DNA of 64,000 nt, from positions 1-64,000 of the forward strand of contig NZ_JANJOU010000003.1 in assembly GCF_024594815.1 (NCBI RefSeq), in the 5' to 3' direction. Positions 1-64,000 of this stretch are shown here, piece after piece. Made by a program: the position numbers and the translations under genes. The notes under the pieces were generated by a model that was not told the DNA's origin, did not search any database, and saw only the letters and a list, made by a program, of their open reading frames with translations. This DNA is from Roseomonas populi (GTDB lineage: Bacteria; Pseudomonadota; Alphaproteobacteria; Acetobacterales; Acetobacteraceae). Within the stretch, counting starts at the first letter, position 1; the number at the start of each line of letters is the position of its first letter.

Positions 1-1188
<1,188 letters not shown>

Positions 1189-1222
1189 TGTCGTGCCTCT
1201 GCCCGGATGGGTCTTCTATGGG

Positions 1223-1699
1223 TTACCAGCGGTAGTGGCTGAAAGCCTTGTTGGCTTCGGCCATCCGGTGAGTGTCTTCGCGCTTCTTCACGGCAGAGCC
1301 GCGGTTGTTCGCCGCATCCATCAGCTCGGCGGAGAGACGATCCTCCATCGTGTGCTCGCCACGCTTGCGGGCGGATTCGATGATCCAGCGGATCGCGAGG
1401 GCCTGCCGGCGTTCCGGGCGAACCTCGACGGGCACCTGGTAGGTGGCGCCGCCAACGCGACGGGAGCGCACCTCGACGGCCGGCTTCACGTTGTCCATTG
1501 CCTCGTGGAACAGGCGCAGCGGATCGCTATTGGCACCGCCACGCTTCTTCAGCGTGTCCATGGCGCCATAGACGATGCCTTCGGCGATGCTCTTCTTGCC
1601 GTCGTACATCAGCACATTCATGAAACGGCTGAGCACGAGATCCCCAAACTTCGGATCCGGCAGGACCTCGCGCTTCTCTGCGCGGTGACGACGCGACAT
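1223..1699 (-). CDS. rpsG: 30S ribosomal protein S7
   Basis: S7 nucleates assembly of the 30S head and contacts the E-site tRNA. The 158-residue product matches the family in length and in its N-terminal [10 protein letters not shown] and LVSRFMN-type core. It is 11 bp downstream of rpsL and 34 bp upstream of tuf, so the three are almost certainly cotranscribed. In the classical str operon S7 is also the translational repressor; no S7 target structure can be assigned here because the rpsL-rpsG spacer is very short. Confidence 0.97.
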
Positions 1700-1710
1700 C
1701 TCTCAGTTCC

Positions 1711-2082
1711 TCACTTCGGCCGCTTGGCGCCGTACAGCGAACGGCGCTGGCGCCGCTTGGCGATGCCCTGGGTGTCGAGCACGCCGCGCAGGATGTGGTA
1801 GCGAACGCCCGGAAGGTCCTTCACGCGGCCACCGCGGATCAGGACGACCGAGTGCTCCTGAAGGTTGTGACCCTCGCCGGGGATGTAGGACACCACCTCG
1901 TAGCCATTCGTTAGGCGCACCTTGGCGACCTTACGAAGAGCCGAGTTCGGCTTCTTCGGCGTGGTGGTGTAGACGCGCGTGCAAACGCCGCGCTTCTGGG
2001 GGCAGCTCTGCAGGGCCGGCACCTTGTTGCGGCTCGGCTTCGGCTCGCGCCCCTGCGCGATAAGCTGGTTGATCGTCGGCAT
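1711..2082 (-). CDS. rpsL: 30S ribosomal protein S12
   Basis: S12 sits at the decoding centre and controls accuracy. The start is placed at the ATG opening MPTINQLI, the universal S12 N-terminus, giving 123 residues; a longer in-frame extension upstream is not part of the family. The segment [13 protein letters not shown] has the wild-type lysine associated with streptomycin sensitivity, and the second resistance site [10 protein letters not shown] is also wild type. It is first in the rpsL-rpsG-tuf unit, preceded by a 383-bp gap containing a candidate promoter and two strong hairpins. Confidence 0.97.
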
Positions 2083-2328
2083 GACGCCCCTTCGTGACCC
2101 TTCTACGTCCGACTTCATTCCAAGCGAAGGCGCCCGCCTGACCGCGCATGCGGCCCTGCGGGCTACTTCTCCGTCCCCGGCCTGACCCGCCCATTGAACC
2201 CGGTCTCGTTGGACCGTGTCCTTCTTGGAAGGCGGTGGCTACGGCGACGCTGAATGTCGTCGTCCAAACCCGTTCGAACCCGTGACTCAACCCAGGGGGC
2301 GATGCCGGTAGGTCCGTAGAGGGGCGGA

Positions 2329-2357
2329 CACCTACCCCCCCTGCCCCCATGAGTCAA
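2329..2357 (-). promoter_or_regulatory. Candidate promoter of rpsL-rpsG-tuf
   Basis: Read on the minus strand, TTGACT (2352-2357) is followed after 17 bp by TAGGTG (2329-2334). The -35 is near perfect and the -10 is weak, a balance common in alphaproteobacterial housekeeping promoters. It lies downstream of the two hairpins after rpoC and about 250 bp upstream of rpsL, implying a long leader. The -10 overlaps a bulged inverted repeat (2307-2316 with 2325-2336). Inference from sequence only. Confidence 0.4.
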
Positions 2358-2377
2358 GCATATTACGCAAAGTGAGT

Positions 2378-2412
2378 CGGGCGGGGCCGGGATACCATCC
2401 CTGCCCCGCCCG
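2378..2412 (-). terminator. Hairpin in the rpoC-rpsL gap, distal
   Basis: A perfect 10-bp inverted repeat (2378-2387 with 2403-2412, CGGGCGGGGC) encloses a 15-nt loop. It has no T-run on the minus strand, so it may be a Rho-assisted terminator or a processing hairpin ending the rpoC transcript just before the rpsL promoter. Confidence 0.4.
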
Positions 2413-2420
2413 ATGCCGGT

Positions 2421-2444
2421 CCGGCCGCCCAGAAGGGCGGCCGG
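2421..2444 (-). terminator. Hairpin in the rpoC-rpsL gap, proximal
   Basis: A perfect 10-bp stem (CCGGCCGCCC, 2421-2430, with 2435-2444) closes a tetraloop about 20 bp downstream of the rpoC stop. No uridine tract follows. It is the best candidate for the 3' end of the rplJL-rpoBC transcript. Confidence 0.55.
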
Positions 2445-2465
2445 ATTCAACGCGGTTACAGGTAC

Positions 2466-6704
<4,239 letters not shown>

Positions 6705-6757
6705 GGGGCCTTCCTTCTAAGTCCAGCCTGCCACGCTCTCGCGCGGCGAAATCAGCG

Positions 6758-6783
6758 GCCGGCCCCGCTGGGAAGGGGCCGGC
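6758..6783 (-). other. Hairpin in the rpoB-rpoC spacer
   Basis: A perfect 9-bp stem (6758-6766 with 6775-6783, GCCGGCCCC) surrounds an 8-nt loop. There is no T-tract and rpoC depends on read-through, so an RNA processing or stability element is more likely than a terminator. Confidence 0.4.
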
Positions 6784-6800
6784 GCGATCCTTGTCAGACC

Positions 6801-10994
<4,194 letters not shown>

Positions 10995-11103
10995 GCCAGC
11001 CCTGCGTCCCTTCGTCGTTCGGGGAGACCCGGGCGCCGCCGCGCGCCCCGCCCTCCCCGCATCACCACCGGCCCGCACCTGCGACCCGGCGAAAAGCGGG
11101 CGC

Positions 11104-11170
11104 GGGCGGAAACCCGTAGGTCTCCGCCCGGCCCTTAACCACTCTGTTCCCCCGCCCCGAGAGGCGGGGG
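11104..11170 (-). other. Paired hairpins in the rplL-rpoB spacer
   Basis: Two inverted repeats lie in the spacer: 11149-11156 with 11163-11170 (CCCCCGCC type, 8 bp) and 11104-11110 with 11123-11129 (GGGCGGA type, 7 bp). Position matches the partial attenuator and RNase III processing site known between rplL and rpoB in other bacteria, which sets the lower level of rpoBC. Function here is inferred from position. Confidence 0.45.
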
Positions 11171-11186
11171 ATAGCCGACCGAGGTC

Positions 11187-11570
11187 TTACTTGACCTCGA
11201 CCTTGGCGCCGTTCTCCTCGAGGACCTTGCGGATCTTCTCCGCCTCGTCCTTGGAAACGCCTTCCTTCACGGTCTTCGGAGCGCCCTCGACCAGGTCCTT
11301 GGCCTCCTTCAGGCCCAGGCCGGTGATCGTACGGATCTCCTTGATCACGTTGATCTTCTTGTCGCCGCCGTTGGCGAGAATGACGGTGAACTCCGTCTGC
11401 TCCTCAGCGGCCGGGGCAGCAGCCCCACCGCCGGCAGCCGGGGCCGCGGCCACGGCGACGGGCGCCGCGGCGGAAACGCCCCACTTCTCCTCGAGCATCT
11501 TGGAGAGCTCAGCGGCCTCCAGGACGGTGAGGGAGGACAGCTCGTCAACGAGCTTCGCGAGATCGGCCAT
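11187..11570 (-). CDS. rplL: 50S ribosomal protein L7/L12
   Basis: The stalk protein that recruits translation factors. The start is at [13 protein letters not shown], 127 residues; the upstream in-frame extension is outside the family. The N-terminal dimerisation helix, an alanine/proline-rich hinge near residues 35-55 and the C-terminal domain ([14 protein letters not shown]) are all visible. Spacing to rplJ is 88 bp and contains a 9-bp inverted repeat (11613-11621 with 11640-11648). Confidence 0.97.
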
Positions 11571-11658
11571 GATGATGTCCTTTGATCTAATGGCTTGACT
11601 TGACGTTTGCAACCCCGGGTGCCGCCTTTATGGGCAACCCACCCGGGGATACGGCGTT

Positions 11659-12195
11659 TCAGGCGGCTTCCGCGCCCTCGGAGGACCCATCCTTGTCGGC
11701 ATAGGCCTTGAACACCCGCGCCAGCTGCCCGGCCGGAGCCTGCAGCACGCCCGCGATGCGCGTCGCCGGGGTCTGGATCAGACCCAGCAGCTGCGCCCGC
11801 AGCGTCTCGAGCGAGGGCAGCTCGGACAGAGCCTTGACGCCGTTGACGTCCAGGGTCTGCGTCCCGATCGCCCCGCCCAGGATCACGAACTTGTCGTTAC
11901 CCTTGGCGAACTCCACGGCGGTCTTCGCCACGGCCACCGGATCCTTCGACCACGCGAGCGCGGTCGGGCCCTTCAGCAGCGGCGAGATGCCCTGGAAGCG
12001 GGTGCCTTCGAGGGCGAGATTGGCCAGCCGGTTCTTCGCGACCTTGTACGTCGCACCGGCCGCCCGCATCCGGCGCCGCAGATCATCCACCGCCGCGACC
12101 GTCAGCCCGTTGTTCTGGGCGACGAGCACGAAGGAGGTGTCGGCGAACACCGAACCGAGGGTGGCGACGAACTCGCGCTTCTCCGTACGGTCCAT
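11659..12195 (-). CDS. rplJ: 50S ribosomal protein L10
   Basis: L10 anchors the L7/L12 stalk to 23S rRNA. The 178-residue product begins [14 protein letters not shown], with the typical core ([11 protein letters not shown]) and a C-terminal helix for L7/L12 binding. It is the first gene of the rplJL-rpoBC unit, separated from rplA by 321 bp that probably holds its promoter and autoregulatory leader. Confidence 0.96.
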
Positions 12196-12516
12196 TCCCG
12201 TCTCCTACGAAAAGCCGGTGCCTGGTGGAGGGGCCCCGGCCGGTTCACACGGGGGCGACCCTGCAAGGAGCCACCCCGGTTCGCCTGTCAGATGAAAGCC
12301 GGAAGCCAAGCCAAGCCCGCCAGGGTAGTCCTGGCAGATCATCGTCTCTGGCACCCCGTCTCCCCGTTGCGGGCTCTCGCCCATTAAGGTCCTACCTTCG
12401 CAGAAGGATCGGCCACACCAGGTCTCGGACAGGTCGGGCGGGTTTCCCCGCCCTGCCCGCCCACCCTCGCGGGGTGGGCGAATTTCACGCCCCGGGCCGT
12501 AGCCCCGGGCAAAAAC
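12196..12516 (-). promoter_or_regulatory. rplA-rplJ gap with hairpins and probable L10 leader
   Basis: This gap contains a perfect 9-bp stem (12458-12466 with 12472-12480, CGCCCACCC), a likely 3' end for rplKA transcripts, and another inverted repeat at about 12436-12453. The remaining roughly 200 bp before rplJ is where L10-L7/L12 autogenous control acts in other bacteria. No individual promoter stands out enough to name. Confidence 0.45.
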
Positions 12517-13212
12517 TCAGGCGGAGAGGCTCGCCACGTCCACCTTCAGGCCGGGCCCCATGGAGGAGGACACGGCCACCTTCTTCACGTAGGTGCCCTT
12601 GGCGCCCGTCGGGCGGGCGCGCTGGATGGCGTCCACGAAGGCCTTGGCGTTCTCGAGCAGCTTGTCGGCCTCGAAGCTCGCCTTGCCGATGCCGGCGTGC
12701 ACGATACCCGCCTTCTCCGCGCGGAACTCCACCTGGCCGGCCTTGGCGGCCGAGACGGCGCCCTTCACGTCCATGGTAACCGTGCCGAGCTTCGGGTTCG
12801 GCATCAGGCCGCGCGGGCCGAGAACCTTACCGAGGCGGCCCACCAGGCCCATCATGTCCGGGGTGGCGATGCAGCGGTCGAAGTCCATCGTGCCGCCCTG
12901 GACCGTCTCCATCAGGTCCTCGGCGCCCACGATGTCGGCGCCGGCCGCGCGGGCCTCGTCGGCCTTCGGGCCGCGGGCGAACACGGCCACGCGCACGGTC
13001 TTGCCCGTGCCGTTCGGCAGGCCCACGACGCCGCGGACCATCTGGTCGGCGTGGCGCGGGTCGATGCCGAGGTTCATCGAGATCTCGATGGTCTCGTCGA
13101 ACTTGGCGTTGGCGTTCGCCTTGGCGGTCGCGATGGCCTCGGCCAGCGCGTAGTTCTTGTCGAGGTCAGTGCCCTCGGCGATCTTGCGGAGACGCTTGCC
13201 CTGCTTGGCCAT
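12517..13212 (-). CDS. rplA: 50S ribosomal protein L1
   Basis: L1 forms the mobile stalk at the E site and is the translational repressor of the rplKA unit in other bacteria. It has 231 residues and opens [14 protein letters not shown]; the signature [16 protein letters not shown] is present. The start lies 3 bp after the rplK stop, and its GGAGGG ribosome site is inside the end of rplK, so the two are translationally coupled. Confidence 0.97.
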
Positions 13213-13215
13213 CGA

Positions 13216-13650
13216 TCAGCCCTCCACCACGCTCATGCCCATGGCGCGGGCGGAGCCGGCCAGCATCCGAACCGCGGCCTCTTCGGTCTCGCAGTTCATG
13301 TCCTTCATCTTCACCTTGGCGATCTCGGCCAGCTGCGTCTTCGTCACGCGGCCGACGACGCCACCCTTGCCCGGGGTCTGGCTGCCCTTCTCGATCTTCG
13401 CCGCCTTCAGCAGGAAGTAGGTGTTGGGCGGGGTCTTGGTGATGAAGGAGAAGGTGCGGTCCGAGTAGGCGGTGATCACCACCGGCGTCGGGGTCCCGGG
13501 CTCCATGCCCTGGGTGGCCGCGTTGAATTCCTTCACGAACTGCATGATGTTCAGGCCGCGCTGACCCAGCGCCGGGCCCACCGGCGGGGACGGATTCGCC
13601 TTGCCCGCGGGGATCTGCAGCTTGATGTAGCCGACGATCTTCTTCGCCAT
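13216..13650 (-). CDS. rplK: 50S ribosomal protein L11
   Basis: L11 forms the GTPase-associated centre with 23S rRNA and is the thiostrepton-site protein. The start is set at [16 protein letters not shown], the family N-terminus, giving 144 residues; an upstream in-frame ATG three codons earlier is also possible. The gene has its own promoter region (13788-13816) and a leader hairpin, because the unrelated allE gene lies upstream. Confidence 0.97.
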
Positions 13651-13743
13651 CTCTGGCACCTCTCTCGATCAGAGGCCCGCGGTACCGGCGGCCCGCCCCA
13701 TAAGTCCGGGGCGCTGGCCTCCCGCGTTCCTGAAAACGCGCGG

Positions 13744-13775
13744 CGGCCGGGCGGGGAAAACCCCCGGCCCGGCCG
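13744..13775 (-). promoter_or_regulatory. rplKA leader hairpin
   Basis: A 9-bp GC stem (13744-13752 with 13767-13775, CGGCCGGGC) is extended by an inner GGGG/CCCC pairing around an AAAA loop. It lies between the rplK promoter and start codon. In other bacteria the rplKA leader binds L1; whether this hairpin is the L1 mimic is not shown by sequence alone. Confidence 0.4.
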
Positions 13776-13787
13776 GCGCGGGGGCGG

Positions 13788-13816
13788 CTTATAGGCGGCG
13801 CGGCCTCGCGAGTCCA
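13788..13816 (-). promoter_or_regulatory. Promoter of rplK-rplA
   Basis: On the minus strand TGGACT (13811-13816) is followed after 17 bp by TATAAG (13788-13793). It is the only AT-rich motif in a very GC-rich spacer, about 140 bp upstream of rplK. It restarts transcription after the allE gene. Confidence 0.6.
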
Positions 13817-13910
13817 GCAATAGTTTCATCCCCGGGCGGCACGGAGCGGGCAGGAGCTGCCGGCACCCTCGCCCAACCAGGCCCGCTCCGGCCGCTTGTT
13901 GTCGGGCCGG

Positions 13911-14678
13911 TCAAATCACGTCCCGGTTCACGTCCTTGTAAAGGAGGTACTCACAGACCTCGTTCCCCGTCGCGTAGATCTGCTGCGGCACGTAGGGCCC
14001 CATCCACACGAAGTCGCCGGTCCAGAGCTCGTGCCAGTCCCGCCCCAGCAGCTGCAGCGCCTGCCCCTGGAGCATGACCATCCCGTGCTCCATCACATGC
14101 GTCTCGATGCACCAGAAATGGGCGCCGGGCGCGTAGCACATGATGTTCATCTCGAAGTCCATGGGCATCTCGCGCAGCCCGATGAGGCAGTACCGCCAGC
14201 GCGGCCCGCTCTCCTCCTTCAGCGCCGTGTCCCGGTGCCCGACGATGACCTTCGGCCGCGGCACGCCGGCCGCGGGCTGATAGGCCTTGCGGACCCAGAT
14301 GGCCCGCGCCTCCCCCTCCCCCGCATTCCGCACGGCGTAGGGCACGCCCTGCGGCACATAGACATAGGCGCCCACGCCCAGGGCATGGGTCTCCCCCTCC
14401 ACCGTCACCTCCAAAGCTCCGGCCTGGACGTAGAGGAAGGCCTGGACCCCCTCGTCCACCGCCCCGGCGCTGCCGGTCCCGGGCGGCAGGATCAGCATCG
14501 CCTGGGCGAAGCGCGCACCCATCTGCCGGCTGGTTTGGAAACGCACGACAACGCCCGGCCAGTTCGGCAGCAGGCTGTCCATGATCCCCTCGGGCGGGAA
14601 GACGCAGTAGTTCGGCGTCAGCATCGTCCGGTTGTGGCCGATGATGCCGGGCGGAGGGTTCGGAGTGGGAACGCGCAT
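13911..14678 (-). CDS. allE: (S)-ureidoglycine aminohydrolase
   Basis: Converts (S)-ureidoglycine to (S)-ureidoglycolate and ammonia in the allantoin branch of purine catabolism. The 255-residue product has two cupin domains (about 65-125 and 175-245). The second has ETHVMEHG and the later glutamine in PQQIY, matching the E-H-H-Q manganese site of the plant and bacterial enzyme. Overall similarity to E. coli AllE/YlbA is evident, including the ending DVNRDV. The gene interrupts the normally contiguous nusG-rplK order. A strong terminator precedes it and rplK has its own promoter, so it behaves as a separate unit. No other ureide gene is in the window. Confidence 0.88.
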   Translation of the reverse strand: MRVPTPNPPPGIIGHNRTMLTPNYCVFPPEGIMDSLLPNWPGVVVRFQTSRQMGARFAQAMLILPPGTGSAGAVDEGVQAFLYVQAGALEVTVEGETHALGVGAYVYVPQGVPYAVRNAGEGEARAIWVRKAYQPAAGVPRPKVIVGHRDTALKEESGPRWRYCLIGLREMPMDFEMNIMCYAPGAHFWCIETHVMEHGMVMLQGQALQLLGRDWHELWTGDFVWMGPYVPQQIYATGNEVCEYLLYKDVNRDVI

Positions 14679-14777
14679 GGACCTGCCTTGAGAGTGATGG
14701 GCGTGGGCACCACGCCAGCCCTGTGCCGTCTAGCAAGTCGCCTGCCGCGCGTCCCGCATGAGTGCCCGGAATCGAAA

Positions 14778-14805
14778 GGGCCGCGCCGGAGAACCGGCGC
14801 GGCCC
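14778..14805 (-). terminator. Terminator after nusG
   Basis: A perfect 12-bp GC stem (14778-14789 with 14794-14805) with a tetraloop lies about 30 bp beyond the nusG stop and is followed on the minus strand by TTTC. It ends the secE-nusG transcript before allE. Confidence 0.75.
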
Positions 14806-14834
14806 TGAAAGGCAGCGGGGCGTTGCGCCCGGGA

Positions 14835-15371
14835 TCAGGCCTTCTCGACCTGCCCGTACTCCAGCTCCACCGGCGTCGCGCGGCCGAAGATGGAGACGGA
14901 GACCTTCACCCGGCCCTTCTCCTCGTCCACTTCCTCCACCACGCCGTTGAAGCTGGTGAAGGGGCCGTCCGCCACGCGCACGTTCTCGCCCACCTCGAAG
15001 GTGATGGCGGGGCGGCGCGGCTTCTCCACCGTGTCCTGCACCTGCTGGAGCATCCGCATCGCCTCGCGCTCCGGGATGGGGCTGGGCTTGTTGCGGGCGC
15101 CGAGGAAGCCGGTGACCTTCGGCGTGTCCTTGACGAGGTGCCAGGCCTCGTCGGTCATCTCCATCTTCACCAGCACATAGCCCGGGAAGAACTTGCGCTC
15201 GGTGTTCACCTTCTGGCCGCGCCGCACCTCGACCACCTCCTCGGAGGGGACCAGCACGTCCTCGATCCGGTCGGCCAGCCCCTTCTGGGCGGCCTGCTCC
15301 TTGATCTGCTGGGCGATCTTCTTCTCGAAGCCCGAGTAAACGTGGACCACGTACCACTTTTTGTCGGCCAT
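14835..15371 (-). CDS. nusG: Transcription termination/antitermination protein NusG
   Basis: NusG binds the beta' clamp helices of RNA polymerase and links it to Rho and to ribosomal S10. The 178-residue product has an N-terminal NGN domain opening MADKKWYVVHVYSGFE and a C-terminal KOW domain (GENVRVADGPFTSFNGVVEE). Length and start agree with the family. It follows secE after a 106-bp spacer. Confidence 0.97.
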   Translation of the reverse strand: MADKKWYVVHVYSGFEKKIAQQIKEQAAQKGLADRIEDVLVPSEEVVEVRRGQKVNTERKFFPGYVLVKMEMTDEAWHLVKDTPKVTGFLGARNKPSPIPEREAMRMLQQVQDTVEKPRRPAITFEVGENVRVADGPFTSFNGVVEEVDEEKGRVKVSVSIFGRATPVELEYGQVEKA

Positions 15372-15477
15372 GGCCGCGAAGCTCCCGATCTTTGGCGCCG
15401 CCGCCTCCGGCCGGGGTATCCCTAGGGCCTCCCCTGGGGCATCCCCTGGCCTCCGGCGCGGCGCGGAGAAATTGCCG

Positions 15478-15672
15478 TCAGGCGAATCCGAACAGCAGGC
15501 GCATGCCGGTTTGGATCACCCAGTCCGTCACGAGGAAGAACACCGCCGCCAGCGCCGACAGGGCAAGCACCAGCCCGGTGGTGATCAGCGTTTCCTTGCG
15601 GCTCGGCCAGGTGACGCGCCCGATCTCCTGGCGGACATCACGGAAGTAGCCCACAGGATTGAAACCGGCCAC
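15478..15672 (-). CDS. secE: Protein translocase subunit SecE
   Basis: Small essential subunit of the SecYEG channel. The start is placed at a GTG (15670-15672) preceded by a GGGAGGGGG ribosome site, giving 64 residues; a longer frame reaching the tRNA gene has a non-homologous N-terminus. The amphipathic motif FRDVRQEIGRVTWPSRKET is followed by one transmembrane helix (about residues 30-50). Its position between tRNA-Trp and nusG is the conserved one. Confidence 0.92.
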   Translation of the reverse strand: MAGFNPVGYFRDVRQEIGRVTWPSRKETLITTGLVLALSALAAVFFLVTDWVIQTGMRLLFGFA

Positions 15673-15759
15673 GTCAGGCCCCCTCCCGGCGCGGGGCCCT
15701 CTGGAGAGGCCCAGGGACGGTCCGGCGCCATGCCGAAAATGGTCATGCGCGGCCCGCCC

Positions 15760-15836
15760 TGGCAGGGGCGGAGGGTCTCGAACCCCCAACCTCCGGTTTT
15801 GGAGACCGGCGCTCTAGCCAATTGAGCTACGCCCCT
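15760..15836 (-). tRNA. tRNA-Trp (anticodon CCA)
   Basis: The cloverleaf closes with acceptor AGGGGCG pairing CGCCCCT, a D-arm GCTC..GAGC, an anticodon stem CCGGT/ACCGG with loop CTCCAAA and a normal T-arm. The discriminator is G and the 3' CCA is encoded. It is directly upstream of secE, as in many bacteria. Confidence 0.97.
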
Positions 15837-15899
15837 AAGGCAGGACCGCGCAGGGGGCGTGCCTTACGGCAAGGCGCGCCCGCTGTCGAGAGGGCGTGA

Positions 15900-16520
15900 T
15901 CAGCCAACCGCCAAACGATGCCCCGTGGCCCCCAGCGCGGCGCCCCAGGCAACCGGATCGCCGCGCCATCCATGCCCGTCCGTCTCCGTCACGGTGATGG
16001 CCTCGATGCCCTCCGGCACCGCATCCGGCGGGTAGTTCACGGCCAGAAGGTGGAAATCTCCGCCCGGCGCCACCCCCTCCAGCGCCTCCCGCAGCCGCGC
16101 CAGCGCGGCCGGGTCGTCGCTCTTGTGCCGTTCCCGCACGTAGAGCACCGGCCCCTCCGCCGCGGCCTTCCGCATCCGCCCGGCGAGATTCGCGAATCGC
16201 CCGGCCGCTCCGGGGATGTGCTCCTCCCACCCCGCCAGGATCGGCTGCCCCTGGCCCGAGGGGAAATCGTGCTGGTGCAGGATGCCCAGGCGCGCGTTCC
16301 GCACGGTCTGGATCACCCCCTTGTCGTCCTTCACCGGCTTGAGCTGGGCGGCGTCGAAGACCCGCGCGGCGTCCAGCCCCTCCTCCAGGCAGGTGATCAG
16401 CCCGGCCAGGGGCAGGATGAACCAGTCGAAGGGGTACTTCCCCTCGTGTCCGAAATGCAGGCGCAGGTTGTGCGTCAGGCGGCAGCGGGAGCCGAGGGGG
16501 ATGACATGGCGGAATTCCAT
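15900..16520 (-). CDS. DUF1796-family putative papain-like protein
   Basis: A 206-residue product. The N-terminus (HVIPLGSRCRLTHNLR, then YPFDWF) resembles DUF1796, which was proposed by profile comparison to be a papain-like cysteine peptidase fold; the cysteine of GSRC would be the nucleophile. Members often lie in surface polysaccharide clusters. The start at MEFRHVIPLG directly follows the stop of the upstream KpsS-like gene, so the two are coupled. It is the last gene of the glycan cassette. Substrate unknown. Confidence 0.65.
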   Translation of the reverse strand: MEFRHVIPLGSRCRLTHNLRLHFGHEGKYPFDWFILPLAGLITCLEEGLDAARVFDAAQLKPVKDDKGVIQTVRNARLGILHQHDFPSGQGQPILAGWEEHIPGAAGRFANLAGRMRKAAAEGPVLYVRERHKSDDPAALARLREALEGVAPGGDFHLLAVNYPPDAVPEGIEAITVTETDGHGWRGDPVAWGAALGATGHRLAVG

Positions 16521-16522
16521 GC

Positions 16523-17635
16523 TCAGCGCGGCACCCTCTCCATGTAGTCCTGGCACAGCACGCGCAGCACAGCCCGCTGGAAGGAAACCGGGTCGCGCGT
16601 GTCGATCCCGTACTGGTTCAGCGCCAGGAACAGGTAGCGCCGGATGAAGCCCGGATCATGCCCCGCCACCGCCGTGGCCAGCGCGGCGGGCGCCGCATCG
16701 GGGTCGGCCAGCTCCGTTGCCGCCACCCGGTACTCGGCCTTTCCCGCCGCGACCACGGGCTTCCCGTGCAGCAGCGCCTCGAACCCCACCCCGGAATTGA
16801 CGGTCAGCACCGCCCGCGCCCGCGAGATGAGCGCGTGGACTGATGCCCGGCTGACCGAGACCGGCCCCTCCGGCAGTGCCTCCAGGAAGCGGCCTACCGC
16901 TGGGTCCTTGCAGTGCGGGTGGCGCTTGATCACCACCGGCACGCCGGCCCCCGCCAGGGCCGCGACCATGCGCCTCACCCCATCCAGGTAGGGCGCCTCG
17001 AAGAGCTTCAGCGCGATCACCGAATCATTTGGTAGTTGAAGGGGCAGGAAAATGAACCCCTCCCCCTCCACCGGCACGGAGGCGTCCTGCCGGTACTTGG
17101 ACCGCCCCTCGGCCAGCCAGGGCCGGGTCCGCGTCTCGTGGAAGGCATCCGCGATGGCGGCATCCACCGCCAGCACGTCCCGCCGCTCCAGCCCCGCCAG
17201 CTCCGACCAGCCGGAATAGCCCAGCCGGTCGAAGGAGAGCATGTGCGGCAGGGCACCGGCCTTGTAGTGCCAGCGGCCCGTCGCCTTGCCGTTGCTGTGC
17301 CAGGTTAGCCGGACCGGCGGCCTCTCCGCATCGCCCCCGGGCAGCGGCTCGTGCGGGGAGTGCAGGAGCAGGGGCGCGTTCGCCTCCGCCAGCACCGGCA
17401 ACACCCCGTCCCGCAACTGCCGGTATTCCGGCGCCTCCACCCGGTGCGCCATGGTCCAGAGCGGCCGCGTCACCCCCTGCAGGATGCGGATGGCGGGCAT
17501 GGGGTCCGCCACGCGCCAGGTCTCGCGGACCATCTTGCGGACCACCGGCCAGAAATCCGTCCGCCCCTTCCAGAACACCGCCTCCAGCGCCGCCCCTTCG
17601 GGGATCGCCAGCGCGGATTCATCGGTCAGGGGCAT
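16523..17635 (-). CDS. Capsular polysaccharide KpsS/LipB-like protein
   Basis: The 370-residue product has no signal peptide and looks like a GT-B-type enzyme. Its C-terminal half carries KRHPHC and LTVNSGVGFEALLHGKPVV, a pattern of the capsule-synthesis family (KpsC/KpsS/LipB), whose members transfer Kdo or related sugars to lipid carriers of capsule. Donor and acceptor cannot be predicted. The start MPLTDESALAIPEG is 8 bp after the RDD gene stop; an upstream in-frame extension overlaps that gene and is less likely. Confidence 0.7.
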   Translation of the reverse strand: MPLTDESALAIPEGAALEAVFWKGRTDFWPVVRKMVRETWRVADPMPAIRILQGVTRPLWTMAHRVEAPEYRQLRDGVLPVLAEANAPLLLHSPHEPLPGGDAERPPVRLTWHSNGKATGRWHYKAGALPHMLSFDRLGYSGWSELAGLERRDVLAVDAAIADAFHETRTRPWLAEGRSKYRQDASVPVEGEGFIFLPLQLPNDSVIALKLFEAPYLDGVRRMVAALAGAGVPVVIKRHPHCKDPAVGRFLEALPEGPVSVSRASVHALISRARAVLTVNSGVGFEALLHGKPVVAAGKAEYRVAATELADPDAAPAALATAVAGHDPGFIRRYLFLALNQYGIDTRDPVSFQRAVLRVLCQDYMERVPR

Positions 17636-17643
17636 GGCGCGCC

Positions 17644-18075
17644 TCAGTCCCGCGGGGGCGGGTCCTGCACCACCAGGGTGCGGGCCAGCCGGTCGTGCCA
17701 GCACTGCCGGCGCGGGTCCCAGAGCATCCAGAGATAGCCCAGCCCCAGCGGAAGGCCGGAGACGATGTAGCCGATGTAGCGGGCCACCAGCCGCGGAAAG
17801 GGCGGCATACCCCCCGTATCGGCATCCACGACCCGCAGCCGCATGACCAGCTTGCCCGGCGTTGCCTGCCGCGTGACCCAGAAGAGGAGGATGATGAGCG
17901 CGGAGATGAGCTGGAGCAGCAGGTCCGCGCCGGGCGAGAGGTCCTGCCCGCCGCGAAGCCCCTCTCCCATCACGGAGAGGATCAGCCCCAGCGGCAGCAT
18001 CCAGGCGGCATCGATCAGCTGCGCCGCCACCCGCGGCCAGAACCCGGCCAGCTCCACACCGCGCCCATCGGACAT
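17644..18075 (-). CDS. RDD-family membrane protein
   Basis: A 143-residue integral membrane protein with three to four hydrophobic segments. The N-terminal arginine/aspartate signature (FWPRVAAQLIDAAW) and a later TPGKLVMRLRVVDADTG block are typical of the RDD family. Function of the family is not settled; some members are cation/proton antiporters. It lies 73 bp downstream of the ABC exporter and 8 bp upstream of the KpsS-like gene, so it may be part of the same transcript. Confidence 0.82.
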   Translation of the reverse strand: MSDGRGVELAGFWPRVAAQLIDAAWMLPLGLILSVMGEGLRGGQDLSPGADLLLQLISALIILLFWVTRQATPGKLVMRLRVVDADTGGMPPFPRLVARYIGYIVSGLPLGLGYLWMLWDPRRQCWHDRLARTLVVQDPPPRD

Positions 18076-18148
18076 GCCGCCCTCCACCCCGGCTCTTCTC
18101 CGTGGCGCGGCGGGGCTTGTCCAGCCCTGCCGTCGGCGCCCTGCGTCG

Positions 18149-19984
18149 TCAGCCCACCGGCTCCGGCGCTTCCAGCAGGGCGCGCCACGGCCCGGGCCGG
18201 GCGGCCAGCTCGGCGGGGGATCCCTGCTCCCGCACCTGCCCCTCGCCCACCACAACGATCCGGTCGAAGCCCCGCAGGGTGGAGAGGCGATGCGCCACCG
18301 CGATCACGGTGCGCCCGCGCATCAGCCGCTCCAGCGCCGCCTGCACCGCCTCCTCGGATTCCGTGTCCAGGGCGGAGGTCGCCTCGTCCAGCAGCAGGAT
18401 CGGCGCGTCCTTCAGCAGGGCGCGGGCGATCGCCAGCCGCTGCCGCTGCCCGCCGGAGAGACGGGCGCCGCGCTGCCCCACCTCCGTCCGGAAGCCCTGC
18501 GGCAGCGCCTCGATGAACTCCCGGCAGTGGGCGGCCTCGGCGGCGCGCAGGACCTCCGCATCCGTCGCGTCCGGGCGGCCGTAGCGGATGTTCTCCAGCA
18601 CGGACCGCTGGAACAGGGAAACATCCTGCGGCACCACCGCCAGCATGGCCGCCAGGCTCGCCTGGGTGGCGCCGGCGATATCCTGCCCGTCGATCAGGAT
18701 GCGCCCGGATCCCGGCGCCCCAAGCCGCTGCAGCAGCGCCAGCGCCGTGGACTTGCCCGAGCCGGAGCGCCCGACCAGCCCGACCCTCTCCCCCGGCGCG
18801 ATGGAGAGGTCGAAGTGCCGCAGCACGTGGCCGCTGCCGGGATAGGCGAAGGAGACGTCCTGGAAGGACACGGCCCCGCCCCGCGCACTGATCGGCGCCG
18901 CGTCCTCCCGGTCAGCCAGGGCATGCGGCACCAGCAGCGCCCGCACCGCCTCGGACAGGCGCGCGACGTGCTGGGTCAGCTCCACCAGCGCCACAGCCAG
19001 ATCGCGGGTGCCGTGCAGGATCACGAAGCCCAGGCCGCAGGCCATCACCACGTCGCCCGTGGTCGCCCGCCCGGCCTGCCAGAGCAGCAGCGCCCAGCAG
19101 AGCAGCCCCACCGTCAGCGCCACCGTCGCCACGGCATGGGCCAGGCGCAGCTTTTCCAGGTAGCGCAGGCTGCGCTTGCGGGAGGCGACCTCCTGCCCGA
19201 CCGTCGTGCCGAAGCGCTGGCGCTCCCGGATCGTGGCGCCGAAGGCGCGGACGAGGCCGATGTTCTGCACCACGTCCACCAGTTCCCCATCCACCGCCGC
19301 GGCTTTCGCGGCGTAGTCCTGGTGCAGGTCGCGCCCGCGCCCGGCGGCCCAGGTGAGCAGCGCGGCCATCCCGGCGGCGATCGTGAACAGCACCCCGGCC
19401 ATCACCGGATCCACCCCCGCCAGGAAGGCGATGGCGACGCAGACCGCGACCATGGGCGGCAGCGCGTTCCAGGTGATGGTGGAGAGAACGGTCCAGGCGG
19501 CATTGGCGGTGGCGCTGATCCGCCCGGCCATCAGCCCCGGCGAGCGCTCCGCGAAGTAGTCCGGCGCGTGGCCTGAGAGGTGGTGGAACAGGTCCGAGCG
19601 CAGGTCGCCCGTAACCCGCGTGAAGCTGTCCGCTGCGATCCAGCCGCCGAGGCGCCAGAGGAGGTTGTCCCCCGCCACGATGGTCCCCAGCACGCCCAGC
19701 GCCATCCAGGGGGCGCCGCCCGCCCCGGGCCCGGCCGCGAGCGTGTCCACCAGGTGCTTCACCGCGTATTGCGAGCCCACGGAGCAGCCCACCGCCGCCA
19801 GCACGGCCGCCAGAACCACGGCGTGCGCCGCCCGGTGCAACAGCACGTAGCGCAGCAGGAAGGCGATGGGCCTCTCGGCATAGGGCAGCAGCGCCACACG
19901 GTCGTCCTGGGATTCGCGTGCAGGAGGGCGGACCAGGCTCTCGGGCCGGGTGGTCCGGGAAGCGCCGAAGACGGTTGCCGACAT
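18149..19984 (-). CDS. ABC exporter, fused permease and ATPase
   Basis: A 611-residue half-transporter of the MsbA/ABCB type. The N-terminal six-helix domain spans about residues 40-330. The ATPase domain has Walker A VGRSGSGKST, signature LSGGQRQR and Walker B ILLLDEATSALD. The start MSATVFGASR has an AGAAGGAC ribosome site; a longer in-frame extension runs into the divergent promoter region and is rejected. It probably exports a lipid-linked or peptide substrate of the cassette; the substrate is not deducible. Confidence 0.9.
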   Translation of the reverse strand: MSATVFGASRTTRPESLVRPPARESQDDRVALLPYAERPIAFLLRYVLLHRAAHAVVLAAVLAAVGCSVGSQYAVKHLVDTLAAGPGAGGAPWMALGVLGTIVAGDNLLWRLGGWIAADSFTRVTGDLRSDLFHHLSGHAPDYFAERSPGLMAGRISATANAAWTVLSTITWNALPPMVAVCVAIAFLAGVDPVMAGVLFTIAAGMAALLTWAAGRGRDLHQDYAAKAAAVDGELVDVVQNIGLVRAFGATIRERQRFGTTVGQEVASRKRSLRYLEKLRLAHAVATVALTVGLLCWALLLWQAGRATTGDVVMACGLGFVILHGTRDLAVALVELTQHVARLSEAVRALLVPHALADREDAAPISARGGAVSFQDVSFAYPGSGHVLRHFDLSIAPGERVGLVGRSGSGKSTALALLQRLGAPGSGRILIDGQDIAGATQASLAAMLAVVPQDVSLFQRSVLENIRYGRPDATDAEVLRAAEAAHCREFIEALPQGFRTEVGQRGARLSGGQRQRLAIARALLKDAPILLLDEATSALDTESEEAVQAALERLMRGRTVIAVAHRLSTLRGFDRIVVVGEGQVREQGSPAELAARPGPWRALLEAPEPVG

Positions 19985-20243
19985 GCAGAGTCCTTCTCGC
20001 CCGGTCCCGACGGAGCCGGGACGCGATCCTTCCGAGAGACGTGCCTTCCCTCCCCTTCCAGCCGCCGCGCGCGGCCGGACCGGCCCTTGCCGGGCCCTGC
20101 GGAAGGGCAAAGCGCCTGGAACGGCATCAGTTTCTGGCGGGATTGGGGTGCAACTGCCCCTTTTCAGCCGCATTCCCTGCGTTGGGAGGCAGAAGACAAG
20201 AAAAGTTAAGCGGCGGGAGGCGCCCCTTGCAGGAGAAGCCGTG

Positions 20244-21317
20244 ATGCGTATTGCCCAGGTTGCACCGCTGCACGAGGCCGTTCCCCCCAAGCTCTATGGC
20301 GGGACAGAGCGGATCGTCTCCTTCCTCACGGAAGCGCTGGTGGAGCGCGGCCACGAGGTCACGCTCTTCGCGACCGCGGACGCGGTGACGAAGGCGAACC
20401 TCGTCCCGATGCGCGACAAGGCCCTACGCCTGGACCCCACAGTTAGGGACTGCTGCGCCCCCCACATGCTGATGCTGGAGACGGTGGCGCGCCGGGCGGC
20501 GGAGTTCGACGCCATCCACTTCCACCTGGACTACCTGCCCTTCTCCCTCTTCAGCCGGCAATCCGTGCCCTGGGTGACGACGCTGCACGGCCGCCTGGAC
20601 CTGCCGGAGCTGGAGCCGGTCTTCGACGCCTTCCCGGAGGCGCGGGTGGTCTCCATCTCCGACGCCCAGCGCCGCCCCCTGCCCCGGGCCAACTGGGCCG
20701 CCACGATCCACCACGGCCTGCCGCGCGACCTGCTGACGCCCCAGGGGAGCCCATCCGGCGATGGCTCGGATGGATATCTCGCCTTCCTCGGCCGCATCTG
20801 CCCGGAGAAGCGGCCTGACCGCGCCATCAAGATCGCGTCCCTCTCCGGCGTGCCGCTGAAGATGGCCGCAAAGGTGGACAAGGTGGACGCCGAGTACTTC
20901 GCGAAGGAGATCGAGCCCCTGCTCGGCGGCGCCGACGTCGATTTCGTGGGCGAGATCTGCGACATCCGGAAGCCCGGCTTCCTCTCCGGCGCCCGCGCCC
21001 TGCTGCTGCCGATCGACTGGCCTGAACCCTTTGGGCTGGTGATGATCGAGGCAATGGCCTGCGGCACCCCCGTGATCGCCTATCCCGCCGGCTCCGTGCC
21101 GGAGGTGGTGGAGGACGGGCTGACGGGCTTCATCGTCCGCAACGAGGAGGAGGCCGCCGCCGCCGTGGCCCGGCTGCCCACCCTGGACCGCGCCCGCATC
21201 CGCCGCCGCTTTGAGGAGCGCTTCACCGCCGACCGCATGGCCGCGGACTACGAGGCGCTGTACGAGCGGATGATGACGGAGACCCGCCCGCGCATCCGTC
21301 TGGCCGCCGGGGACTGA
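20244..21317 (+). CDS. Glycosyltransferase family 4
   Basis: A 357-residue GT-B retaining glycosyltransferase. The N-terminal acceptor domain has PPKLYGGTERIV, and the donor domain carries the E-x7-E motif in EPFGLVMIEAMACGTPV. An AGGAGAAG ribosome site precedes the ATG at 20244; longer in-frame versions lack one. It is divergent from the ABC exporter across 259 bp. The sugar transferred is unknown. The gly-gly-thr sugar-nucleotide loop resembles members annotated in sucrose/trehalose-type or EPS pathways, so I leave it unnamed. Confidence 0.9.
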   Translation: MRIAQVAPLHEAVPPKLYGGTERIVSFLTEALVERGHEVTLFATADAVTKANLVPMRDKALRLDPTVRDCCAPHMLMLETVARRAAEFDAIHFHLDYLPFSLFSRQSVPWVTTLHGRLDLPELEPVFDAFPEARVVSISDAQRRPLPRANWAATIHHGLPRDLLTPQGSPSGDGSDGYLAFLGRICPEKRPDRAIKIASLSGVPLKMAAKVDKVDAEYFAKEIEPLLGGADVDFVGEICDIRKPGFLSGARALLLPIDWPEPFGLVMIEAMACGTPVIAYPAGSVPEVVEDGLTGFIVRNEEEAAAAVARLPTLDRARIRRRFEERFTADRMAADYEALYERMMTETRPRIRLAAGD

Positions 21318-21357
21318 GGCAGCTCCGGCTCAAGGCCTCACGCCGAAAGGCAGCGCC

Positions 21358-22914
21358 CTACAGCGTTGCCTCCTGAAGGGGCGGTAGGGCCAGCCGGCCC
21401 TCCAGAGCCCGGCCCAGCGCTTCCTCCAGCCCCCAGGGCGCAAGGGTGAAGCGCTGGTGCCGCGCTGCCAGCGGGTCGTCCGCCGGCGGCTCGCCGATAG
21501 CCCGAGGATCCACGTCCGTCACGGTGGAGCGGTCAAGGTAATCCCAGCTCGCCCCGGCGCGGGGGTGATGAAAGGTGATGGTCGGCCGCCGCAGCAGCCA
21601 GGAAGTGATCATCGCCCCCGTGCCGCGTGTGGTCAGCGCCAGGTCGCAGCGGGCCAGCACCGGCACCTTCCCCGCCGCGGACCGGCCGAAGATCCGCATC
21701 TGCTCCGCCAGCGGCACCTCCAGCCCTTCCGTGATGGCGGCAGCCATGGCTTCGATCCGTCCCATCACCTCCTTGTCCTTGGGGGTGGGCGGGCCGGAAA
21801 GGGTCCAGCCGTCCCACACCACCTCCAGCTCCAGCCCCGCCGCCGCGCAGGCGGCGCCGAGGCGGCGGAGGACGTAGCGAAAAGCCTCCACCGCGTTCAC
21901 CACGCGCTGCCGCTCCGCATCCAGCGAGATCATCACTCGGAACCGTCCTGACGGTCCGGGCGGCACGCCCTCGATCAACGGTGCCAGCCGCACCGAGAGC
22001 CAGGCCGCGTCCGGATAGCCGCCGAAGCGATAGACGCGATGCGCGTCCAGCCCGGAGAGGAGGACGGTGTCCGTCAGGCGGTCGCTCCCCACGCTCAGCC
22101 GGTCCAACGACGCCAGGGTGGGAAAGACCGCGAAGGGGTCCATGGCGCAGAGGTCCGGCGCCACGAGCAGCATCCCGCCCTTCTCCCCGAAGCCGAGGAT
22201 GGCCGCCTCCTGCTCGTCCAGATAGGCCAGGCTCTGGCGGAGGTAGTGGCTCGGGCGGTTGTCGCCGATCAGAAAGGCCCGGCGCAGCCCGCCCCGCGTG
22301 GCCCGGCGGAGCCAGCCCGCCCAGGGCAGCGGGCGGAGCAGGAACCCTTCCAGCACGGTCCGCAGCGTGCCGCGCATGTCCAGCCGGAAATCGGTGAGGA
22401 CCAGGAAGAGCCGCTCAACCGGGTGGAACAGGCCCACGGGCATGTAGCCGATGGAGACCAGCAGGAGCAGCCGCCCCCCGTCCAGGCAGGGCGTGATCTG
22501 GAGGTGCTGGAACGGCACGCTGCCGAGGACCAGCGCCTCCTGCCCCGAAACCGGCGCGGGAATGCTGCGCCCGTCCTCATGCACCAGGAAGGCGGCGTTC
22601 AGGGCCTTGTAGCGGGCCATCCAGGTGCGGTGGGCGTAGGCGGCCCGGATCCGCCCGTGCAGCGCCTCGTCCTGGCCATGCGGCCCATCCCCGGGGCCGA
22701 GGGGGCCGAAGAGGTCCACCACCTCGCAGGCCGCGGTGAGGGCCGCTGGCCCGTACTTAGGGTCCGGCTCCCGCCCGGGGTAGCGGAAGTGCCGCAGGTC
22801 CAGCCCGCAGAGCGCGGCCATGTCGCGCGCCGCCCGCAGCGCCGCATCGCGCCGGGCCTGCCCTGAGAGCGCCGGCGCCGCGGGGATGATCGGGTCGGGG
22901 CCGGGTTCCTCCAT
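21358..22914 (-). CDS. Unnamed large protein, paralogue of the GT61-fusion C-terminus
   Basis: A 518-residue product that I do not recognise. From about residue 60 onward it aligns without major gaps to residues about 425-870 of the neighbouring GT61-fusion protein, with conserved blocks such as CEVVD..GPLGPG, APDLCA.DPFAV.P, MISLDA and [10 protein letters not shown]. The last block, with the preceding CDLALTTRGTGA, recalls the donor-site loop of GT-B enzymes, so a glycosyltransferase-like fold is an inference. No signal peptide or clear transmembrane helix. No good ribosome site precedes the ATG, so the start is uncertain. Confidence 0.75.
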   Translation of the reverse strand: MEEPGPDPIIPAAPALSGQARRDAALRAARDMAALCGLDLRHFRYPGREPDPKYGPAALTAACEVVDLFGPLGPGDGPHGQDEALHGRIRAAYAHRTWMARYKALNAAFLVHEDGRSIPAPVSGQEALVLGSVPFQHLQITPCLDGGRLLLLVSIGYMPVGLFHPVERLFLVLTDFRLDMRGTLRTVLEGFLLRPLPWAGWLRRATRGGLRRAFLIGDNRPSHYLRQSLAYLDEQEAAILGFGEKGGMLLVAPDLCAMDPFAVFPTLASLDRLSVGSDRLTDTVLLSGLDAHRVYRFGGYPDAAWLSVRLAPLIEGVPPGPSGRFRVMISLDAERQRVVNAVEAFRYVLRRLGAACAAAGLELEVVWDGWTLSGPPTPKDKEVMGRIEAMAAAITEGLEVPLAEQMRIFGRSAAGKVPVLARCDLALTTRGTGAMITSWLLRRPTITFHHPRAGASWDYLDRSTVTDVDPRAIGEPPADDPLAARHQRFTLAPWGLEEALGRALEGRLALPPLQEATL

Positions 22915-23087
22915 TCGCGCAAACTGGCAGGAGGGGTGGGAACGGGAAAGGGCGCGCCTCGGCCTGCGCAGAAGGCTTTACTAACCGGCCGCCAGCTCTC
23001 CGCACCGCACCCAGGCCCGCCGCATTTCCGGGACGAGGCTGTCGGGCGAGCGGATGCCTCTCCGACGCGTCGCGGACGAGGCCTCCG

Positions 23088-25736
23088 TCATCGGCCTTCC
23101 GGCGGCGGGTGGGTCGGGCGGATATCCAGCCGGGCACCAGCCGCGCGGCGCAGGGCGTCCTCCACGCCCCAGGGAGCGAGGAGGACGCGGTTCCCTCTGT
23201 CCTCCCCGGGGGCATCGGCGAGGGCACGGGGGTCGATCTCGTGCGCCGTGGCCTCGTCCAGCTCGACGCGCCGGGCGCCGTTGCGGGCCCAGGTGATGGT
23301 CGGGCGGCGCAGCAGCCAGGAGGAGAGCTGGGTGATGACGCCTTGCGCCGAGACGACGAGGTCGCAGCGCAGGATCTCCGGCAGCTTCTCAAGGGGGGAG
23401 AGGCCGAAGACGCGCCGCTGCTCCCCGATCGGGGCGTCCAGCCCGTCGAGGATGGCGGCGACGAGGGGTTCGGCACGCCCGGCGACCGTATCCGCCTCCC
23501 AGGGGCGCGCGGGGGCTGCCCAGGCATCCCAGACAAGGTCGAGGGCGCTGCCATCCCTCGCGCAGGCCTCGGCCAGGGTGCGCAGAAGGGAGCGGAGGGC
23601 TTCCGGCTCGTTCGCGGTGCGGCGGCCATCCGCGTCGAGGGAGATCATGGCGCAGTAGCGCCGCCCCGGCGGGGGCGGCGGGGCGGCGGCGATCAGCGGT
23701 GCGAGGCGGCGGCGCAGCCAGGCGGCGTCTGGGTAGAAGTTGGCGCGATAGACGCGGTGCGCGTCGTAGCCGCCCGCGAGCAGCGCGTCGGTGAGGCGGT
23801 CCCCGGGGAGGGTGAGGCGGTCGAGCTGGGCGAGAGAGGGAAGCACCGCGAAGGGGTCGAGGGCGCAGAGGTCCGGCGCCGCCACGAGAAGCCCGCCGTC
23901 GCGCACGAAGGCGCGGATCGCCGCCTCCTCTCGGTCGAGCCAAGCGAGGCTTTGGCGGATGAAGTGGCCGGGGTGCTGGTCGGCGATGACGAGGGCGCGG
24001 CGCAGGCCGGCGCCGGTGGCGCGGCGCATCCAGTCGAGCCAGAGGCCCGGGCGGGAAAGTAGGTGCTCGAGGAGGGTTCGCAGCGCGGCGCGCGGGTCGG
24101 GCGCATGGGCGGAGAGGACGAGGAAAAGGCTGTCGGCGGGGTGGTAGAGGCCGACCGGCACGGGGCCGAGGGCGACGAGGAGGAGTGGCCGGTCGCCGTC
24201 GAGAAGGAGCGACACCTGATACTGCCCCAGGGGCAGGCTGCCGAGCAGGGCGGCCTCCCCGCCGCTCAGGGGAGCGGGGATGTGCCGGTGCGGGACATGC
24301 GCGAGGAAAGCCTCGTTGAGCGCCCGGGCGCGCTCTAGCCAGGCCTTGCGCGCCCAGGCTGCGCGGATGCGGGCACGAAGAGCCGGGTCAGCGCCGTGCG
24401 GGCCAGCGCCGGGGCCGAGAGGGCCGAGGACGTCCACCACCTCGCAGGACCCGACCAGGGCGGCGGCGCCGGGCTTCGGGCGGGAAAACTGGCCGGGATC
24501 GATGCCGAGAAGGGAGGCGAGACCTTCGGCGGCGTCGCCCGCTACCGCCTTCTCGCGGCGGCGGGCGGCCTCCACGGCGTCGGTCCAGCCCTGCACGAGA
24601 CCCTGCGGCTCGGCCAGCAGGGCGACGCCGGCGGCGGTGCGCGCGACCGTCGCGGCATCGCCCTCGGGGTCGTGGTGGCGGTGCCGGAGCGTGGCGCGGT
24701 GGGCGATCCAGCGGCGGAGATCGAGGCGGGCGGCCTCGCGGAAGGCGCGGGCGTCCCAATGGGGGGCGAGGTCGATTCCGAGGCGCTCCCCGAGCATCGG
24801 GAGGAGACGGTCGGGGTCGAGGGCCGTGATGCCGGTGCCAGCATCGGGCAGGCCGTCGCGCCGCATTCCCTCCACCTGGCCCGCGGTTGCGTCGAGCCAG
24901 GCGGCGTCTGGGGAGCGCGCGGAGACGGCGGCCTCGGCCATGCGCTCCCCGGGGCGGCGAACGAGGACGTCGACGGACGCGGCGACGCGGCCGACAAGCT
25001 GCAAACCGTGCAGCGCGGACCCTTCGGAGAAGAGGAGGCGGCCGGCGGAGCGGTACAGGCGGATCTGCGCGGCGACCGGCAGGGCCTCGGGATGGGCCAC
25101 GACAACCCCGGCCGCGGCAAGGACGGAGTCGATGAAGGCCTCCCCCGCGATCCTGCCTTCAAGGCTCCGCGGCGTGACGCGCGCGCGGGAGAGGAGGACG
25201 GTGCGGCCGGCGAGGTCGGGGTCGGCCGGGCCGGCGACGGCAGCATCCAGCAGGTCGAGATAGGCGGGGTCGGGGGGCGGGCCGTGCATCCGCTCGGCCT
25301 GGGGGAGGACGTGGAGGGTGCGGACCGTCACCGGCTCCCGCACGAGAACGACGCGATCGCGCCCGACGCCCCAGGCGTCCAGGATGGCCCAGAAGAAGCC
25401 GGGCGGGCTGTCGCCACGCGGATCCGGCGTGAAGAGGAGTGGGAGGCCGGGCCAGCTTCGGGCGGAAGCGAGAATCCGCATGCCGAAATCGACGATCGCG
25501 TGGCCGAAATGGAAGCACCAGGGGCCGCACCAGGCGGCTTCCGCGATGGCGGGAAGAGGGCCGGCGGGCGGGTCGGGCGCGGTGTCGTAGGGAGTGGGGT
25601 GAAGGCCGCGGCAGTGGCGCGCGTCCACCTGGGCAGCGAAGTCGGGCCAGATCGGGCCGGTCTTCAGCTCGTGGGGCTCGGGCCTCCAGCCCATGGCGGC
25701 GGTCGGGGCGACGATGACGTCGCGAAAGCTCGGCAT
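23088..25736 (-). CDS. GT61 glycosyltransferase fused to an unnamed domain
   Basis: An 882-residue fusion. Residues about 1-330 resemble glycosyltransferase family 61, with [35 protein letters not shown] and [16 protein letters not shown]. Residues about 425-870 are the same domain as the free-standing 518-residue neighbour. A histidine/arginine-rich linker ([10 protein letters not shown]) lies between them. The ATG at 25734-25736 sits only 10 bp beyond a strong hairpin that follows tuf copy 2 and has no evident ribosome site; ATG at 25694 is an alternative. Probably cotranscribed with, or attenuated from, tuf. Confidence 0.82.
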
Positions 25737-25746
25737 CGCCGGAGAT

Positions 25747-25775
25747 GAGGAGGGGCGGCGGTGCCGCCCCTCCTC
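25747..25775 (-). terminator. Terminator-like hairpin after tuf copy 2
   Basis: A perfect 13-bp stem (25747-25759 with 25763-25775) with a 3-nt loop starts 7 bp after the tuf stop. It lacks a T-run on the minus strand (ATCT follows). It separates tuf from the GT61-fusion gene, whose start codon lies 10 bp further on. Confidence 0.65.
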
Positions 25776-25782
25776 GGTCGGA

Positions 25783-26970
<1,188 letters not shown>

Positions 26971-27106
26971 TCGCGTCGCGTCCTATCTCTCCGGGGGCCG
27001 GGCAGGCCCCCTGCCTGCGGGTGCAGGGCCTGTTGTGATCGCTAGGTGGTGATGAAGGCGGCGCTTTTCAGGCCCCGGGAAGGGCCGGGCCGCCTAGCAG
27101 CGCGGT

Positions 27107-27180
27107 TGGAGCGGGTGACGGGAATCGAACCCGCATTGCCAGCTTGGAAGGCTGGAACTCTACCATTGAGTTACACCCGC
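27107..27180 (-). tRNA. tRNA-Gly (anticodon TCC)
   Basis: Acceptor GCGGGTG pairs CACCCGC, the anticodon stem CCAGC/GCTGG encloses loop CTTCCAA, and the T-arm GCGGG/CCCGT closes normally. Discriminator T and 3' CCA are encoded. It lies between tRNA-Tyr and tuf copy 2. Confidence 0.96.
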
Positions 27181-27248
27181 CGACCGAACCCGCCGGCCCG
27201 GGATGGACCGCCGCGCGCGCACCGCGCCGAACAGGGGGATGGGACACA

Positions 27249-27331
27249 TGGAGGGGGTTGGATTCGAACCAACGTAGGCGCGAGCCAACGGATTTACAGT
27301 CCGTCCCCTTTAGCCACTCGGGCACCCCTCC
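27249..27331 (-). tRNA. tRNA-Tyr (anticodon GTA)
   Basis: A class II tRNA with a long variable arm. Acceptor GGAGGGG pairs CCCCTCC, the anticodon loop is CTGTAAA and the discriminator is A. The CCA end is not encoded here (TGT follows). It is in the conserved tRNA-Tyr/tRNA-Gly/tuf order. Confidence 0.95.
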
Positions 27332-27469
27332 ACAGGGTGTCCCCAACCCTGACGGGCGGGAGCCGGGGGACTATCCGAGAAGAGGCGGCCCTGTCAACGC
27401 ATGTGGATCATGCGCGGTGCGTTCCGTAGGATGCCTTGCGGCGGGCGCCGCGATTTGCAGGATGCCGCC

Positions 27470-28552
27470 ATGTCACCGCCCCGCAGGCCCCACGGCCCCC
27501 GTTCTTCCAATGCCTCGGGCAATCCCCCCGGCGGTCCCGGCACCGGCAAGCCCAGCCGCCCCCGCGCCTTCGACGGCAAGCGGGGCTGGAAGGGCGGGGA
27601 GCCGCCCGCCCCCGGGGAACGCGCGCCCGGCAAGCCGCCCGTGGCCCCGCGCCAGGCCCGCCCCGGGTCGCGCCCCGAATTCCAGCGGCCAGAGTTCCCG
27701 CGGCAGGAGTTCCATCGCGGCGAATCCGGCCCGCCGACACGGCGCGATTCCGCTTCCCCTTCCGCCGGCCGCGGCCGCCCGGATTCGCCGCGCCCGGACC
27801 GGCGCGAGGAGGACCGCGCCCCCGCCAACACCCTGTGGCTGCACGGGCTTCACGCGGTGGCGGCGGCCTTGCTGAACCCCCGCCGCCGCCTGCGCCGCCT
27901 GCTGCTGACGGCGGATGCCGAGGCCGCGCTGAAGGAGCGCCTGCCGGAAGGCACCTTCGCCGCCCGCAAGCTCCAGCCGGAGCGGGTGGAGGACCGCGCC
28001 CGGTTCCACACCTTCCTGCCCGAGGATTCGGTCCACCAGGGCGCCGCCCTGCTGGCGGAGCCCCTGCCCCAGGTGGCGCTGGACGATGCGCTGAAGGCCT
28101 CGGACGGCCCCGTGCTGCTGCTGGACCAGGTGACGGACCCGCGTAACGTCGGCGCCATCCTGCGCGCCGCCGCCGCCTTCGGCGCAGCCGCCGTGGTGGT
28201 GCAGGACCGCCACGCCCCGCCGGAGACGGGCGCCCTGGCCCGCGCCGCCTCCGGCGCGCTGGAGATCGTGCCGATGGTGCGGGAGGTGAACCTGTCCCGC
28301 GCCATCCGCCACCTGCAGGATGGCGGCGCGTGGGTGCTGGGCCTGGCCGGCGAGGCGGGGCGCACCCTGGCCGAGGCGAAGCCGACGGACCGGCGCGTCG
28401 GGCTGGTCCTCGGCGCCGAGGGCGGTGGGCTGCGGCGCCTGCAGCGCGAGACCTGCGACGAGCTGGTGCGCCTGCCGATCACGGAGGCAATGGAGAGCCT
28501 GAACGTGGCCTCTGCCGCCGCGGTCGCCCTATACGAGTTGCGTCGGGCGTGA
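27470..28552 (+). CDS. rlmB: 23S rRNA (guanosine-2'-O)-methyltransferase RlmB
   Basis: A SpoU/TrmH-superfamily 2'-O-methyltransferase, expected to modify G2251 of 23S rRNA. Residues about 1-110 are a disordered, Pro/Arg-rich extension; then a substrate-binding domain (LWLHGLHAVAAALLN) and the trefoil-knot SAM domain with LLLDQVTDPRNVGAILRAA, VLGAEGGGLRR and LPITEAMESLNVASAAAVAL. The start MSPPRRPHGPR has an AGGAT site; earlier in-frame starts are possible. It is divergent from the tRNA-Tyr/Gly-tuf unit. Confidence 0.9.
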   Translation: MSPPRRPHGPRSSNASGNPPGGPGTGKPSRPRAFDGKRGWKGGEPPAPGERAPGKPPVAPRQARPGSRPEFQRPEFPRQEFHRGESGPPTRRDSASPSAGRGRPDSPRPDRREEDRAPANTLWLHGLHAVAAALLNPRRRLRRLLLTADAEAALKERLPEGTFAARKLQPERVEDRARFHTFLPEDSVHQGAALLAEPLPQVALDDALKASDGPVLLLDQVTDPRNVGAILRAAAAFGAAAVVVQDRHAPPETGALARAASGALEIVPMVREVNLSRAIRHLQDGGAWVLGLAGEAGRTLAEAKPTDRRVGLVLGAEGGGLRRLQRETCDELVRLPITEAMESLNVASAAAVALYELRRA

Positions 28553-28647
28553 TTACCGGGCGTTAACCCCCGGCGCCGTAGGTTGGGACCAGCACCCGAG
28601 AGGGGCCGTCCCGTGCCAGAAGGGCTTTCCGGAGGAGGAAACCCTTC

Positions 28648-28911
28648 ATGCAGCCCAACTCCCGCCGTTTCGGAGAAGCCGTGGCTGTCCCCGGCGCCTG
28701 GCACGACCTGCCGGACGACCTTCAGCTCACCCTCGCCCGCGAGGCGCTGCGGCGCGCGGCGGAAACCCTTGCAGAGCACGCGGAACTCCTGGCCGCGGAG
28801 ATGGAGAATGGCACCCTGCTGGATCAGGGCGGGCCGGAGGCGCTGCGCCTCTTTGCCGCCGTGGTGCGGGCCACCAACCGGGATGGATTCGCAACTGTTG
28901 GGAATGCGTGA
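28648..28911 (+). CDS. Small conserved-looking hypothetical protein
   Basis: An 87-residue product with a strong GGAGGAGGAA ribosome site 7 bp before its ATG, which is the main reason to call it a gene. It is largely helical (DDLQLTLAREALRRAAETLAE) and acidic, with no signal peptide or metal motif. I do not recognise the family. It lies 95 bp downstream of rlmB. Confidence 0.65.
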   Translation: MQPNSRRFGEAVAVPGAWHDLPDDLQLTLAREALRRAAETLAEHAELLAAEMENGTLLDQGGPEALRLFAAVVRATNRDGFATVGNA

Positions 28912-29040
28912 ACCGTAACCCCACCCGTCCGGCACGCCTGCCCTCCACTTCCTGCATGCATGAAAACCTGGACATGCTGCAATGCAGCATCCACCTTGCG
29001 TGTGGGGATAGGGAGGAACAGAAGCAAAAGGTTCTGTCCC

Positions 29041-29160
29041 ATGATGATCGCCTCTGCCTTCGCTCTCGTTGGCTTGGTGGCCGCTCGTATGGCCACCCAC
29101 ATTGTGGTCGGGCACTCCGACGAGATCCGCCACCTGCCGCGCCTCTCGCAGGACGCCTGA
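29041..29160 (+). CDS. Possible small membrane protein
   Basis: A 39-residue frame beginning MMIASAFALVGLVAARMATH, predicted to be one transmembrane helix followed by a polar tail. An AAGG lies about 14 bp upstream. There is no homologue I can name, so this is a tentative call. Confidence 0.3.
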   Translation: MMIASAFALVGLVAARMATHIVVGHSDEIRHLPRLSQDA

Positions 29161-29210
29161 TCCGAACCGTACCGCGCCCGGGACCTTCCCGGGCGCAGGT
29201 CGGCCGATCC

Positions 29211-29933
29211 CTATCGCAGCACCTTCGAGCGCAGGCCGGCGGAGCGGATGAGCCCGGTCACCTCGCCTGCCCTTAGGGGCGCCGGGCTGAGGAGGACATT
29301 CAACAGGGCGGTGAGGATTCCGGCCCTCTTCAGGTCCTGCGTTACCCCATGACCGCTATCCGCGATCACATGAATCTGGGTTCTCGGCGTCGCTACGCCC
29401 AGCAGGCGGTGGGCGTGCCTGAGTTCCCACTCATTACCCCCGAACAATGCCACGTACTCCATATCGGCCCGCGCATGTTCCAGGGCGTGCGTGACGGTAT
29501 GGACCTGTATCGCCGCCCTGTAAGGCTGCCACCGGTGCTCTTCGGGCGGAATGTGGTCGGGATGAACGCTGAACTGAGGCGAGAAGGCGATGGCGCGCCG
29601 GCAGCCCGGAATCATGGAAGCGAAATAAAGGGCGCCGAAGCCTCCCATGCTGTTCCCCAGCGTGACCGTGTCCGCCTTCGGCAGGCCCTGGAAGTGGTCC
29701 AGCACTGCCTGCCTGATGTCGTTGTACCAGGAGCGTCGCTTGTCCGTGACATAGGTGACCGTCGCGGTCCGGCCGGCAAGGCTCTGGCGCCATTCCTCCA
29801 CCTGGATACCGCCCATCCCCAGGCCGATGCCCGTGAAGGAGACGACGCGCCGCTCCGGATTGCCGACAGACCGGGTGATCCGCAACGCCTCGTCCTCGAC
29901 CAGGGTCTCGAAGGGGCTGACCTCTGACGCCAT
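29211..29933 (-). CDS. Alpha/beta-hydrolase-like protein
   Basis: A 240-residue cytosolic product. A nucleophile elbow GNSMGGFGALYFA and a C-terminal histidine in DSGHGV fit a serine hydrolase; the acid residue is unclear. Proteins of this type often accompany polysaccharide genes, but a substrate cannot be inferred. The start MASEVSPFETL is chosen because a GGCGAGGA ribosome site precedes it; a start five codons upstream is possible. It ends about 50 bp from the small-gene pair on the other strand. Confidence 0.6.
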   Translation of the reverse strand: MASEVSPFETLVEDEALRITRSVGNPERRVVSFTGIGLGMGGIQVEEWRQSLAGRTATVTYVTDKRRSWYNDIRQAVLDHFQGLPKADTVTLGNSMGGFGALYFASMIPGCRRAIAFSPQFSVHPDHIPPEEHRWQPYRAAIQVHTVTHALEHARADMEYVALFGGNEWELRHAHRLLGVATPRTQIHVIADSGHGVTQDLKRAGILTALLNVLLSPAPLRAGEVTGLIRSAGLRSKVLR

Positions 29934-30003
29934 CGATCCTCGCCGCAAGGGGCCAAGATTTAGCCGGCGGGAGGGCTCCGCCGCGCCTGGTCGGGGTAAG
30001 AGG

Positions 30004-30048
<45 letters not shown>

Positions 30049-30110
30049 GACTTACGTCTAGTGGTTGCTAGTACAGTAGCCACTAAGACGCAGCTTAAGT
30101 GACGCCAAAA

Positions 30111-30258
30111 TGGACTTGACGCCTTAAAGGCCTTGTGGACTTGATTTGTGGTGCTGGCGCTCGGAATCGAACCGAGGACCGCTCGATTACAAATCGAGTG
30201 CTCTGCCAACTGAGCTACGCCAGCCCTGCACCAAATTCTAAGCCATTCCATGGACTTG
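30111..30258. repeat. Three TGGACTTG direct repeats around the inner tRNA
   Basis: The octamer TGGACTTG is at 30111-30118, 30136-30143 and 30251-30258, all in one orientation, two on one side of the tRNA and one on the other. The first two are 25 bp apart. They could be arm-type binding sites for an integrase or excisionase. Confidence 0.6.
30149..30224 (-). tRNA. tRNA-Thr (anticodon TGT), intact, inside the insert
   Basis: Acceptor GCTGGCG pairs CGCCAGC, the D-arm is GCTC..GAGC, anticodon stem CTCGA/TCGAG encloses loop TTTGTAA, the T-arm CTCGG/CCGAG closes fully, discriminator A and encoded CCA follow. Apart from the anticodon loop it differs clearly from the split tRNA-Thr that surrounds it, so it is a different isodecoder and not a local duplicate. 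Confidence 0.97.
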
Positions 30259-30303
30259 GGAAGGGGTTAGTGCAACGTACTGCGAGAACGTTACGCTACT
30301 GTC

Positions 30304-30340
30304 TTACAAAACCGCTGCACTACCGCTGTGCTAACCCGGC
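30304..30340 (-). pseudogene. 5' half of a split tRNA-Thr (TGT)
   Basis: From 30340 downward the minus strand reads acceptor GCCGGGT, TA, D-arm GCAC/GTGC, anticodon 5' stem GCGGT and loop TTTGTAA, then changes to unrelated sequence. Joined to 30004-30048 it gives a 75-nt cloverleaf with a perfect acceptor stem and four of five anticodon-stem pairs. Confidence 0.88.
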
Positions 30341-30548
30341 CCGTACCCGGACATCTCGTCTCCAGGCGGCACTCCACCACGCCCCTCCCCCGCCATCCTG
30401 CCCCGTAGGCCTGAATGGCGCGGGCTCGCCGCGGTTAGGTCAGTCTAGCCCGGGATCACGGAGGCGTCATCCCCGCTCCTCGCCACCCGCCGCGACGATT
30501 CGGAATCCTGCTGTAACCGGCCGCTGTCCACCCTATGTTCCCGCGGTC

Positions 30549-32747
30549 ATGGATACCCTGCCGCCCGTCCTCTTCCAGCCCATTCGCCGCCCCGCCCCGC
30601 AGGGCGGCAAACCGCTGAAGGTCGTCTCCCCCTACGAGCCGGCGGGCGACCAGCCCACGGCCATCGCGGACCTGGTGGAAGGGCTGCGCGCGCGGGGTGA
30701 GCGCGACCAGGTGCTGCTCGGCGTCACGGGATCGGGCAAGACCTTCACCATGGCGAAGGTAATCGAGGCGGTGCAGCGCCCGACGCTGATCCTGGCGCCG
30801 AACAAGACCCTGGCCGCCCAGCTCTACGGGGAGATGAAGTCCTTCTTCCCCGAGAATGCCGTGGAGTACTTCGTCTCCTACTACGACTACTACCAGCCGG
30901 AAGCCTACGTCCCTCGGACCGATACCTACATCGAGAAGGACGCCCAGATTAACGAGCAGATCGACCGGATGCGCCACTCGGCCACCCAGGCGCTGCTCGA
31001 GCGGCGGGACGTGGTGATCGTCGCCTCCGTCTCCTGCATCTACGGCATCGGCTCGGTCGAGACCTACGGCAACATGACCGTGAAGCTGGAGGTCGGCGGC
31101 AAGATCGACCGCGACGTGCTGGTGAAGGCGCTGGTGGAGCTGCAGTATCGCCGCAACGACACCGCCTTCCAGCGCGGCACCTTCCGCCTGCGCGGCGAGA
31201 CGGTGGATGTTTGGCCCTCCCACCTCGAGGACCGCGCCTGGCGCATCTCCCTGTTCGGCGACGAGATCGACGGGCTGCGCGAGTTCGACCCGCTGACGGG
31301 CGAGGTGGCCGGCGAGATGGAGCGCGTGGCGATCTACGCGAACAGCCACTACGTCACGCCCCGCCCGACGCTGATCCAGGCCATCCGCGACATCAAGATC
31401 GAGCTGAAGGAGACGCTGGCCCGCCTGCAATCCGAGGGCAAGCTGCTGGAGGCGCAGCGCCTGGAGCAGCGCACCACCTTCGACATCGAGATGATGGAGA
31501 CGACCGGCGCCTGCAAAGGCATCGAGAACTACTCCCGCTACCTCTCCGGCCGCGGCCCCGGCCAGCCGCCGCCGACGCTCTTCGAGTACCTGCCGGAAGG
31601 CGCCCTGCTGATCGTGGACGAGAGCCACGTCACCGTCGGCCAGATCGGCGGCATGGCGCGCGGCGACTTCGCGCGGAAGTCCGTGCTGGCGGATTTCGGC
31701 TTCCGCCTGCCCTCCTGCATGGATAACCGCCCCCTGAAGTTCGAGGAGTGGGAGCAGTTCCGGCCAGACACGCTCTTCGTCTCCGCCACGCCCGGCGCCT
31801 GGGAGATGGAGCGCACCGGCGGCACCTTCGCCGAGCAGGTCATCCGCCCCACCGGCCTCATCGACCCGCCCGTGGAGATCCGCCCCGTGGAGGGCCAGGT
31901 GGACGACCTGCTGGCCGAGTGCCGCGACGTGATCGCGGCCGGCGGCCGCGTGCTGGCCACCACGCTGACCAAGCGGATGGCCGAGGACCTGACGGAGTAC
32001 ATGACGGAGACGGGCATCAAGGTCCGCTACCTCCACTCCGACGTGGACACGCTGGAGCGGATCGAGATCATCCGCGACCTCCGCCGCGGCGTCTTCGACG
32101 TGCTGGTCGGTATCAACCTGCTGCGCGAGGGGCTGGACATCCCGGAGTGCCGGATGGTCGCCATCCTGGACGCCGACAAGGAGGGCTTCCTCCGCTCCAC
32201 CACCTCCCTCATCCAGACCATCGGCCGCGCCGCGCGCAACGCGGAGGGGCGCGTGATCCTCTACGCCGACCGCATGACGGACAGCATGCGCCGCGCGATT
32301 GAGGAGACGGATCGCCGCCGCGCCAAGCAGGTGGCCTACAACACGGAGCACGGCATCACCCCGCAGACCATCCGGCGCGACATCGCGGACGTGCTGCAAT
32401 CCGTGTACGAGCAGGACTACGTCACGGTGGAGGCGGTGGAGGACGACGCCTCTTCCCACTTCATCGGCCACAACCTGCGCGCCAGCATCTCGGAGCTGGA
32501 GCGCCGGATGCGCGCCGCCGCCGCCGACCTGGAGTTCGAGACCGCCGCCCGCCTGCGCGACGAGATCAAGCGGCTGGAGAACCTGGAACTGGGCCTGGAC
32601 GCCCCTCCCCCCTCCGGGCACGAGGCCCGGAGCAAGGCGGACTGGAAGCCCAAGCCGCTGGGCCCCGGCGGTGGCGGCTACGATCCGGACAAGCGCAGCA
32701 CCCGCACGGCCTCGCGCGGGGCGCCTCGGCGGAAGAAGGCGGGTTAG
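30549..32747 (+). CDS. uvrB: UvrABC system protein B
   Basis: Damage-verification helicase of nucleotide excision repair, 732 residues. Walker [13 protein letters not shown], the beta-hairpin region [20 protein letters not shown], motif II VDESHVT, motif [11 protein letters not shown], and a C-terminal UVR coiled-coil for UvrC binding ([17 protein letters not shown]) are all present. The C-terminus extends beyond the E. coli protein with a basic tail. The start [14 protein letters not shown] is followed at once by conserved sequence; upstream in-frame sequence runs into the tRNA region. No LexA-type GTTC-N7-GTTC box is visible upstream. It ends with a 4-bp overlap with the convergent lytic transglycosylase gene. 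Confidence 0.97.
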
Positions 32748-33553
32748 TAGGTCATCCCGGTCGGCGCGCTGGGCGTCACGAGCCCGCCGCCGTCGAAGGC
32801 GCGCAGACTGGGATCGTCGGAGACGGCCATCACCCCCGTGCCGTAGCCGCCCGAGGAGTAGCCACCCGAGTAGGAGCCCGCCGCCGCCTCCGCCCAGACC
32901 CCGTCCATTGCCACCGGCGTGCCGAGGTTCGGCACCACCTTGGCGAGGTAGTTCACCGTCTCGTCCGGCAGGATCATGGCGCCGGAAAGCACGCCCTCCA
33001 CCCGCAACGGCCCCGCATTGTAGGCGGCCACGAAGCCCGGCGCGCCGAAGCGGTCCGACATCTCCCGGATGTATGCGGCGCCGGCCAGGATGTTGTCGCG
33101 GGGGTCGTAGGGGTCGTCCCCCAGCCCGTGCAGGTCGCGCAGCCGCTCATAGGTGCGCGGCATCACCTGCATCAGCCCCATGGCGCCCACGGGCGAGGTG
33201 ATGGGCAGGCCGTCCGAGCCGTTGATCCGCCCGCCCGTCTCCTGCCGCATGATGGCGCGGACCCAACCCTCCGAGATCTGATAGCGGTTCGCCGCCTCCC
33301 GGATATGCGGCCCCCAGGGATCGCCCGGCGGGCCGGGCACGCGATAGCGGCGCCTGGCCGCCTGGGCACGGTAGGCCCGGGCCGCGGCGCGGCTGGCCGC
33401 GCGGTCGTCCACCGGCGAGGCGCCGGAGGAGGCATCGTAGCCGGCCTCCGGGGCATAGGCCTGCGGGGCGGGCGCCGGCGTACCCGCGCAGGCGGCGAGC
33501 AGGCCGAGGCCGAGAAGCGGGGCGGCGGAGCGAAAGGGGCGGAACCGGACCAT
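32744..33553 (-). CDS. Lytic transglycosylase lipoprotein
   Basis: A 269-residue lipoprotein with signal peptide and lipobox LLAAC near residue 20. The SLT domain (about residues 85-210) has the catalytic glutamate in IMRQETGG and the signature [16 protein letters not shown] and AAYNAGP. It cleaves peptidoglycan to 1,6-anhydromuropeptides at the outer membrane. A Gly/Ser/Tyr-rich C-terminal tail follows the domain. The start [10 protein letters not shown] is chosen because it begins the signal peptide. Confidence 0.88.
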
Positions 33554-33641
33554 GCCCCTATCCTGCCCTATCCAGCGCCGGCCTGCGGCGGCCCCACAGC
33601 ATCCGGCCGCCGGATGTGGCGGCCGGGCCACACGGGCAGGG

Positions 33642-34622
33642 TCAGTTGTCCAGCCGCACGTCCGCGTTGCGCGCCACCTCCCGCCACTTGGCGATCTCCG
33701 CCCGCACGAAGGCGTTAGCCTCCGCCACCGTCTGCGGCGCGGGCGCCCCGCCCAGCTGCACCACCCGCGCGGCGAAGGCCGGGTCTCGCAGCAGGGCCGT
33801 GACGTCGGCGTTCACCCGGTTCACCACCGCCTCCGGCGTGCCAGTGGGCACGGCGATCCCCGCCCAGCCGATCGCCTCATAGCCCGGGATGGCCTCGGCG
33901 ATGGCGGGCACCTCCGGCAGCTGCGGCGCGCGTGCCGCGGAGGTGACGCCGAGCGCCTTGATCCGGCCCCCGCGGATATGCGGCAGGGCACTCGCCACGC
34001 TGTCGAACATCATCGGGATGTTGCCCGCCAGCAGGTCCGCCATGGCCGGCCCGCTGCCGCGATAGGGCACGTGGGTCAGCTTCACCCCGGCCTTGGAGCA
34101 GAACAGCTCCGCCGACATGTGCTGGGACGTGCCGGGCCCGCCGCTGCCGTAGGAGATGCCTCCCGGATCCGCCTTTGCCGCCGCGATCAGCCCCGCGATG
34201 TCGTTCGGCGCGAAGGAGGGGTGTGCCACGATCATCAGCGGCACGGTGAACATCAGCGTGACGTAGTTGAAGTCCTTCTCCGCGTCGTAGGGCAGGCTGC
34301 GGATCACGCTGGGGTTGATCCCGTTCGTCCCTGACGTGGAGGCCACCAGGGTGTAGCCGTCCGGCGCCGCCCGTGCCCCGGCCTCCGTGCCCACCACCCC
34401 GGCGCCGCCGGCCCGGTTCTCCACCACCACGCGCTGCGGCCACTTGGCGGAGAGGGCCTCGGCCAGCACGCGCCCGATCGTGTCCGTGGCCTGCCCCGGC
34501 GGGAAGGGGATGAGGAGGCGCACGGGCCGCGCGGGCCAAGCCTCCTGCGCCAGGACGGGGCGGAGCGCCGGCAAGGCCAGGGCGGTGCCCAGCAGGCCGC
34601 GGCGGGCAATGTGGTTGTTCAT
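33642..34622 (-). CDS. Bug/TctC-family periplasmic solute receptor
   Basis: A 326-residue tripartite-tricarboxylate-transporter receptor. The signal peptide has a twin-arginine-like RRGLLG followed by ALALPAL and a cleavage site after VLAQ. Core motifs PFPPGQATDTIGR, ENRAGGAG and HVPYRGSGPAMADL are typical. No TctA/TctB membrane partner lies nearby, which is common for this very expanded family. Ligand is probably a carboxylate but unknown. Confidence 0.9.
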   Translation of the reverse strand: MNNHIARRGLLGTALALPALRPVLAQEAWPARPVRLLIPFPPGQATDTIGRVLAEALSAKWPQRVVVENRAGGAGVVGTEAGARAAPDGYTLVASTSGTNGINPSVIRSLPYDAEKDFNYVTLMFTVPLMIVAHPSFAPNDIAGLIAAAKADPGGISYGSGGPGTSQHMSAELFCSKAGVKLTHVPYRGSGPAMADLLAGNIPMMFDSVASALPHIRGGRIKALGVTSAARAPQLPEVPAIAEAIPGYEAIGWAGIAVPTGTPEAVVNRVNADVTALLRDPAFAARVVQLGGAPAPQTVAEANAFVRAEIAKWREVARNADVRLDN

Positions 34623-34842
34623 GGCGTGGCCTCCCCGTTCGGTGCAGCCGGCCATAGGGCGCCGGAGGGGGCCGGAGCAAGCTATGCCACGCGCATGCCC
34701 GATCCGCACAACAATCTTACGGCTGGGGGTGACTGCCGGACAGAAACTCACCCAGTGTCACACCCGCCGGGGAGCGCTGCCCGGGGCTGCAACCCGACCG
34801 CGCCGTCCGTCTTTCACCTGCATCGAAGAACGGGGAAGAACG

Positions 34843-35736
34843 ATGCTCGGTCGGGCCTGGCGCCTCACGAAGGACGCCGTTCTCGGCTTCGTGGACCACG
34901 AGGCGATGACGCGGGGGGCGGCGATCGCCTGCTACACCCTTTTCTCCATAGCGCCGCTCCTGGTCCTCGCCGTTGCCATCGCTGGCTTCTTCTTCGGCCG
35001 GGACACGGTCAGCGAGGCCGTTTCCGCGCAGCTCACCGGTCTCGTCGGGCAGGAAGGCGGCAAGGCCATCGTGGAGGTGATGAAGGGCAGCCAGGAGAGT
35101 TCGAGCGGCAAGGGCTTCGCCGCGCTGATCGGCTTCGGCGTCCTCTTCGTCACCGCGTCCGGCGTGTTCGCGGAGTTGCAGGGCGCGCTCAACGTCATCT
35201 GGCAGGCGGAAGCGAAGCCCGTCTCCGTCGGCGCCCTGGTGAAGGCGCGCGCCCTCTCCATCGGACTGGTGGGGGCAACGGGCTTCCTTCTCCTCGTCTC
35301 CCTCATGGTCAGCGCCCTGCTCTCGGCCTTCGGCTCCTGGCTCACGGGCTTCGTGCCGGCGCTGGAAATCCTGCTGAAGATCGTGAACTTCGTGGTCGGC
35401 GTCGGGCTCACCTCGCTGCTCTTCGCCGCGATCTACAAGATCCTGCCGGACCGCCACCTGGCCTGGCGGGACGTGGCAGTGGGTGCCGTCATCACCTCCT
35501 TCCTGTTCAGCGTCGGGAAGACGGTGATCGGCTGGTACATCGGCGGCAGTGGCATGACGCAGAGCTACGGCGCGGCCGGCGCGCTGATCGTGGTGCTGGT
35601 CTGGGTCTACTACTCCGCCCAGGTCTTCCTGCTCGGCGCCGAGTTCACCCGTGCCTGGGCCGCGCGGGAGGGCGCCTGGAAGGGCCATATGCCCGCGCGC
35701 AGCACCCCCGAGCCGATCGGGGCTGACGCGCCCTGA
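34843..35736 (+). CDS. YihY/BrkB-family membrane protein
   Basis: A 297-residue protein with about six transmembrane helices. The family block GAAIACYTLFSIAPLLV near the N-terminus and SYGAAGALIVVLVWVYY near the C-terminus are conserved. The family was once called ribonuclease BN by mistake; its function is unknown. A GGGGAAGAACG ribosome site precedes the ATG at 34843. It stands alone between divergent and convergent neighbours. Confidence 0.9.
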   Translation: MLGRAWRLTKDAVLGFVDHEAMTRGAAIACYTLFSIAPLLVLAVAIAGFFFGRDTVSEAVSAQLTGLVGQEGGKAIVEVMKGSQESSSGKGFAALIGFGVLFVTASGVFAELQGALNVIWQAEAKPVSVGALVKARALSIGLVGATGFLLLVSLMVSALLSAFGSWLTGFVPALEILLKIVNFVVGVGLTSLLFAAIYKILPDRHLAWRDVAVGAVITSFLFSVGKTVIGWYIGGSGMTQSYGAAGALIVVLVWVYYSAQVFLLGAEFTRAWAAREGAWKGHMPARSTPEPIGADAP

Positions 35737-35805
35737 AGCAGGCTGCAGCCTCAGCCGGTGGCTTTGGCCAGGGCTGCGCTCCACCGTCGCTCTGCGTGCG
35801 AGAGG

Positions 35806-36273
35806 TCACCCGACAGATATGGCCGGTCGTTCGGCGACGTACGCCACCCGTCTCCCCGGAACGAAGCCCAGCGTCTCGTAAAAGGCGTGAACCCGCGGAT
35901 CCGCACGCCCGCTTTGCATCAGGACGTGGTGGCAGTCCTCTGTCCAGGCCCGGGCAAGCGCAGCCGCAACAACCGCCCGCCCATGCCCCCGCCCCTGGAA
36001 ATTGGGATGTGTGACGACGTTCTCCAGGAAGCCGTGTCGTCGCCCGCCACGGAGGAGGTTGGGTGCGGTGACGAGCATGCAGCTTGCCGCGATGCACCCC
36101 GGCCCATCGGACACGAAAACATGGACACCCGGATGCGCCAGGGTTTCTTGCCAGACGCGCTCGGCCGGCGTCCCGGATTCGACGGTGCGACTGACCTCGG
36201 ATGCCGCGAACAGCGCCAGGAGTGACGAAAGATCGGAGGCAAGAGCCAGGCGTGCGGTGGGCATTCCCGTCAT
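35806..36273 (-). CDS. GNAT-family N-acetyltransferase
   Basis: A 155-residue acetyltransferase. The acetyl-CoA loop is VTHPNFQGRGHGRAVVAAAL and the C-terminal strand FYETLGFVPGRR is typical. Substrate unknown. The start may be three codons later (ATG at 36264), which has the better GAGATGACGGGA spacing. Confidence 0.85.
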   Translation of the reverse strand: MTGMPTARLALASDLSSLLALFAASEVSRTVESGTPAERVWQETLAHPGVHVFVSDGPGCIAASCMLVTAPNLLRGGRRHGFLENVVTHPNFQGRGHGRAVVAAALARAWTEDCHHVLMQSGRADPRVHAFYETLGFVPGRRVAYVAERPAISVG

Positions 36274-36381
36274 CTCGCTGATGAGGGTACGACCGAAAAG
36301 GGTAGATTTTTGTCTGTGTGGCTGAACGGCTTCTGAGGCGCCTTACAGCCGCGGACCGGGCAGACTAGGGCAGCAACACGC

Positions 36382-37320
36382 TCAGGGCGTCTCCTCACCT
36401 CCCTTAGGCGCCACGGGCCAGGCGAACATCAGTTCATGCTTGTTGTGCGCGCCGTGGAACACCGCCCCGCCAGGGATGGCCGCGAAGGCGGCCGCCGTCT
36501 CGTGGTCCGTCTCGCCCTGGAACTTGATGGTGACGACAATGTTCTTCGCCGCCCCGGCCTCCATCCAGCGGCGGACCAGTCCCAGCAGCCGCGCCGGGTA
36601 GCAGATCACGTCGCTGAACAGCCAGTCCACGGGGAATGGATCCAACCCGAAGGCGCTCTCCCGCCGCACCGTCACCTCAGGCATCGCGGCCACGCGCGGG
36701 TCCATCTCGGCCTTGTCCACCGCCGTCACGCGGGCGCCGAGCTCCGCCAGGGCCCAGCTCCACCCGCCCGGCACGGCGCCGAGGTCCAGGCAGTGCTCGC
36801 CGGGCTGCGGCCAGCGGCCGATGCGGACCAGTGCCTCCCACAACTTCAGATAGGCCCGGCTGGGCGGTCCCTCACGGTCTTCCACGAAGGCCGGGGCGCC
36901 GTTGATGAAGGGGCTGCTCTTGGTCGGGCTCGCCAGCATCCGGTCCGGGGCCAGCAGCGTCCAGCCGCCGAGGTGCGAGGCGGGCGGCAGGGCGGGGAAG
37001 GTGATCGGCTTCGGCCGCAGCACCGGCAGGGCATCCCGGATCAGCGCGGCGCGGCGATGGTGCGCCACGTCCAGCAGCCCCCAGTTGCGCTGGATCGCCC
37101 GCAGCGCGTCGGCGGCGGCCTTGATGGAGGGCACGGGCATTTCCCGCGGCGCGTCCCAGACATCCAGCGCCCAGGGGGTGGCGTTTGGCCCATCGGGCAC
37201 CGGATCCGGCGAGAGCGCCAGCGGCCCGTGCCACCCGCCGATGCGGCGCCCGGCGCGGCGGAGGTCTTCTTCCAGCTCCGCCTCAAACCCCTCGGCCGCC
37301 AGGTAGGCGGAGCGGATCAT
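36382..37320 (-). CDS. rlmM: RlmM-like 23S rRNA 2'-O-methyltransferase
   Basis: A 312-residue SAM-dependent methyltransferase with an FtsJ-type Rossmann domain, SAM loop CLDLGAVPGGWSWAL, and conserved lysine/aspartate positions (VDKAEMD, IKFQGE). It resembles RlmM, which methylates C2498 of 23S rRNA. It overlaps the upstream DUF423 gene by 4 bp (ATGA). The same two-gene pairing (ygdD-rlmM) occurs in E. coli, which supports the call. Confidence 0.82.
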   Translation of the reverse strand: MIRSAYLAAEGFEAELEEDLRRAGRRIGGWHGPLALSPDPVPDGPNATPWALDVWDAPREMPVPSIKAAADALRAIQRNWGLLDVAHHRRAALIRDALPVLRPKPITFPALPPASHLGGWTLLAPDRMLASPTKSSPFINGAPAFVEDREGPPSRAYLKLWEALVRIGRWPQPGEHCLDLGAVPGGWSWALAELGARVTAVDKAEMDPRVAAMPEVTVRRESAFGLDPFPVDWLFSDVICYPARLLGLVRRWMEAGAAKNIVVTIKFQGETDHETAAAFAAIPGGAVFHGAHNKHELMFAWPVAPKGGEETP

Positions 37321-37682
37321 GCGCGCTGGAACAGGGCAGAGATCGCCAGCAGCAGCCAGCCCAGCATCAGCAGCATCCCGCCCGTCGGCGCCACCGGCCC
37401 GAGGCTGCGGCCCGTGGTGGCCACGTACCAGACGGCCCCGCAGAACAGGATCATCCCGGCCAGGAAGGCCAGCCCTGCTCCGTTAATGGCCCAGCCGCCC
37501 CAGCGTTCCGCCAGGATGCCGGCCGCGATCAGCGCCAGCGCGTGCCAGCCCTGCTGGGTCAGGGCGTTGTCGATCATCCGCGTGCGGGCGGGATTGAGGG
37601 CGAGCCCATGCGCCGCATAGGCGGAGAGGCCAACGGCGAGCAGCCCGGCCAGGGCGCCGGCCGCGATGAAGAGACGGGACAT
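37317..37682 (-). CDS. DUF423 membrane protein
   Basis: A 121-residue protein with four transmembrane helices, of the DUF423 (YgdD) family: AYAAHGL near the N-terminus and GMILFCGAVWYVA later. Function unknown. It is translationally coupled to the rlmM-like gene by an ATGA overlap. Confidence 0.88.
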   Translation of the reverse strand: MSRLFIAAGALAGLLAVGLSAYAAHGLALNPARTRMIDNALTQQGWHALALIAAGILAERWGGWAINGAGLAFLAGMILFCGAVWYVATTGRSLGPVAPTGGMLLMLGWLLLAISALFQRA

Positions 37683-37787
37683 GCCCGAGGGTTAGCAGAA
37701 GCCGGCGCCCATAGGGAGGCACGGCGCTTGCCGGGTAGCGGGCCGCCACCTATCCCAATTGCCTCCCTGCCCCGGAAGATCGACGCC

Positions 37788-38990
37788 ATGATCACCCTCG
37801 CCAGCCGCCTGGACACCGTCGCCCCCTCCGCCTCGGTGGTGATGACCCAGCGCTCGCGGGAGCTGGCGGCCTCCGGCGCGAAGGTCATCGCCCTCACCCA
37901 GGGCCAGCCGGACTTCCCCACCCCGCCCCACGCCATCGAGGCCGCGAACCGCGCGGCACTGGAAGGGCAGACGAAGTACCCGCCACTGGCCGGCACTGCC
38001 CCGATCAAGGAAGCCATCCGCCGCAAGTTCAACCGGGAGAACGGGCTGGACTACGAGCTGGACGAGATCCTCGTCGGCAATGGCGGCAAGCAGATCCTCT
38101 ACAACGCCATGATGGCCACGCTGAACCCGGGGGACGAGGTGATTATCCCCCGCCCCTTCTGGATCAGCTACGCCGACATGGCCCGCCTCGGTGGCGCCAC
38201 CCCCGTGCCGGTGGACTGCCCCCAGTCGAACGGCTTCAAGCTGCGGCCGGAGGAGCTGGAAGCCGCCATCACCCCCCGCACCCGCTGGGTGGTGCTGAAC
38301 TTCCCCAACAACCCCACCGGCGCCGCCTGCACCTGGGCGGAGATGCGCGCCATCGCCGACGTGGTCCTGCGCCACCCGCAGGTGATGGTGCTGAGCGACG
38401 ACATGTACGAGCACCTGCTCTACGACGGCTTCGAGTTCTGCACGATCGCCCAGGTGGAGCCGGCGCTGCGCGACCGCGTGCTGACGGTGAACGGCGTCTC
38501 CAAGACCTACGCCATGACGGGCTGGCGCGTGGGCTATTGCGGCGGCCCGCGCGCCCTCATCAAGGGCATGACGAACATGCAGGGTCAGTCCACCGGCGGC
38601 GCCTCCTCCATCGGGCAGGCGGCGGCGGTGGCGGCGCTGGACGGGCCGCAGGACTTCCTGAAGGAGCGGGCGGAGTCCTTCCGCGTGCGCCGGAACCTCG
38701 TGGTGGAGATGCTGAACGAGGCGCGGGGCGTCACCTGCCACAAGCCGGAAGGCGCCTTCTACGTCTTCCCCGACATCTCCGGCTGCATCGGCCGCACCAC
38801 GCCCGGCGGGCGGCGAATCACCACGGACGCGGAGTTCGCCATGGCCCTGCTGGAGGAGGCCCATGTCGGCACCGTCTATGGCGCCGCCTACGGCATGAGC
38901 CCGCATGTGCGGATCTCCTACGCCATCAAGCCAGACGACCTGCGGGAGGGCTGCGCGCGGATCCAGGAATTCTGCCAGGGCTTGCGCTGA
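37788..38990 (+). CDS. Aspartate-type aminotransferase (class I)
   Basis: A 400-residue PLP enzyme of aminotransferase subgroup I-gamma, the aspartate/prephenate aminotransferase type of alphaproteobacteria. NFPNNPTGA, SDDMYEHLLYDGF, and the PLP lysine in VNGVSKTYAMTGWRVGY are present, with the substrate-binding arginine in PHVRISYAI. The start MITLASRLDTVAPS is the first ATG that fits the family; the in-frame extension upstream belongs to the opposite-strand DUF423 region. Spacing suggests it is a monocistron. Confidence 0.9.
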   Translation: MITLASRLDTVAPSASVVMTQRSRELAASGAKVIALTQGQPDFPTPPHAIEAANRAALEGQTKYPPLAGTAPIKEAIRRKFNRENGLDYELDEILVGNGGKQILYNAMMATLNPGDEVIIPRPFWISYADMARLGGATPVPVDCPQSNGFKLRPEELEAAITPRTRWVVLNFPNNPTGAACTWAEMRAIADVVLRHPQVMVLSDDMYEHLLYDGFEFCTIAQVEPALRDRVLTVNGVSKTYAMTGWRVGYCGGPRALIKGMTNMQGQSTGGASSIGQAAAVAALDGPQDFLKERAESFRVRRNLVVEMLNEARGVTCHKPEGAFYVFPDISGCIGRTTPGGRRITTDAEFAMALLEEAHVGTVYGAAYGMSPHVRISYAIKPDDLREGCARIQEFCQGLR

Positions 38991-39057
38991 GGGCTGGCGC
39001 ATCGCTTGCTTTCCCTCCGGCGGCGGAACCTTCCGCCCGGGCAAGGGGAGAGCGGGG

Positions 39058-40101
39058 ATGGCGAAGCATCGCGCACGGCGCTGGATCGGGGCGGCCCTGG
39101 CCGTGGCGGGGTTCGTGCTGCCGATGGCGGCCTCGGCCCAGGTGGCGCCCGGCCCCACCGTTTCTTACGTGCGCTCCAAGGGCTACCTGGATTGCGGCGC
39201 CAATCCCGGCTCCGCCGGCTTCGGCGTGCCGGACAGCCGGGGCGAGCACCGGGGCATGGACCCGGATTTCTGCCGCGCCATCGCCACCGCCGTGCTGGGC
39301 GACCCTTCCCGGGTCCGCTTCACCGTCCTCACCAGCCAATCGCGCATCCCCTCGCTGCAATCCGGCCAGGTGGACGTGGTGGCGCGCACCTTCACCTGGA
39401 CCATGGCGCGGGAGGTGTCCTCCGGACTGCAGTTCGGCCCCATCACCTTCCATGACGGCCAGGGCTTCATCGTCCGCCGCGCCGCAGGGATCGAGCGCGC
39501 GTCTCAGCTGGAAGGGGCGACGATCTGCGTCTCCGCCGGCTCCACCAACGAGCTGAACCTGGCGGACTGGGCGCGCACCAACCGCATCTCCATCCGCCCC
39601 CTGGTGTTCGAAAGCAACGAGGACACCCGCAAGGCCTATGCGTCCGGCCGCTGCGACAGCTACTCGCTGGATGCCAGCCAGCTCGCGGGCTTCCGCACCA
39701 CCTTTGCGGACCCGAACGAGCACATCATCCTGCCGGACATCATCAGCAAGGAGCCGCTCGCCCCCGCCGTCCGCAAGGGCGATGCCCAGTGGTACGACGT
39801 GGTGCGCTGGACGATCTACGCGCTGATCCTGGCCGAGGAGCTGGGCGTGACCCAAGCCAATGCGGAGACGATGCTGGAGAGCCCGAACCCCGATATCCGC
39901 CGCCTGCTCGGCGTGACCGGTGATTTCGGCCCCTCCATGAGCCTCGACCGCCGCTGGGCCTACAACGCCATCCGCGCCGTGGGGAACTACGGCGAGATCT
40001 TCGAGCGGCACCTCGGCTCGAAGAGCCCCATCGGCCTCCAGCGCGGGTTGAACGCGCTGTGGAACCAGGGCGGCCTGCTCTACGCGCCGCCCATCCGCTA
40101 G
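39058..40101 (+). CDS. Amino acid ABC transporter substrate-binding protein (AapJ-like)
   Basis: A 347-residue periplasmic protein with signal peptide (ending AASAQ). The SBP_bac_3 fold includes GYLDCGANPGSAGF and FTWTMAREVSSGLQFGP, which match the general L-amino acid receptor AapJ/BztA. No AapQMP partners are adjacent. A GGGGAGAGCGGGG ribosome site precedes the ATG. It lies 67 bp downstream of the aminotransferase gene. Confidence 0.88.
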   Translation: MAKHRARRWIGAALAVAGFVLPMAASAQVAPGPTVSYVRSKGYLDCGANPGSAGFGVPDSRGEHRGMDPDFCRAIATAVLGDPSRVRFTVLTSQSRIPSLQSGQVDVVARTFTWTMAREVSSGLQFGPITFHDGQGFIVRRAAGIERASQLEGATICVSAGSTNELNLADWARTNRISIRPLVFESNEDTRKAYASGRCDSYSLDASQLAGFRTTFADPNEHIILPDIISKEPLAPAVRKGDAQWYDVVRWTIYALILAEELGVTQANAETMLESPNPDIRRLLGVTGDFGPSMSLDRRWAYNAIRAVGNYGEIFERHLGSKSPIGLQRGLNALWNQGGLLYAPPIR

Positions 40102-40262
40102 CGCGCGCCGCGCTTCGCCATCGCGCTGCCCGCCGCGCCCGCAAGGGCCGCGACGGTCAGCGCGCCCAGCAGGGCGCCGGCCATCACATGGGTGGCCAGC
40201 ACCGCGCCGGCGTGAAGGCCGAGCAGGGTGGTGCGAACGGGCCGGAAGGGGTTGGGCAGCAT
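40098..40262 (-). CDS. Tiny membrane protein B of a coupled pair
   Basis: A 54-residue product beginning MLPNPFRPVRTTLLGL, with one long hydrophobic stretch and a basic C-terminus. Its ATG overlaps the TGA of the upstream tiny gene (TGATG), an arrangement typical of translational coupling. Its 3' end overlaps the AapJ-like gene by 4 bp on the other strand. Family not recognised. Confidence 0.5.
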   Translation of the reverse strand: MLPNPFRPVRTTLLGLHAGAVLATHVMAGALLGALTVAALAGAAGSAMAKRGAR

Positions 40263-40390
40263 CACATCCGCCCCCCGGCCATCCGCATCGCCCCGCCCGC
40301 GAGGAGAAGCCCGCCCGCCGCGGCCATGCCGAGCGGGACACCAATGCTCAGCCCCGTCAGCGAGAGGGCGATGGAAGCGAAGATGGGCAT
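40262..40390 (-). CDS. Tiny membrane protein A of a coupled pair
   Basis: A 42-residue product starting MPIFASIALSLTGLSIG, a glycine/alanine-rich transmembrane helix with a basic end. AAGGGAG lies 8 bp upstream of the ATG. It ends in TGATG, shared with the next gene. It lies between the zinc TonB receptor gene and the AapJ-like gene. Function unknown. Confidence 0.5.
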   Translation of the reverse strand: MPIFASIALSLTGLSIGVPLGMAAAGGLLLAGGAMRMAGGRM

Positions 40391-40466
40391 GCGCGGCACT
40401 CCCTTGTCCGCCGCGCATCTGGCCCCGGGGCGGGATTTGGAAAGGGTGCCCCCTCCCCGCCCCTGA

Positions 40467-42641
40467 TCAGAAACTCACCGTCATCAGCAGCCGCACCGTC
40501 CGCCCGGGCAGCAGAACCTCGTCCTTTTTGAAGGAGGCGACGTTGCGGATGTCGGAGTCCAGCAGGTTGGTGCCGACCAGGGAGAAGTTCGCGCTCCGCA
40601 GGTCGTCCAGCCGCGCCGTGTAGCCGATCCGCGCGTTCAGCAGCTCGTAGCCCTTGGTCGGCGTCTCGTTCTCGCCCACCCGGTTCTGGTTGAAGGCGTG
40701 CAGGTAGTCCACGCTGCTCTGCACCCGGCCGTCCCGCCAGAACACGCCGCCGCCCAGCCGGTGGGGAGGGATGCGCGGCAGGTTGCCGCCGCCGCTGGAG
40801 AACTGGGCTCGCACAAAGTCGTAACGGCCGGAAACGCCCACACTCCCGTCCCACAGCCGGAACAGGTCCTGCTCCGCCTTCGCCTCCACCCCGTAGAAGC
40901 GGGCATCGCGCTGGCCATAGGCGGTCTGCAGGAACTCCCCGTCCCTCCCTGCCGCGCAGGATCCGAACCCTTCGCCGCAGCTGTTGCCGGTCAGCGCCCG
41001 GAAGATGAAATCGTCGAAGTGGGAGACGAAGGCGCTCGTGTCGAACCGGAAGGAGCCGGCGGTCCGGGCCAGGCCCAGTTCCGCCGTTGCGGCGGATTCC
41101 TTGCGCAGGCTGGGGTCGCCAACGTCGAAGGTGCCGGAGGCGTCGTGTGCCCCGCGGGAGAAGAGCTCGGCGGCACTCGGCGAGCGCTGCACGTACTGCC
41201 CGGTCACGCGCGCCTGCACCGCCCAGGGCAGGTCATAGAGGGCACCGAGACTGACGCTGAAGGGCGTGTAGCTGCGGCGGCGCCCGGTATTCTCCAGCTC
41301 GGCATCGGGATCGGCCGGCAGGTTGTCCCCGGGGAAGGTCGCGGTTGAGCCGGTGATGCGCGCGAACTCCACCCGCCCGGCGGCCTGTACTCGCAGGCGG
41401 GGCGTGAGCGTCAGCTCCTCGAAGAGATACCCGGCGTAGCGGCTGGTGCGGGCGGGCGGCAGATATTCCAGGAACTCCCCGGTGGTACGGAGCCGCTCAT
41501 GCTCGAGGGAGAGGCCGAAGGTGCCGTTCAGCGGGCCGATGCCGGTATCGACGGGCACATGCTGCAGTTCCAGCCGGGCATCCCAGCTGCGGTTGCGGAA
41601 CCCGCCATGGACCACCCGGCCGCCCGCCGCCCCGATCTCCTCCTCCGCGCCATGATCATGGTCATGATCGTGGTCGTGGCCGTGTTCCGCCCCGATCTCC
41701 TCGTGGTGGTAGGTGGTGAAGCCCAGCCAGCCGCTGATGCGCTGGATCGGCCCGGACCCCGGGCGGTATTCGCCCCGGGTGGACCAGCGCACCTGCTCGG
41801 CGTCGATCGCCGTGCGCGCCTCGGCCTCCTCGCCACCGGGGATCTCGTAGAGGCTGCGGAAGTGCGAGACGGAGGTGCCGATGAAGCCCTGGTCGAAGAT
41901 GTAGCTCAGGCCGGCCGATTTGCCGTCCGTCCGCACGCCGCTGTTCTCCTGCCGGCGGCCGCCGGGGATGCGGTAGTCGCTGTCATAGCGGCCGAACATG
42001 TCGAAATGCGCGACCCAGTTGCCCACGCGCACGTCGGTGGTGCCCACCCCGTTCCACCCGCGGGAGCCGCTGTTCCAGCCGCCGGTGATGCGGCCCTGCA
42101 CGGTGCGGTCCGGAAGCACCGTGGGGATGCGGTTGTTGATGACGTTCACCACGCCGCCGATCGCCTGCGATCCCCAGCGCAGCGCCGCCGGGCCGCGCAC
42201 CACCTCGATCCGGTCCGCCGAGAGCGGGTCCAGCGGCACGACATGGTCCTCGCCGAAGGCGGAGACGTCGCCGGAGAGGAAGCCGTTCTCCTGCAGCCGG
42301 ACGCGCACGCCCTCCAGGCCGCGGATGATGGGCCGGCTGGCGCCGGGCGCGAAGGTGCTGGAGGTGATCCCCGGCTCGGTGAACAGCACGTCGCCGAGGG
42401 AGCGGGCCGGCTGGACCGCGATCTGCTCCTGCTCCAGCGTCGTCACCGGCAGGAAGCTGCCGAGCTGGTCCGTGCTGATCGGGCTTGCCGTGACCGAGAC
42501 GGGAGGCAGCACGACGGCCGGCGTGGAAGCGGGCGGCGTGGAAGCCGACGCCGCGTCCTGCGCGGAGACCTGCCGGCCGGTCCCGACACAGGCGAGCGCC
42601 GCGACGGTGGCCAGGAGTGCTGCGCGGTGTGAGATCGCCAT
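40467..42641 (-). CDS. TonB-dependent receptor, ZnuD-like (zinc uptake)
   Basis: A 724-residue outer-membrane receptor: signal peptide ending VSAQ, plug domain with RPIIRGLEGVRVRL and VVRGPAALRWGSQAIGG, then a 22-strand barrel ending in a C-terminal phenylalanine. An extracellular loop near residue 325 is histidine/aspartate rich (HHEE, HGHDHDHDHDHG), as in ZnuD zinc receptors. A Zur-box-like palindrome lies 53 bp upstream and a zinc-binding protein gene is next in line, so zinc is the probable substrate. Heme is an alternative seen in some family members. Confidence 0.85.
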   Translation of the reverse strand: MAISHRAALLATVAALACVGTGRQVSAQDAASASTPPASTPAVVLPPVSVTASPISTDQLGSFLPVTTLEQEQIAVQPARSLGDVLFTEPGITSSTFAPGASRPIIRGLEGVRVRLQENGFLSGDVSAFGEDHVVPLDPLSADRIEVVRGPAALRWGSQAIGGVVNVINNRIPTVLPDRTVQGRITGGWNSGSRGWNGVGTTDVRVGNWVAHFDMFGRYDSDYRIPGGRRQENSGVRTDGKSAGLSYIFDQGFIGTSVSHFRSLYEIPGGEEAEARTAIDAEQVRWSTRGEYRPGSGPIQRISGWLGFTTYHHEEIGAEHGHDHDHDHDHGAEEEIGAAGGRVVHGGFRNRSWDARLELQHVPVDTGIGPLNGTFGLSLEHERLRTTGEFLEYLPPARTSRYAGYLFEELTLTPRLRVQAAGRVEFARITGSTATFPGDNLPADPDAELENTGRRRSYTPFSVSLGALYDLPWAVQARVTGQYVQRSPSAAELFSRGAHDASGTFDVGDPSLRKESAATAELGLARTAGSFRFDTSAFVSHFDDFIFRALTGNSCGEGFGSCAAGRDGEFLQTAYGQRDARFYGVEAKAEQDLFRLWDGSVGVSGRYDFVRAQFSSGGGNLPRIPPHRLGGGVFWRDGRVQSSVDYLHAFNQNRVGENETPTKGYELLNARIGYTARLDDLRSANFSLVGTNLLDSDIRNVASFKKDEVLLPGRTVRLLMTVSF

Positions 42642-42693
42642 GGAACCCTCTGCATCCGGTGCCGGCCAGCAGGGCGGTCACCGCGTCAGTTGA

Positions 42694-42707
42694 AACGTTA
42701 TAATGTT
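42694..42707 (-). promoter_or_regulatory. Zur-box-like palindrome upstream of the TonB receptor
   Basis: AACGTTATAATGTT matches its reverse complement at 12 of 14 positions and lies upstream of the receptor gene. It shares the GTTATA core with the palindrome in front of the zinc-binding protein gene, so both probably respond to one Fur-family repressor, most likely Zur. Confidence 0.65.
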
Positions 42708-42778
42708 GCCTTGCCGCGGCAGCCTTCGTCCCAGGTGGTGGGCGGCGCCCGGTCCTGCCGTCGCCCGAGGGCGAACCG

Positions 42779-43720
42779 CTACCCCTCGCCCCGCATCGCC
42801 GGTACCAGGAGGGCGGTGTTGTGGCGGATCAGCGCCTCGTACGTCGCGGCAGGACCGTCGGGCGGGGAGAGGGCGTCGGAGTAGAGCCGCCCGCGCACGC
42901 GCACCCCCGCTTCCCGTGCCAAGCGGTCCAGCGTGGTGCCTTCCGCCATGTTCTCCAGGAAGACCGCGGAGATCCCCTCGGCGCGCACCTGCCGGATCAG
43001 CCGGGCGACATTGGCGGCCGAAGCGTCGGCATGGGTGCTCACGCCCTGCGGCGCCAGGAAGGTGATGCCGTAGGCGTCGCCGTAGTAACCGAAGGCGTCG
43101 TGGCTCGTGATCACCCGGCGCTTGCCTTCGGGCACCGTGCCGATGGCGGCCCGCACCTCGGCATCCAGCGCCGTCAGGCGGGCGGAGAACCCCTCCGCAT
43201 TGCGGGCGTAGAGCGCGGCGTTCCCCGGATCGGCGGCGGAGAGCCCGGCCGCGATATTGCGGGCGTAGATCCGCGCGTTGCGCGGGTCGCCCCAGGCATG
43301 AGGATCGGGCGCGCGGGCCGCTTCGCCCCCCCGGCCGCGCCGGCCCTCGCCGTGCGAATGGCCGTGCCCCCCGGCCTCCGCGGGGCGGGTGGTCACGCCA
43401 TCGGCCGCCGTCACGGTGGTGCCGCGGAAGCCGGCGGCGCCTGTCAGCCGGTTCAACCAGTCATCGAAGCCCAGCCCGTTGCGGACCAGCAGGGCGGCGC
43501 CGCGAAGCCGCTCCGCATCCGAAGGCCGGGGCTGGAAGTCGTGCGCATCCCCGTCGGGCCCGACGAGGACGGAGAGCGCGAGGGGCCGATCCCCCGCGAC
43601 CTGCCGCACCAGGTCCCCGAGAATGGAGAAGGCCGCCACCACGGGCAGCACCGCTTGTGCGGCGGCCGGGCGGATGGCGGGAAGCGCGAGGACGGCGGCG
43701 AGGAACGTGCGGCGCTGCAT
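42779..43720 (-). CDS. Zinc ABC transporter substrate-binding protein (ZnuA-like)
   Basis: A 313-residue cluster A-I metal-binding protein: signal peptide ending AAAQ, then VVAAFSILGDLVRQV, the metal histidine in AHDFQPRPSD, a His-rich mobile loop GGHGHSHGEG, the second ligand region APDPHAWGDPRN, and SHDAFGYYGDAYG with the third histidine. A 21-bp near-perfect palindrome precedes it. The znuB and znuC partners are not in the window. Confidence 0.9.
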   Translation of the reverse strand: MQRRTFLAAVLALPAIRPAAAQAVLPVVAAFSILGDLVRQVAGDRPLALSVLVGPDGDAHDFQPRPSDAERLRGAALLVRNGLGFDDWLNRLTGAAGFRGTTVTAADGVTTRPAEAGGHGHSHGEGRRGRGGEAARAPDPHAWGDPRNARIYARNIAAGLSAADPGNAALYARNAEGFSARLTALDAEVRAAIGTVPEGKRRVITSHDAFGYYGDAYGITFLAPQGVSTHADASAANVARLIRQVRAEGISAVFLENMAEGTTLDRLAREAGVRVRGRLYSDALSPPDGPAATYEALIRHNTALLVPAMRGEG

Positions 43721-43730
43721 CGAAATCTCA

Positions 43731-43751
43731 CTACGTTATAACATAACGTAG
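43731..43751 (-). promoter_or_regulatory. Zur-box-like palindrome upstream of znuA-like gene
   Basis: CTACGTTAT and ATAACGTAG form perfect 9-bp arms around a 3-bp centre (AAC), 10 bp upstream of the znuA-like start codon. The sequence fits the Zur consensus of alphaproteobacteria, and the distance suits repression of this gene. It lies in a spacer of only 70 bp before the next gene's end. Confidence 0.8.
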
Positions 43752-43790
43752 AGCAGCGCCGACGTGATCTTGCAAGGCCGAAAACGGGAC

Positions 43791-44585
43791 CTACCGATCC
43801 CGGCGCCACAACCGGCGAAGTCGCTCCCACCAACCCGGCCCGTCCCGCCGGGCGATGCTGGAATGCGTGGCGTGCGGCCGCCGGGCCGGCGGCGGCAGGG
43901 CGCTGGCCACGGTGTGGCGGCCGGCATCCCGCAGCGCGATCAGCCGCTGCTCCAGCGCGATCACCCCTGCCACCGCCTCCGCCGGGTGGGTCGAAGCAAG
44001 TTGCTCCGCCGTCGCCGCCGCATCCTCGAAGTTCTCGGCCCGGCGCAGCGCGTCCACCACCCGCACCGTCTGCTCCGTGTCCAGCGGGGGGCCGGCGCGC
44101 CACAGCGCGACCGCCTCTCCCCGCCAGGCACGGGCCAGGTCGGGCTTGCGGGCATCGTCCGCCGCCCAGGCCGCCTGCAGGGTCGCCTCCGCCGCTGCGT
44201 GCAGCGCCCCCGTCTCCTCCAGCACATAGGCGTAGGCGAGGAAGCGGCGGCTGAGCGGCGGGTGGGTGGAGTCCGCGATCAGGGCGCGAAAGGGCGCGGT
44301 GCCCACCGCCTCGATCGCGGCGGGGTGAGCGCGCGCGATCTCCGGCGCCACGTAGCCGCAATGCGGGCACTGCTGCAGCCAGGCGGACATGGTGCCCCGC
44401 AAAGGCTCGCCCGGGCGCAGGTCCAGGTCCGGCGCACCTTCGGGCGGCACGGGGCGGAAGCGGGATTGCAGGCTCTCCGTGCCGCAGACGGCGCAGCGCA
44501 CCTCCGCCATGCGGGACGCGCCCGCGCGCGGGCCGGGCTGGGGGCCGTTGCGGGCGGCGTGGGGGCCAGGGATGGGGCGGGACAT
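43791..44585 (-). CDS. Hypothetical protein with two CxxC pairs
   Basis: A 264-residue product with a probable zinc site, VRCAVCGTE near residue 30 and QQCPHCGYVAPE near residue 72, followed by an alanine-rich helical repeat region resembling TPR. The start at 44585 is fixed by a GGAGG ribosome site 6 bp upstream; the alternative MAEVRCAVCG start has none. The arrangement recalls DUF2225 proteins, but I do not claim the family. No partner is evident. Confidence 0.7.
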   Translation of the reverse strand: MSRPIPGPHAARNGPQPGPRAGASRMAEVRCAVCGTESLQSRFRPVPPEGAPDLDLRPGEPLRGTMSAWLQQCPHCGYVAPEIARAHPAAIEAVGTAPFRALIADSTHPPLSRRFLAYAYVLEETGALHAAAEATLQAAWAADDARKPDLARAWRGEAVALWRAGPPLDTEQTVRVVDALRRAENFEDAAATAEQLASTHPAEAVAGVIALEQRLIALRDAGRHTVASALPPPARRPHATHSSIARRDGPGWWERLRRLWRRDR

Positions 44586-44692
44586 GATCCTCCAAAATAG
44601 GCGCGCCGGGCCGCCGCGCGAAGAGTATTCCCACGGGAAAACGCCGCGCAGCCCCGTTGCATCCCGCCCGCACCATGCGCCAAACAGGGACT

Positions 44693-45670
44693 ATGCCGCG
44701 TGGCGACCTCTTCCCCGACATCGCGCCCTATGAGACGGGCCTGCTGCCCCTGTCCGCCGCCTCGGCGGGCGGGCCCGCGCACGTGATGTACTGGGAGCAG
44801 GTGGGCAACCCGCGCGGCCAGCCCGTGCTGTTCCTGCACGGCGGCCCGGGCGCCGGCGCGGGCGCCGTGCACCGCCGCTTCTTCGACCCGCTGCACTGGC
44901 GCGTGGTGATCTTCGACCAGCGCGGCGCCGGCCGGTCCCGCCCCCTGGGAGAGCTGCGGGACAACTCCACCCCGAAGCTGGTGGAGGACATCGAGACGCT
45001 GCGCCGCTTCCTCGGCATCGACCGCTGGCTGCTCTTCGGCGGCTCCTGGGGATCTACCCTCGCCCTGGCCTACGCGCAGGCGCATCCGGACCGCGTGGCG
45101 GGATGCGTGCTGCGCGGCGTGTTCCTGGGGCGGCAGGACGAGGTGGACTGGTTCCTCTACGGCCTGCGCCGCGTCTTCCCCGATGCCTGGGCCGCCTTCG
45201 CGGAGCACGTGCCGCCGGAGGAGCGGGGCGACCTCCTCTCCGCCTATCTCCGCCGCCTGACGGACCCGGACCCGGCCATCCACCTCGCCGCCGCCCGGTC
45301 CTGGAGCAACTACGAGGGGCTGTGCAGCACCCTGCTGCCGAGCCCGGAGACCGTGGCCTCCTTCGCGCAGGACCGTTCCGCCCTCGGCCTCGCCCGGATC
45401 GAGGCGCACTACTTCGCCCACAACCTCTTCCTGCCGCATGACGGGCTGCTGGCCCGCATGGGCCGGCTGGCGCACGTGCCGGCGGAGATCGTGCAGGGCC
45501 GCTACGACATGGTCTGCCCACCCACCTCCGCCTTCGAGCTGGCGGAGGCTTGGCCCATGGCACGGCTCACCGTGGTGCCGGATGCCGGCCACTCCGCGCT
45601 GGAACCGGGCGTGCGGACCGCGCTGGTAAGCGCCGTGGAGCGGTTCCGCCGGCGCCCACCCGGATTCTGA
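44693..45670 (+). CDS. pip: Proline iminopeptidase
   Basis: A 325-residue alpha/beta hydrolase (peptidase family S33) that removes N-terminal proline. The oxyanion motif HGGPGAGAG, FDQRGAGRS, the nucleophile elbow GGSWGSTLALAYA, the acid in GRYDMVCPP and the histidine in DAGHSALEP are all present. The ATG opening MPRGDLFPDI is preferred over a TTG 12 codons upstream. Confidence 0.93.
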   Translation: MPRGDLFPDIAPYETGLLPLSAASAGGPAHVMYWEQVGNPRGQPVLFLHGGPGAGAGAVHRRFFDPLHWRVVIFDQRGAGRSRPLGELRDNSTPKLVEDIETLRRFLGIDRWLLFGGSWGSTLALAYAQAHPDRVAGCVLRGVFLGRQDEVDWFLYGLRRVFPDAWAAFAEHVPPEERGDLLSAYLRRLTDPDPAIHLAAARSWSNYEGLCSTLLPSPETVASFAQDRSALGLARIEAHYFAHNLFLPHDGLLARMGRLAHVPAEIVQGRYDMVCPPTSAFELAEAWPMARLTVVPDAGHSALEPGVRTALVSAVERFRRRPPGF

Positions 45671-45677
45671 ACGCCGT

Positions 45678-46628
45678 TCAGGCGGTTCGCCGCAGCCACT
45701 CCGAGGCCGTTGCGATGGAGCGCCGCGCGGCCGCCACATGGTCCCGGGCGCGGAGAAAGCCGTGCAGCGTGCCGGGGAAGGTCTCCTCCTCCACCTCCAC
45801 GCCCGCCTCGCGCAGGGCGCGCACCATGTCCCTGTTCTCGTAGGACAGCACGTCCAGCTCCGCGATGTGCACCAGGCAGGGCGGCAGGCCCCGCAGGTCC
45901 GCCCGGATCGGCGCGGCGAAGGGCGAGGCGCGGTCCGCCGGGCGTGGCGCGTAGCAATCCCAGTAGAAGCGCATGCGCTCCGCCGTCAGCCCGTAGCCGT
46001 CCGCGAACTCGGCGTAGCTGGGGGTGGCCATGCGGTCGTCGAAGACGCCGTAGTTCAGCAGCAGGCCGCGCAGTGCGATGGCAGGATCGGATTCCCGCAG
46101 CAGCAGCGCCGCGCCCAGCGCCAGGTTCGCCCCGGCCGAATCCCCGCCCAGCACGATGCGCGCGGGATCCAGCCCCCACTCCCCGCCATGCGCGGCGATC
46201 CACCGCACCACCCCCACCATCTCCTCCAGCGCCTGGGGGAAGACCGCCTCGGGGCTCAGCGCGTAGTCCGGGCCGACAACCGCGCAGCCGGAAGCCTCGG
46301 CGTAGCAGCGCATCAGCGGGTCGTGCGTGTCCACGCTGTTCCATACCCAGCCGCCGCCGTGCAGGTAGATCAGCACCGGCAGGGGTGCGTCCGTGCGCGG
46401 GCGGTGCAGGCGGCACAGCACCCGGCGGCCATTCGCCAGCACCCACCGGTCGGCACTCTCCGCCATGCGCGGCTCGGGGCTGAACAGCGTCATGTTCAGC
46501 GCGTCATTCACGGCGCGGGAGGCGTCCAGCGGGCGCTCCAGCCGCTGCGGCGGGTAGCCGGCGGCGCGCTCGGTCATCATGGCCGTGAAGGCGGCCATCT
46601 CGGGGTCCATGCGGGGGTCTTCGGGCAT
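45678..46628 (-). CDS. Alpha/beta hydrolase of the HSL family
   Basis: A 316-residue esterase-like protein of the hormone-sensitive-lipase family. The oxyanion motif YLHGGGWVWNS, nucleophile elbow GGDSAGANLALG, acid in ELDVLSYENRD and histidine in GTLHGFLRA complete the triad. Natural substrate unknown, probably a short-chain ester or acyl lactone. It is convergent with pip, with 7 bp between the stops. Confidence 0.9.
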   Translation of the reverse strand: MPEDPRMDPEMAAFTAMMTERAAGYPPQRLERPLDASRAVNDALNMTLFSPEPRMAESADRWVLANGRRVLCRLHRPRTDAPLPVLIYLHGGGWVWNSVDTHDPLMRCYAEASGCAVVGPDYALSPEAVFPQALEEMVGVVRWIAAHGGEWGLDPARIVLGGDSAGANLALGAALLLRESDPAIALRGLLLNYGVFDDRMATPSYAEFADGYGLTAERMRFYWDCYAPRPADRASPFAAPIRADLRGLPPCLVHIAELDVLSYENRDMVRALREAGVEVEEETFPGTLHGFLRARDHVAAARRSIATASEWLRRTA

Positions 46629-46734
46629 GGCGCCAGTTGAGGCCGGTTCCCGATGCGCCTCAAGGCCCCCTGGAAGCGGCCCCCAAGGCGGGGGCTTTGC
46701 CCGGCGCGGGCGGGGCGCTAGGGTGGCGTCGCGT

Positions 46735-46811
46735 GTCTCCGTAGCTCAGCAGGATAGAGCACGGGATTCCTAATCCCGGGGCCGTGGGTTCGAATCCCGC
46801 CGGGGACACCA
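46735..46811 (+). tRNA. tRNA-Arg (anticodon CCT)
   Basis: Acceptor GTCTCCG pairs CGGGGAC with one G-U, the anticodon stem CGGGA/TCCCG encloses loop TTCCTAA, and the T-arm is regular. Discriminator A and 3' CCA are encoded. tRNA-Arg(CCT) is a common integration target, and the 2 kb beyond it is gene-poor, but no repeat of its 3' end was seen. Confidence 0.97.
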
Positions 46812-47377
46812 ATGAAAGCCGGGCTTTCCACCCATTGCGGCATTGAGCCCCTTTTCCTGCCCGGACACGCGGGCGCAAGCCTCCACTCGGGACGCCGTCA
46901 GTCCGCCAGTCGAAGGCGCCGCAGATGGCCTGACCAAGCGCCGGGCGCTCCGTCCAATCCCGGCCCCACTCATCCGGCACCCACCTGCCAGAGGTGTTTC
47001 CCAACTTCGTAGCTCTCTCCCCGCATGTGCCCCTCCACGCCTCCTTCCCCCACGGACTCTGAGGTCATAGGCCAGGGCACAAGCGGGACCGCCTCCGCTC
47101 TCGGATGTTGGGCCACCCACCGGCGCATCTGGCCGCCCGGCCCAGCCTCCTGACCGAGGTTGGTGCTGAGCTTCCACCGTTATGGATGCGGCAGGACCAG
47201 GCGCCTGCCGTGGTCGGGCCGGAGAGGGGTTCGTCGCTCGGAAGCGCAGGATCGTAATCGGGGCGGTTTGAACGCATTGTGCCGCGGTTACCGGCAACCG
47301 CCTTATTTGACGCCGCAGTTCCGCCAAGCTTGATCGGCAGAAACCGAAGCGAGTGTTGCTGCGCGGGAGCGGGGAGA
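46812..47377. other. No confident gene (566 bp)
   Basis: Open frames exist on both strands but none has a good ribosome site, recognisable motif or family-like composition. I see no repeat of the tRNA-Arg 3' end that would mark an attachment site. Confidence 0.5.
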
Positions 47378-47563
47378 GTGTCTGAGGAGCGTGAGCCATC
47401 TGCCTGGTCGGCGGCCGAAGCGGCATTGGCAACCCTCACGCAGATCGTGGAGGACCACGCCCATCGCGCCGAGCTGCTCCGGCGCTGGGACCTGCTGGAC
47501 CGCGACGAGCGAAGGCGGCTCCTGACACTGACCCGGGCCATGGCTGGGGGCGAGCAGGCGTGA
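47378..47563 (+). CDS. Small hypothetical protein, possible helical regulator
   Basis: A 61-residue frame starting at GTG 47378, directly after a GGGGAGA ribosome site. It is predicted to be mostly helical (AEAALATLTQIVEDHAHRAE, DERRRLLTLTRAMA) and charged. No family recognised. An upstream extension of 33 codons exists but is low in complexity. Confidence 0.4.
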   Translation: MSEEREPSAWSAAEAALATLTQIVEDHAHRAELLRRWDLLDRDERRRLLTLTRAMAGGEQA

Positions 47564-47865
47564 TCTCAATCGACTCAGGCTTGTTCAGAGTTTCCTAGGT
47601 CGCTTCCCTCCCCGCCCGCGGCTTCCTGGAAGCTGTGGAGCGCTGAGGACGGAAAGGAGAAGCGCCTCGGTGTGGGCAGACACCCTCATGGCCGCCAGCG
47701 ATAGACGAGGCAGGCAACTACCCGGAGAGGCCAGGGAATGGAGCCCGTCGCCAATCTGTTGCCGAGTGGGCGACGCGGGTACGCCCCCACCGGCTTCTTT
47801 CAAACGTTGCCAAAAGCCAATATTATGCTCACATTGGCGTGAGGGGCACATCCGGGAAGGCCATC

Positions 47866-48006
47866 GTGACAAGACTTTCAGGCCTGGACGGACATGACGG
47901 CCGGCACTCGCCCAACTATGCGGCCCTCGGCTTCTTGATCGTTGTCGTCTCGTCCGTAGCGCTCTGGTCGTTGATCTGGGCTCTGATTTCAGCCCTGATT
48001 TCGTAG
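47866..48006 (+). CDS. Small single-pass membrane protein
   Basis: A 46-residue product starting at GTG 47866 with a GGGAAGG ribosome site 6 bp upstream. The first 18 residues are polar (RLSGLDGHDGRHS) and the rest is one strongly hydrophobic helix (ALGFLIVVVSSVALWSLIW). Stop at 48004-48006. It resembles the single-helix stress or subunit peptides often missed in annotation; function unknown. Confidence 0.45.
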   Translation: MTRLSGLDGHDGRHSPNYAALGFLIVVVSSVALWSLIWALISALIS

Positions 48007-48108
48007 CTCCTCCAGGGTGCCGGACGGCAGGGCGGGCCATACAGCCGACCTCATCAGCCATGCTGCCAGCACTGCCGCCACGCTCCGCGCCGAGGCCAGC
48101 CGAGGCCG

Positions 48109-48270
48109 TTAGTCGCGTCCGCCGTTTTCTCTCTCAACGCTCTCGGACTCTGGCCGGAGCGAGAGCTTTGCCTCTTTCTGATCCAGCTTCTTCTGCTCCT
48201 TAGCCTGAGCCTTCGCGGCCTTGTTCCGCTCGCGCTGCATGCGATCCTGGTTGTAGTTCGGCTTTTTCAA
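48109..48270 (-). CDS. Small basic KKPNY-type protein
   Basis: A 53-residue product with a TTG start (48268-48270) and a GAGGAAG ribosome site 6 bp upstream. It reads KKPNYNQDRMQRERNKAAKA and continues as a Lys/Glu/Gln-rich helix ending SVERENGGRD. Short proteins with a KPNY(x)nRxREL..K pattern occur widely in proteobacteria; their function is unknown. It is missed by simple ATG-based finders. Confidence 0.65.
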   Translation of the reverse strand: MKKPNYNQDRMQRERNKAAKAQAKEQKKLDQKEAKLSLRPESESVERENGGRD

Positions 48271-48868
48271 TGCTGCTTCCTCTCACTTGCGTCGTGCTGA
48301 CGTGCTGGCCTTCTCAGGCGCACCCGCCCGGCCACCTTCCCCGCCATGAGCTTTATGCCCACGCAGGGGAAAGCGCTCGGGAACCGCCAGGCGGGAAACC
48401 GGGTGGACTGCGAGGCATGCTCCTACACCAAAGTTTAGCATCAGCATCATCAAGGGCATGACAATGATTGGCCATGCCCACCAGGATCTCGGGCGGTGCA
48501 GAGATTGATCTATTGCGGCGCCTTTGACGGCCAAAGCCGACCGGGCAATCGAGGTCGGCACAACGGTGAATCATAGCCCGCCTGCATCATCACGTCGGAC
48601 CGCCCCGACCTCGTGCCATAAGCCGTAGCTCAGAAGGCCTGGGCCATGATCCCCAGGGGAACCGAACACGTGTTCAGCCCTGGTCATTGATCGGCTGTCT
48701 TCCACCGCCTCTCTCCGCTACCCGGAACGATGCCCACCCCTGCCGTTTCATTCGTCCCATGGATGTAGGGCATCCATCTCCTGCGTTGGAGTTCTCGCAC
48801 GCACGAGCGCATCTCTTGATCAACGAAGGGCGGCACCCCGCCGCCCCATCCACCCAGGACATGCAGCC
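48271..48868. other. Mostly non-coding stretch (598 bp)
   Basis: Nothing secure. A GTG-initiated minus-strand frame around 48283-48561 has a hydrophobic segment (IIVMPLMMLMLNFGVG) but no ribosome site and a very unusual tail, so I do not call it. Base composition is less GC-rich than the flanks. Confidence 0.4.
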
Positions 48869-49093
48869 ATGATCAACCTTCGCACCCTCGCCCTCGCCGC
48901 CGCCGTGATCGGTGGTGCGCTGACCTCCGCTCCGGCCTTCGCCGACCAGGACCGTGTGCCCGAGGGCGCCACTGCCTCCGGCCGCTGGGTCGCCGCGGAG
49001 GGCCGCACCCCGCTCGCCAGCTCCACCTCCAGCGCGCAGCAGAACTTCCTGGCCCTGAGCGGCGCGACGGGCGGCGCCGGCCAGCACTCGTAA
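48869..49093 (+). CDS. Small secreted protein
   Basis: A 74-residue product with a clear signal peptide (LRTLALAAAVIGGALTSAPAFA, cleavage after AFA) and a mature part of about 50 residues rich in Ser, Ala and Gly, without cysteines. An AGGA precedes the ATG. A perfect-type hairpin with T-rich tail follows (49155-49182). Short Acetobacteraceae periplasmic proteins of this kind are usually uncharacterised. Confidence 0.7.
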   Translation: MINLRTLALAAAVIGGALTSAPAFADQDRVPEGATASGRWVAAEGRTPLASSTSSAQQNFLALSGATGGAGQHS

Positions 49094-49154
49094 AGAGCCG
49101 CGTCAGAGAGAGCCCAGGTTCTTGTCCTGGGGTCTGGGCCTCGATGGCCCGAGA

Positions 49155-49182
49155 GGGGCTGCCAGAGACATCTGGCGGCCCC
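49155..49182 (+). terminator. Terminator after the small secreted protein
   Basis: GGGGCTGCCAGA pairs with TCTGGCGGCCCC (one G-U) around a tetraloop, followed by TTCCTTCATT. It ends the 48869-49093 transcript about 60 bp after the stop. Confidence 0.65.
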
Positions 49183-49607
49183 TTCCTTCATTCCAGGCTC
49201 GGCAAAGCTTGAGATCGTCCCGGCGCTGGGTCAGGCACCACAGTGGATGCCGGAAGAGGTGCTCCACACGCTTACACAAGCCCTCATCCCAATCGAGGAG
49301 GGCGCAGGATCCACGAGAGGGCCGGAGGTGGTCCCGCCGCCCTGCCCCTCTCAGCCCAGGACCGAAACCACCGTGCAGCACCAAACCAAATCAGGTCCTT
49401 CGCACGGACTGGCCGGACGTGGTGTCGGGAATCCTGACAAGTGATGGCTTGGCTGCCGCACGCCGGGTTCAAGTCACTCGAAACACGAACAAAAAACGGG
49501 CGGCACGAGGTTTGCAATGGACGTCAAGCCGGAATGAACCGGTAACGAAAGTACATAGGTAGCAGTGAACCTGATTGAGACACAAGGGAAAAAGAGGAGA
49601 TGAAGTT
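49183..49607. other. Intergenic region before the PEP-CTERM gene (425 bp)
   Basis: No gene seen. It must contain the promoter of the PEP-CTERM gene. An AT-richer segment around 49470-49600 is the likely location; no motif is clear enough to name. Confidence 0.4.
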
Positions 49608-50351
49608 ATGGCTTCGCGACACCTCGCATTCCTGCCTGCACTGGCCGTTGTCGGACTAGCCCTCGGACCCTCCCCCGCACGAGCCGCGCTCCAGCTCTTC
49701 GCGGATGTCGGTGGGACCACGTTCAGCTGCTTCGACAACCAGGCGTGCGACACTAACCCGACCACTGGCGTCCTCTCGCTGGGTAATGCGGTGAACATCA
49801 ACGGGGTCGTGGTTAACGGCTCGATCCAGACCTCCACAGGAAATCCGGCGACCCCCGGCCTGGTCAACGTCCTGAACAGCTCGGCGCTGACCGTCACCAA
49901 CACGAACGCCACCTCGACCTCGGCGACGGTCGCGATCAGCGACACGGACTTCACCGGTCCGGCGAACAGCTACTCGACCTCAGGATCGGGGACCTTCCAG
50001 GATGCTGTCGGGTCCTTGATCACCCTCAACTGGTTCAACGACGCGAACAACGCCCAGGGGGCGGACAGCGCCACCGACACCCCAGGCACCCTGGTCGACA
50101 CCTTCACCTACAACGTGACCCGCGTCGCTGACTCCTTTGCCCACAGCGAGACGGGTGCGGCTTCCGATCCCGGCGCCTTCTCCATGACGCTGCAGTTCCT
50201 CTACACGCTGACACCGGGCGGCCAGCTGCTCAGCCGTGGCATGACCGAGTTGAAGCCCCGCGTCGTGCCCGTGCCGGAACCGGCCTCGCTCTCCCTGATG
50301 GGGGTCGGCCTGCTCGCACTGGGTCTCATGGCCCGCAGGCGGATGGTCTGA
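49608..50351 (+). CDS. PEP-CTERM sorting-domain protein
   Basis: A 247-residue secreted protein. Signal peptide with FLPALAVVGLALG, cleavage after ARAA. The middle is rich in Asn, Thr and Ser with beta-strand character (SSALTVTNTNATSTSATVAI). The C-terminus has the exosortase signal VPVPEPASLSLMGVGLLALG followed by a basic cluster (ARRRM). It would be cut and processed by an exosortase, usually linked to EPS production; no exosortase is in the window. An AGAGGAGA ribosome site fixes the ATG at 49608. Confidence 0.9.
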   Translation: MASRHLAFLPALAVVGLALGPSPARAALQLFADVGGTTFSCFDNQACDTNPTTGVLSLGNAVNINGVVVNGSIQTSTGNPATPGLVNVLNSSALTVTNTNATSTSATVAISDTDFTGPANSYSTSGSGTFQDAVGSLITLNWFNDANNAQGADSATDTPGTLVDTFTYNVTRVADSFAHSETGAASDPGAFSMTLQFLYTLTPGGQLLSRGMTELKPRVVPVPEPASLSLMGVGLLALGLMARRRMV

Positions 50352-50374
50352 CCTCCGCCCTGTCCTTCGAGGCT

Positions 50375-50406
50375 GAAGGCGACGCCCCTCTCCGGGCGCC
50401 GCCTTC
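50375..50406 (+). terminator. Terminator-like hairpin after the PEP-CTERM gene
   Basis: GAAGGCGACGCCC (50375-50387) pairs with GGGCGCCGCCTTC (50394-50406) with one mismatch and a 6-nt loop, about 24 bp after the stop. No strong T-tract. Confidence 0.55.
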
Positions 50407-50641
50407 CCGTCAGGCGGAACCGTCCACGGCCGGCCTCTGATGCCGGCGGAACAGCGGAGCCATCGCGCGAGCCGCCGTTGATCCGCATCACCTCGACAAC
50501 ACCACCGCAGGTCGCGGGACGCCGGCCGCGGACGCTCAGCCGCGCTCATTCGGAACACGGCGGCACTTTCCTCATTGTGCGAGGTGCAACCCGGGAGTTT
50601 CCTTACCGCTAAGGAACATCCCATCCCCGGCGGCTCAAAAG

Positions 50642-50935
50642 ATGCCATACGCCCCAGCAACGCCCGGACAGGTGGAACTGATCCGGACGCGCGGTCCGCT
50701 CAGTGGACCGTCCTTCCGGTATCGCGGCGCTACGATCCATGCGGATCCGGCGGGCACGGTGTTCCAGGTCGCCCTGCCCGGTCTCCCGCTCGATGGATGG
50801 AGGGACCGCTGCACCATCTGGGACGTGATCGCGCTGGTGGATCACTCCCTGCGCATTGCCGGTGAAAAGGGAATTGCCCCTGCTTCCGTGGCCGGGCCTT
50901 TCCCCGCACCGCCCCACGAACCGGCACGGCCGTAG
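50642..50935 (+). CDS. Hypothetical protein
   Basis: A 97-residue product, possibly globular (ELIRTRGPLSGPSFRYRG, PLDGWRDRCTIWDVIALVDH) with a Pro-rich tail. No signal peptide. Ribosome site is weak. Family not recognised; the length and composition are gene-like but evidence is limited. Confidence 0.5.
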   Translation: MPYAPATPGQVELIRTRGPLSGPSFRYRGATIHADPAGTVFQVALPGLPLDGWRDRCTIWDVIALVDHSLRIAGEKGIAPASVAGPFPAPPHEPARP

Positions 50936-50991
50936 AGCCCTGCCGCCCCCTCAGCCTTCCCCGCGCCGGCCCGGCGTGTATCTTGCCGGCC

Positions 50992-51177
50992 ATGCCGTGG
51001 AGAGCGCACCTGGAGGATTTGACCGACCGCGCGGGCGTCCGACTGGGGCGGGCGCTGGACGCGTTGATCGACGTGGTCGGGTCTGATCGTCAAACATCCC
51101 TCATGGTGCTGGGGCTGACCCTTCTGGGCATGCTGATCCTGACGGCGAAGAGCTTCTACCGGTTGCTGACCCTGTAG
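50992..51177 (+). CDS. Small single-pass membrane protein
   Basis: A 61-residue product: an amphipathic N-terminal helix (HLEDLTDRAGVRLGRALDAL) followed by a transmembrane helix (TSLMVLGLTLLGMLILTA) and a short tail. The ATG at 50992 is chosen over a TTG three codons upstream. Function unknown. Confidence 0.55.
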   Translation: MPWRAHLEDLTDRAGVRLGRALDALIDVVGSDRQTSLMVLGLTLLGMLILTAKSFYRLLTL

Positions 51178-51335
51178 GGGCGCGCCACGCCCGCCCGGCA
51201 CATGGGTTTGTCAGCAGTTCCTGCCCCGGCCCACTGCGCTCTGCCGGCCAGCGTTCAGCACAGCCGGTATCCGCGGAGCGCAGCACCGGGGAATGCCCGC
51301 ATAGGCCCAGCCCAGGTCCCTGCTGCCGCGCGGCG

Positions 51336-51518
51336 CTAGTACGGCCTGCGCCGCGCCGCCCAGACCAGCGGCGCCACGGAAAGGATGATGCTGGAAACGA
51401 GCGCGCCGACAGCCATCAGGCCGCTCGACGAGATCTGGAGCTCGGCCCTGGCGGATACGTGCTGGCCGAGCTGCAGATCGACCTTGGCCAGGTGCTTCCG
51501 TCCTTCCGTCTCGTCCAT
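51336..51518 (-). CDS. Small single-pass membrane protein
   Basis: A 60-residue product starting MDETEGRKHLAKVDLQLGQH, with one C-terminal transmembrane helix (GLMAVGALVSSIILSVAPLV) and a basic end. A GGGAGG ribosome site is 10 bp upstream of the ATG. Longer in-frame extension is Arg/Pro-rich and less likely. Confidence 0.55.
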   Translation of the reverse strand: MDETEGRKHLAKVDLQLGQHVSARAELQISSSGLMAVGALVSSIILSVAPLVWAARRRPY

Positions 51519-51797
51519 CCCGCTGGGCCTCCCGTTGTGGCGCGGGATGAACGCCGGAGGCGGACGGACTTTGCGTCTCTCCGACGCCTCACTGCTCGCC
51601 AGAGTCCGGAATCGGCGCATCCCGCGGTGGTGACCGGAGGGAGCGCGATCGTGATCCTGCCTCGCCCGTCCATTCCCTATCTCTGCCCCCCGGCCCGATC
51701 AGGGGCGACCCCCGGCACGAGCGGGAGCGCAGCGATTGGCGGACCGCGATCGCGGCGCCGGAACCGCAGGGGATTGGCTATTGGAGGAGAACTGGAT

Positions 51798-52340
51798 TTG
51801 AGGGGACTGCGTATCCTGCTGGCCTGCGTCGCCGGGCTTCTTGCCCTGCCGGATTCCACGATGGCAGCCGATGCGCACCGCGCGCACCCCCGCCTGGAGC
51901 GCCAGCGGCATCACCAGGCAGCGCACAAGGGGGAGCACCGGGAGGCCCGCCACCGCGCCCACCATCGAACGGCCCGCCTCCATCCCCGCCGCGCCCAGGC
52001 GCGGGCCGCGGGGCACACGCAGCGGGGCCATGCCTCGGTCTATGCCCGTAGCCTCGCCGGCCGACGGATGGCGGATGGCAGCCGCTTCGACCCCGGCGCC
52101 AGCATCGTCGCGAGCCGAACCCTGCCGCTGGGAAGCCACGCCCGGGTGACGAACCTGCGGAACGGCAGGAGCGTCATCGTCCAGGTGCGCGACCGCGGTC
52201 CCCACAGGGGCCGCCGCATCGTGGATCTCAGCCCCGGCGTCGCGTCCCGACTGGGCATGGCGGGCGGAACGGCGCCCGTCACCGTCACGCCGCTGCTCCT
52301 TGCATCCCGGGCGGAAGCGGCCCCCGCGAGACGGCGATAG
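51798..52340 (+). CDS. RlpA-like secreted protein with His/Arg-rich linker
   Basis: A 180-residue exported protein with a TTG start at 51798 set by a GGAGGAG ribosome site 8 bp upstream. After a signal peptide (LLACVAGLLALPDSTMA), a linker very rich in His and Arg (residues about 25-75) leads to a double-psi beta-barrel of the RlpA type, with HASVYARSLAGRRMADGSRF and VRDRGPHRGRRIVDLS. RlpA proteins are septal or cell-wall glycan-cleaving enzymes. No lipobox cysteine at the expected site, so it may be soluble. Confidence 0.8.
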   Translation: MRGLRILLACVAGLLALPDSTMAADAHRAHPRLERQRHHQAAHKGEHREARHRAHHRTARLHPRRAQARAAGHTQRGHASVYARSLAGRRMADGSRFDPGASIVASRTLPLGSHARVTNLRNGRSVIVQVRDRGPHRGRRIVDLSPGVASRLGMAGGTAPVTVTPLLLASRAEAAPARRR

Positions 52341-52363
52341 GCCCGTCCGGCCAGGGCTGGCGG

Positions 52364-52636
52364 CTATTCTGTCGGGGGGGCTTGCCCCTCGCCGTCATCC
52401 GCCTGGCCCAGCCTCTTCTCGAAGGCCGCCGCCAAACGCGCCCGCACGGCGATGGCGTCCACCGGCTCGCCCTCAATGGGCGCCTCGGCGAGGCACTCGC
52501 TCAGTTGCGCCCGCAACCGTGCGAGGATCTCGTCCCTGCGCTCGGGCGGCGTATCGGCCAGCATTCGGTCCAGCACCTGCCCGATGATGGCGTCCAGGTC
52601 GGACGTGTCGGTTGGTGTCGTATCTTCAGGGCTCAT
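52364..52636 (-). CDS. Small acidic hypothetical protein
   Basis: A 90-residue product, helical and acidic (DLDAIIGQVLDRMLADTPPE, RRDEILARLRAQLSECLAEA). Ribosome site weak. The start MSPEDTTPT is the first one downstream of a Pro/Arg-rich extension. Convergent with the RlpA-like gene, 23 bp apart. Family not recognised. Confidence 0.5.
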   Translation of the reverse strand: MSPEDTTPTDTSDLDAIIGQVLDRMLADTPPERRDEILARLRAQLSECLAEAPIEGEPVDAIAVRARLAAAFEKRLGQADDGEGQAPPTE

Positions 52637-52843
52637 GGAGATACGATCTTCTGTTCTGGAATTTGGTGAACGCTTCTTCGGTGGCCTTGGCCGCACCTGG
52701 CCCGCGCCGGACCGGCCGATCGCAGTTCACATCTTCAGCCTGACGCGCGCGCGCCGGCCCGGATAGTCAGGTTTCATGCTTACAGCTGACTTTCGTCCTG
52801 CTCATGATCCGGAGGACACCAGAGCCACCGCCGGAGATGCAGA

Positions 52844-52872
52844 ACTGCCGGCGGGGCGGCCCCGCCGGCAGT
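52844..52872. terminator. Strong hairpin in the 52.6-53.1 kb gap
   Basis: A perfect 13-bp stem (52844-52856 with 52860-52872) with a 3-nt loop. A minus-strand frame (stop at 52917) ends 45 bp before it, so it could terminate that frame, but I do not call that gene. It is the only structured element in the otherwise empty 52637-53122 gap. Confidence 0.5.
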
Positions 52873-53122
52873 ACGCACTTCGGACGTCCGCGCCGAACAG
52901 CCCCGAGGCGGGCGCCCTACTTGCCCGCCGGGGCATCTGGCGGGGTCGCCACCGTAACGTCCGCGCCCGTCCCGGGCTGCATGGGATGGGTGCATCCCCG
53001 GCCGGAAACATCGTCGCGCGGGCTGGCACGGCGACGGAAGGCGGTTACTCTCCCCACCGCCCTCAGGAAGGGCGCCCCGACCGATCGACTGCGGCCAGAG
53101 CCGGCGAGGAACATTCCTGTCC

Positions 53123-54280
53123 ATGCAAGACGCGCCACCTAACCCTCCGGACCTCTCGCCGCTGAGGCGCTTCCGGCCGGGCGACCCGGTGCCGCGCTTT
53201 CACGCGGTGAACGACCGCAATCCCCGCTACGCCTTCGATAGCGTTGCCGGGCGCTACGTGATCCTGGCCTTCCTCGGTTCCGTCAGGGCCCATGCCCAGA
53301 CCGAGGCGGCCTGGGGGGCGCTGCGCTCCGCCCAGGCGGAGGGCCTGCTGGACGACGACCGGGCCTGCGCCTTCGTCGTCACCGCCGACCCGCCCCCGCC
53401 GGAGGGAGGGGCGGGCGGGGCCGGTGCCGTCCGCGACCACTACCCGGGCTTGCGGGTGTTCCGGGACCGCGATTTCGCCATCAGCCGCCTCTTCGGCGCC
53501 TGCGTGCCGGATGGCGAGGCGCGGGTGAGCTACCACGGCTTCGCACTCCTGCTGGATCCCGCGCTGCGCGTGCTGGCCGCCGCCCCCCTGCCCGGGATGG
53601 CCGACCTGCTGGGCCAGCTGCGATCGCTCCCGCCACCGGACCGGCACGCCGGCGCCAACATGATCGCGCCGGTGCTAACTCTGCCCCGGGTGCTGGACCC
53701 TGAGTTCTGCCGGGAGCTGATTGCCCTCTACGAACGGCATGGCGGCCAGGAGAGCGGCTTCATGCGCGAGGTGAACGGGCGCACGGTCGGGATGCTCGAC
53801 GCCTCTCACAAGCGCCGGCGCGACCACGAGATCGCGGAGGAGCCCCTGCGCGCCGCCCTGCGCGCCCAGATTCAGCGCCGCCTGCTGCCCGAGATCGAGA
53901 GGGCCTTCCAGTACAAGGCCACGCGCATCGAGCGCTACATCGTCGCCTGCTACGACGCGGCGGATGGCGGCCATTTCCGGGCGCACCGGGACAACACCAC
54001 CAGGGGCACGGCGCACCGGCGCTTCGCGGTGACTATGAACCTGAACGACGACTTCGACGGCGGGGAGCTGTGGTTCCCGGAATTCGGCCGGCAGCGCTAC
54101 CGCCCGCCCGTGGGCGGCGCGGTGGTGTTCTCCTGCTCCCTCCTGCATGAGGCAACGCGAGTGACGCGCGGTACCCGATACGCCACCTTGCCCTTCCTCT
54201 ACGACGAGGAAGCGGCGCGGATCCGGGCGGAAAACGTCGCGTTCCTCGGCGAGTCAGCTGGCGCCGAGCAGAGGGCCTGA
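53123..54280 (+). CDS. 2-oxoglutarate/Fe(II) oxygenase with degenerate thioredoxin-fold N-terminus
   Basis: A 385-residue fusion. Residues about 15-165 have a peroxiredoxin-like fold (FRPGDPVPRF, GRYVILAFLGS) but no cysteine where the peroxidatic residue should be (FLGSVRAHAQTE), so it is probably inactive as a peroxidase. Residues about 200-380 are a prolyl-4-hydroxylase-type dioxygenase: HRDN for the HxD pair and LLHEATRVTRGTRY for the distal histidine and 2-oxoglutarate arginine. Substrate unknown. Confidence 0.85.
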   Translation: MQDAPPNPPDLSPLRRFRPGDPVPRFHAVNDRNPRYAFDSVAGRYVILAFLGSVRAHAQTEAAWGALRSAQAEGLLDDDRACAFVVTADPPPPEGGAGGAGAVRDHYPGLRVFRDRDFAISRLFGACVPDGEARVSYHGFALLLDPALRVLAAAPLPGMADLLGQLRSLPPPDRHAGANMIAPVLTLPRVLDPEFCRELIALYERHGGQESGFMREVNGRTVGMLDASHKRRRDHEIAEEPLRAALRAQIQRRLLPEIERAFQYKATRIERYIVACYDAADGGHFRAHRDNTTRGTAHRRFAVTMNLNDDFDGGELWFPEFGRQRYRPPVGGAVVFSCSLLHEATRVTRGTRYATLPFLYDEEAARIRAENVAFLGESAGAEQRA

Positions 54281-54420
54281 ACACCCCGCGCCGGGCGCGG
54301 TGCGGGCGCCCGGGCCGCGATCACATCTCCTTGGCTTCGCATTAGTTATACGGGCGGGCGCATTCCGGCCGGGGATTCCATCGGTCTAACCTCCCGCGCA
54401 AATGGCAGGGGGACGGACCC

Positions 54421-56613
54421 ATTTCCACGACGACCCGGCGCGCCCGCGCCACGCTGAGCCTCGTCGCCACCACCGTGCTGCTGCCGCTGGCCGTGCTGGG
54501 CCTGGGCCTTTGGGAAGCCAGCCGCGCCGAGGCGGACCTGGCGGCCACCGAGCTGAATCGCGCCCGCGCTGCCAAGGCCGTCTCCCTGCTCGAATCGCGC
54601 CCCGCCCCGGCGAATGGCCGCCCTGACTTCGGCGCGCAGTTCCGCCGCAACGGGCAGACCTATGCCGGCCCCCTCGCCTTGGACCAGGCGCGGGACGCGC
54701 TGGGCGACGCCGAGCGAGCCGTCACCCTCTCCCACATTCGCGGCCACCTGCCGCCGCTGGTGATGCTGGCAGGCGGCCTCGCCGCCGCGCTCTCGGTCAC
54801 CGTGCTGCTGGCGGCGGCGTTGCTCGGCAGGGCCGGCCGTGCCTCGCGCGAGGCCCTGCTGCGCGGCTTCTCCCTTGCACGGCGCGCCCTGCCCGGGGTG
54901 CTCGGCGCGCAGGTGGTGCTGTTCGCCCTCGGCGTCGTCGGCATCACGGGGTTCGAGGCGCTAGGCATCCTGGAGGCGGACAACCTCTCCTCCGGGGGTG
55001 CGAAGCTGCTCGGCATCCTCGCCCTCGTGATCGGCGCCAGCCTCTGGATCGCGGGCAAGGCCGTGTTCCAGCTCCGGCGGGCGCTGGACCTCTTCGCCCC
55101 CGATCCGCTGCCGATCCTCGGCCGCCCCGTCACGCCCGATGAGGCGCCAGGCCTGTGGCGTTTGCTGGACGACCTGGCCGGGCGCTTGGGCGCCCTGCGG
55201 CCAGATAATGTGGTGGTGGGCCTGACCGGCGGCTTCTTCGTCAGCTCCGGCCCGAAGGTGCTGGAACCCGGCGGCGCGGCGCTGGGCGGCCGAACCCTCT
55301 ACCTCCCCCTGCCCTACCTGCCCCTGCTGCGAGAGGACGAGGTGGCGACGATCATCGGGCACGAGCTGGCGCACTTCTCCGGCGGGGACACGGAATACAG
55401 CCTGCGCTTCGTGCCGATCTACGCCGGCGTCTCCCGCTCGCTGGACGCGGTGGTGACGGCAGGGGCGGACGTGAACGGCTCCGTCTCGCCCCTGATCCGG
55501 CCAGCACTGAACCTGGGCATCTTCGTAATGGACCAGTTCCACCACGCCGTTCGGCACTGGAGCCGGTTGCGTGAATTCGCGGCCGACGCGGCAGGGGCCA
55601 GCGTCACCTCGGCAGATGCCTCAGCGCGGGCCCTGCTGCGGACCTCCGCGATCCATCCGCGCATCGAGGCCGTGCTGGACGCCGCCGCCGAGGCGCCCGC
55701 CTCCGCCCCGCCCGACCTGGTGGACGCCACCCTCCGCCTCGCCGCCGAGCAGGGGCTGGACGATCCCGCCAAGCACCTGGAGGAGGAGCAGCCCCACCCC
55801 ACCGACACCCACCCGCCCACGCGCCAGCGCATCGCGGCCCTGGGCCGGGAACCGGATGCCGCCCTGCTGGCCGAGGCCGCCGCGCCGCCGCCGCCGCCGT
55901 CGCCCGGGGCGATGTCGCGCCTCTCCGCCCTCTTCGCCGCCCCGGAGGCGCTGTGCCGAGCGGCGACGGAGGATTTTCTGGCCGTTGTCCGCAGCAACGC
56001 CCTGGCCCGGCGGAACGCGCTGGAGGCCGCCGCCGCCGGCGTCGCGCCCGATGCGACGGTGCTGGGCGAGAACACGCGCGGCGGCGGGATATTCCTCCTC
56101 TGCTTCGGCGGGATTCTCGCGGTGGCAATCCTCTTCGTCATGGCCGTTGACGTGCCGGGCTTCGGCCCGACGGAGAAGGGGATCGTCTGCGGCTCCGCGG
56201 GCGTCCTCGCGCTTGTCTTCCTCGTCGCGGGCTACCTCATGCTGCGCCGGCACGACCGCACCTTCCTGGTGCTGCGGCCGGAGGCGCTGGAGATCCCCGG
56301 CCTGGACCGCCCCATCGCCTGGGCCGACGTGGCGGACCTGGACATGACCATGGACCGCGGCTCCATCATCACCCGAATGCTGCTCCCGCCGCAGGCCCCC
56401 TTCCCCACCCGCCTTCCCGGCGCCGGGCGCCGTGTGAAGCTGGACACGAAGCAGCGCATCGTCACTCTCCGATCCGGCCTGCCGTGCGGCATGAAGCCGG
56501 AGGGACTGGCGGAGCTGATCGGCCGCTACAGGCAGGCCGACCTCGCCCGGCGCCTGCTGGCCGAGGAGAGGGCCGCTGACCAGAACGAAGCCGCACATGT
56601 AACCGGCGTGTGA
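54421..56613 (+). CDS. M48-family membrane metallopeptidase
   Basis: A 730-residue integral membrane protein. Three to four transmembrane helices precede the catalytic motif IIGHELAHFSGGD (first His near residue 314); a further glutamate in SRLREFAADAAGA completes the zinc site. Two more helices and a soluble C-terminal domain follow. The start is uncertain: an ATT at 54421 with an AGGGGGA ribosome site gives the more natural N-terminus STTTRRARATLSL; a GTG at 54475 lacks a ribosome site. Function resembles HtpX/Ste24-like quality control, but the large C-terminal domain is unusual. Confidence 0.82.
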   Translation: MSTTTRRARATLSLVATTVLLPLAVLGLGLWEASRAEADLAATELNRARAAKAVSLLESRPAPANGRPDFGAQFRRNGQTYAGPLALDQARDALGDAERAVTLSHIRGHLPPLVMLAGGLAAALSVTVLLAAALLGRAGRASREALLRGFSLARRALPGVLGAQVVLFALGVVGITGFEALGILEADNLSSGGAKLLGILALVIGASLWIAGKAVFQLRRALDLFAPDPLPILGRPVTPDEAPGLWRLLDDLAGRLGALRPDNVVVGLTGGFFVSSGPKVLEPGGAALGGRTLYLPLPYLPLLREDEVATIIGHELAHFSGGDTEYSLRFVPIYAGVSRSLDAVVTAGADVNGSVSPLIRPALNLGIFVMDQFHHAVRHWSRLREFAADAAGASVTSADASARALLRTSAIHPRIEAVLDAAAEAPASAPPDLVDATLRLAAEQGLDDPAKHLEEEQPHPTDTHPPTRQRIAALGREPDAALLAEAAAPPPPPSPGAMSRLSALFAAPEALCRAATEDFLAVVRSNALARRNALEAAAAGVAPDATVLGENTRGGGIFLLCFGGILAVAILFVMAVDVPGFGPTEKGIVCGSAGVLALVFLVAGYLMLRRHDRTFLVLRPEALEIPGLDRPIAWADVADLDMTMDRGSIITRMLLPPQAPFPTRLPGAGRRVKLDTKQRIVTLRSGLPCGMKPEGLAELIGRYRQADLARRLLAEERAADQNEAAHVTGV

Positions 56614-56648
56614 CTTTGCGCTTCTATCGCCGAAGCTAGGATCGCCGC

Positions 56649-57161
56649 ATGCAAACCCAGACCGAATCCCCGCCGCAGCTCACCTTGCCTCCGCAGGGCG
56701 GCGGCTGGCGGGAAACCTTCTTCTCCTTTCTCGGCACGCTGATGTTCGGCGCCATGCTCGTCGCGCTCTCGATCTACACCGTGCCCAACCTGATCACGGA
56801 CTGGCAGGTGCGCGGCGTGGCGGAACCGGTGGCCGAGGGCCGCGTCACGGACGGCTCCTGCAGCTCCCGCCTCATGCTCAACATCTGCGACGCGACCCTC
56901 TCGATTATGACGAAATCGGGCCGCGTCACGCGCGACGTGAACTACATCTTCGCCGACGTGCATTCCGGCGACTACTCCGTGGCCGTCCTCGCCGACCCCG
57001 CGCACCCGGAACTGGCGACGACGGATATGGGGCTGAACATGCTATGGAACCGCACCATCACCCTGCTGGTCGGGGGCGGCATCCTGCTGGCACTGACGGT
57101 GGCGCCGATCATCGCCCTGTTCCGCCGCATGCGCGCCCGACGGGAGGCGGCGGCGGCCTGA
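56649..57161 (+). CDS. Hypothetical membrane protein
   Basis: A 170-residue protein with an N-terminal (FLGTLMFGAMLVALSIYTV) and a C-terminal (TLLVGGGILLALTVAPIIAL) transmembrane helix around a small extracytoplasmic domain with two cysteines (GSCSSRLMLNICDA). The layout resembles DUF3592 proteins, but I do not claim it. It is 35 bp downstream of the peptidase gene. Confidence 0.72.
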   Translation: MQTQTESPPQLTLPPQGGGWRETFFSFLGTLMFGAMLVALSIYTVPNLITDWQVRGVAEPVAEGRVTDGSCSSRLMLNICDATLSIMTKSGRVTRDVNYIFADVHSGDYSVAVLADPAHPELATTDMGLNMLWNRTITLLVGGGILLALTVAPIIALFRRMRARREAAAA

Positions 57162-57207
57162 CGGTCCGCCGTTGACCCCCTCGACCCCGCATGGCACGCC
57201 GGGGCCC

Positions 57208-57873
57208 ATGCCCCAGCTCCAGGCCGCCCAGATCCCGGTCACGCCCTTCCAGCAGAACTGCGCCCTGATCTGGGACGTGGAGACGGGGCGCGGGACGGTG
57301 ATCGACCCCGGGGGCGACGTGCCGCAGATCCTGGCCGCGCTGGACAAGGCCGGGTTCACGGTGGAGCGCATCCTCCTCACCCACGGCCACCTGGACCATG
57401 CCGGCGGCGCGGCCGAGCTGAAGCGGGAGTTGGAGGCGCGCCAGGGCGGGCCCGTGCCGATCGAGGGCCCGGACAGCCGCGACGCCTTCCTGCTGGAAGG
57501 GCTGACCGAGCAGGGCGCCCGCTTCGGCATCGAGGGGATGGAGAGCGTGACGCCCGACCGCTGGCTGACGGAGGGCGAGACGATCTCCATCGCCGGGCAG
57601 GACTTCGCGGTGCTGCACTGCCCCGGGCACACGCCGGGGCACCTGGCCTTCGTAGCCACCGAGCTCGGCTTCGCGGTGGTGGGGGACGTGCTGTTCCGCG
57701 GCTCCGTCGGCCGCACGGACTTCCCTTATGGGGACCACGCTGCCCTGATCGCCGCCATCAAGGACAAGCTGCTGCCGCTGGGCGATGGGATCCGCTTCCT
57801 CTGCGGCCACGGCCCGGGTTCCAGCTTCGGCGAGGAGCGCCGGTCCAATCCATTCCTCAACGGCCGGGGCTGA
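57208..57873 (+). CDS. Metallo-beta-lactamase-fold hydrolase (YcbL-like)
   Basis: A 221-residue glyoxalase-II-related hydrolase with a complete di-metal site: THGHLDHAGG, then the second-shell histidine in HCPGHTPGH and the bridging aspartate in VVGDVLFRGSVGR. It resembles YcbL/type II glyoxalases but lacks the HAGH C-terminal domain. Start at ATG 57208, MPQLQAAQIPV. It is 2 bp upstream of the next gene. Confidence 0.9.
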   Translation: MPQLQAAQIPVTPFQQNCALIWDVETGRGTVIDPGGDVPQILAALDKAGFTVERILLTHGHLDHAGGAAELKRELEARQGGPVPIEGPDSRDAFLLEGLTEQGARFGIEGMESVTPDRWLTEGETISIAGQDFAVLHCPGHTPGHLAFVATELGFAVVGDVLFRGSVGRTDFPYGDHAALIAAIKDKLLPLGDGIRFLCGHGPGSSFGEERRSNPFLNGRG

Positions 57874-57875
57874 CC

Positions 57876-58151
57876 ATGTCCGACGTAACCGACAACACTG
57901 CCCGCCAGCGCTTCGAGCTGGACGTCGGCGTGGGCGAACCCGCCTTCATCGCCTACGAGCGCGACGGCGGGACGATCACCCTCGTCCACACGATCGTGCC
58001 GGAGGCCGCATCGGGCCAGGGCGCGGGATCGCGGCTGGTCCGCGGCGCGCTGGCGATAATCCGGGTGCAGGGGCTGCGCGTGGTGCCCCAGTGCTCCTTC
58101 GTCGCCGCCTACATGGAGAGGCACCCGGAGGAGCGCGACCTGCTGGCCTGA
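57876..58151 (+). CDS. Small GNAT-family protein (YjdJ/NATD1-like)
   Basis: A 91-residue single-domain GNAT protein of the small type (PF14542-like): VHTIVPEAASGQGAGSRLV is the acetyl-CoA loop and PQCSFVAAYMERHPE the C-terminal signature. Only 2 bp follow the upstream hydrolase stop, so they are cotranscribed. Substrate unknown. Confidence 0.85.
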   Translation: MSDVTDNTARQRFELDVGVGEPAFIAYERDGGTITLVHTIVPEAASGQGAGSRLVRGALAIIRVQGLRVVPQCSFVAAYMERHPEERDLLA

Positions 58152-58199
58152 CACGGCGTTGAAGGGGCGACACCAACCCGCTTCAAGGAGCTCCTCCCG

Positions 58200-58907
58200 A
58201 TGCAGGACATCACGCCCGAGGCACGGGACCGCCTGCAGGAGATCGCCGCCCGCCACGGCGTGAGCACCGATGCCGCCACCACCCTTCTGCGCGCCCTGGC
58301 CGCCGGCGGTGGCACGATGGCGCAGTTCAGCCATCCCGAACTTGGCGGCATGGGCCAGTGGTCCCGCGGCGGGATGGTCATGGTCGGCGACATGTTCAAC
58401 AACGCCCTGGCGGCGCGCGTGGACGCTCTCTGCACCGAACTTTCGGCCCTTTTCGGCGGCGATGGCCCCTGGCGGGCGGGCAGCACCTCCTCGTCCTGGT
58501 GGCCCGCCGATCTCGGCAGCCCGGCCTGGAGCGGCGCGCAGAACGACATGCGCTACGCCTACTTCCCCGCCATCCACCGGCTGGCCGTTCAGGTCGGCGG
58601 GCAGGTGACGCTCTATGATACACAGGGCCACCGGGTCGGCGGCGTCTCTCAGCAGCAGGGCGGCAGCCAGGTCCTGAGCCTCTCCTCGGACCGCGGCACC
58701 ATCCGGCTGGAAGATCTGCAGCGGGTGGAAGCGGCCGCGGGTGCGCCCAAGGCGCCCGCCAGCCCCCCGTCCGATACCCCCGCAGCCCCCGCGCAGGCCG
58801 GCGACCCGCTCGCCTTGATCGAGCGGCTGGCCGAGTTGCACGGGAAAGGCATCCTCTCGGACGAGGAGTTCGCTGCGAAGAAGGCGGAGTTGCTGCGCCG
58901 CATCTAG
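58200..58907 (+). CDS. SHOCT-domain protein
   Basis: A 235-residue product. The C-terminal 30 residues form a SHOCT domain (LIERLAELHGKGILSDEEF). The N-terminal part is a globular domain of unknown type with a Trp/Ser-rich stretch (RAGSTSSSWWPADLG), separated from SHOCT by a Pro/Ala linker. An AGGAG ribosome site precedes the ATG. SHOCT domains often mediate oligomerisation; no catalytic residues are visible. Confidence 0.82.
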   Translation: MQDITPEARDRLQEIAARHGVSTDAATTLLRALAAGGGTMAQFSHPELGGMGQWSRGGMVMVGDMFNNALAARVDALCTELSALFGGDGPWRAGSTSSSWWPADLGSPAWSGAQNDMRYAYFPAIHRLAVQVGGQVTLYDTQGHRVGGVSQQQGGSQVLSLSSDRGTIRLEDLQRVEAAAGAPKAPASPPSDTPAAPAQAGDPLALIERLAELHGKGILSDEEFAAKKAELLRRI

Positions 58908-58974
58908 GGTGTTGCAACAGATCGGAACGGCCCGCGTTGCACCGCACGCAATCCCTCCTCTGAAGGCCCGGCGC

Positions 58975-60039
58975 ATGCGGCTGTTCAAGTGCCAGAACTG
59001 CGAGCAACTCCTCTACTTCGAGAACACCCATTGCGAGCGGTGCAAGTACCGCCTCGGCTACCTGCCGGACGGCGCCGTGCTCTCCGCGCTGGAGCCGGAG
59101 GGCGACGGCTGGAAGCCCCTCGCCGCCCCTGACACGCAGCGCCGCTTCTGCGCCAACGCGGAATTCGACGTCTGCAACTGGACCATCCCCGCCGATTCGC
59201 CGGACACCTACTGTGCGGCCTGTCGGCACAACCACCTCATCCCCGACACCACGGTGACCGAGAACATGCAGCGCTGGCGCCTGCTGGAACTCGCCAAGCA
59301 CCGCCTGTTCTACACCCTCGTCCGCTTCTGCCTTCCCATGCCCACCCGCAACGAGGATGCGGAGGGGCTTTCCTTCGACTTCCTGGCGGACTCCCCCGAT
59401 CCCAACGGCCCGAAGGTGATGACCGGCCACGACAACGGCCTGATTACCATCGCACTGAAGGAAGCGGACGACGCCGAGCGCGAAAGGATGCGGAAGAACA
59501 TGGGCGAGCCCTACCGCACCCTGCTCGGCCATTTCCGCCACGAGGTCGGCCACTACTTCTGGGACAGGCTGGTCCGCGACGGCGGACAGTTGGAGGCCTG
59601 CCGCGCCGTGTTCGGCGACGACAGCCAGGACTACGGCGCCGCGCTGCAGGCCCACTACAACAGCGGCCCGCCGCCGAACTGGCAGGAGAACTACGTCAGC
59701 GCCTACGCCACCACCCACCCGTGGGAGGATTTCGCGGAGACCTGGGCGCACTACCTGCACATCGTGGACACGCTGGAAACCGCGGCCTCCTTCGGCCTCA
59801 GCGTGAAGCCCAGGATCGACAAGGCCGGCGACCTGCACGCCGTGATCGACTTCGATCCCTACAAGGAGCCGGACTTCCAGCGCATCATCGATGACTGGCT
59901 GCCCCTCTCCTTCGCGGTGAACAGCCTGAACCGCAGCATGGGCCACCAGGACCTCTATCCGTTCGTGCTGTCCCCCGTGGTGATCAAGAAGCTGGAGTTC
60001 ATCCACGGCCTGGTCCGGAATGCCGGCGTGCCGGCCTGA
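58975..60039 (+). CDS. Zinc-ribbon putative zinc metallopeptidase
   Basis: A 354-residue protein with an N-terminal zinc ribbon (FKCQNCEQ, CERCKY, later CAACRH) and a gluzincin-like active site FRHEVGHYFWDR near residue 200. This matches the conserved bacterial family annotated as zinc-ribbon domain-containing putative zinc-binding metallopeptidase. Substrate unknown. The start MRLFKCQNCEQ begins the ribbon; an upstream in-frame extension is unlikely. Confidence 0.85.
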   Translation: MRLFKCQNCEQLLYFENTHCERCKYRLGYLPDGAVLSALEPEGDGWKPLAAPDTQRRFCANAEFDVCNWTIPADSPDTYCAACRHNHLIPDTTVTENMQRWRLLELAKHRLFYTLVRFCLPMPTRNEDAEGLSFDFLADSPDPNGPKVMTGHDNGLITIALKEADDAERERMRKNMGEPYRTLLGHFRHEVGHYFWDRLVRDGGQLEACRAVFGDDSQDYGAALQAHYNSGPPPNWQENYVSAYATTHPWEDFAETWAHYLHIVDTLETAASFGLSVKPRIDKAGDLHAVIDFDPYKEPDFQRIIDDWLPLSFAVNSLNRSMGHQDLYPFVLSPVVIKKLEFIHGLVRNAGVPA

Positions 60040-60148
60040 TCGGCTCGCACCCTTGGCCCGAGGGGGCACCTGGACCTGCATCGGGCTGCCGTGGGGACAG
60101 ACCTGAGACGTGGCGCTGATGACCAGGGCTTGATCCTGCCCTTGCAGT

Positions 60149-60173
60149 CGCCTCGGGTCATCGACCCGAGGCG
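60149..60173. terminator. Hairpin after the zinc-ribbon peptidase gene
   Basis: A perfect 11-bp stem (60149-60159 with 60163-60173) with a 3-nt loop, 110 bp beyond the stop. It lacks a T-tract. Confidence 0.45.
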
Positions 60174-60225
60174 CATCGTCAGCGACGTTCAGGCCAACTG
60201 ATAGAAGAGGATGATGATGAGGGGT

Positions 60226-60261
60226 CCCGGGAGAGGAGGAATTCCATCTTCCTCTCCCGGG
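60226..60261. terminator. Bidirectional terminator between convergent genes
   Basis: CCCGGGAGAGGA (60226-60237) pairs perfectly with TCCTCTCCCGGG (60250-60261) around a 12-nt loop, 21 bp after the stop of the minus-strand transglutaminase gene. It can serve both converging transcripts. Confidence 0.65.
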
Positions 60262-60281
60262 GATGTCCCTTCATTCAAGGA

Positions 60282-63200
60282 TCAAGCGCCATCCCGCCGC
60301 AGGTCCAGGCTCCGCGGCGCCTCGCGCGAGACCTCCAGCGGCGGCTCCCCCATCGGCCCCGGCGTGTGCCCGAAAGGCTGGAACCGGATGCGCCGCCGTG
60401 CCTCCGCCTCGTTCGCGTTGACAGGCAGCGTCTCGTAGTTCCGCCCGCCGGGGTGGGAGACGTGGTGCGTCAACCCGCCCAGGCTGCGGCCGGTCCAGCG
60501 GTCGTAGATGTCGAACACCAGCGGCGACTGCGCGCGCACCGTCGGGTGCAGGGAGGAGGGCGGGTTCCACGCCTTGAAGCGCACCCCCGCCACGTACTCG
60601 CCCTGGCGCTCCGTCGGTGTCAGCGGCACGGCGCGACCGTTGCAGGAGAGGACGAGGCGCTCCTCCACCCAGCCCGTGACCTTCGCCTGCACGCGCTCGG
60701 TGGAGCTGTCCACGTAGCGCACGGTGCCGCCGGCGGCGGGTTCCTCGCCCAGAACGTGCCAGGGCTCCAGCGCGTGGCGGACCTCCAGCCCCGTGCCGCG
60801 GACGGAGACCTCGCCGATTTGCGGGAAGCGGAACTCCAGGAACGGGGCGAACCAGGCGGGGTCCAGCGGGCAGCCCAGCATGGCCAGCTCGTCCAGCACG
60901 TCGTGGAAATCCTGCGCCACGTAGTGCGGCAGCATGAACTCGTCGTGCAGCCGCGTGCCCCAGCGCACCAGGCGGCGGTCATAGGGCGTATCCCAGAAGG
61001 TCGCGATGGCGGAGCGTAGCAGCAGCACCTGCACCGCCGACATGCGCGCGTGCGGCGGCATCTCCGCCGCGCGCCACTCCACCAGGCCGAGGCGGCCGGA
61101 GCTGCTCTCGGGCGCGTAGAGCTTATCGACGCAGAACTCCGTCCGGTGGGTGTTGCCCGTCATGTCCACCAGCAGGTTGCGGAACAGGCGGTCCACCAGC
61201 CAGGGCGGCGTCTCCACGCCGGGCTGAATGCGGGAGAAGGCGACCTCCAGCTCCGCCACGCTGTCCATCCGCGCCTCGTCCACGCGCGGGTGCTGGCTGG
61301 TGGGGCCGATGAACAGGCCGGCGAACATGTAGGAAAGGCTGGGATGGTTGTGCCAGAAGCCCAGCAGGGACTTCAGCAGGTCCGGCCGGCGCAGGAAGGG
61401 GCTCTCGGCCGGCGTCGCCCCGCCCATCACCACGTGGTTGCCGCCGCCCGTGCCGACATGGCGGCCGTCCAGCATGAACTTTTCGGAGGCCAGGCCGACC
61501 TGCCGCGCCTCCTCGTACAGCTCCTCCGTCCGCTGCACGCCCTCTGCCCAAGAGGCGTAGGGATGCACGTTCACCTCGATCACGCCCGGATCGGGGGTGA
61601 CGGAGAAGCTCATCAGCCCCGGATCGCGCGGCGGCAGGTAGCCCTCCAGGATCACCTTGCGCCCGGTCTCCTTCGCCGTCGCCTCCACGGCGGCGGCGAG
61701 ATCCAGCCAGTCCACCGCCTCATAGAGCGGCGGGAAGAAGACGTGGATGATCCCGCCACGCGCCTCCACCGTCAGCGCGGTACGGACCACGTCCGGGTCG
61801 CTCTTACCCACCTCCGGCGGGCTCTGCGGCACCGGCCGGAAGCCCTCCGCCCCGCCGGCATAGCTGGTGCCGTTGCCGGAGCCGGGCACGCGCTGGAAGG
61901 CCTGGTAGGGCGGCAGCGGCGCACCCGCCACGCCATCCGGCGGCGCGTGGTGCAGGCCGGGCGCGGGGTGGTTGCCCATGGGGCGTGCCAGGGCAGGGTG
62001 CGGCGGCAGCGGGGCGCGTGGCGCGAAGGGATCGGGCTCCACGTCGAAGTTATTTGCCGCGTCCGTCTCCGACATCCAGGGCAGGCTCTGAAGCGGCAGG
62101 CGGAAGCCGATGGCGCTGTCCCCGGGCACGAGGAAGAGGTGCTCGCCCCGCAGGAACCAGCGGCCGGATTGCCAGCGCCGCACCCCGTCGCGGAACACGC
62201 GGCGGATCGGCAGCACGCTGCCCACGGAAGCGGAAAGCCCCCCGCCGTAAACGCGCGCCAGCCGCGCCCGCTCCAACGGGTCGCGCAGCTTCGCGTCCTC
62301 CACCACCACGTTGGCGGGCAGGCGGTGCTCCCGCCACAGGTAGTAGTGGATGTCCTCATAGGCCGGGGTCACCAGCCCAGGGTCCACCTGCAGCCGCTCC
62401 GCCAGCGAGGCGGCGAAGCGCGCCGCGTCATCCGCCGTGGCGTTGTCCCTGTCGTCGTCGGAGGCCAGCAGGGACGGATCGCGCCACACCGGCTCCCCGT
62501 CCTTGCGCCAATGGCAGAGCAGCGCCCAGCGCGGCAACTGCTCGCCCGGGTAGTGTTTGCCCACCGCATATTGGAGGGCCGCCCCCGGCGCCCAGCGATC
62601 GGCCAGGCGGCGCAGCAGGCGGCCGGCATAGGCGCGCTTGGTCGGGCCCAGGGCGTCGGTGTTCCACTCCGCCGCGTCCATGTTGTCCGCGGCGATGAAG
62701 GTGGGCTCGCCGCCCATGGTCAGGCGGATGCCGCCCGCCGCCAGCTTGCGGTCCACCTCCCGCCCCTGGGCGAGGATCGCCTGCCACTGGGCTTCCGTGT
62801 AGGGCTTGGTGACGCGCGGCGTCTCCACCACCCGCTTCACGTGCATCTCGAAGCCGAACTCGGTTTCGGCCGGCTCCACCATGCCGGAGATGGGCGCGGC
62901 GGAGGAAGGCTCCGGCGTCGCCGCCAGCGGGATATGCCCCTCGCCCGTCAGCAGGCCGGAGGTCGGGTCCAGGCCGATCCAGCCGGCGCCGGGCAGGTAA
63001 ACCTCGGCCCAGGCGTGCAGGTCGGTGAAGTCCTCCGTCGGGCCCTGCGGCCCCTCCAGCGGCTTCACGTCCGGCACGAGCTGGATGAGGTAGCCGGAGA
63101 CGAAGCGCGCCGCGTAGCCCAGGTGCCGCAGCGCCTGCACCAGCACCCAGGCGCTGTCCCGGCAGGATCCCTTGCACTGGCCCAGCGTCTCCTCGGCCGT

Positions 63201-63704
63201 CCAGACGCCCGGCTCCATGCGGACGACGTAGGACACCTTCGCCTGAAGCCGCTGGTTCAGCGCGACCAGCATCCCCACCGTGGCCTGGCCCTCGTGCTGC
63301 GGCGTCTCGGCCAGGAAGGCGGAGAGAAGAGGCCCGGCGGGCTCCACGCGGCGGAAGGGCGCCAGTTCCGATTCCAGCACCGGGTCGTAGGCGAAGGGCC
63401 AGGTCTCGGCTTCCGGCTCCAGGAAGAAGTCGAAGGGGTTGATGGTGGCCATGTCGGCCAGCAGGTCCACGGTCACGTCGAAATGCGTCACGCGCTCGGG
63501 GAAGACCACGCGGGCCTGGAAATTCCCCTGCGGGTCCTGCTGCCAGTTCACGAAGTGGCCGGCGGGCTCGATCTTCAGCGAATAGGAAATGATGGGGGTG
63601 CGCGCGTGCGGCGCCGGCCGCAGGCGGATGACCTGCGGGCCGAGCGAGACCGGCCGCTCGTACTTGTAGCTGGTGCGATGCGTCAGGGCGACGTGCAGGG
63701 GCAT
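60282..63704 (-). CDS. Transglutaminase-like protein with DUF2126 domain
   Basis: An 1140-residue fusion. Residues about 1-290 have a transglutaminase N-terminal barrel (THRTSYKYERPVSLGPQ) and a transglutaminase core: catalytic cysteine in GQCKGSCRDSAW, histidine in DLHAWAEVYLPGAGW and aspartate in GLDPTSGLL. Residues about 300-1120 are the DUF2126 region (LTMGGEPTFIAADNMD, then a long C-terminal part). Such fusions occur next to an alpha-E/ATP-grasp pair in peptide-modification operons; that partner would lie outside the window if present. The start MPLHVALTHRTSY fits the family. Confidence 0.9.
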   Translation of the reverse strand: MPLHVALTHRTSYKYERPVSLGPQVIRLRPAPHARTPIISYSLKIEPAGHFVNWQQDPQGNFQARVVFPERVTHFDVTVDLLADMATINPFDFFLEPEAETWPFAYDPVLESELAPFRRVEPAGPLLSAFLAETPQHEGQATVGMLVALNQRLQAKVSYVVRMEPGVWTAEETLGQCKGSCRDSAWVLVQALRHLGYAARFVSGYLIQLVPDVKPLEGPQGPTEDFTDLHAWAEVYLPGAGWIGLDPTSGLLTGEGHIPLAATPEPSSAAPISGMVEPAETEFGFEMHVKRVVETPRVTKPYTEAQWQAILAQGREVDRKLAAGGIRLTMGGEPTFIAADNMDAAEWNTDALGPTKRAYAGRLLRRLADRWAPGAALQYAVGKHYPGEQLPRWALLCHWRKDGEPVWRDPSLLASDDDRDNATADDAARFAASLAERLQVDPGLVTPAYEDIHYYLWREHRLPANVVVEDAKLRDPLERARLARVYGGGLSASVGSVLPIRRVFRDGVRRWQSGRWFLRGEHLFLVPGDSAIGFRLPLQSLPWMSETDAANNFDVEPDPFAPRAPLPPHPALARPMGNHPAPGLHHAPPDGVAGAPLPPYQAFQRVPGSGNGTSYAGGAEGFRPVPQSPPEVGKSDPDVVRTALTVEARGGIIHVFFPPLYEAVDWLDLAAAVEATAKETGRKVILEGYLPPRDPGLMSFSVTPDPGVIEVNVHPYASWAEGVQRTEELYEEARQVGLASEKFMLDGRHVGTGGGNHVVMGGATPAESPFLRRPDLLKSLLGFWHNHPSLSYMFAGLFIGPTSQHPRVDEARMDSVAELEVAFSRIQPGVETPPWLVDRLFRNLLVDMTGNTHRTEFCVDKLYAPESSSGRLGLVEWRAAEMPPHARMSAVQVLLLRSAIATFWDTPYDRRLVRWGTRLHDEFMLPHYVAQDFHDVLDELAMLGCPLDPAWFAPFLEFRFPQIGEVSVRGTGLEVRHALEPWHVLGEEPAAGGTVRYVDSSTERVQAKVTGWVEERLVLSCNGRAVPLTPTERQGEYVAGVRFKAWNPPSSLHPTVRAQSPLVFDIYDRWTGRSLGGLTHHVSHPGGRNYETLPVNANEAEARRRIRFQPFGHTPGPMGEPPLEVSREAPRSLDLRRDGA

Positions 63705-64000
63705 GGGTCGGGCTTCACCGTCGTCAGGGCGCGAAGGGAACGGGGCAAGGCCATGCAAGCTTCACGCCCGGGCGGGAACCACGGCCGGGGCCGTGGCGGC
63801 GGCGGCCCCGCGCGGGGGCGATCGGCCGGCTGATAAACCGCGGCCGGGGCCCTGTCCAACGGCTTCGGCCCCGGATCGATGCCCCGGGGGAACATGCCCT
63901 TGCGCGAAATTTGCATGTGGCGGGATGCCACGGCCGCATGCCCGTGATCCGGGCGGCCCGGCTGCCCTCAACCCGGCATCCAGTTCCCGTGCAGCCCCTG
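63705..64000. other. Region upstream of the transglutaminase gene
   Basis: No gene seen on either strand. A candidate minus-strand promoter, TTGGAC (63854-63859) and TTATCA (63831-63836) with 17-bp spacing, lies about 127 bp before the start codon. Confidence 0.4.

Follow-up and report, generated by a model that had tools for sequence, protein, structure and literature searches.

A candidate GT-B fold glycosyltransferase family encoded in the tuf/tRNA-Trp glycan island of Roseomonas-like bacteria

Two neighbouring genes in the 64,000-nucleotide stretch of Roseomonas populi DNA analysed here (the window) share a module, termed X, which probably represents, at the sequence level, a previously undescribed family of glycosyltransferases with a GT-B fold. 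These enzymes would contribute to the surface glycan of the gene island lying between tuf and tRNA-Trp, a reading that leans on a predicted structure and to which we assign a probability of about three in four. It is the sequence family that is new, while the type of enzyme is known. X would add to the GT-B enzymes an unnamed, lineage-restricted family in which candidate catalytic residues are clear and two-module proteins occur naturally.

Results

Both open reading frames reported in the earlier note exist, on the reverse strand and with a coding GC3 pattern: one (21358..22914) encodes a free-standing X protein of 518 aa, and the other (23088..25736) an 882-aa protein in which X is fused to a GT61 glycosyltransferase. 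BLASTP aligned residues 15-514 of the shorter protein with residues 387-876 of the longer one, at 260/503 identical positions (52%; E 3e-142). The shared domain that the note had described, including the sequence blocks it quoted, is therefore real, but spans ~490-500 aa rather than ~450, and the alignment it called unbroken is nearly gap-free, but contains 16 gap positions. The GT61 assignment also held, as the first 386 residues of the fusion (24579..25736, reverse strand) match Glyco_transf_61 (PF04577) at residues 77-244 (37.5 bits; cut-off 27); residues 387-882 (23088..24578, reverse strand) form the X half. Across the joint, GC3 remains even and high, with no stop codon.

The two genes are adjacent on the same strand, separated by 173 bp, and are the only X copies found by a whole-genome search of the R. 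populi assembly (96.9% complete, 43 contigs). A homologue of the GT61 half, 54% identical, exists on its own at another site in genome G630 (G630:C19), so that the fusion looks like the joining of two whole genes in one lineage. The fused X copy sits on a long branch of the tree with no firm sister, and is altered at R220 and within the WDGWT motif. The free copy has a 74% identical orthologue at the same site in P. indoligenes.

X was detected in 13 of 397 sampled Acetobacteraceae genomes, one of them weakly. The match in G705 (residues 311-450, E 2.8e-6) aligned poorly and lacked both RPxH and WDGW, and this genome was excluded from the counts of 12 genomes and 16 alignment rows given below. 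Of the 12 genomes with a strong match, eight have a single X and two carry it in tandem as an X-X fusion; a further genome has two copies, separate and divergent, and only the window genome has the GT61-X fusion. Searches of the class, viral contigs, phages and plasmids did not find X outside the Acetobacteraceae. No relative was recovered from viral contigs (peptide-pattern scan with the 518-aa protein), plasmids (518-aa protein and the G124 protein) or phages (882-aa protein), and the class search with the G124 protein returned the window genome alone (1/289). A class-search match in G444 (68 residues, E 3e-4) was taken as chance.

In nine of the 12 strong cases X lies directly downstream of tuf, in an island bounded by tuf and tRNA-Trp. 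The boundaries in the window are tuf itself (EF-Tu; 25783..26970, reverse strand), recognised from its Pfam GTP_EFTU domains and synteny, and tRNA-Trp (15760..15836, reverse strand), called by ARAGORN. Besides the X genes, the island encodes a GT4 family glycosyltransferase (20244..21317, forward strand; Pfam Glycos_transf_1 and Glyco_transf_4) and an MsbA-like ABC exporter (18149..20014, reverse strand; identified with Pfam, the best NCBIfam models, MsbA_rel and MsbA_lipidA, both scoring below cut-off), the starts of both being chosen by us. These are accompanied, all on the reverse strand, by an RDD family membrane protein (17644..18072; PF06271, start uncertain), a Capsule_synth protein (16523..17704; PF05159, 37.9 bits, cut-off 20) and a 218-aa protein with a weak resemblance to DUF1796 (15900..16556; 19.9 bits, cut-off 23). 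The Capsule_synth protein carries QLPND and KRHP, both found in 5/5 orthologues compared, and is a candidate CMP-ulosonate transferase of the KpsC/WbbB/KrkA type. X marks the tuf/tRNA-Trp interval of Roseomonas-like bacteria as a site at which surface-glycan genes vary between species. In G152 and G729, the genes identified there other than X encode only an RDD protein, a CTP_transf_3-RraA fusion and a TylF methyltransferase, and hence X is the interval's sole glycosyltransferase candidate.

In these nine genomes the called start of X lies 7-109 bp past tuf, on the same strand. A strong hairpin fills this gap in six of them, and therefore read-through, with X co-transcribed with tuf, is not assumed. 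In G202 the hairpin fills part of the gap, and the called starts in G152 and G729 leave a gap of only 7-8 bp. The element in the window, between tuf and the fusion gene (25737..25782, reverse strand), is a GC hairpin with a folding energy of -32.0 kcal/mol, terminator-like but lacking a T run.

Sequence comparison did not place X in a named family. The earlier note knew no Pfam name for it, and the 518-aa protein indeed matched 0 families at E<=1, while ten X members searched at E<=5 returned three families, one member each, with a best E of 0.16; neither the GT9 profile (PF01075) nor the GT61 profile (PF04577) matched any of the ten at that threshold. There was no significant match to X in Pfam, NCBIfam, PHROGs or PDB sequences. 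Profile comparison with hhalign was not significant against GT9 (24 rows out of 25 loci; E 0.033-0.22) or GT61 (17 loci yielding 16 ORFs and, with one wrong-frame and one poor row dropped, 14 rows; E 0.057-0.24), and a nusG control outperformed both (E 0.007-0.017). This test has little power, because known GT-B families fail to find each other by it (best GT61-GT4 E 0.014); X and its own distant G124 member matched at 99.1%. A column-shuffle control gave outliers of up to 137.6, and its counts (2/60 and 1/60) were set aside as evidence. Listings from literature searches that covered glycosyltransferases of Roseomonas, and tufB/secE together with such enzymes, contained nothing on X, a family without a searchable name.

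Modelling and structure searching, as the earlier note had proposed, pointed instead to a GT-B fold. The AlphaFold2 model of X (pLDDT 89.2, pTM 0.84) comprises an N-terminal region of helices and beta-sheet (residues 1-208; 22291..22914, reverse strand), with a pLDDT of 89.6 when folded alone, followed by residues ~209-509 (21388..22290, reverse strand), in which the two facing Rossmann-like domains of the GT-B class are present on the predicted model only. Foldseek returned 13 PDB matches at E<=1e-3. They were to WaaC, trehalose-phosphate synthase and a Veillonella GT9 protein, all of them GT-B enzymes. In VIA, 186 of the 999 chains reached Z>=8, with GT9 nearest: 3tov scored 14.2 (254 aligned residues, rmsd 4.7), and further matches included WaaF (1psw; Z 14.1), WaaC (Z 12.9) and TibC (Z 11.3). 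The N-terminal region matched nothing in the PDB (best Foldseek E 0.55, best VIA Z 4.7), which does not show that it is a new fold. A structure search against viral proteins gave five weak matches at E<=1e-3, three with glycan-enzyme names. Since this predicted fold coincides with neighbours encoding a GT4 enzyme, an MsbA-like ABC exporter and a Capsule_synth protein, the role in glycan assembly proposed in the note is supported.

Conservation within the GT-B part is concentrated in RPxH (220-223), DAERxRxxN (332-340), WDGWT (367-371), K416 and G431. H223, R296, D332, R337, N340, D368, D380 and K416 are each present in 16/16 alignment rows, the fused copy included. The conserved polar residues appear to lie near predicted strand ends, as read from secondary structure rather than from model coordinates.

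Discussion

The proposed layout of X is an N-terminal region of ~200 aa without a known fold match, then two Rossmann-like halves. RPxH would follow the first strand of the N-half, with DAERxRxxN, WDGWT, K416 and the G431 loop in the C-half, such that the conserved polar residues would sit near the strand ends at which GT-B enzymes hold donor and acceptor, and H223 is a candidate catalytic base. Such an enzyme would add a sugar to the surface glycan made by the tuf-tRNA-Trp island. Doubling into X-X, or joining to GT61, would then produce one protein with two transferase modules, which may add two sugars in turn, as in dual-module KpsC.

A sharper form of this explanation, which we hold tentatively and at somewhat less than even odds, is that the donor is a CMP-activated 2-keto-3-deoxy sugar, such as Kdo, a nonulosonate or an ulosonate derived from an RraA aldolase. 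Firstly, a cytidylyltransferase (CMP-sugar synthetase) gene lies near X in five of the 12 genomes (G637, G152, G729, G774 and G124), although none was found near X in the other seven, the window among them. Secondly, no such gene was recovered when the same tblastn queries were run on loci without X (L052-L099; 254,068 bp), a control consisting of eight tuf loci (117 kb) and 40 pieces of ~3.4 kb rather than a genome-wide background rate. Thirdly, in G637 the gene shares the strand of X and lies 10 bp downstream of it, while it is fused to an RraA-like aldolase in G152 and G729, found together with NeuB in G774, and present twice in G124, once beside KdsA. However, G152 and G729 represent one genus and one site, and the kdsA/kdsB-like pair of G124 and the KdsB-like gene of G774 may be housekeeping. 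Fourthly, the Capsule_synth neighbour in the window carries QxxxD and KRHP, but in the window and G637 this neighbour could be the user of the CMP sugar instead. (K/R)xHP is the CMP-binding motif of CMP-sugar transferases (GT29/38/42/52/80 and GT99/107/140), and QxxxD the nucleophile motif of the retaining Kdo transferases GT99/107/140 (PMC12887879). Against a CMP-sugar donor, X itself lacks both as conserved motifs: (K/R)xHP is absent from 16 of 17 rows, the lone exception being an RSHP in the G124 protein, whose residue 112 falls within the N-terminal region, and no QxxxD is conserved in the alignment. The fullest version of the idea is unlikely, at perhaps one chance in four, and would make X a new CMP-ulosonate transferase family that binds CMP without (K/R)xHP, has an N-terminal domain without a PDB match, uses in some Acetobacteraceae a non-standard 2-keto-3-deoxy sugar supplied by an RraA-like aldolase that carries its own fused cytidylyltransferase, and forms two-step polymerising enzymes in its X-X and GT61 versions. 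The CTP_transf_3-RraA neighbours hint that an unusual acidic sugar may exist, which could be sought chemically.

It is less probable still that X belongs to GT61 as a divergent branch, making the 882-aa protein a pair of distantly related GT61 modules. This idea rests on an R-x-x-N stretch and a glycine loop in the C-half of X, the latter set by hhalign on the GT61 glycine loop, and on POMGNT2 (GT61), whose VIA alignment (Z 9.6, rmsd 5.8, residues 102-508) covers 260 residues, the longest among the 50 matches listed. Some GT61 proteins of relatives also carry SR...RR..NQEE and EQ..LF. GT61 is described as having N-R-R residues for UDP and a His three positions after the N (PMC13123520). On motif reading, which sets the register here, X has an R at the N place, within RPxH, and also R337, whereas the SR place is occupied by L331 instead of an Arg. 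Moreover, the hhalign scores against GT61 were no better than those of controls, PF04577 matched none of the ten X members searched, and GT9 structures outscore GT61 (Z 14 vs 9.6).

The GT-B fold is also found in UDP-GlcNAc 2-epimerases and in Asp1, which is not known to be catalytic; both occur in the same VIA list at Z 10.9, and count against the assignment of X as a transferase. X might accordingly be an enzyme of the epimerase type, or might serve accessory secretion as a non-catalytic partner in the manner of Asp1/Gap, a reading to which the long branch and altered motifs of the fused copy would lend some weight. We regard this as a poor prospect, given that GT9 enzymes score ~3 Z units higher, the eight polar residues are retained even in the fused copy, and the island already resembles a transferase/export locus. 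Finally, the earlier note's partnership, or donor/acceptor pair, of fused and free X, suggested by their adjacency in the window, is largely refuted as an obligate arrangement and very improbable, with the pair absent from the surveyed genomes outside the window genome and a single X in most of them.

The reading of X as a new family of glycosyltransferases invites comparison with four known systems. The GT9 heptosyltransferases (WaaC, WaaF; PF01075) are the nearest solved folds, at Z 12-14 over 237-254 residues, but X shares only 9-14% identity with them, lacks a PF01075 match in ten members and has ~208 extra N-terminal residues. GT61 (PF04577; POMGNT2, EOGT) resembles X in its GT-B fold and some C-half residues, and is physically fused to it in the window, although profile searches gave no significant link between the two. 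The Caulobacter flagellin glycosyltransferase FlmG, which belongs to a pseudaminic acid pathway, differs in having a TPR N-terminal half, with no TPR match in X, but is likewise alphaproteobacterial and GT-B-like, as X is predicted to be, and some X genomes have nonulosonate-type genes near X (FlmG: PMC7591256). KpsC (GT107), a dual-module beta-Kdo transferase, differs from X in possessing QxxxD and (K/R)xHP, but KpsC-type motifs occur in a gene of X's own island, and it carries two transferase modules on one polypeptide, as X-X and GT61-X would do (PMC10148158).

Results

Both open reading frames of the pair, encoding a 518-residue protein (21358-22914, reverse strand) and an 882-residue GT61 protein (23088-25736, reverse strand), are present, and the module that the earlier note saw in both (X, here approximately 500 residues) was confirmed by BLASTP, which aligned residues 15-514 of the former to 387-876 of the latter (260 of 503 positions identical, gaps at 16, E = 3e-142). 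The larger protein carries a GT61 domain in its N-terminal part (PF04577, 37.5 bits; Pfam cut-off 27), and no further copies of X turned up when the whole genome was searched.

X was unnamed by any family library searched, and neither it nor its profile significantly matched PDB sequences (best E = 0.56). Its AlphaFold2 model (pLDDT 89.2, pTM 0.84) matched GT-B enzymes in Foldseek (WaaC, E = 5.4e-6), and in VIA was closest to a Veillonella GT9 (Z 14.2, 254 aligned, rmsd 4.7), followed by WaaF (14.1), WaaC (12.9), TibC (11.3), epimerases and Asp1 (10.9), and POMGNT2 (9.6). On these matches, residues ~209-509, numbered as in the 518-residue protein, are taken as a predicted GT-B fold. When modelled on their own (pLDDT 89.6), residues 1-208 had no structural match (best Foldseek E = 0.55, best VIA Z 4.7). 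GT9 ranks first by structure comparison; X is not a member of either PF01075 or PF04577 by profile, and hhalign comparisons with GT61 and GT9, which have little power, gave no significant relation. By predicted fold, X looks like a GT-B glycosyltransferase without an assigned CAZy family, and the most fitting description is an unnamed GT-B family, supporting in kind the earlier proposal of a role in glycan assembly.

Eight residues (H223, R296, D332, R337, N340, D368, D380 and K416) were conserved in 16/16 alignment rows after dropping that of G705, and R220, D254, D259 and E334 in 15/16; P265, K416, G431 and P444 were invariant over all 17. In the predicted secondary structure, RPxH comes after the N-half's first strand and opens the next helix, while DAERxRxxN and WDGWT follow the first and second strands of the C-half, and G431 a later one. 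GT-B enzymes hold donor and acceptor at such strand-end positions. H223 is a candidate catalytic base, which we infer from its likeness to POMGNT2 H166 in the available text of PMC13123520.

A search seeded with 12 aligned X sequences gave matches in 13 of 397 sampled Acetobacteraceae genomes, that in G705 being weak, and X was present in 7/15 genomes of the genus. A phylum-wide sample (398 genomes) matched in the window genome alone, a class-wide one (385 genomes) added one short doubtful match, and X was absent from the phage, plasmid and viral collections searched. X is thus restricted to Acetobacteraceae as far as sampled; since these surveys used a loose first pass with few candidates scored per genome, distant relatives may exist elsewhere.

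The 12 genomes with strong matches carry X in single, tandem and GT61-fused forms. Eight have a single copy (G633, G632, G202, G637, G152, G729, G717 and G124), that of Pararoseomonas indoligenes (G633), whose genus belongs to Acetobacteraceae, being 74% identical to the window's free X; Roseomonas rosea (G003) and Pararoseomonas baculiformis (G630) have X-X within one reading frame, and G774 two separate divergent copies. Only the window genome combines GT61-X with X, making the fused and free pair, which had suggested a partnership or donor/acceptor pair, one local variant rather than a rule. In the tree, the C-halves of the X-X proteins group together at full support (99/100) and the N-halves at 86/99, short of the tool's star, such that the doubling probably predates the split of these species. 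The X fused to GT61 sits on a long branch without a firm sister; a stand-alone homologue of its GT61 half, 54% identical, lies at a different site in P. baculiformis, the one match among 15 genus genomes searched. The G774 copies (L119/L120) share ~30% identity with their best matches and cluster next to tRNA-Ser with genes for NeuB, KdsB-like, FkbM methyltransferase, inositol-monophosphatase-family and TPR proteins.

X directly follows tuf, in the same orientation, in 9/12 genomes, within the tuf - tRNA-Trp - secE - nusG interval (tuf, secE and nusG being confirmed by Pfam in the window, where GT61-X takes this place), and is elsewhere in G717, G774 and G124. The called tuf-X gap was filled by a strong GC hairpin in six of the nine. 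The window's ~10 kb island comprises GT61-X, X, a GT4 enzyme, an MsbA-like ABC exporter, and RDD, Capsule_synth and 218-residue proteins. By tblastn with the window's proteins, genus genomes without X had an empty interval of a few hundred bases (G236, G159, G102), an RDD gene alone (G634, G636, G631), or GT4, ABC and RDD genes (G635); that of G629 is interrupted by a contig end.

Several other features were observed. In R. rosea, SBP_bac_5 solute-binding protein and peptidase M20 genes (L027:5604-8560, forward strand) separate GT4 from X-X in the same interval. A 255-residue Cupin_2 protein (13911-14678, reverse strand) lies between rplK and nusG, with a homologue at the same place in 7/15 loci compared. 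Two EF-Tu genes that score equally in Pfam (1-1188 and 25783-26970) bracket, in one 27-kb stretch, rpsG, rpsL, the L1 and L11 genes, nusG, secE and the island, along with what we take, by recognition alone, to be rpoB, rpoC and rplJ/rplL. One 1158-residue frame (60282-63758, reverse strand) joins Transglutaminase-like and DUF2126 (putative amidoligase) domains.

Discussion

A CMP-ulosonate is a tentative candidate for the donor of X, at a probability of roughly 40%. Cytidylyltransferase genes occur within the stretch analysed around X in 5/12 genomes: 10 bp downstream on the same strand in G637; fused (CTP_transf_3) to an RraA-like aldolase, beside a TylF-type methyltransferase, in G152 (L028:5781-7766) and G729 (L118:5817-7838), both forward with overcalled starts; as a KdsB-like gene with NeuB and an inositol-monophosphatase-family gene in G774; and twice in G124, once adjoining KdsA (KdsA and KdsB-like gene, L029:17182-18752). 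These queries gave no match in loci L052-L099, which lack X (254,068 bp, made up of 8 tuf loci totalling 117 kb and 40 pieces of 3.4 kb on average). In G152 and G729, the fusion and the methyltransferase possibly make up a pathway to an unusual ulosonic acid within the tuf/tRNA-Trp interval. G124 has a three-gene run (L029:250-3233, reverse strand) of HMGL-like aldolase, HAD phosphatase and PseF-like cytidylyltransferase, whose order of activities is like that of a Kdo-type pathway.

Against such a donor, however, no cytidylyltransferase gene was found at 7/12 X loci, the window's included, and X contains neither (K/R)xHP nor QxxxD. These are motifs of retaining Kdo transferases in the available text of PMC12887879, and the window's Capsule_synth neighbour has them as QLPND and KRHP, conserved in 5/5 orthologues compared, itself included.
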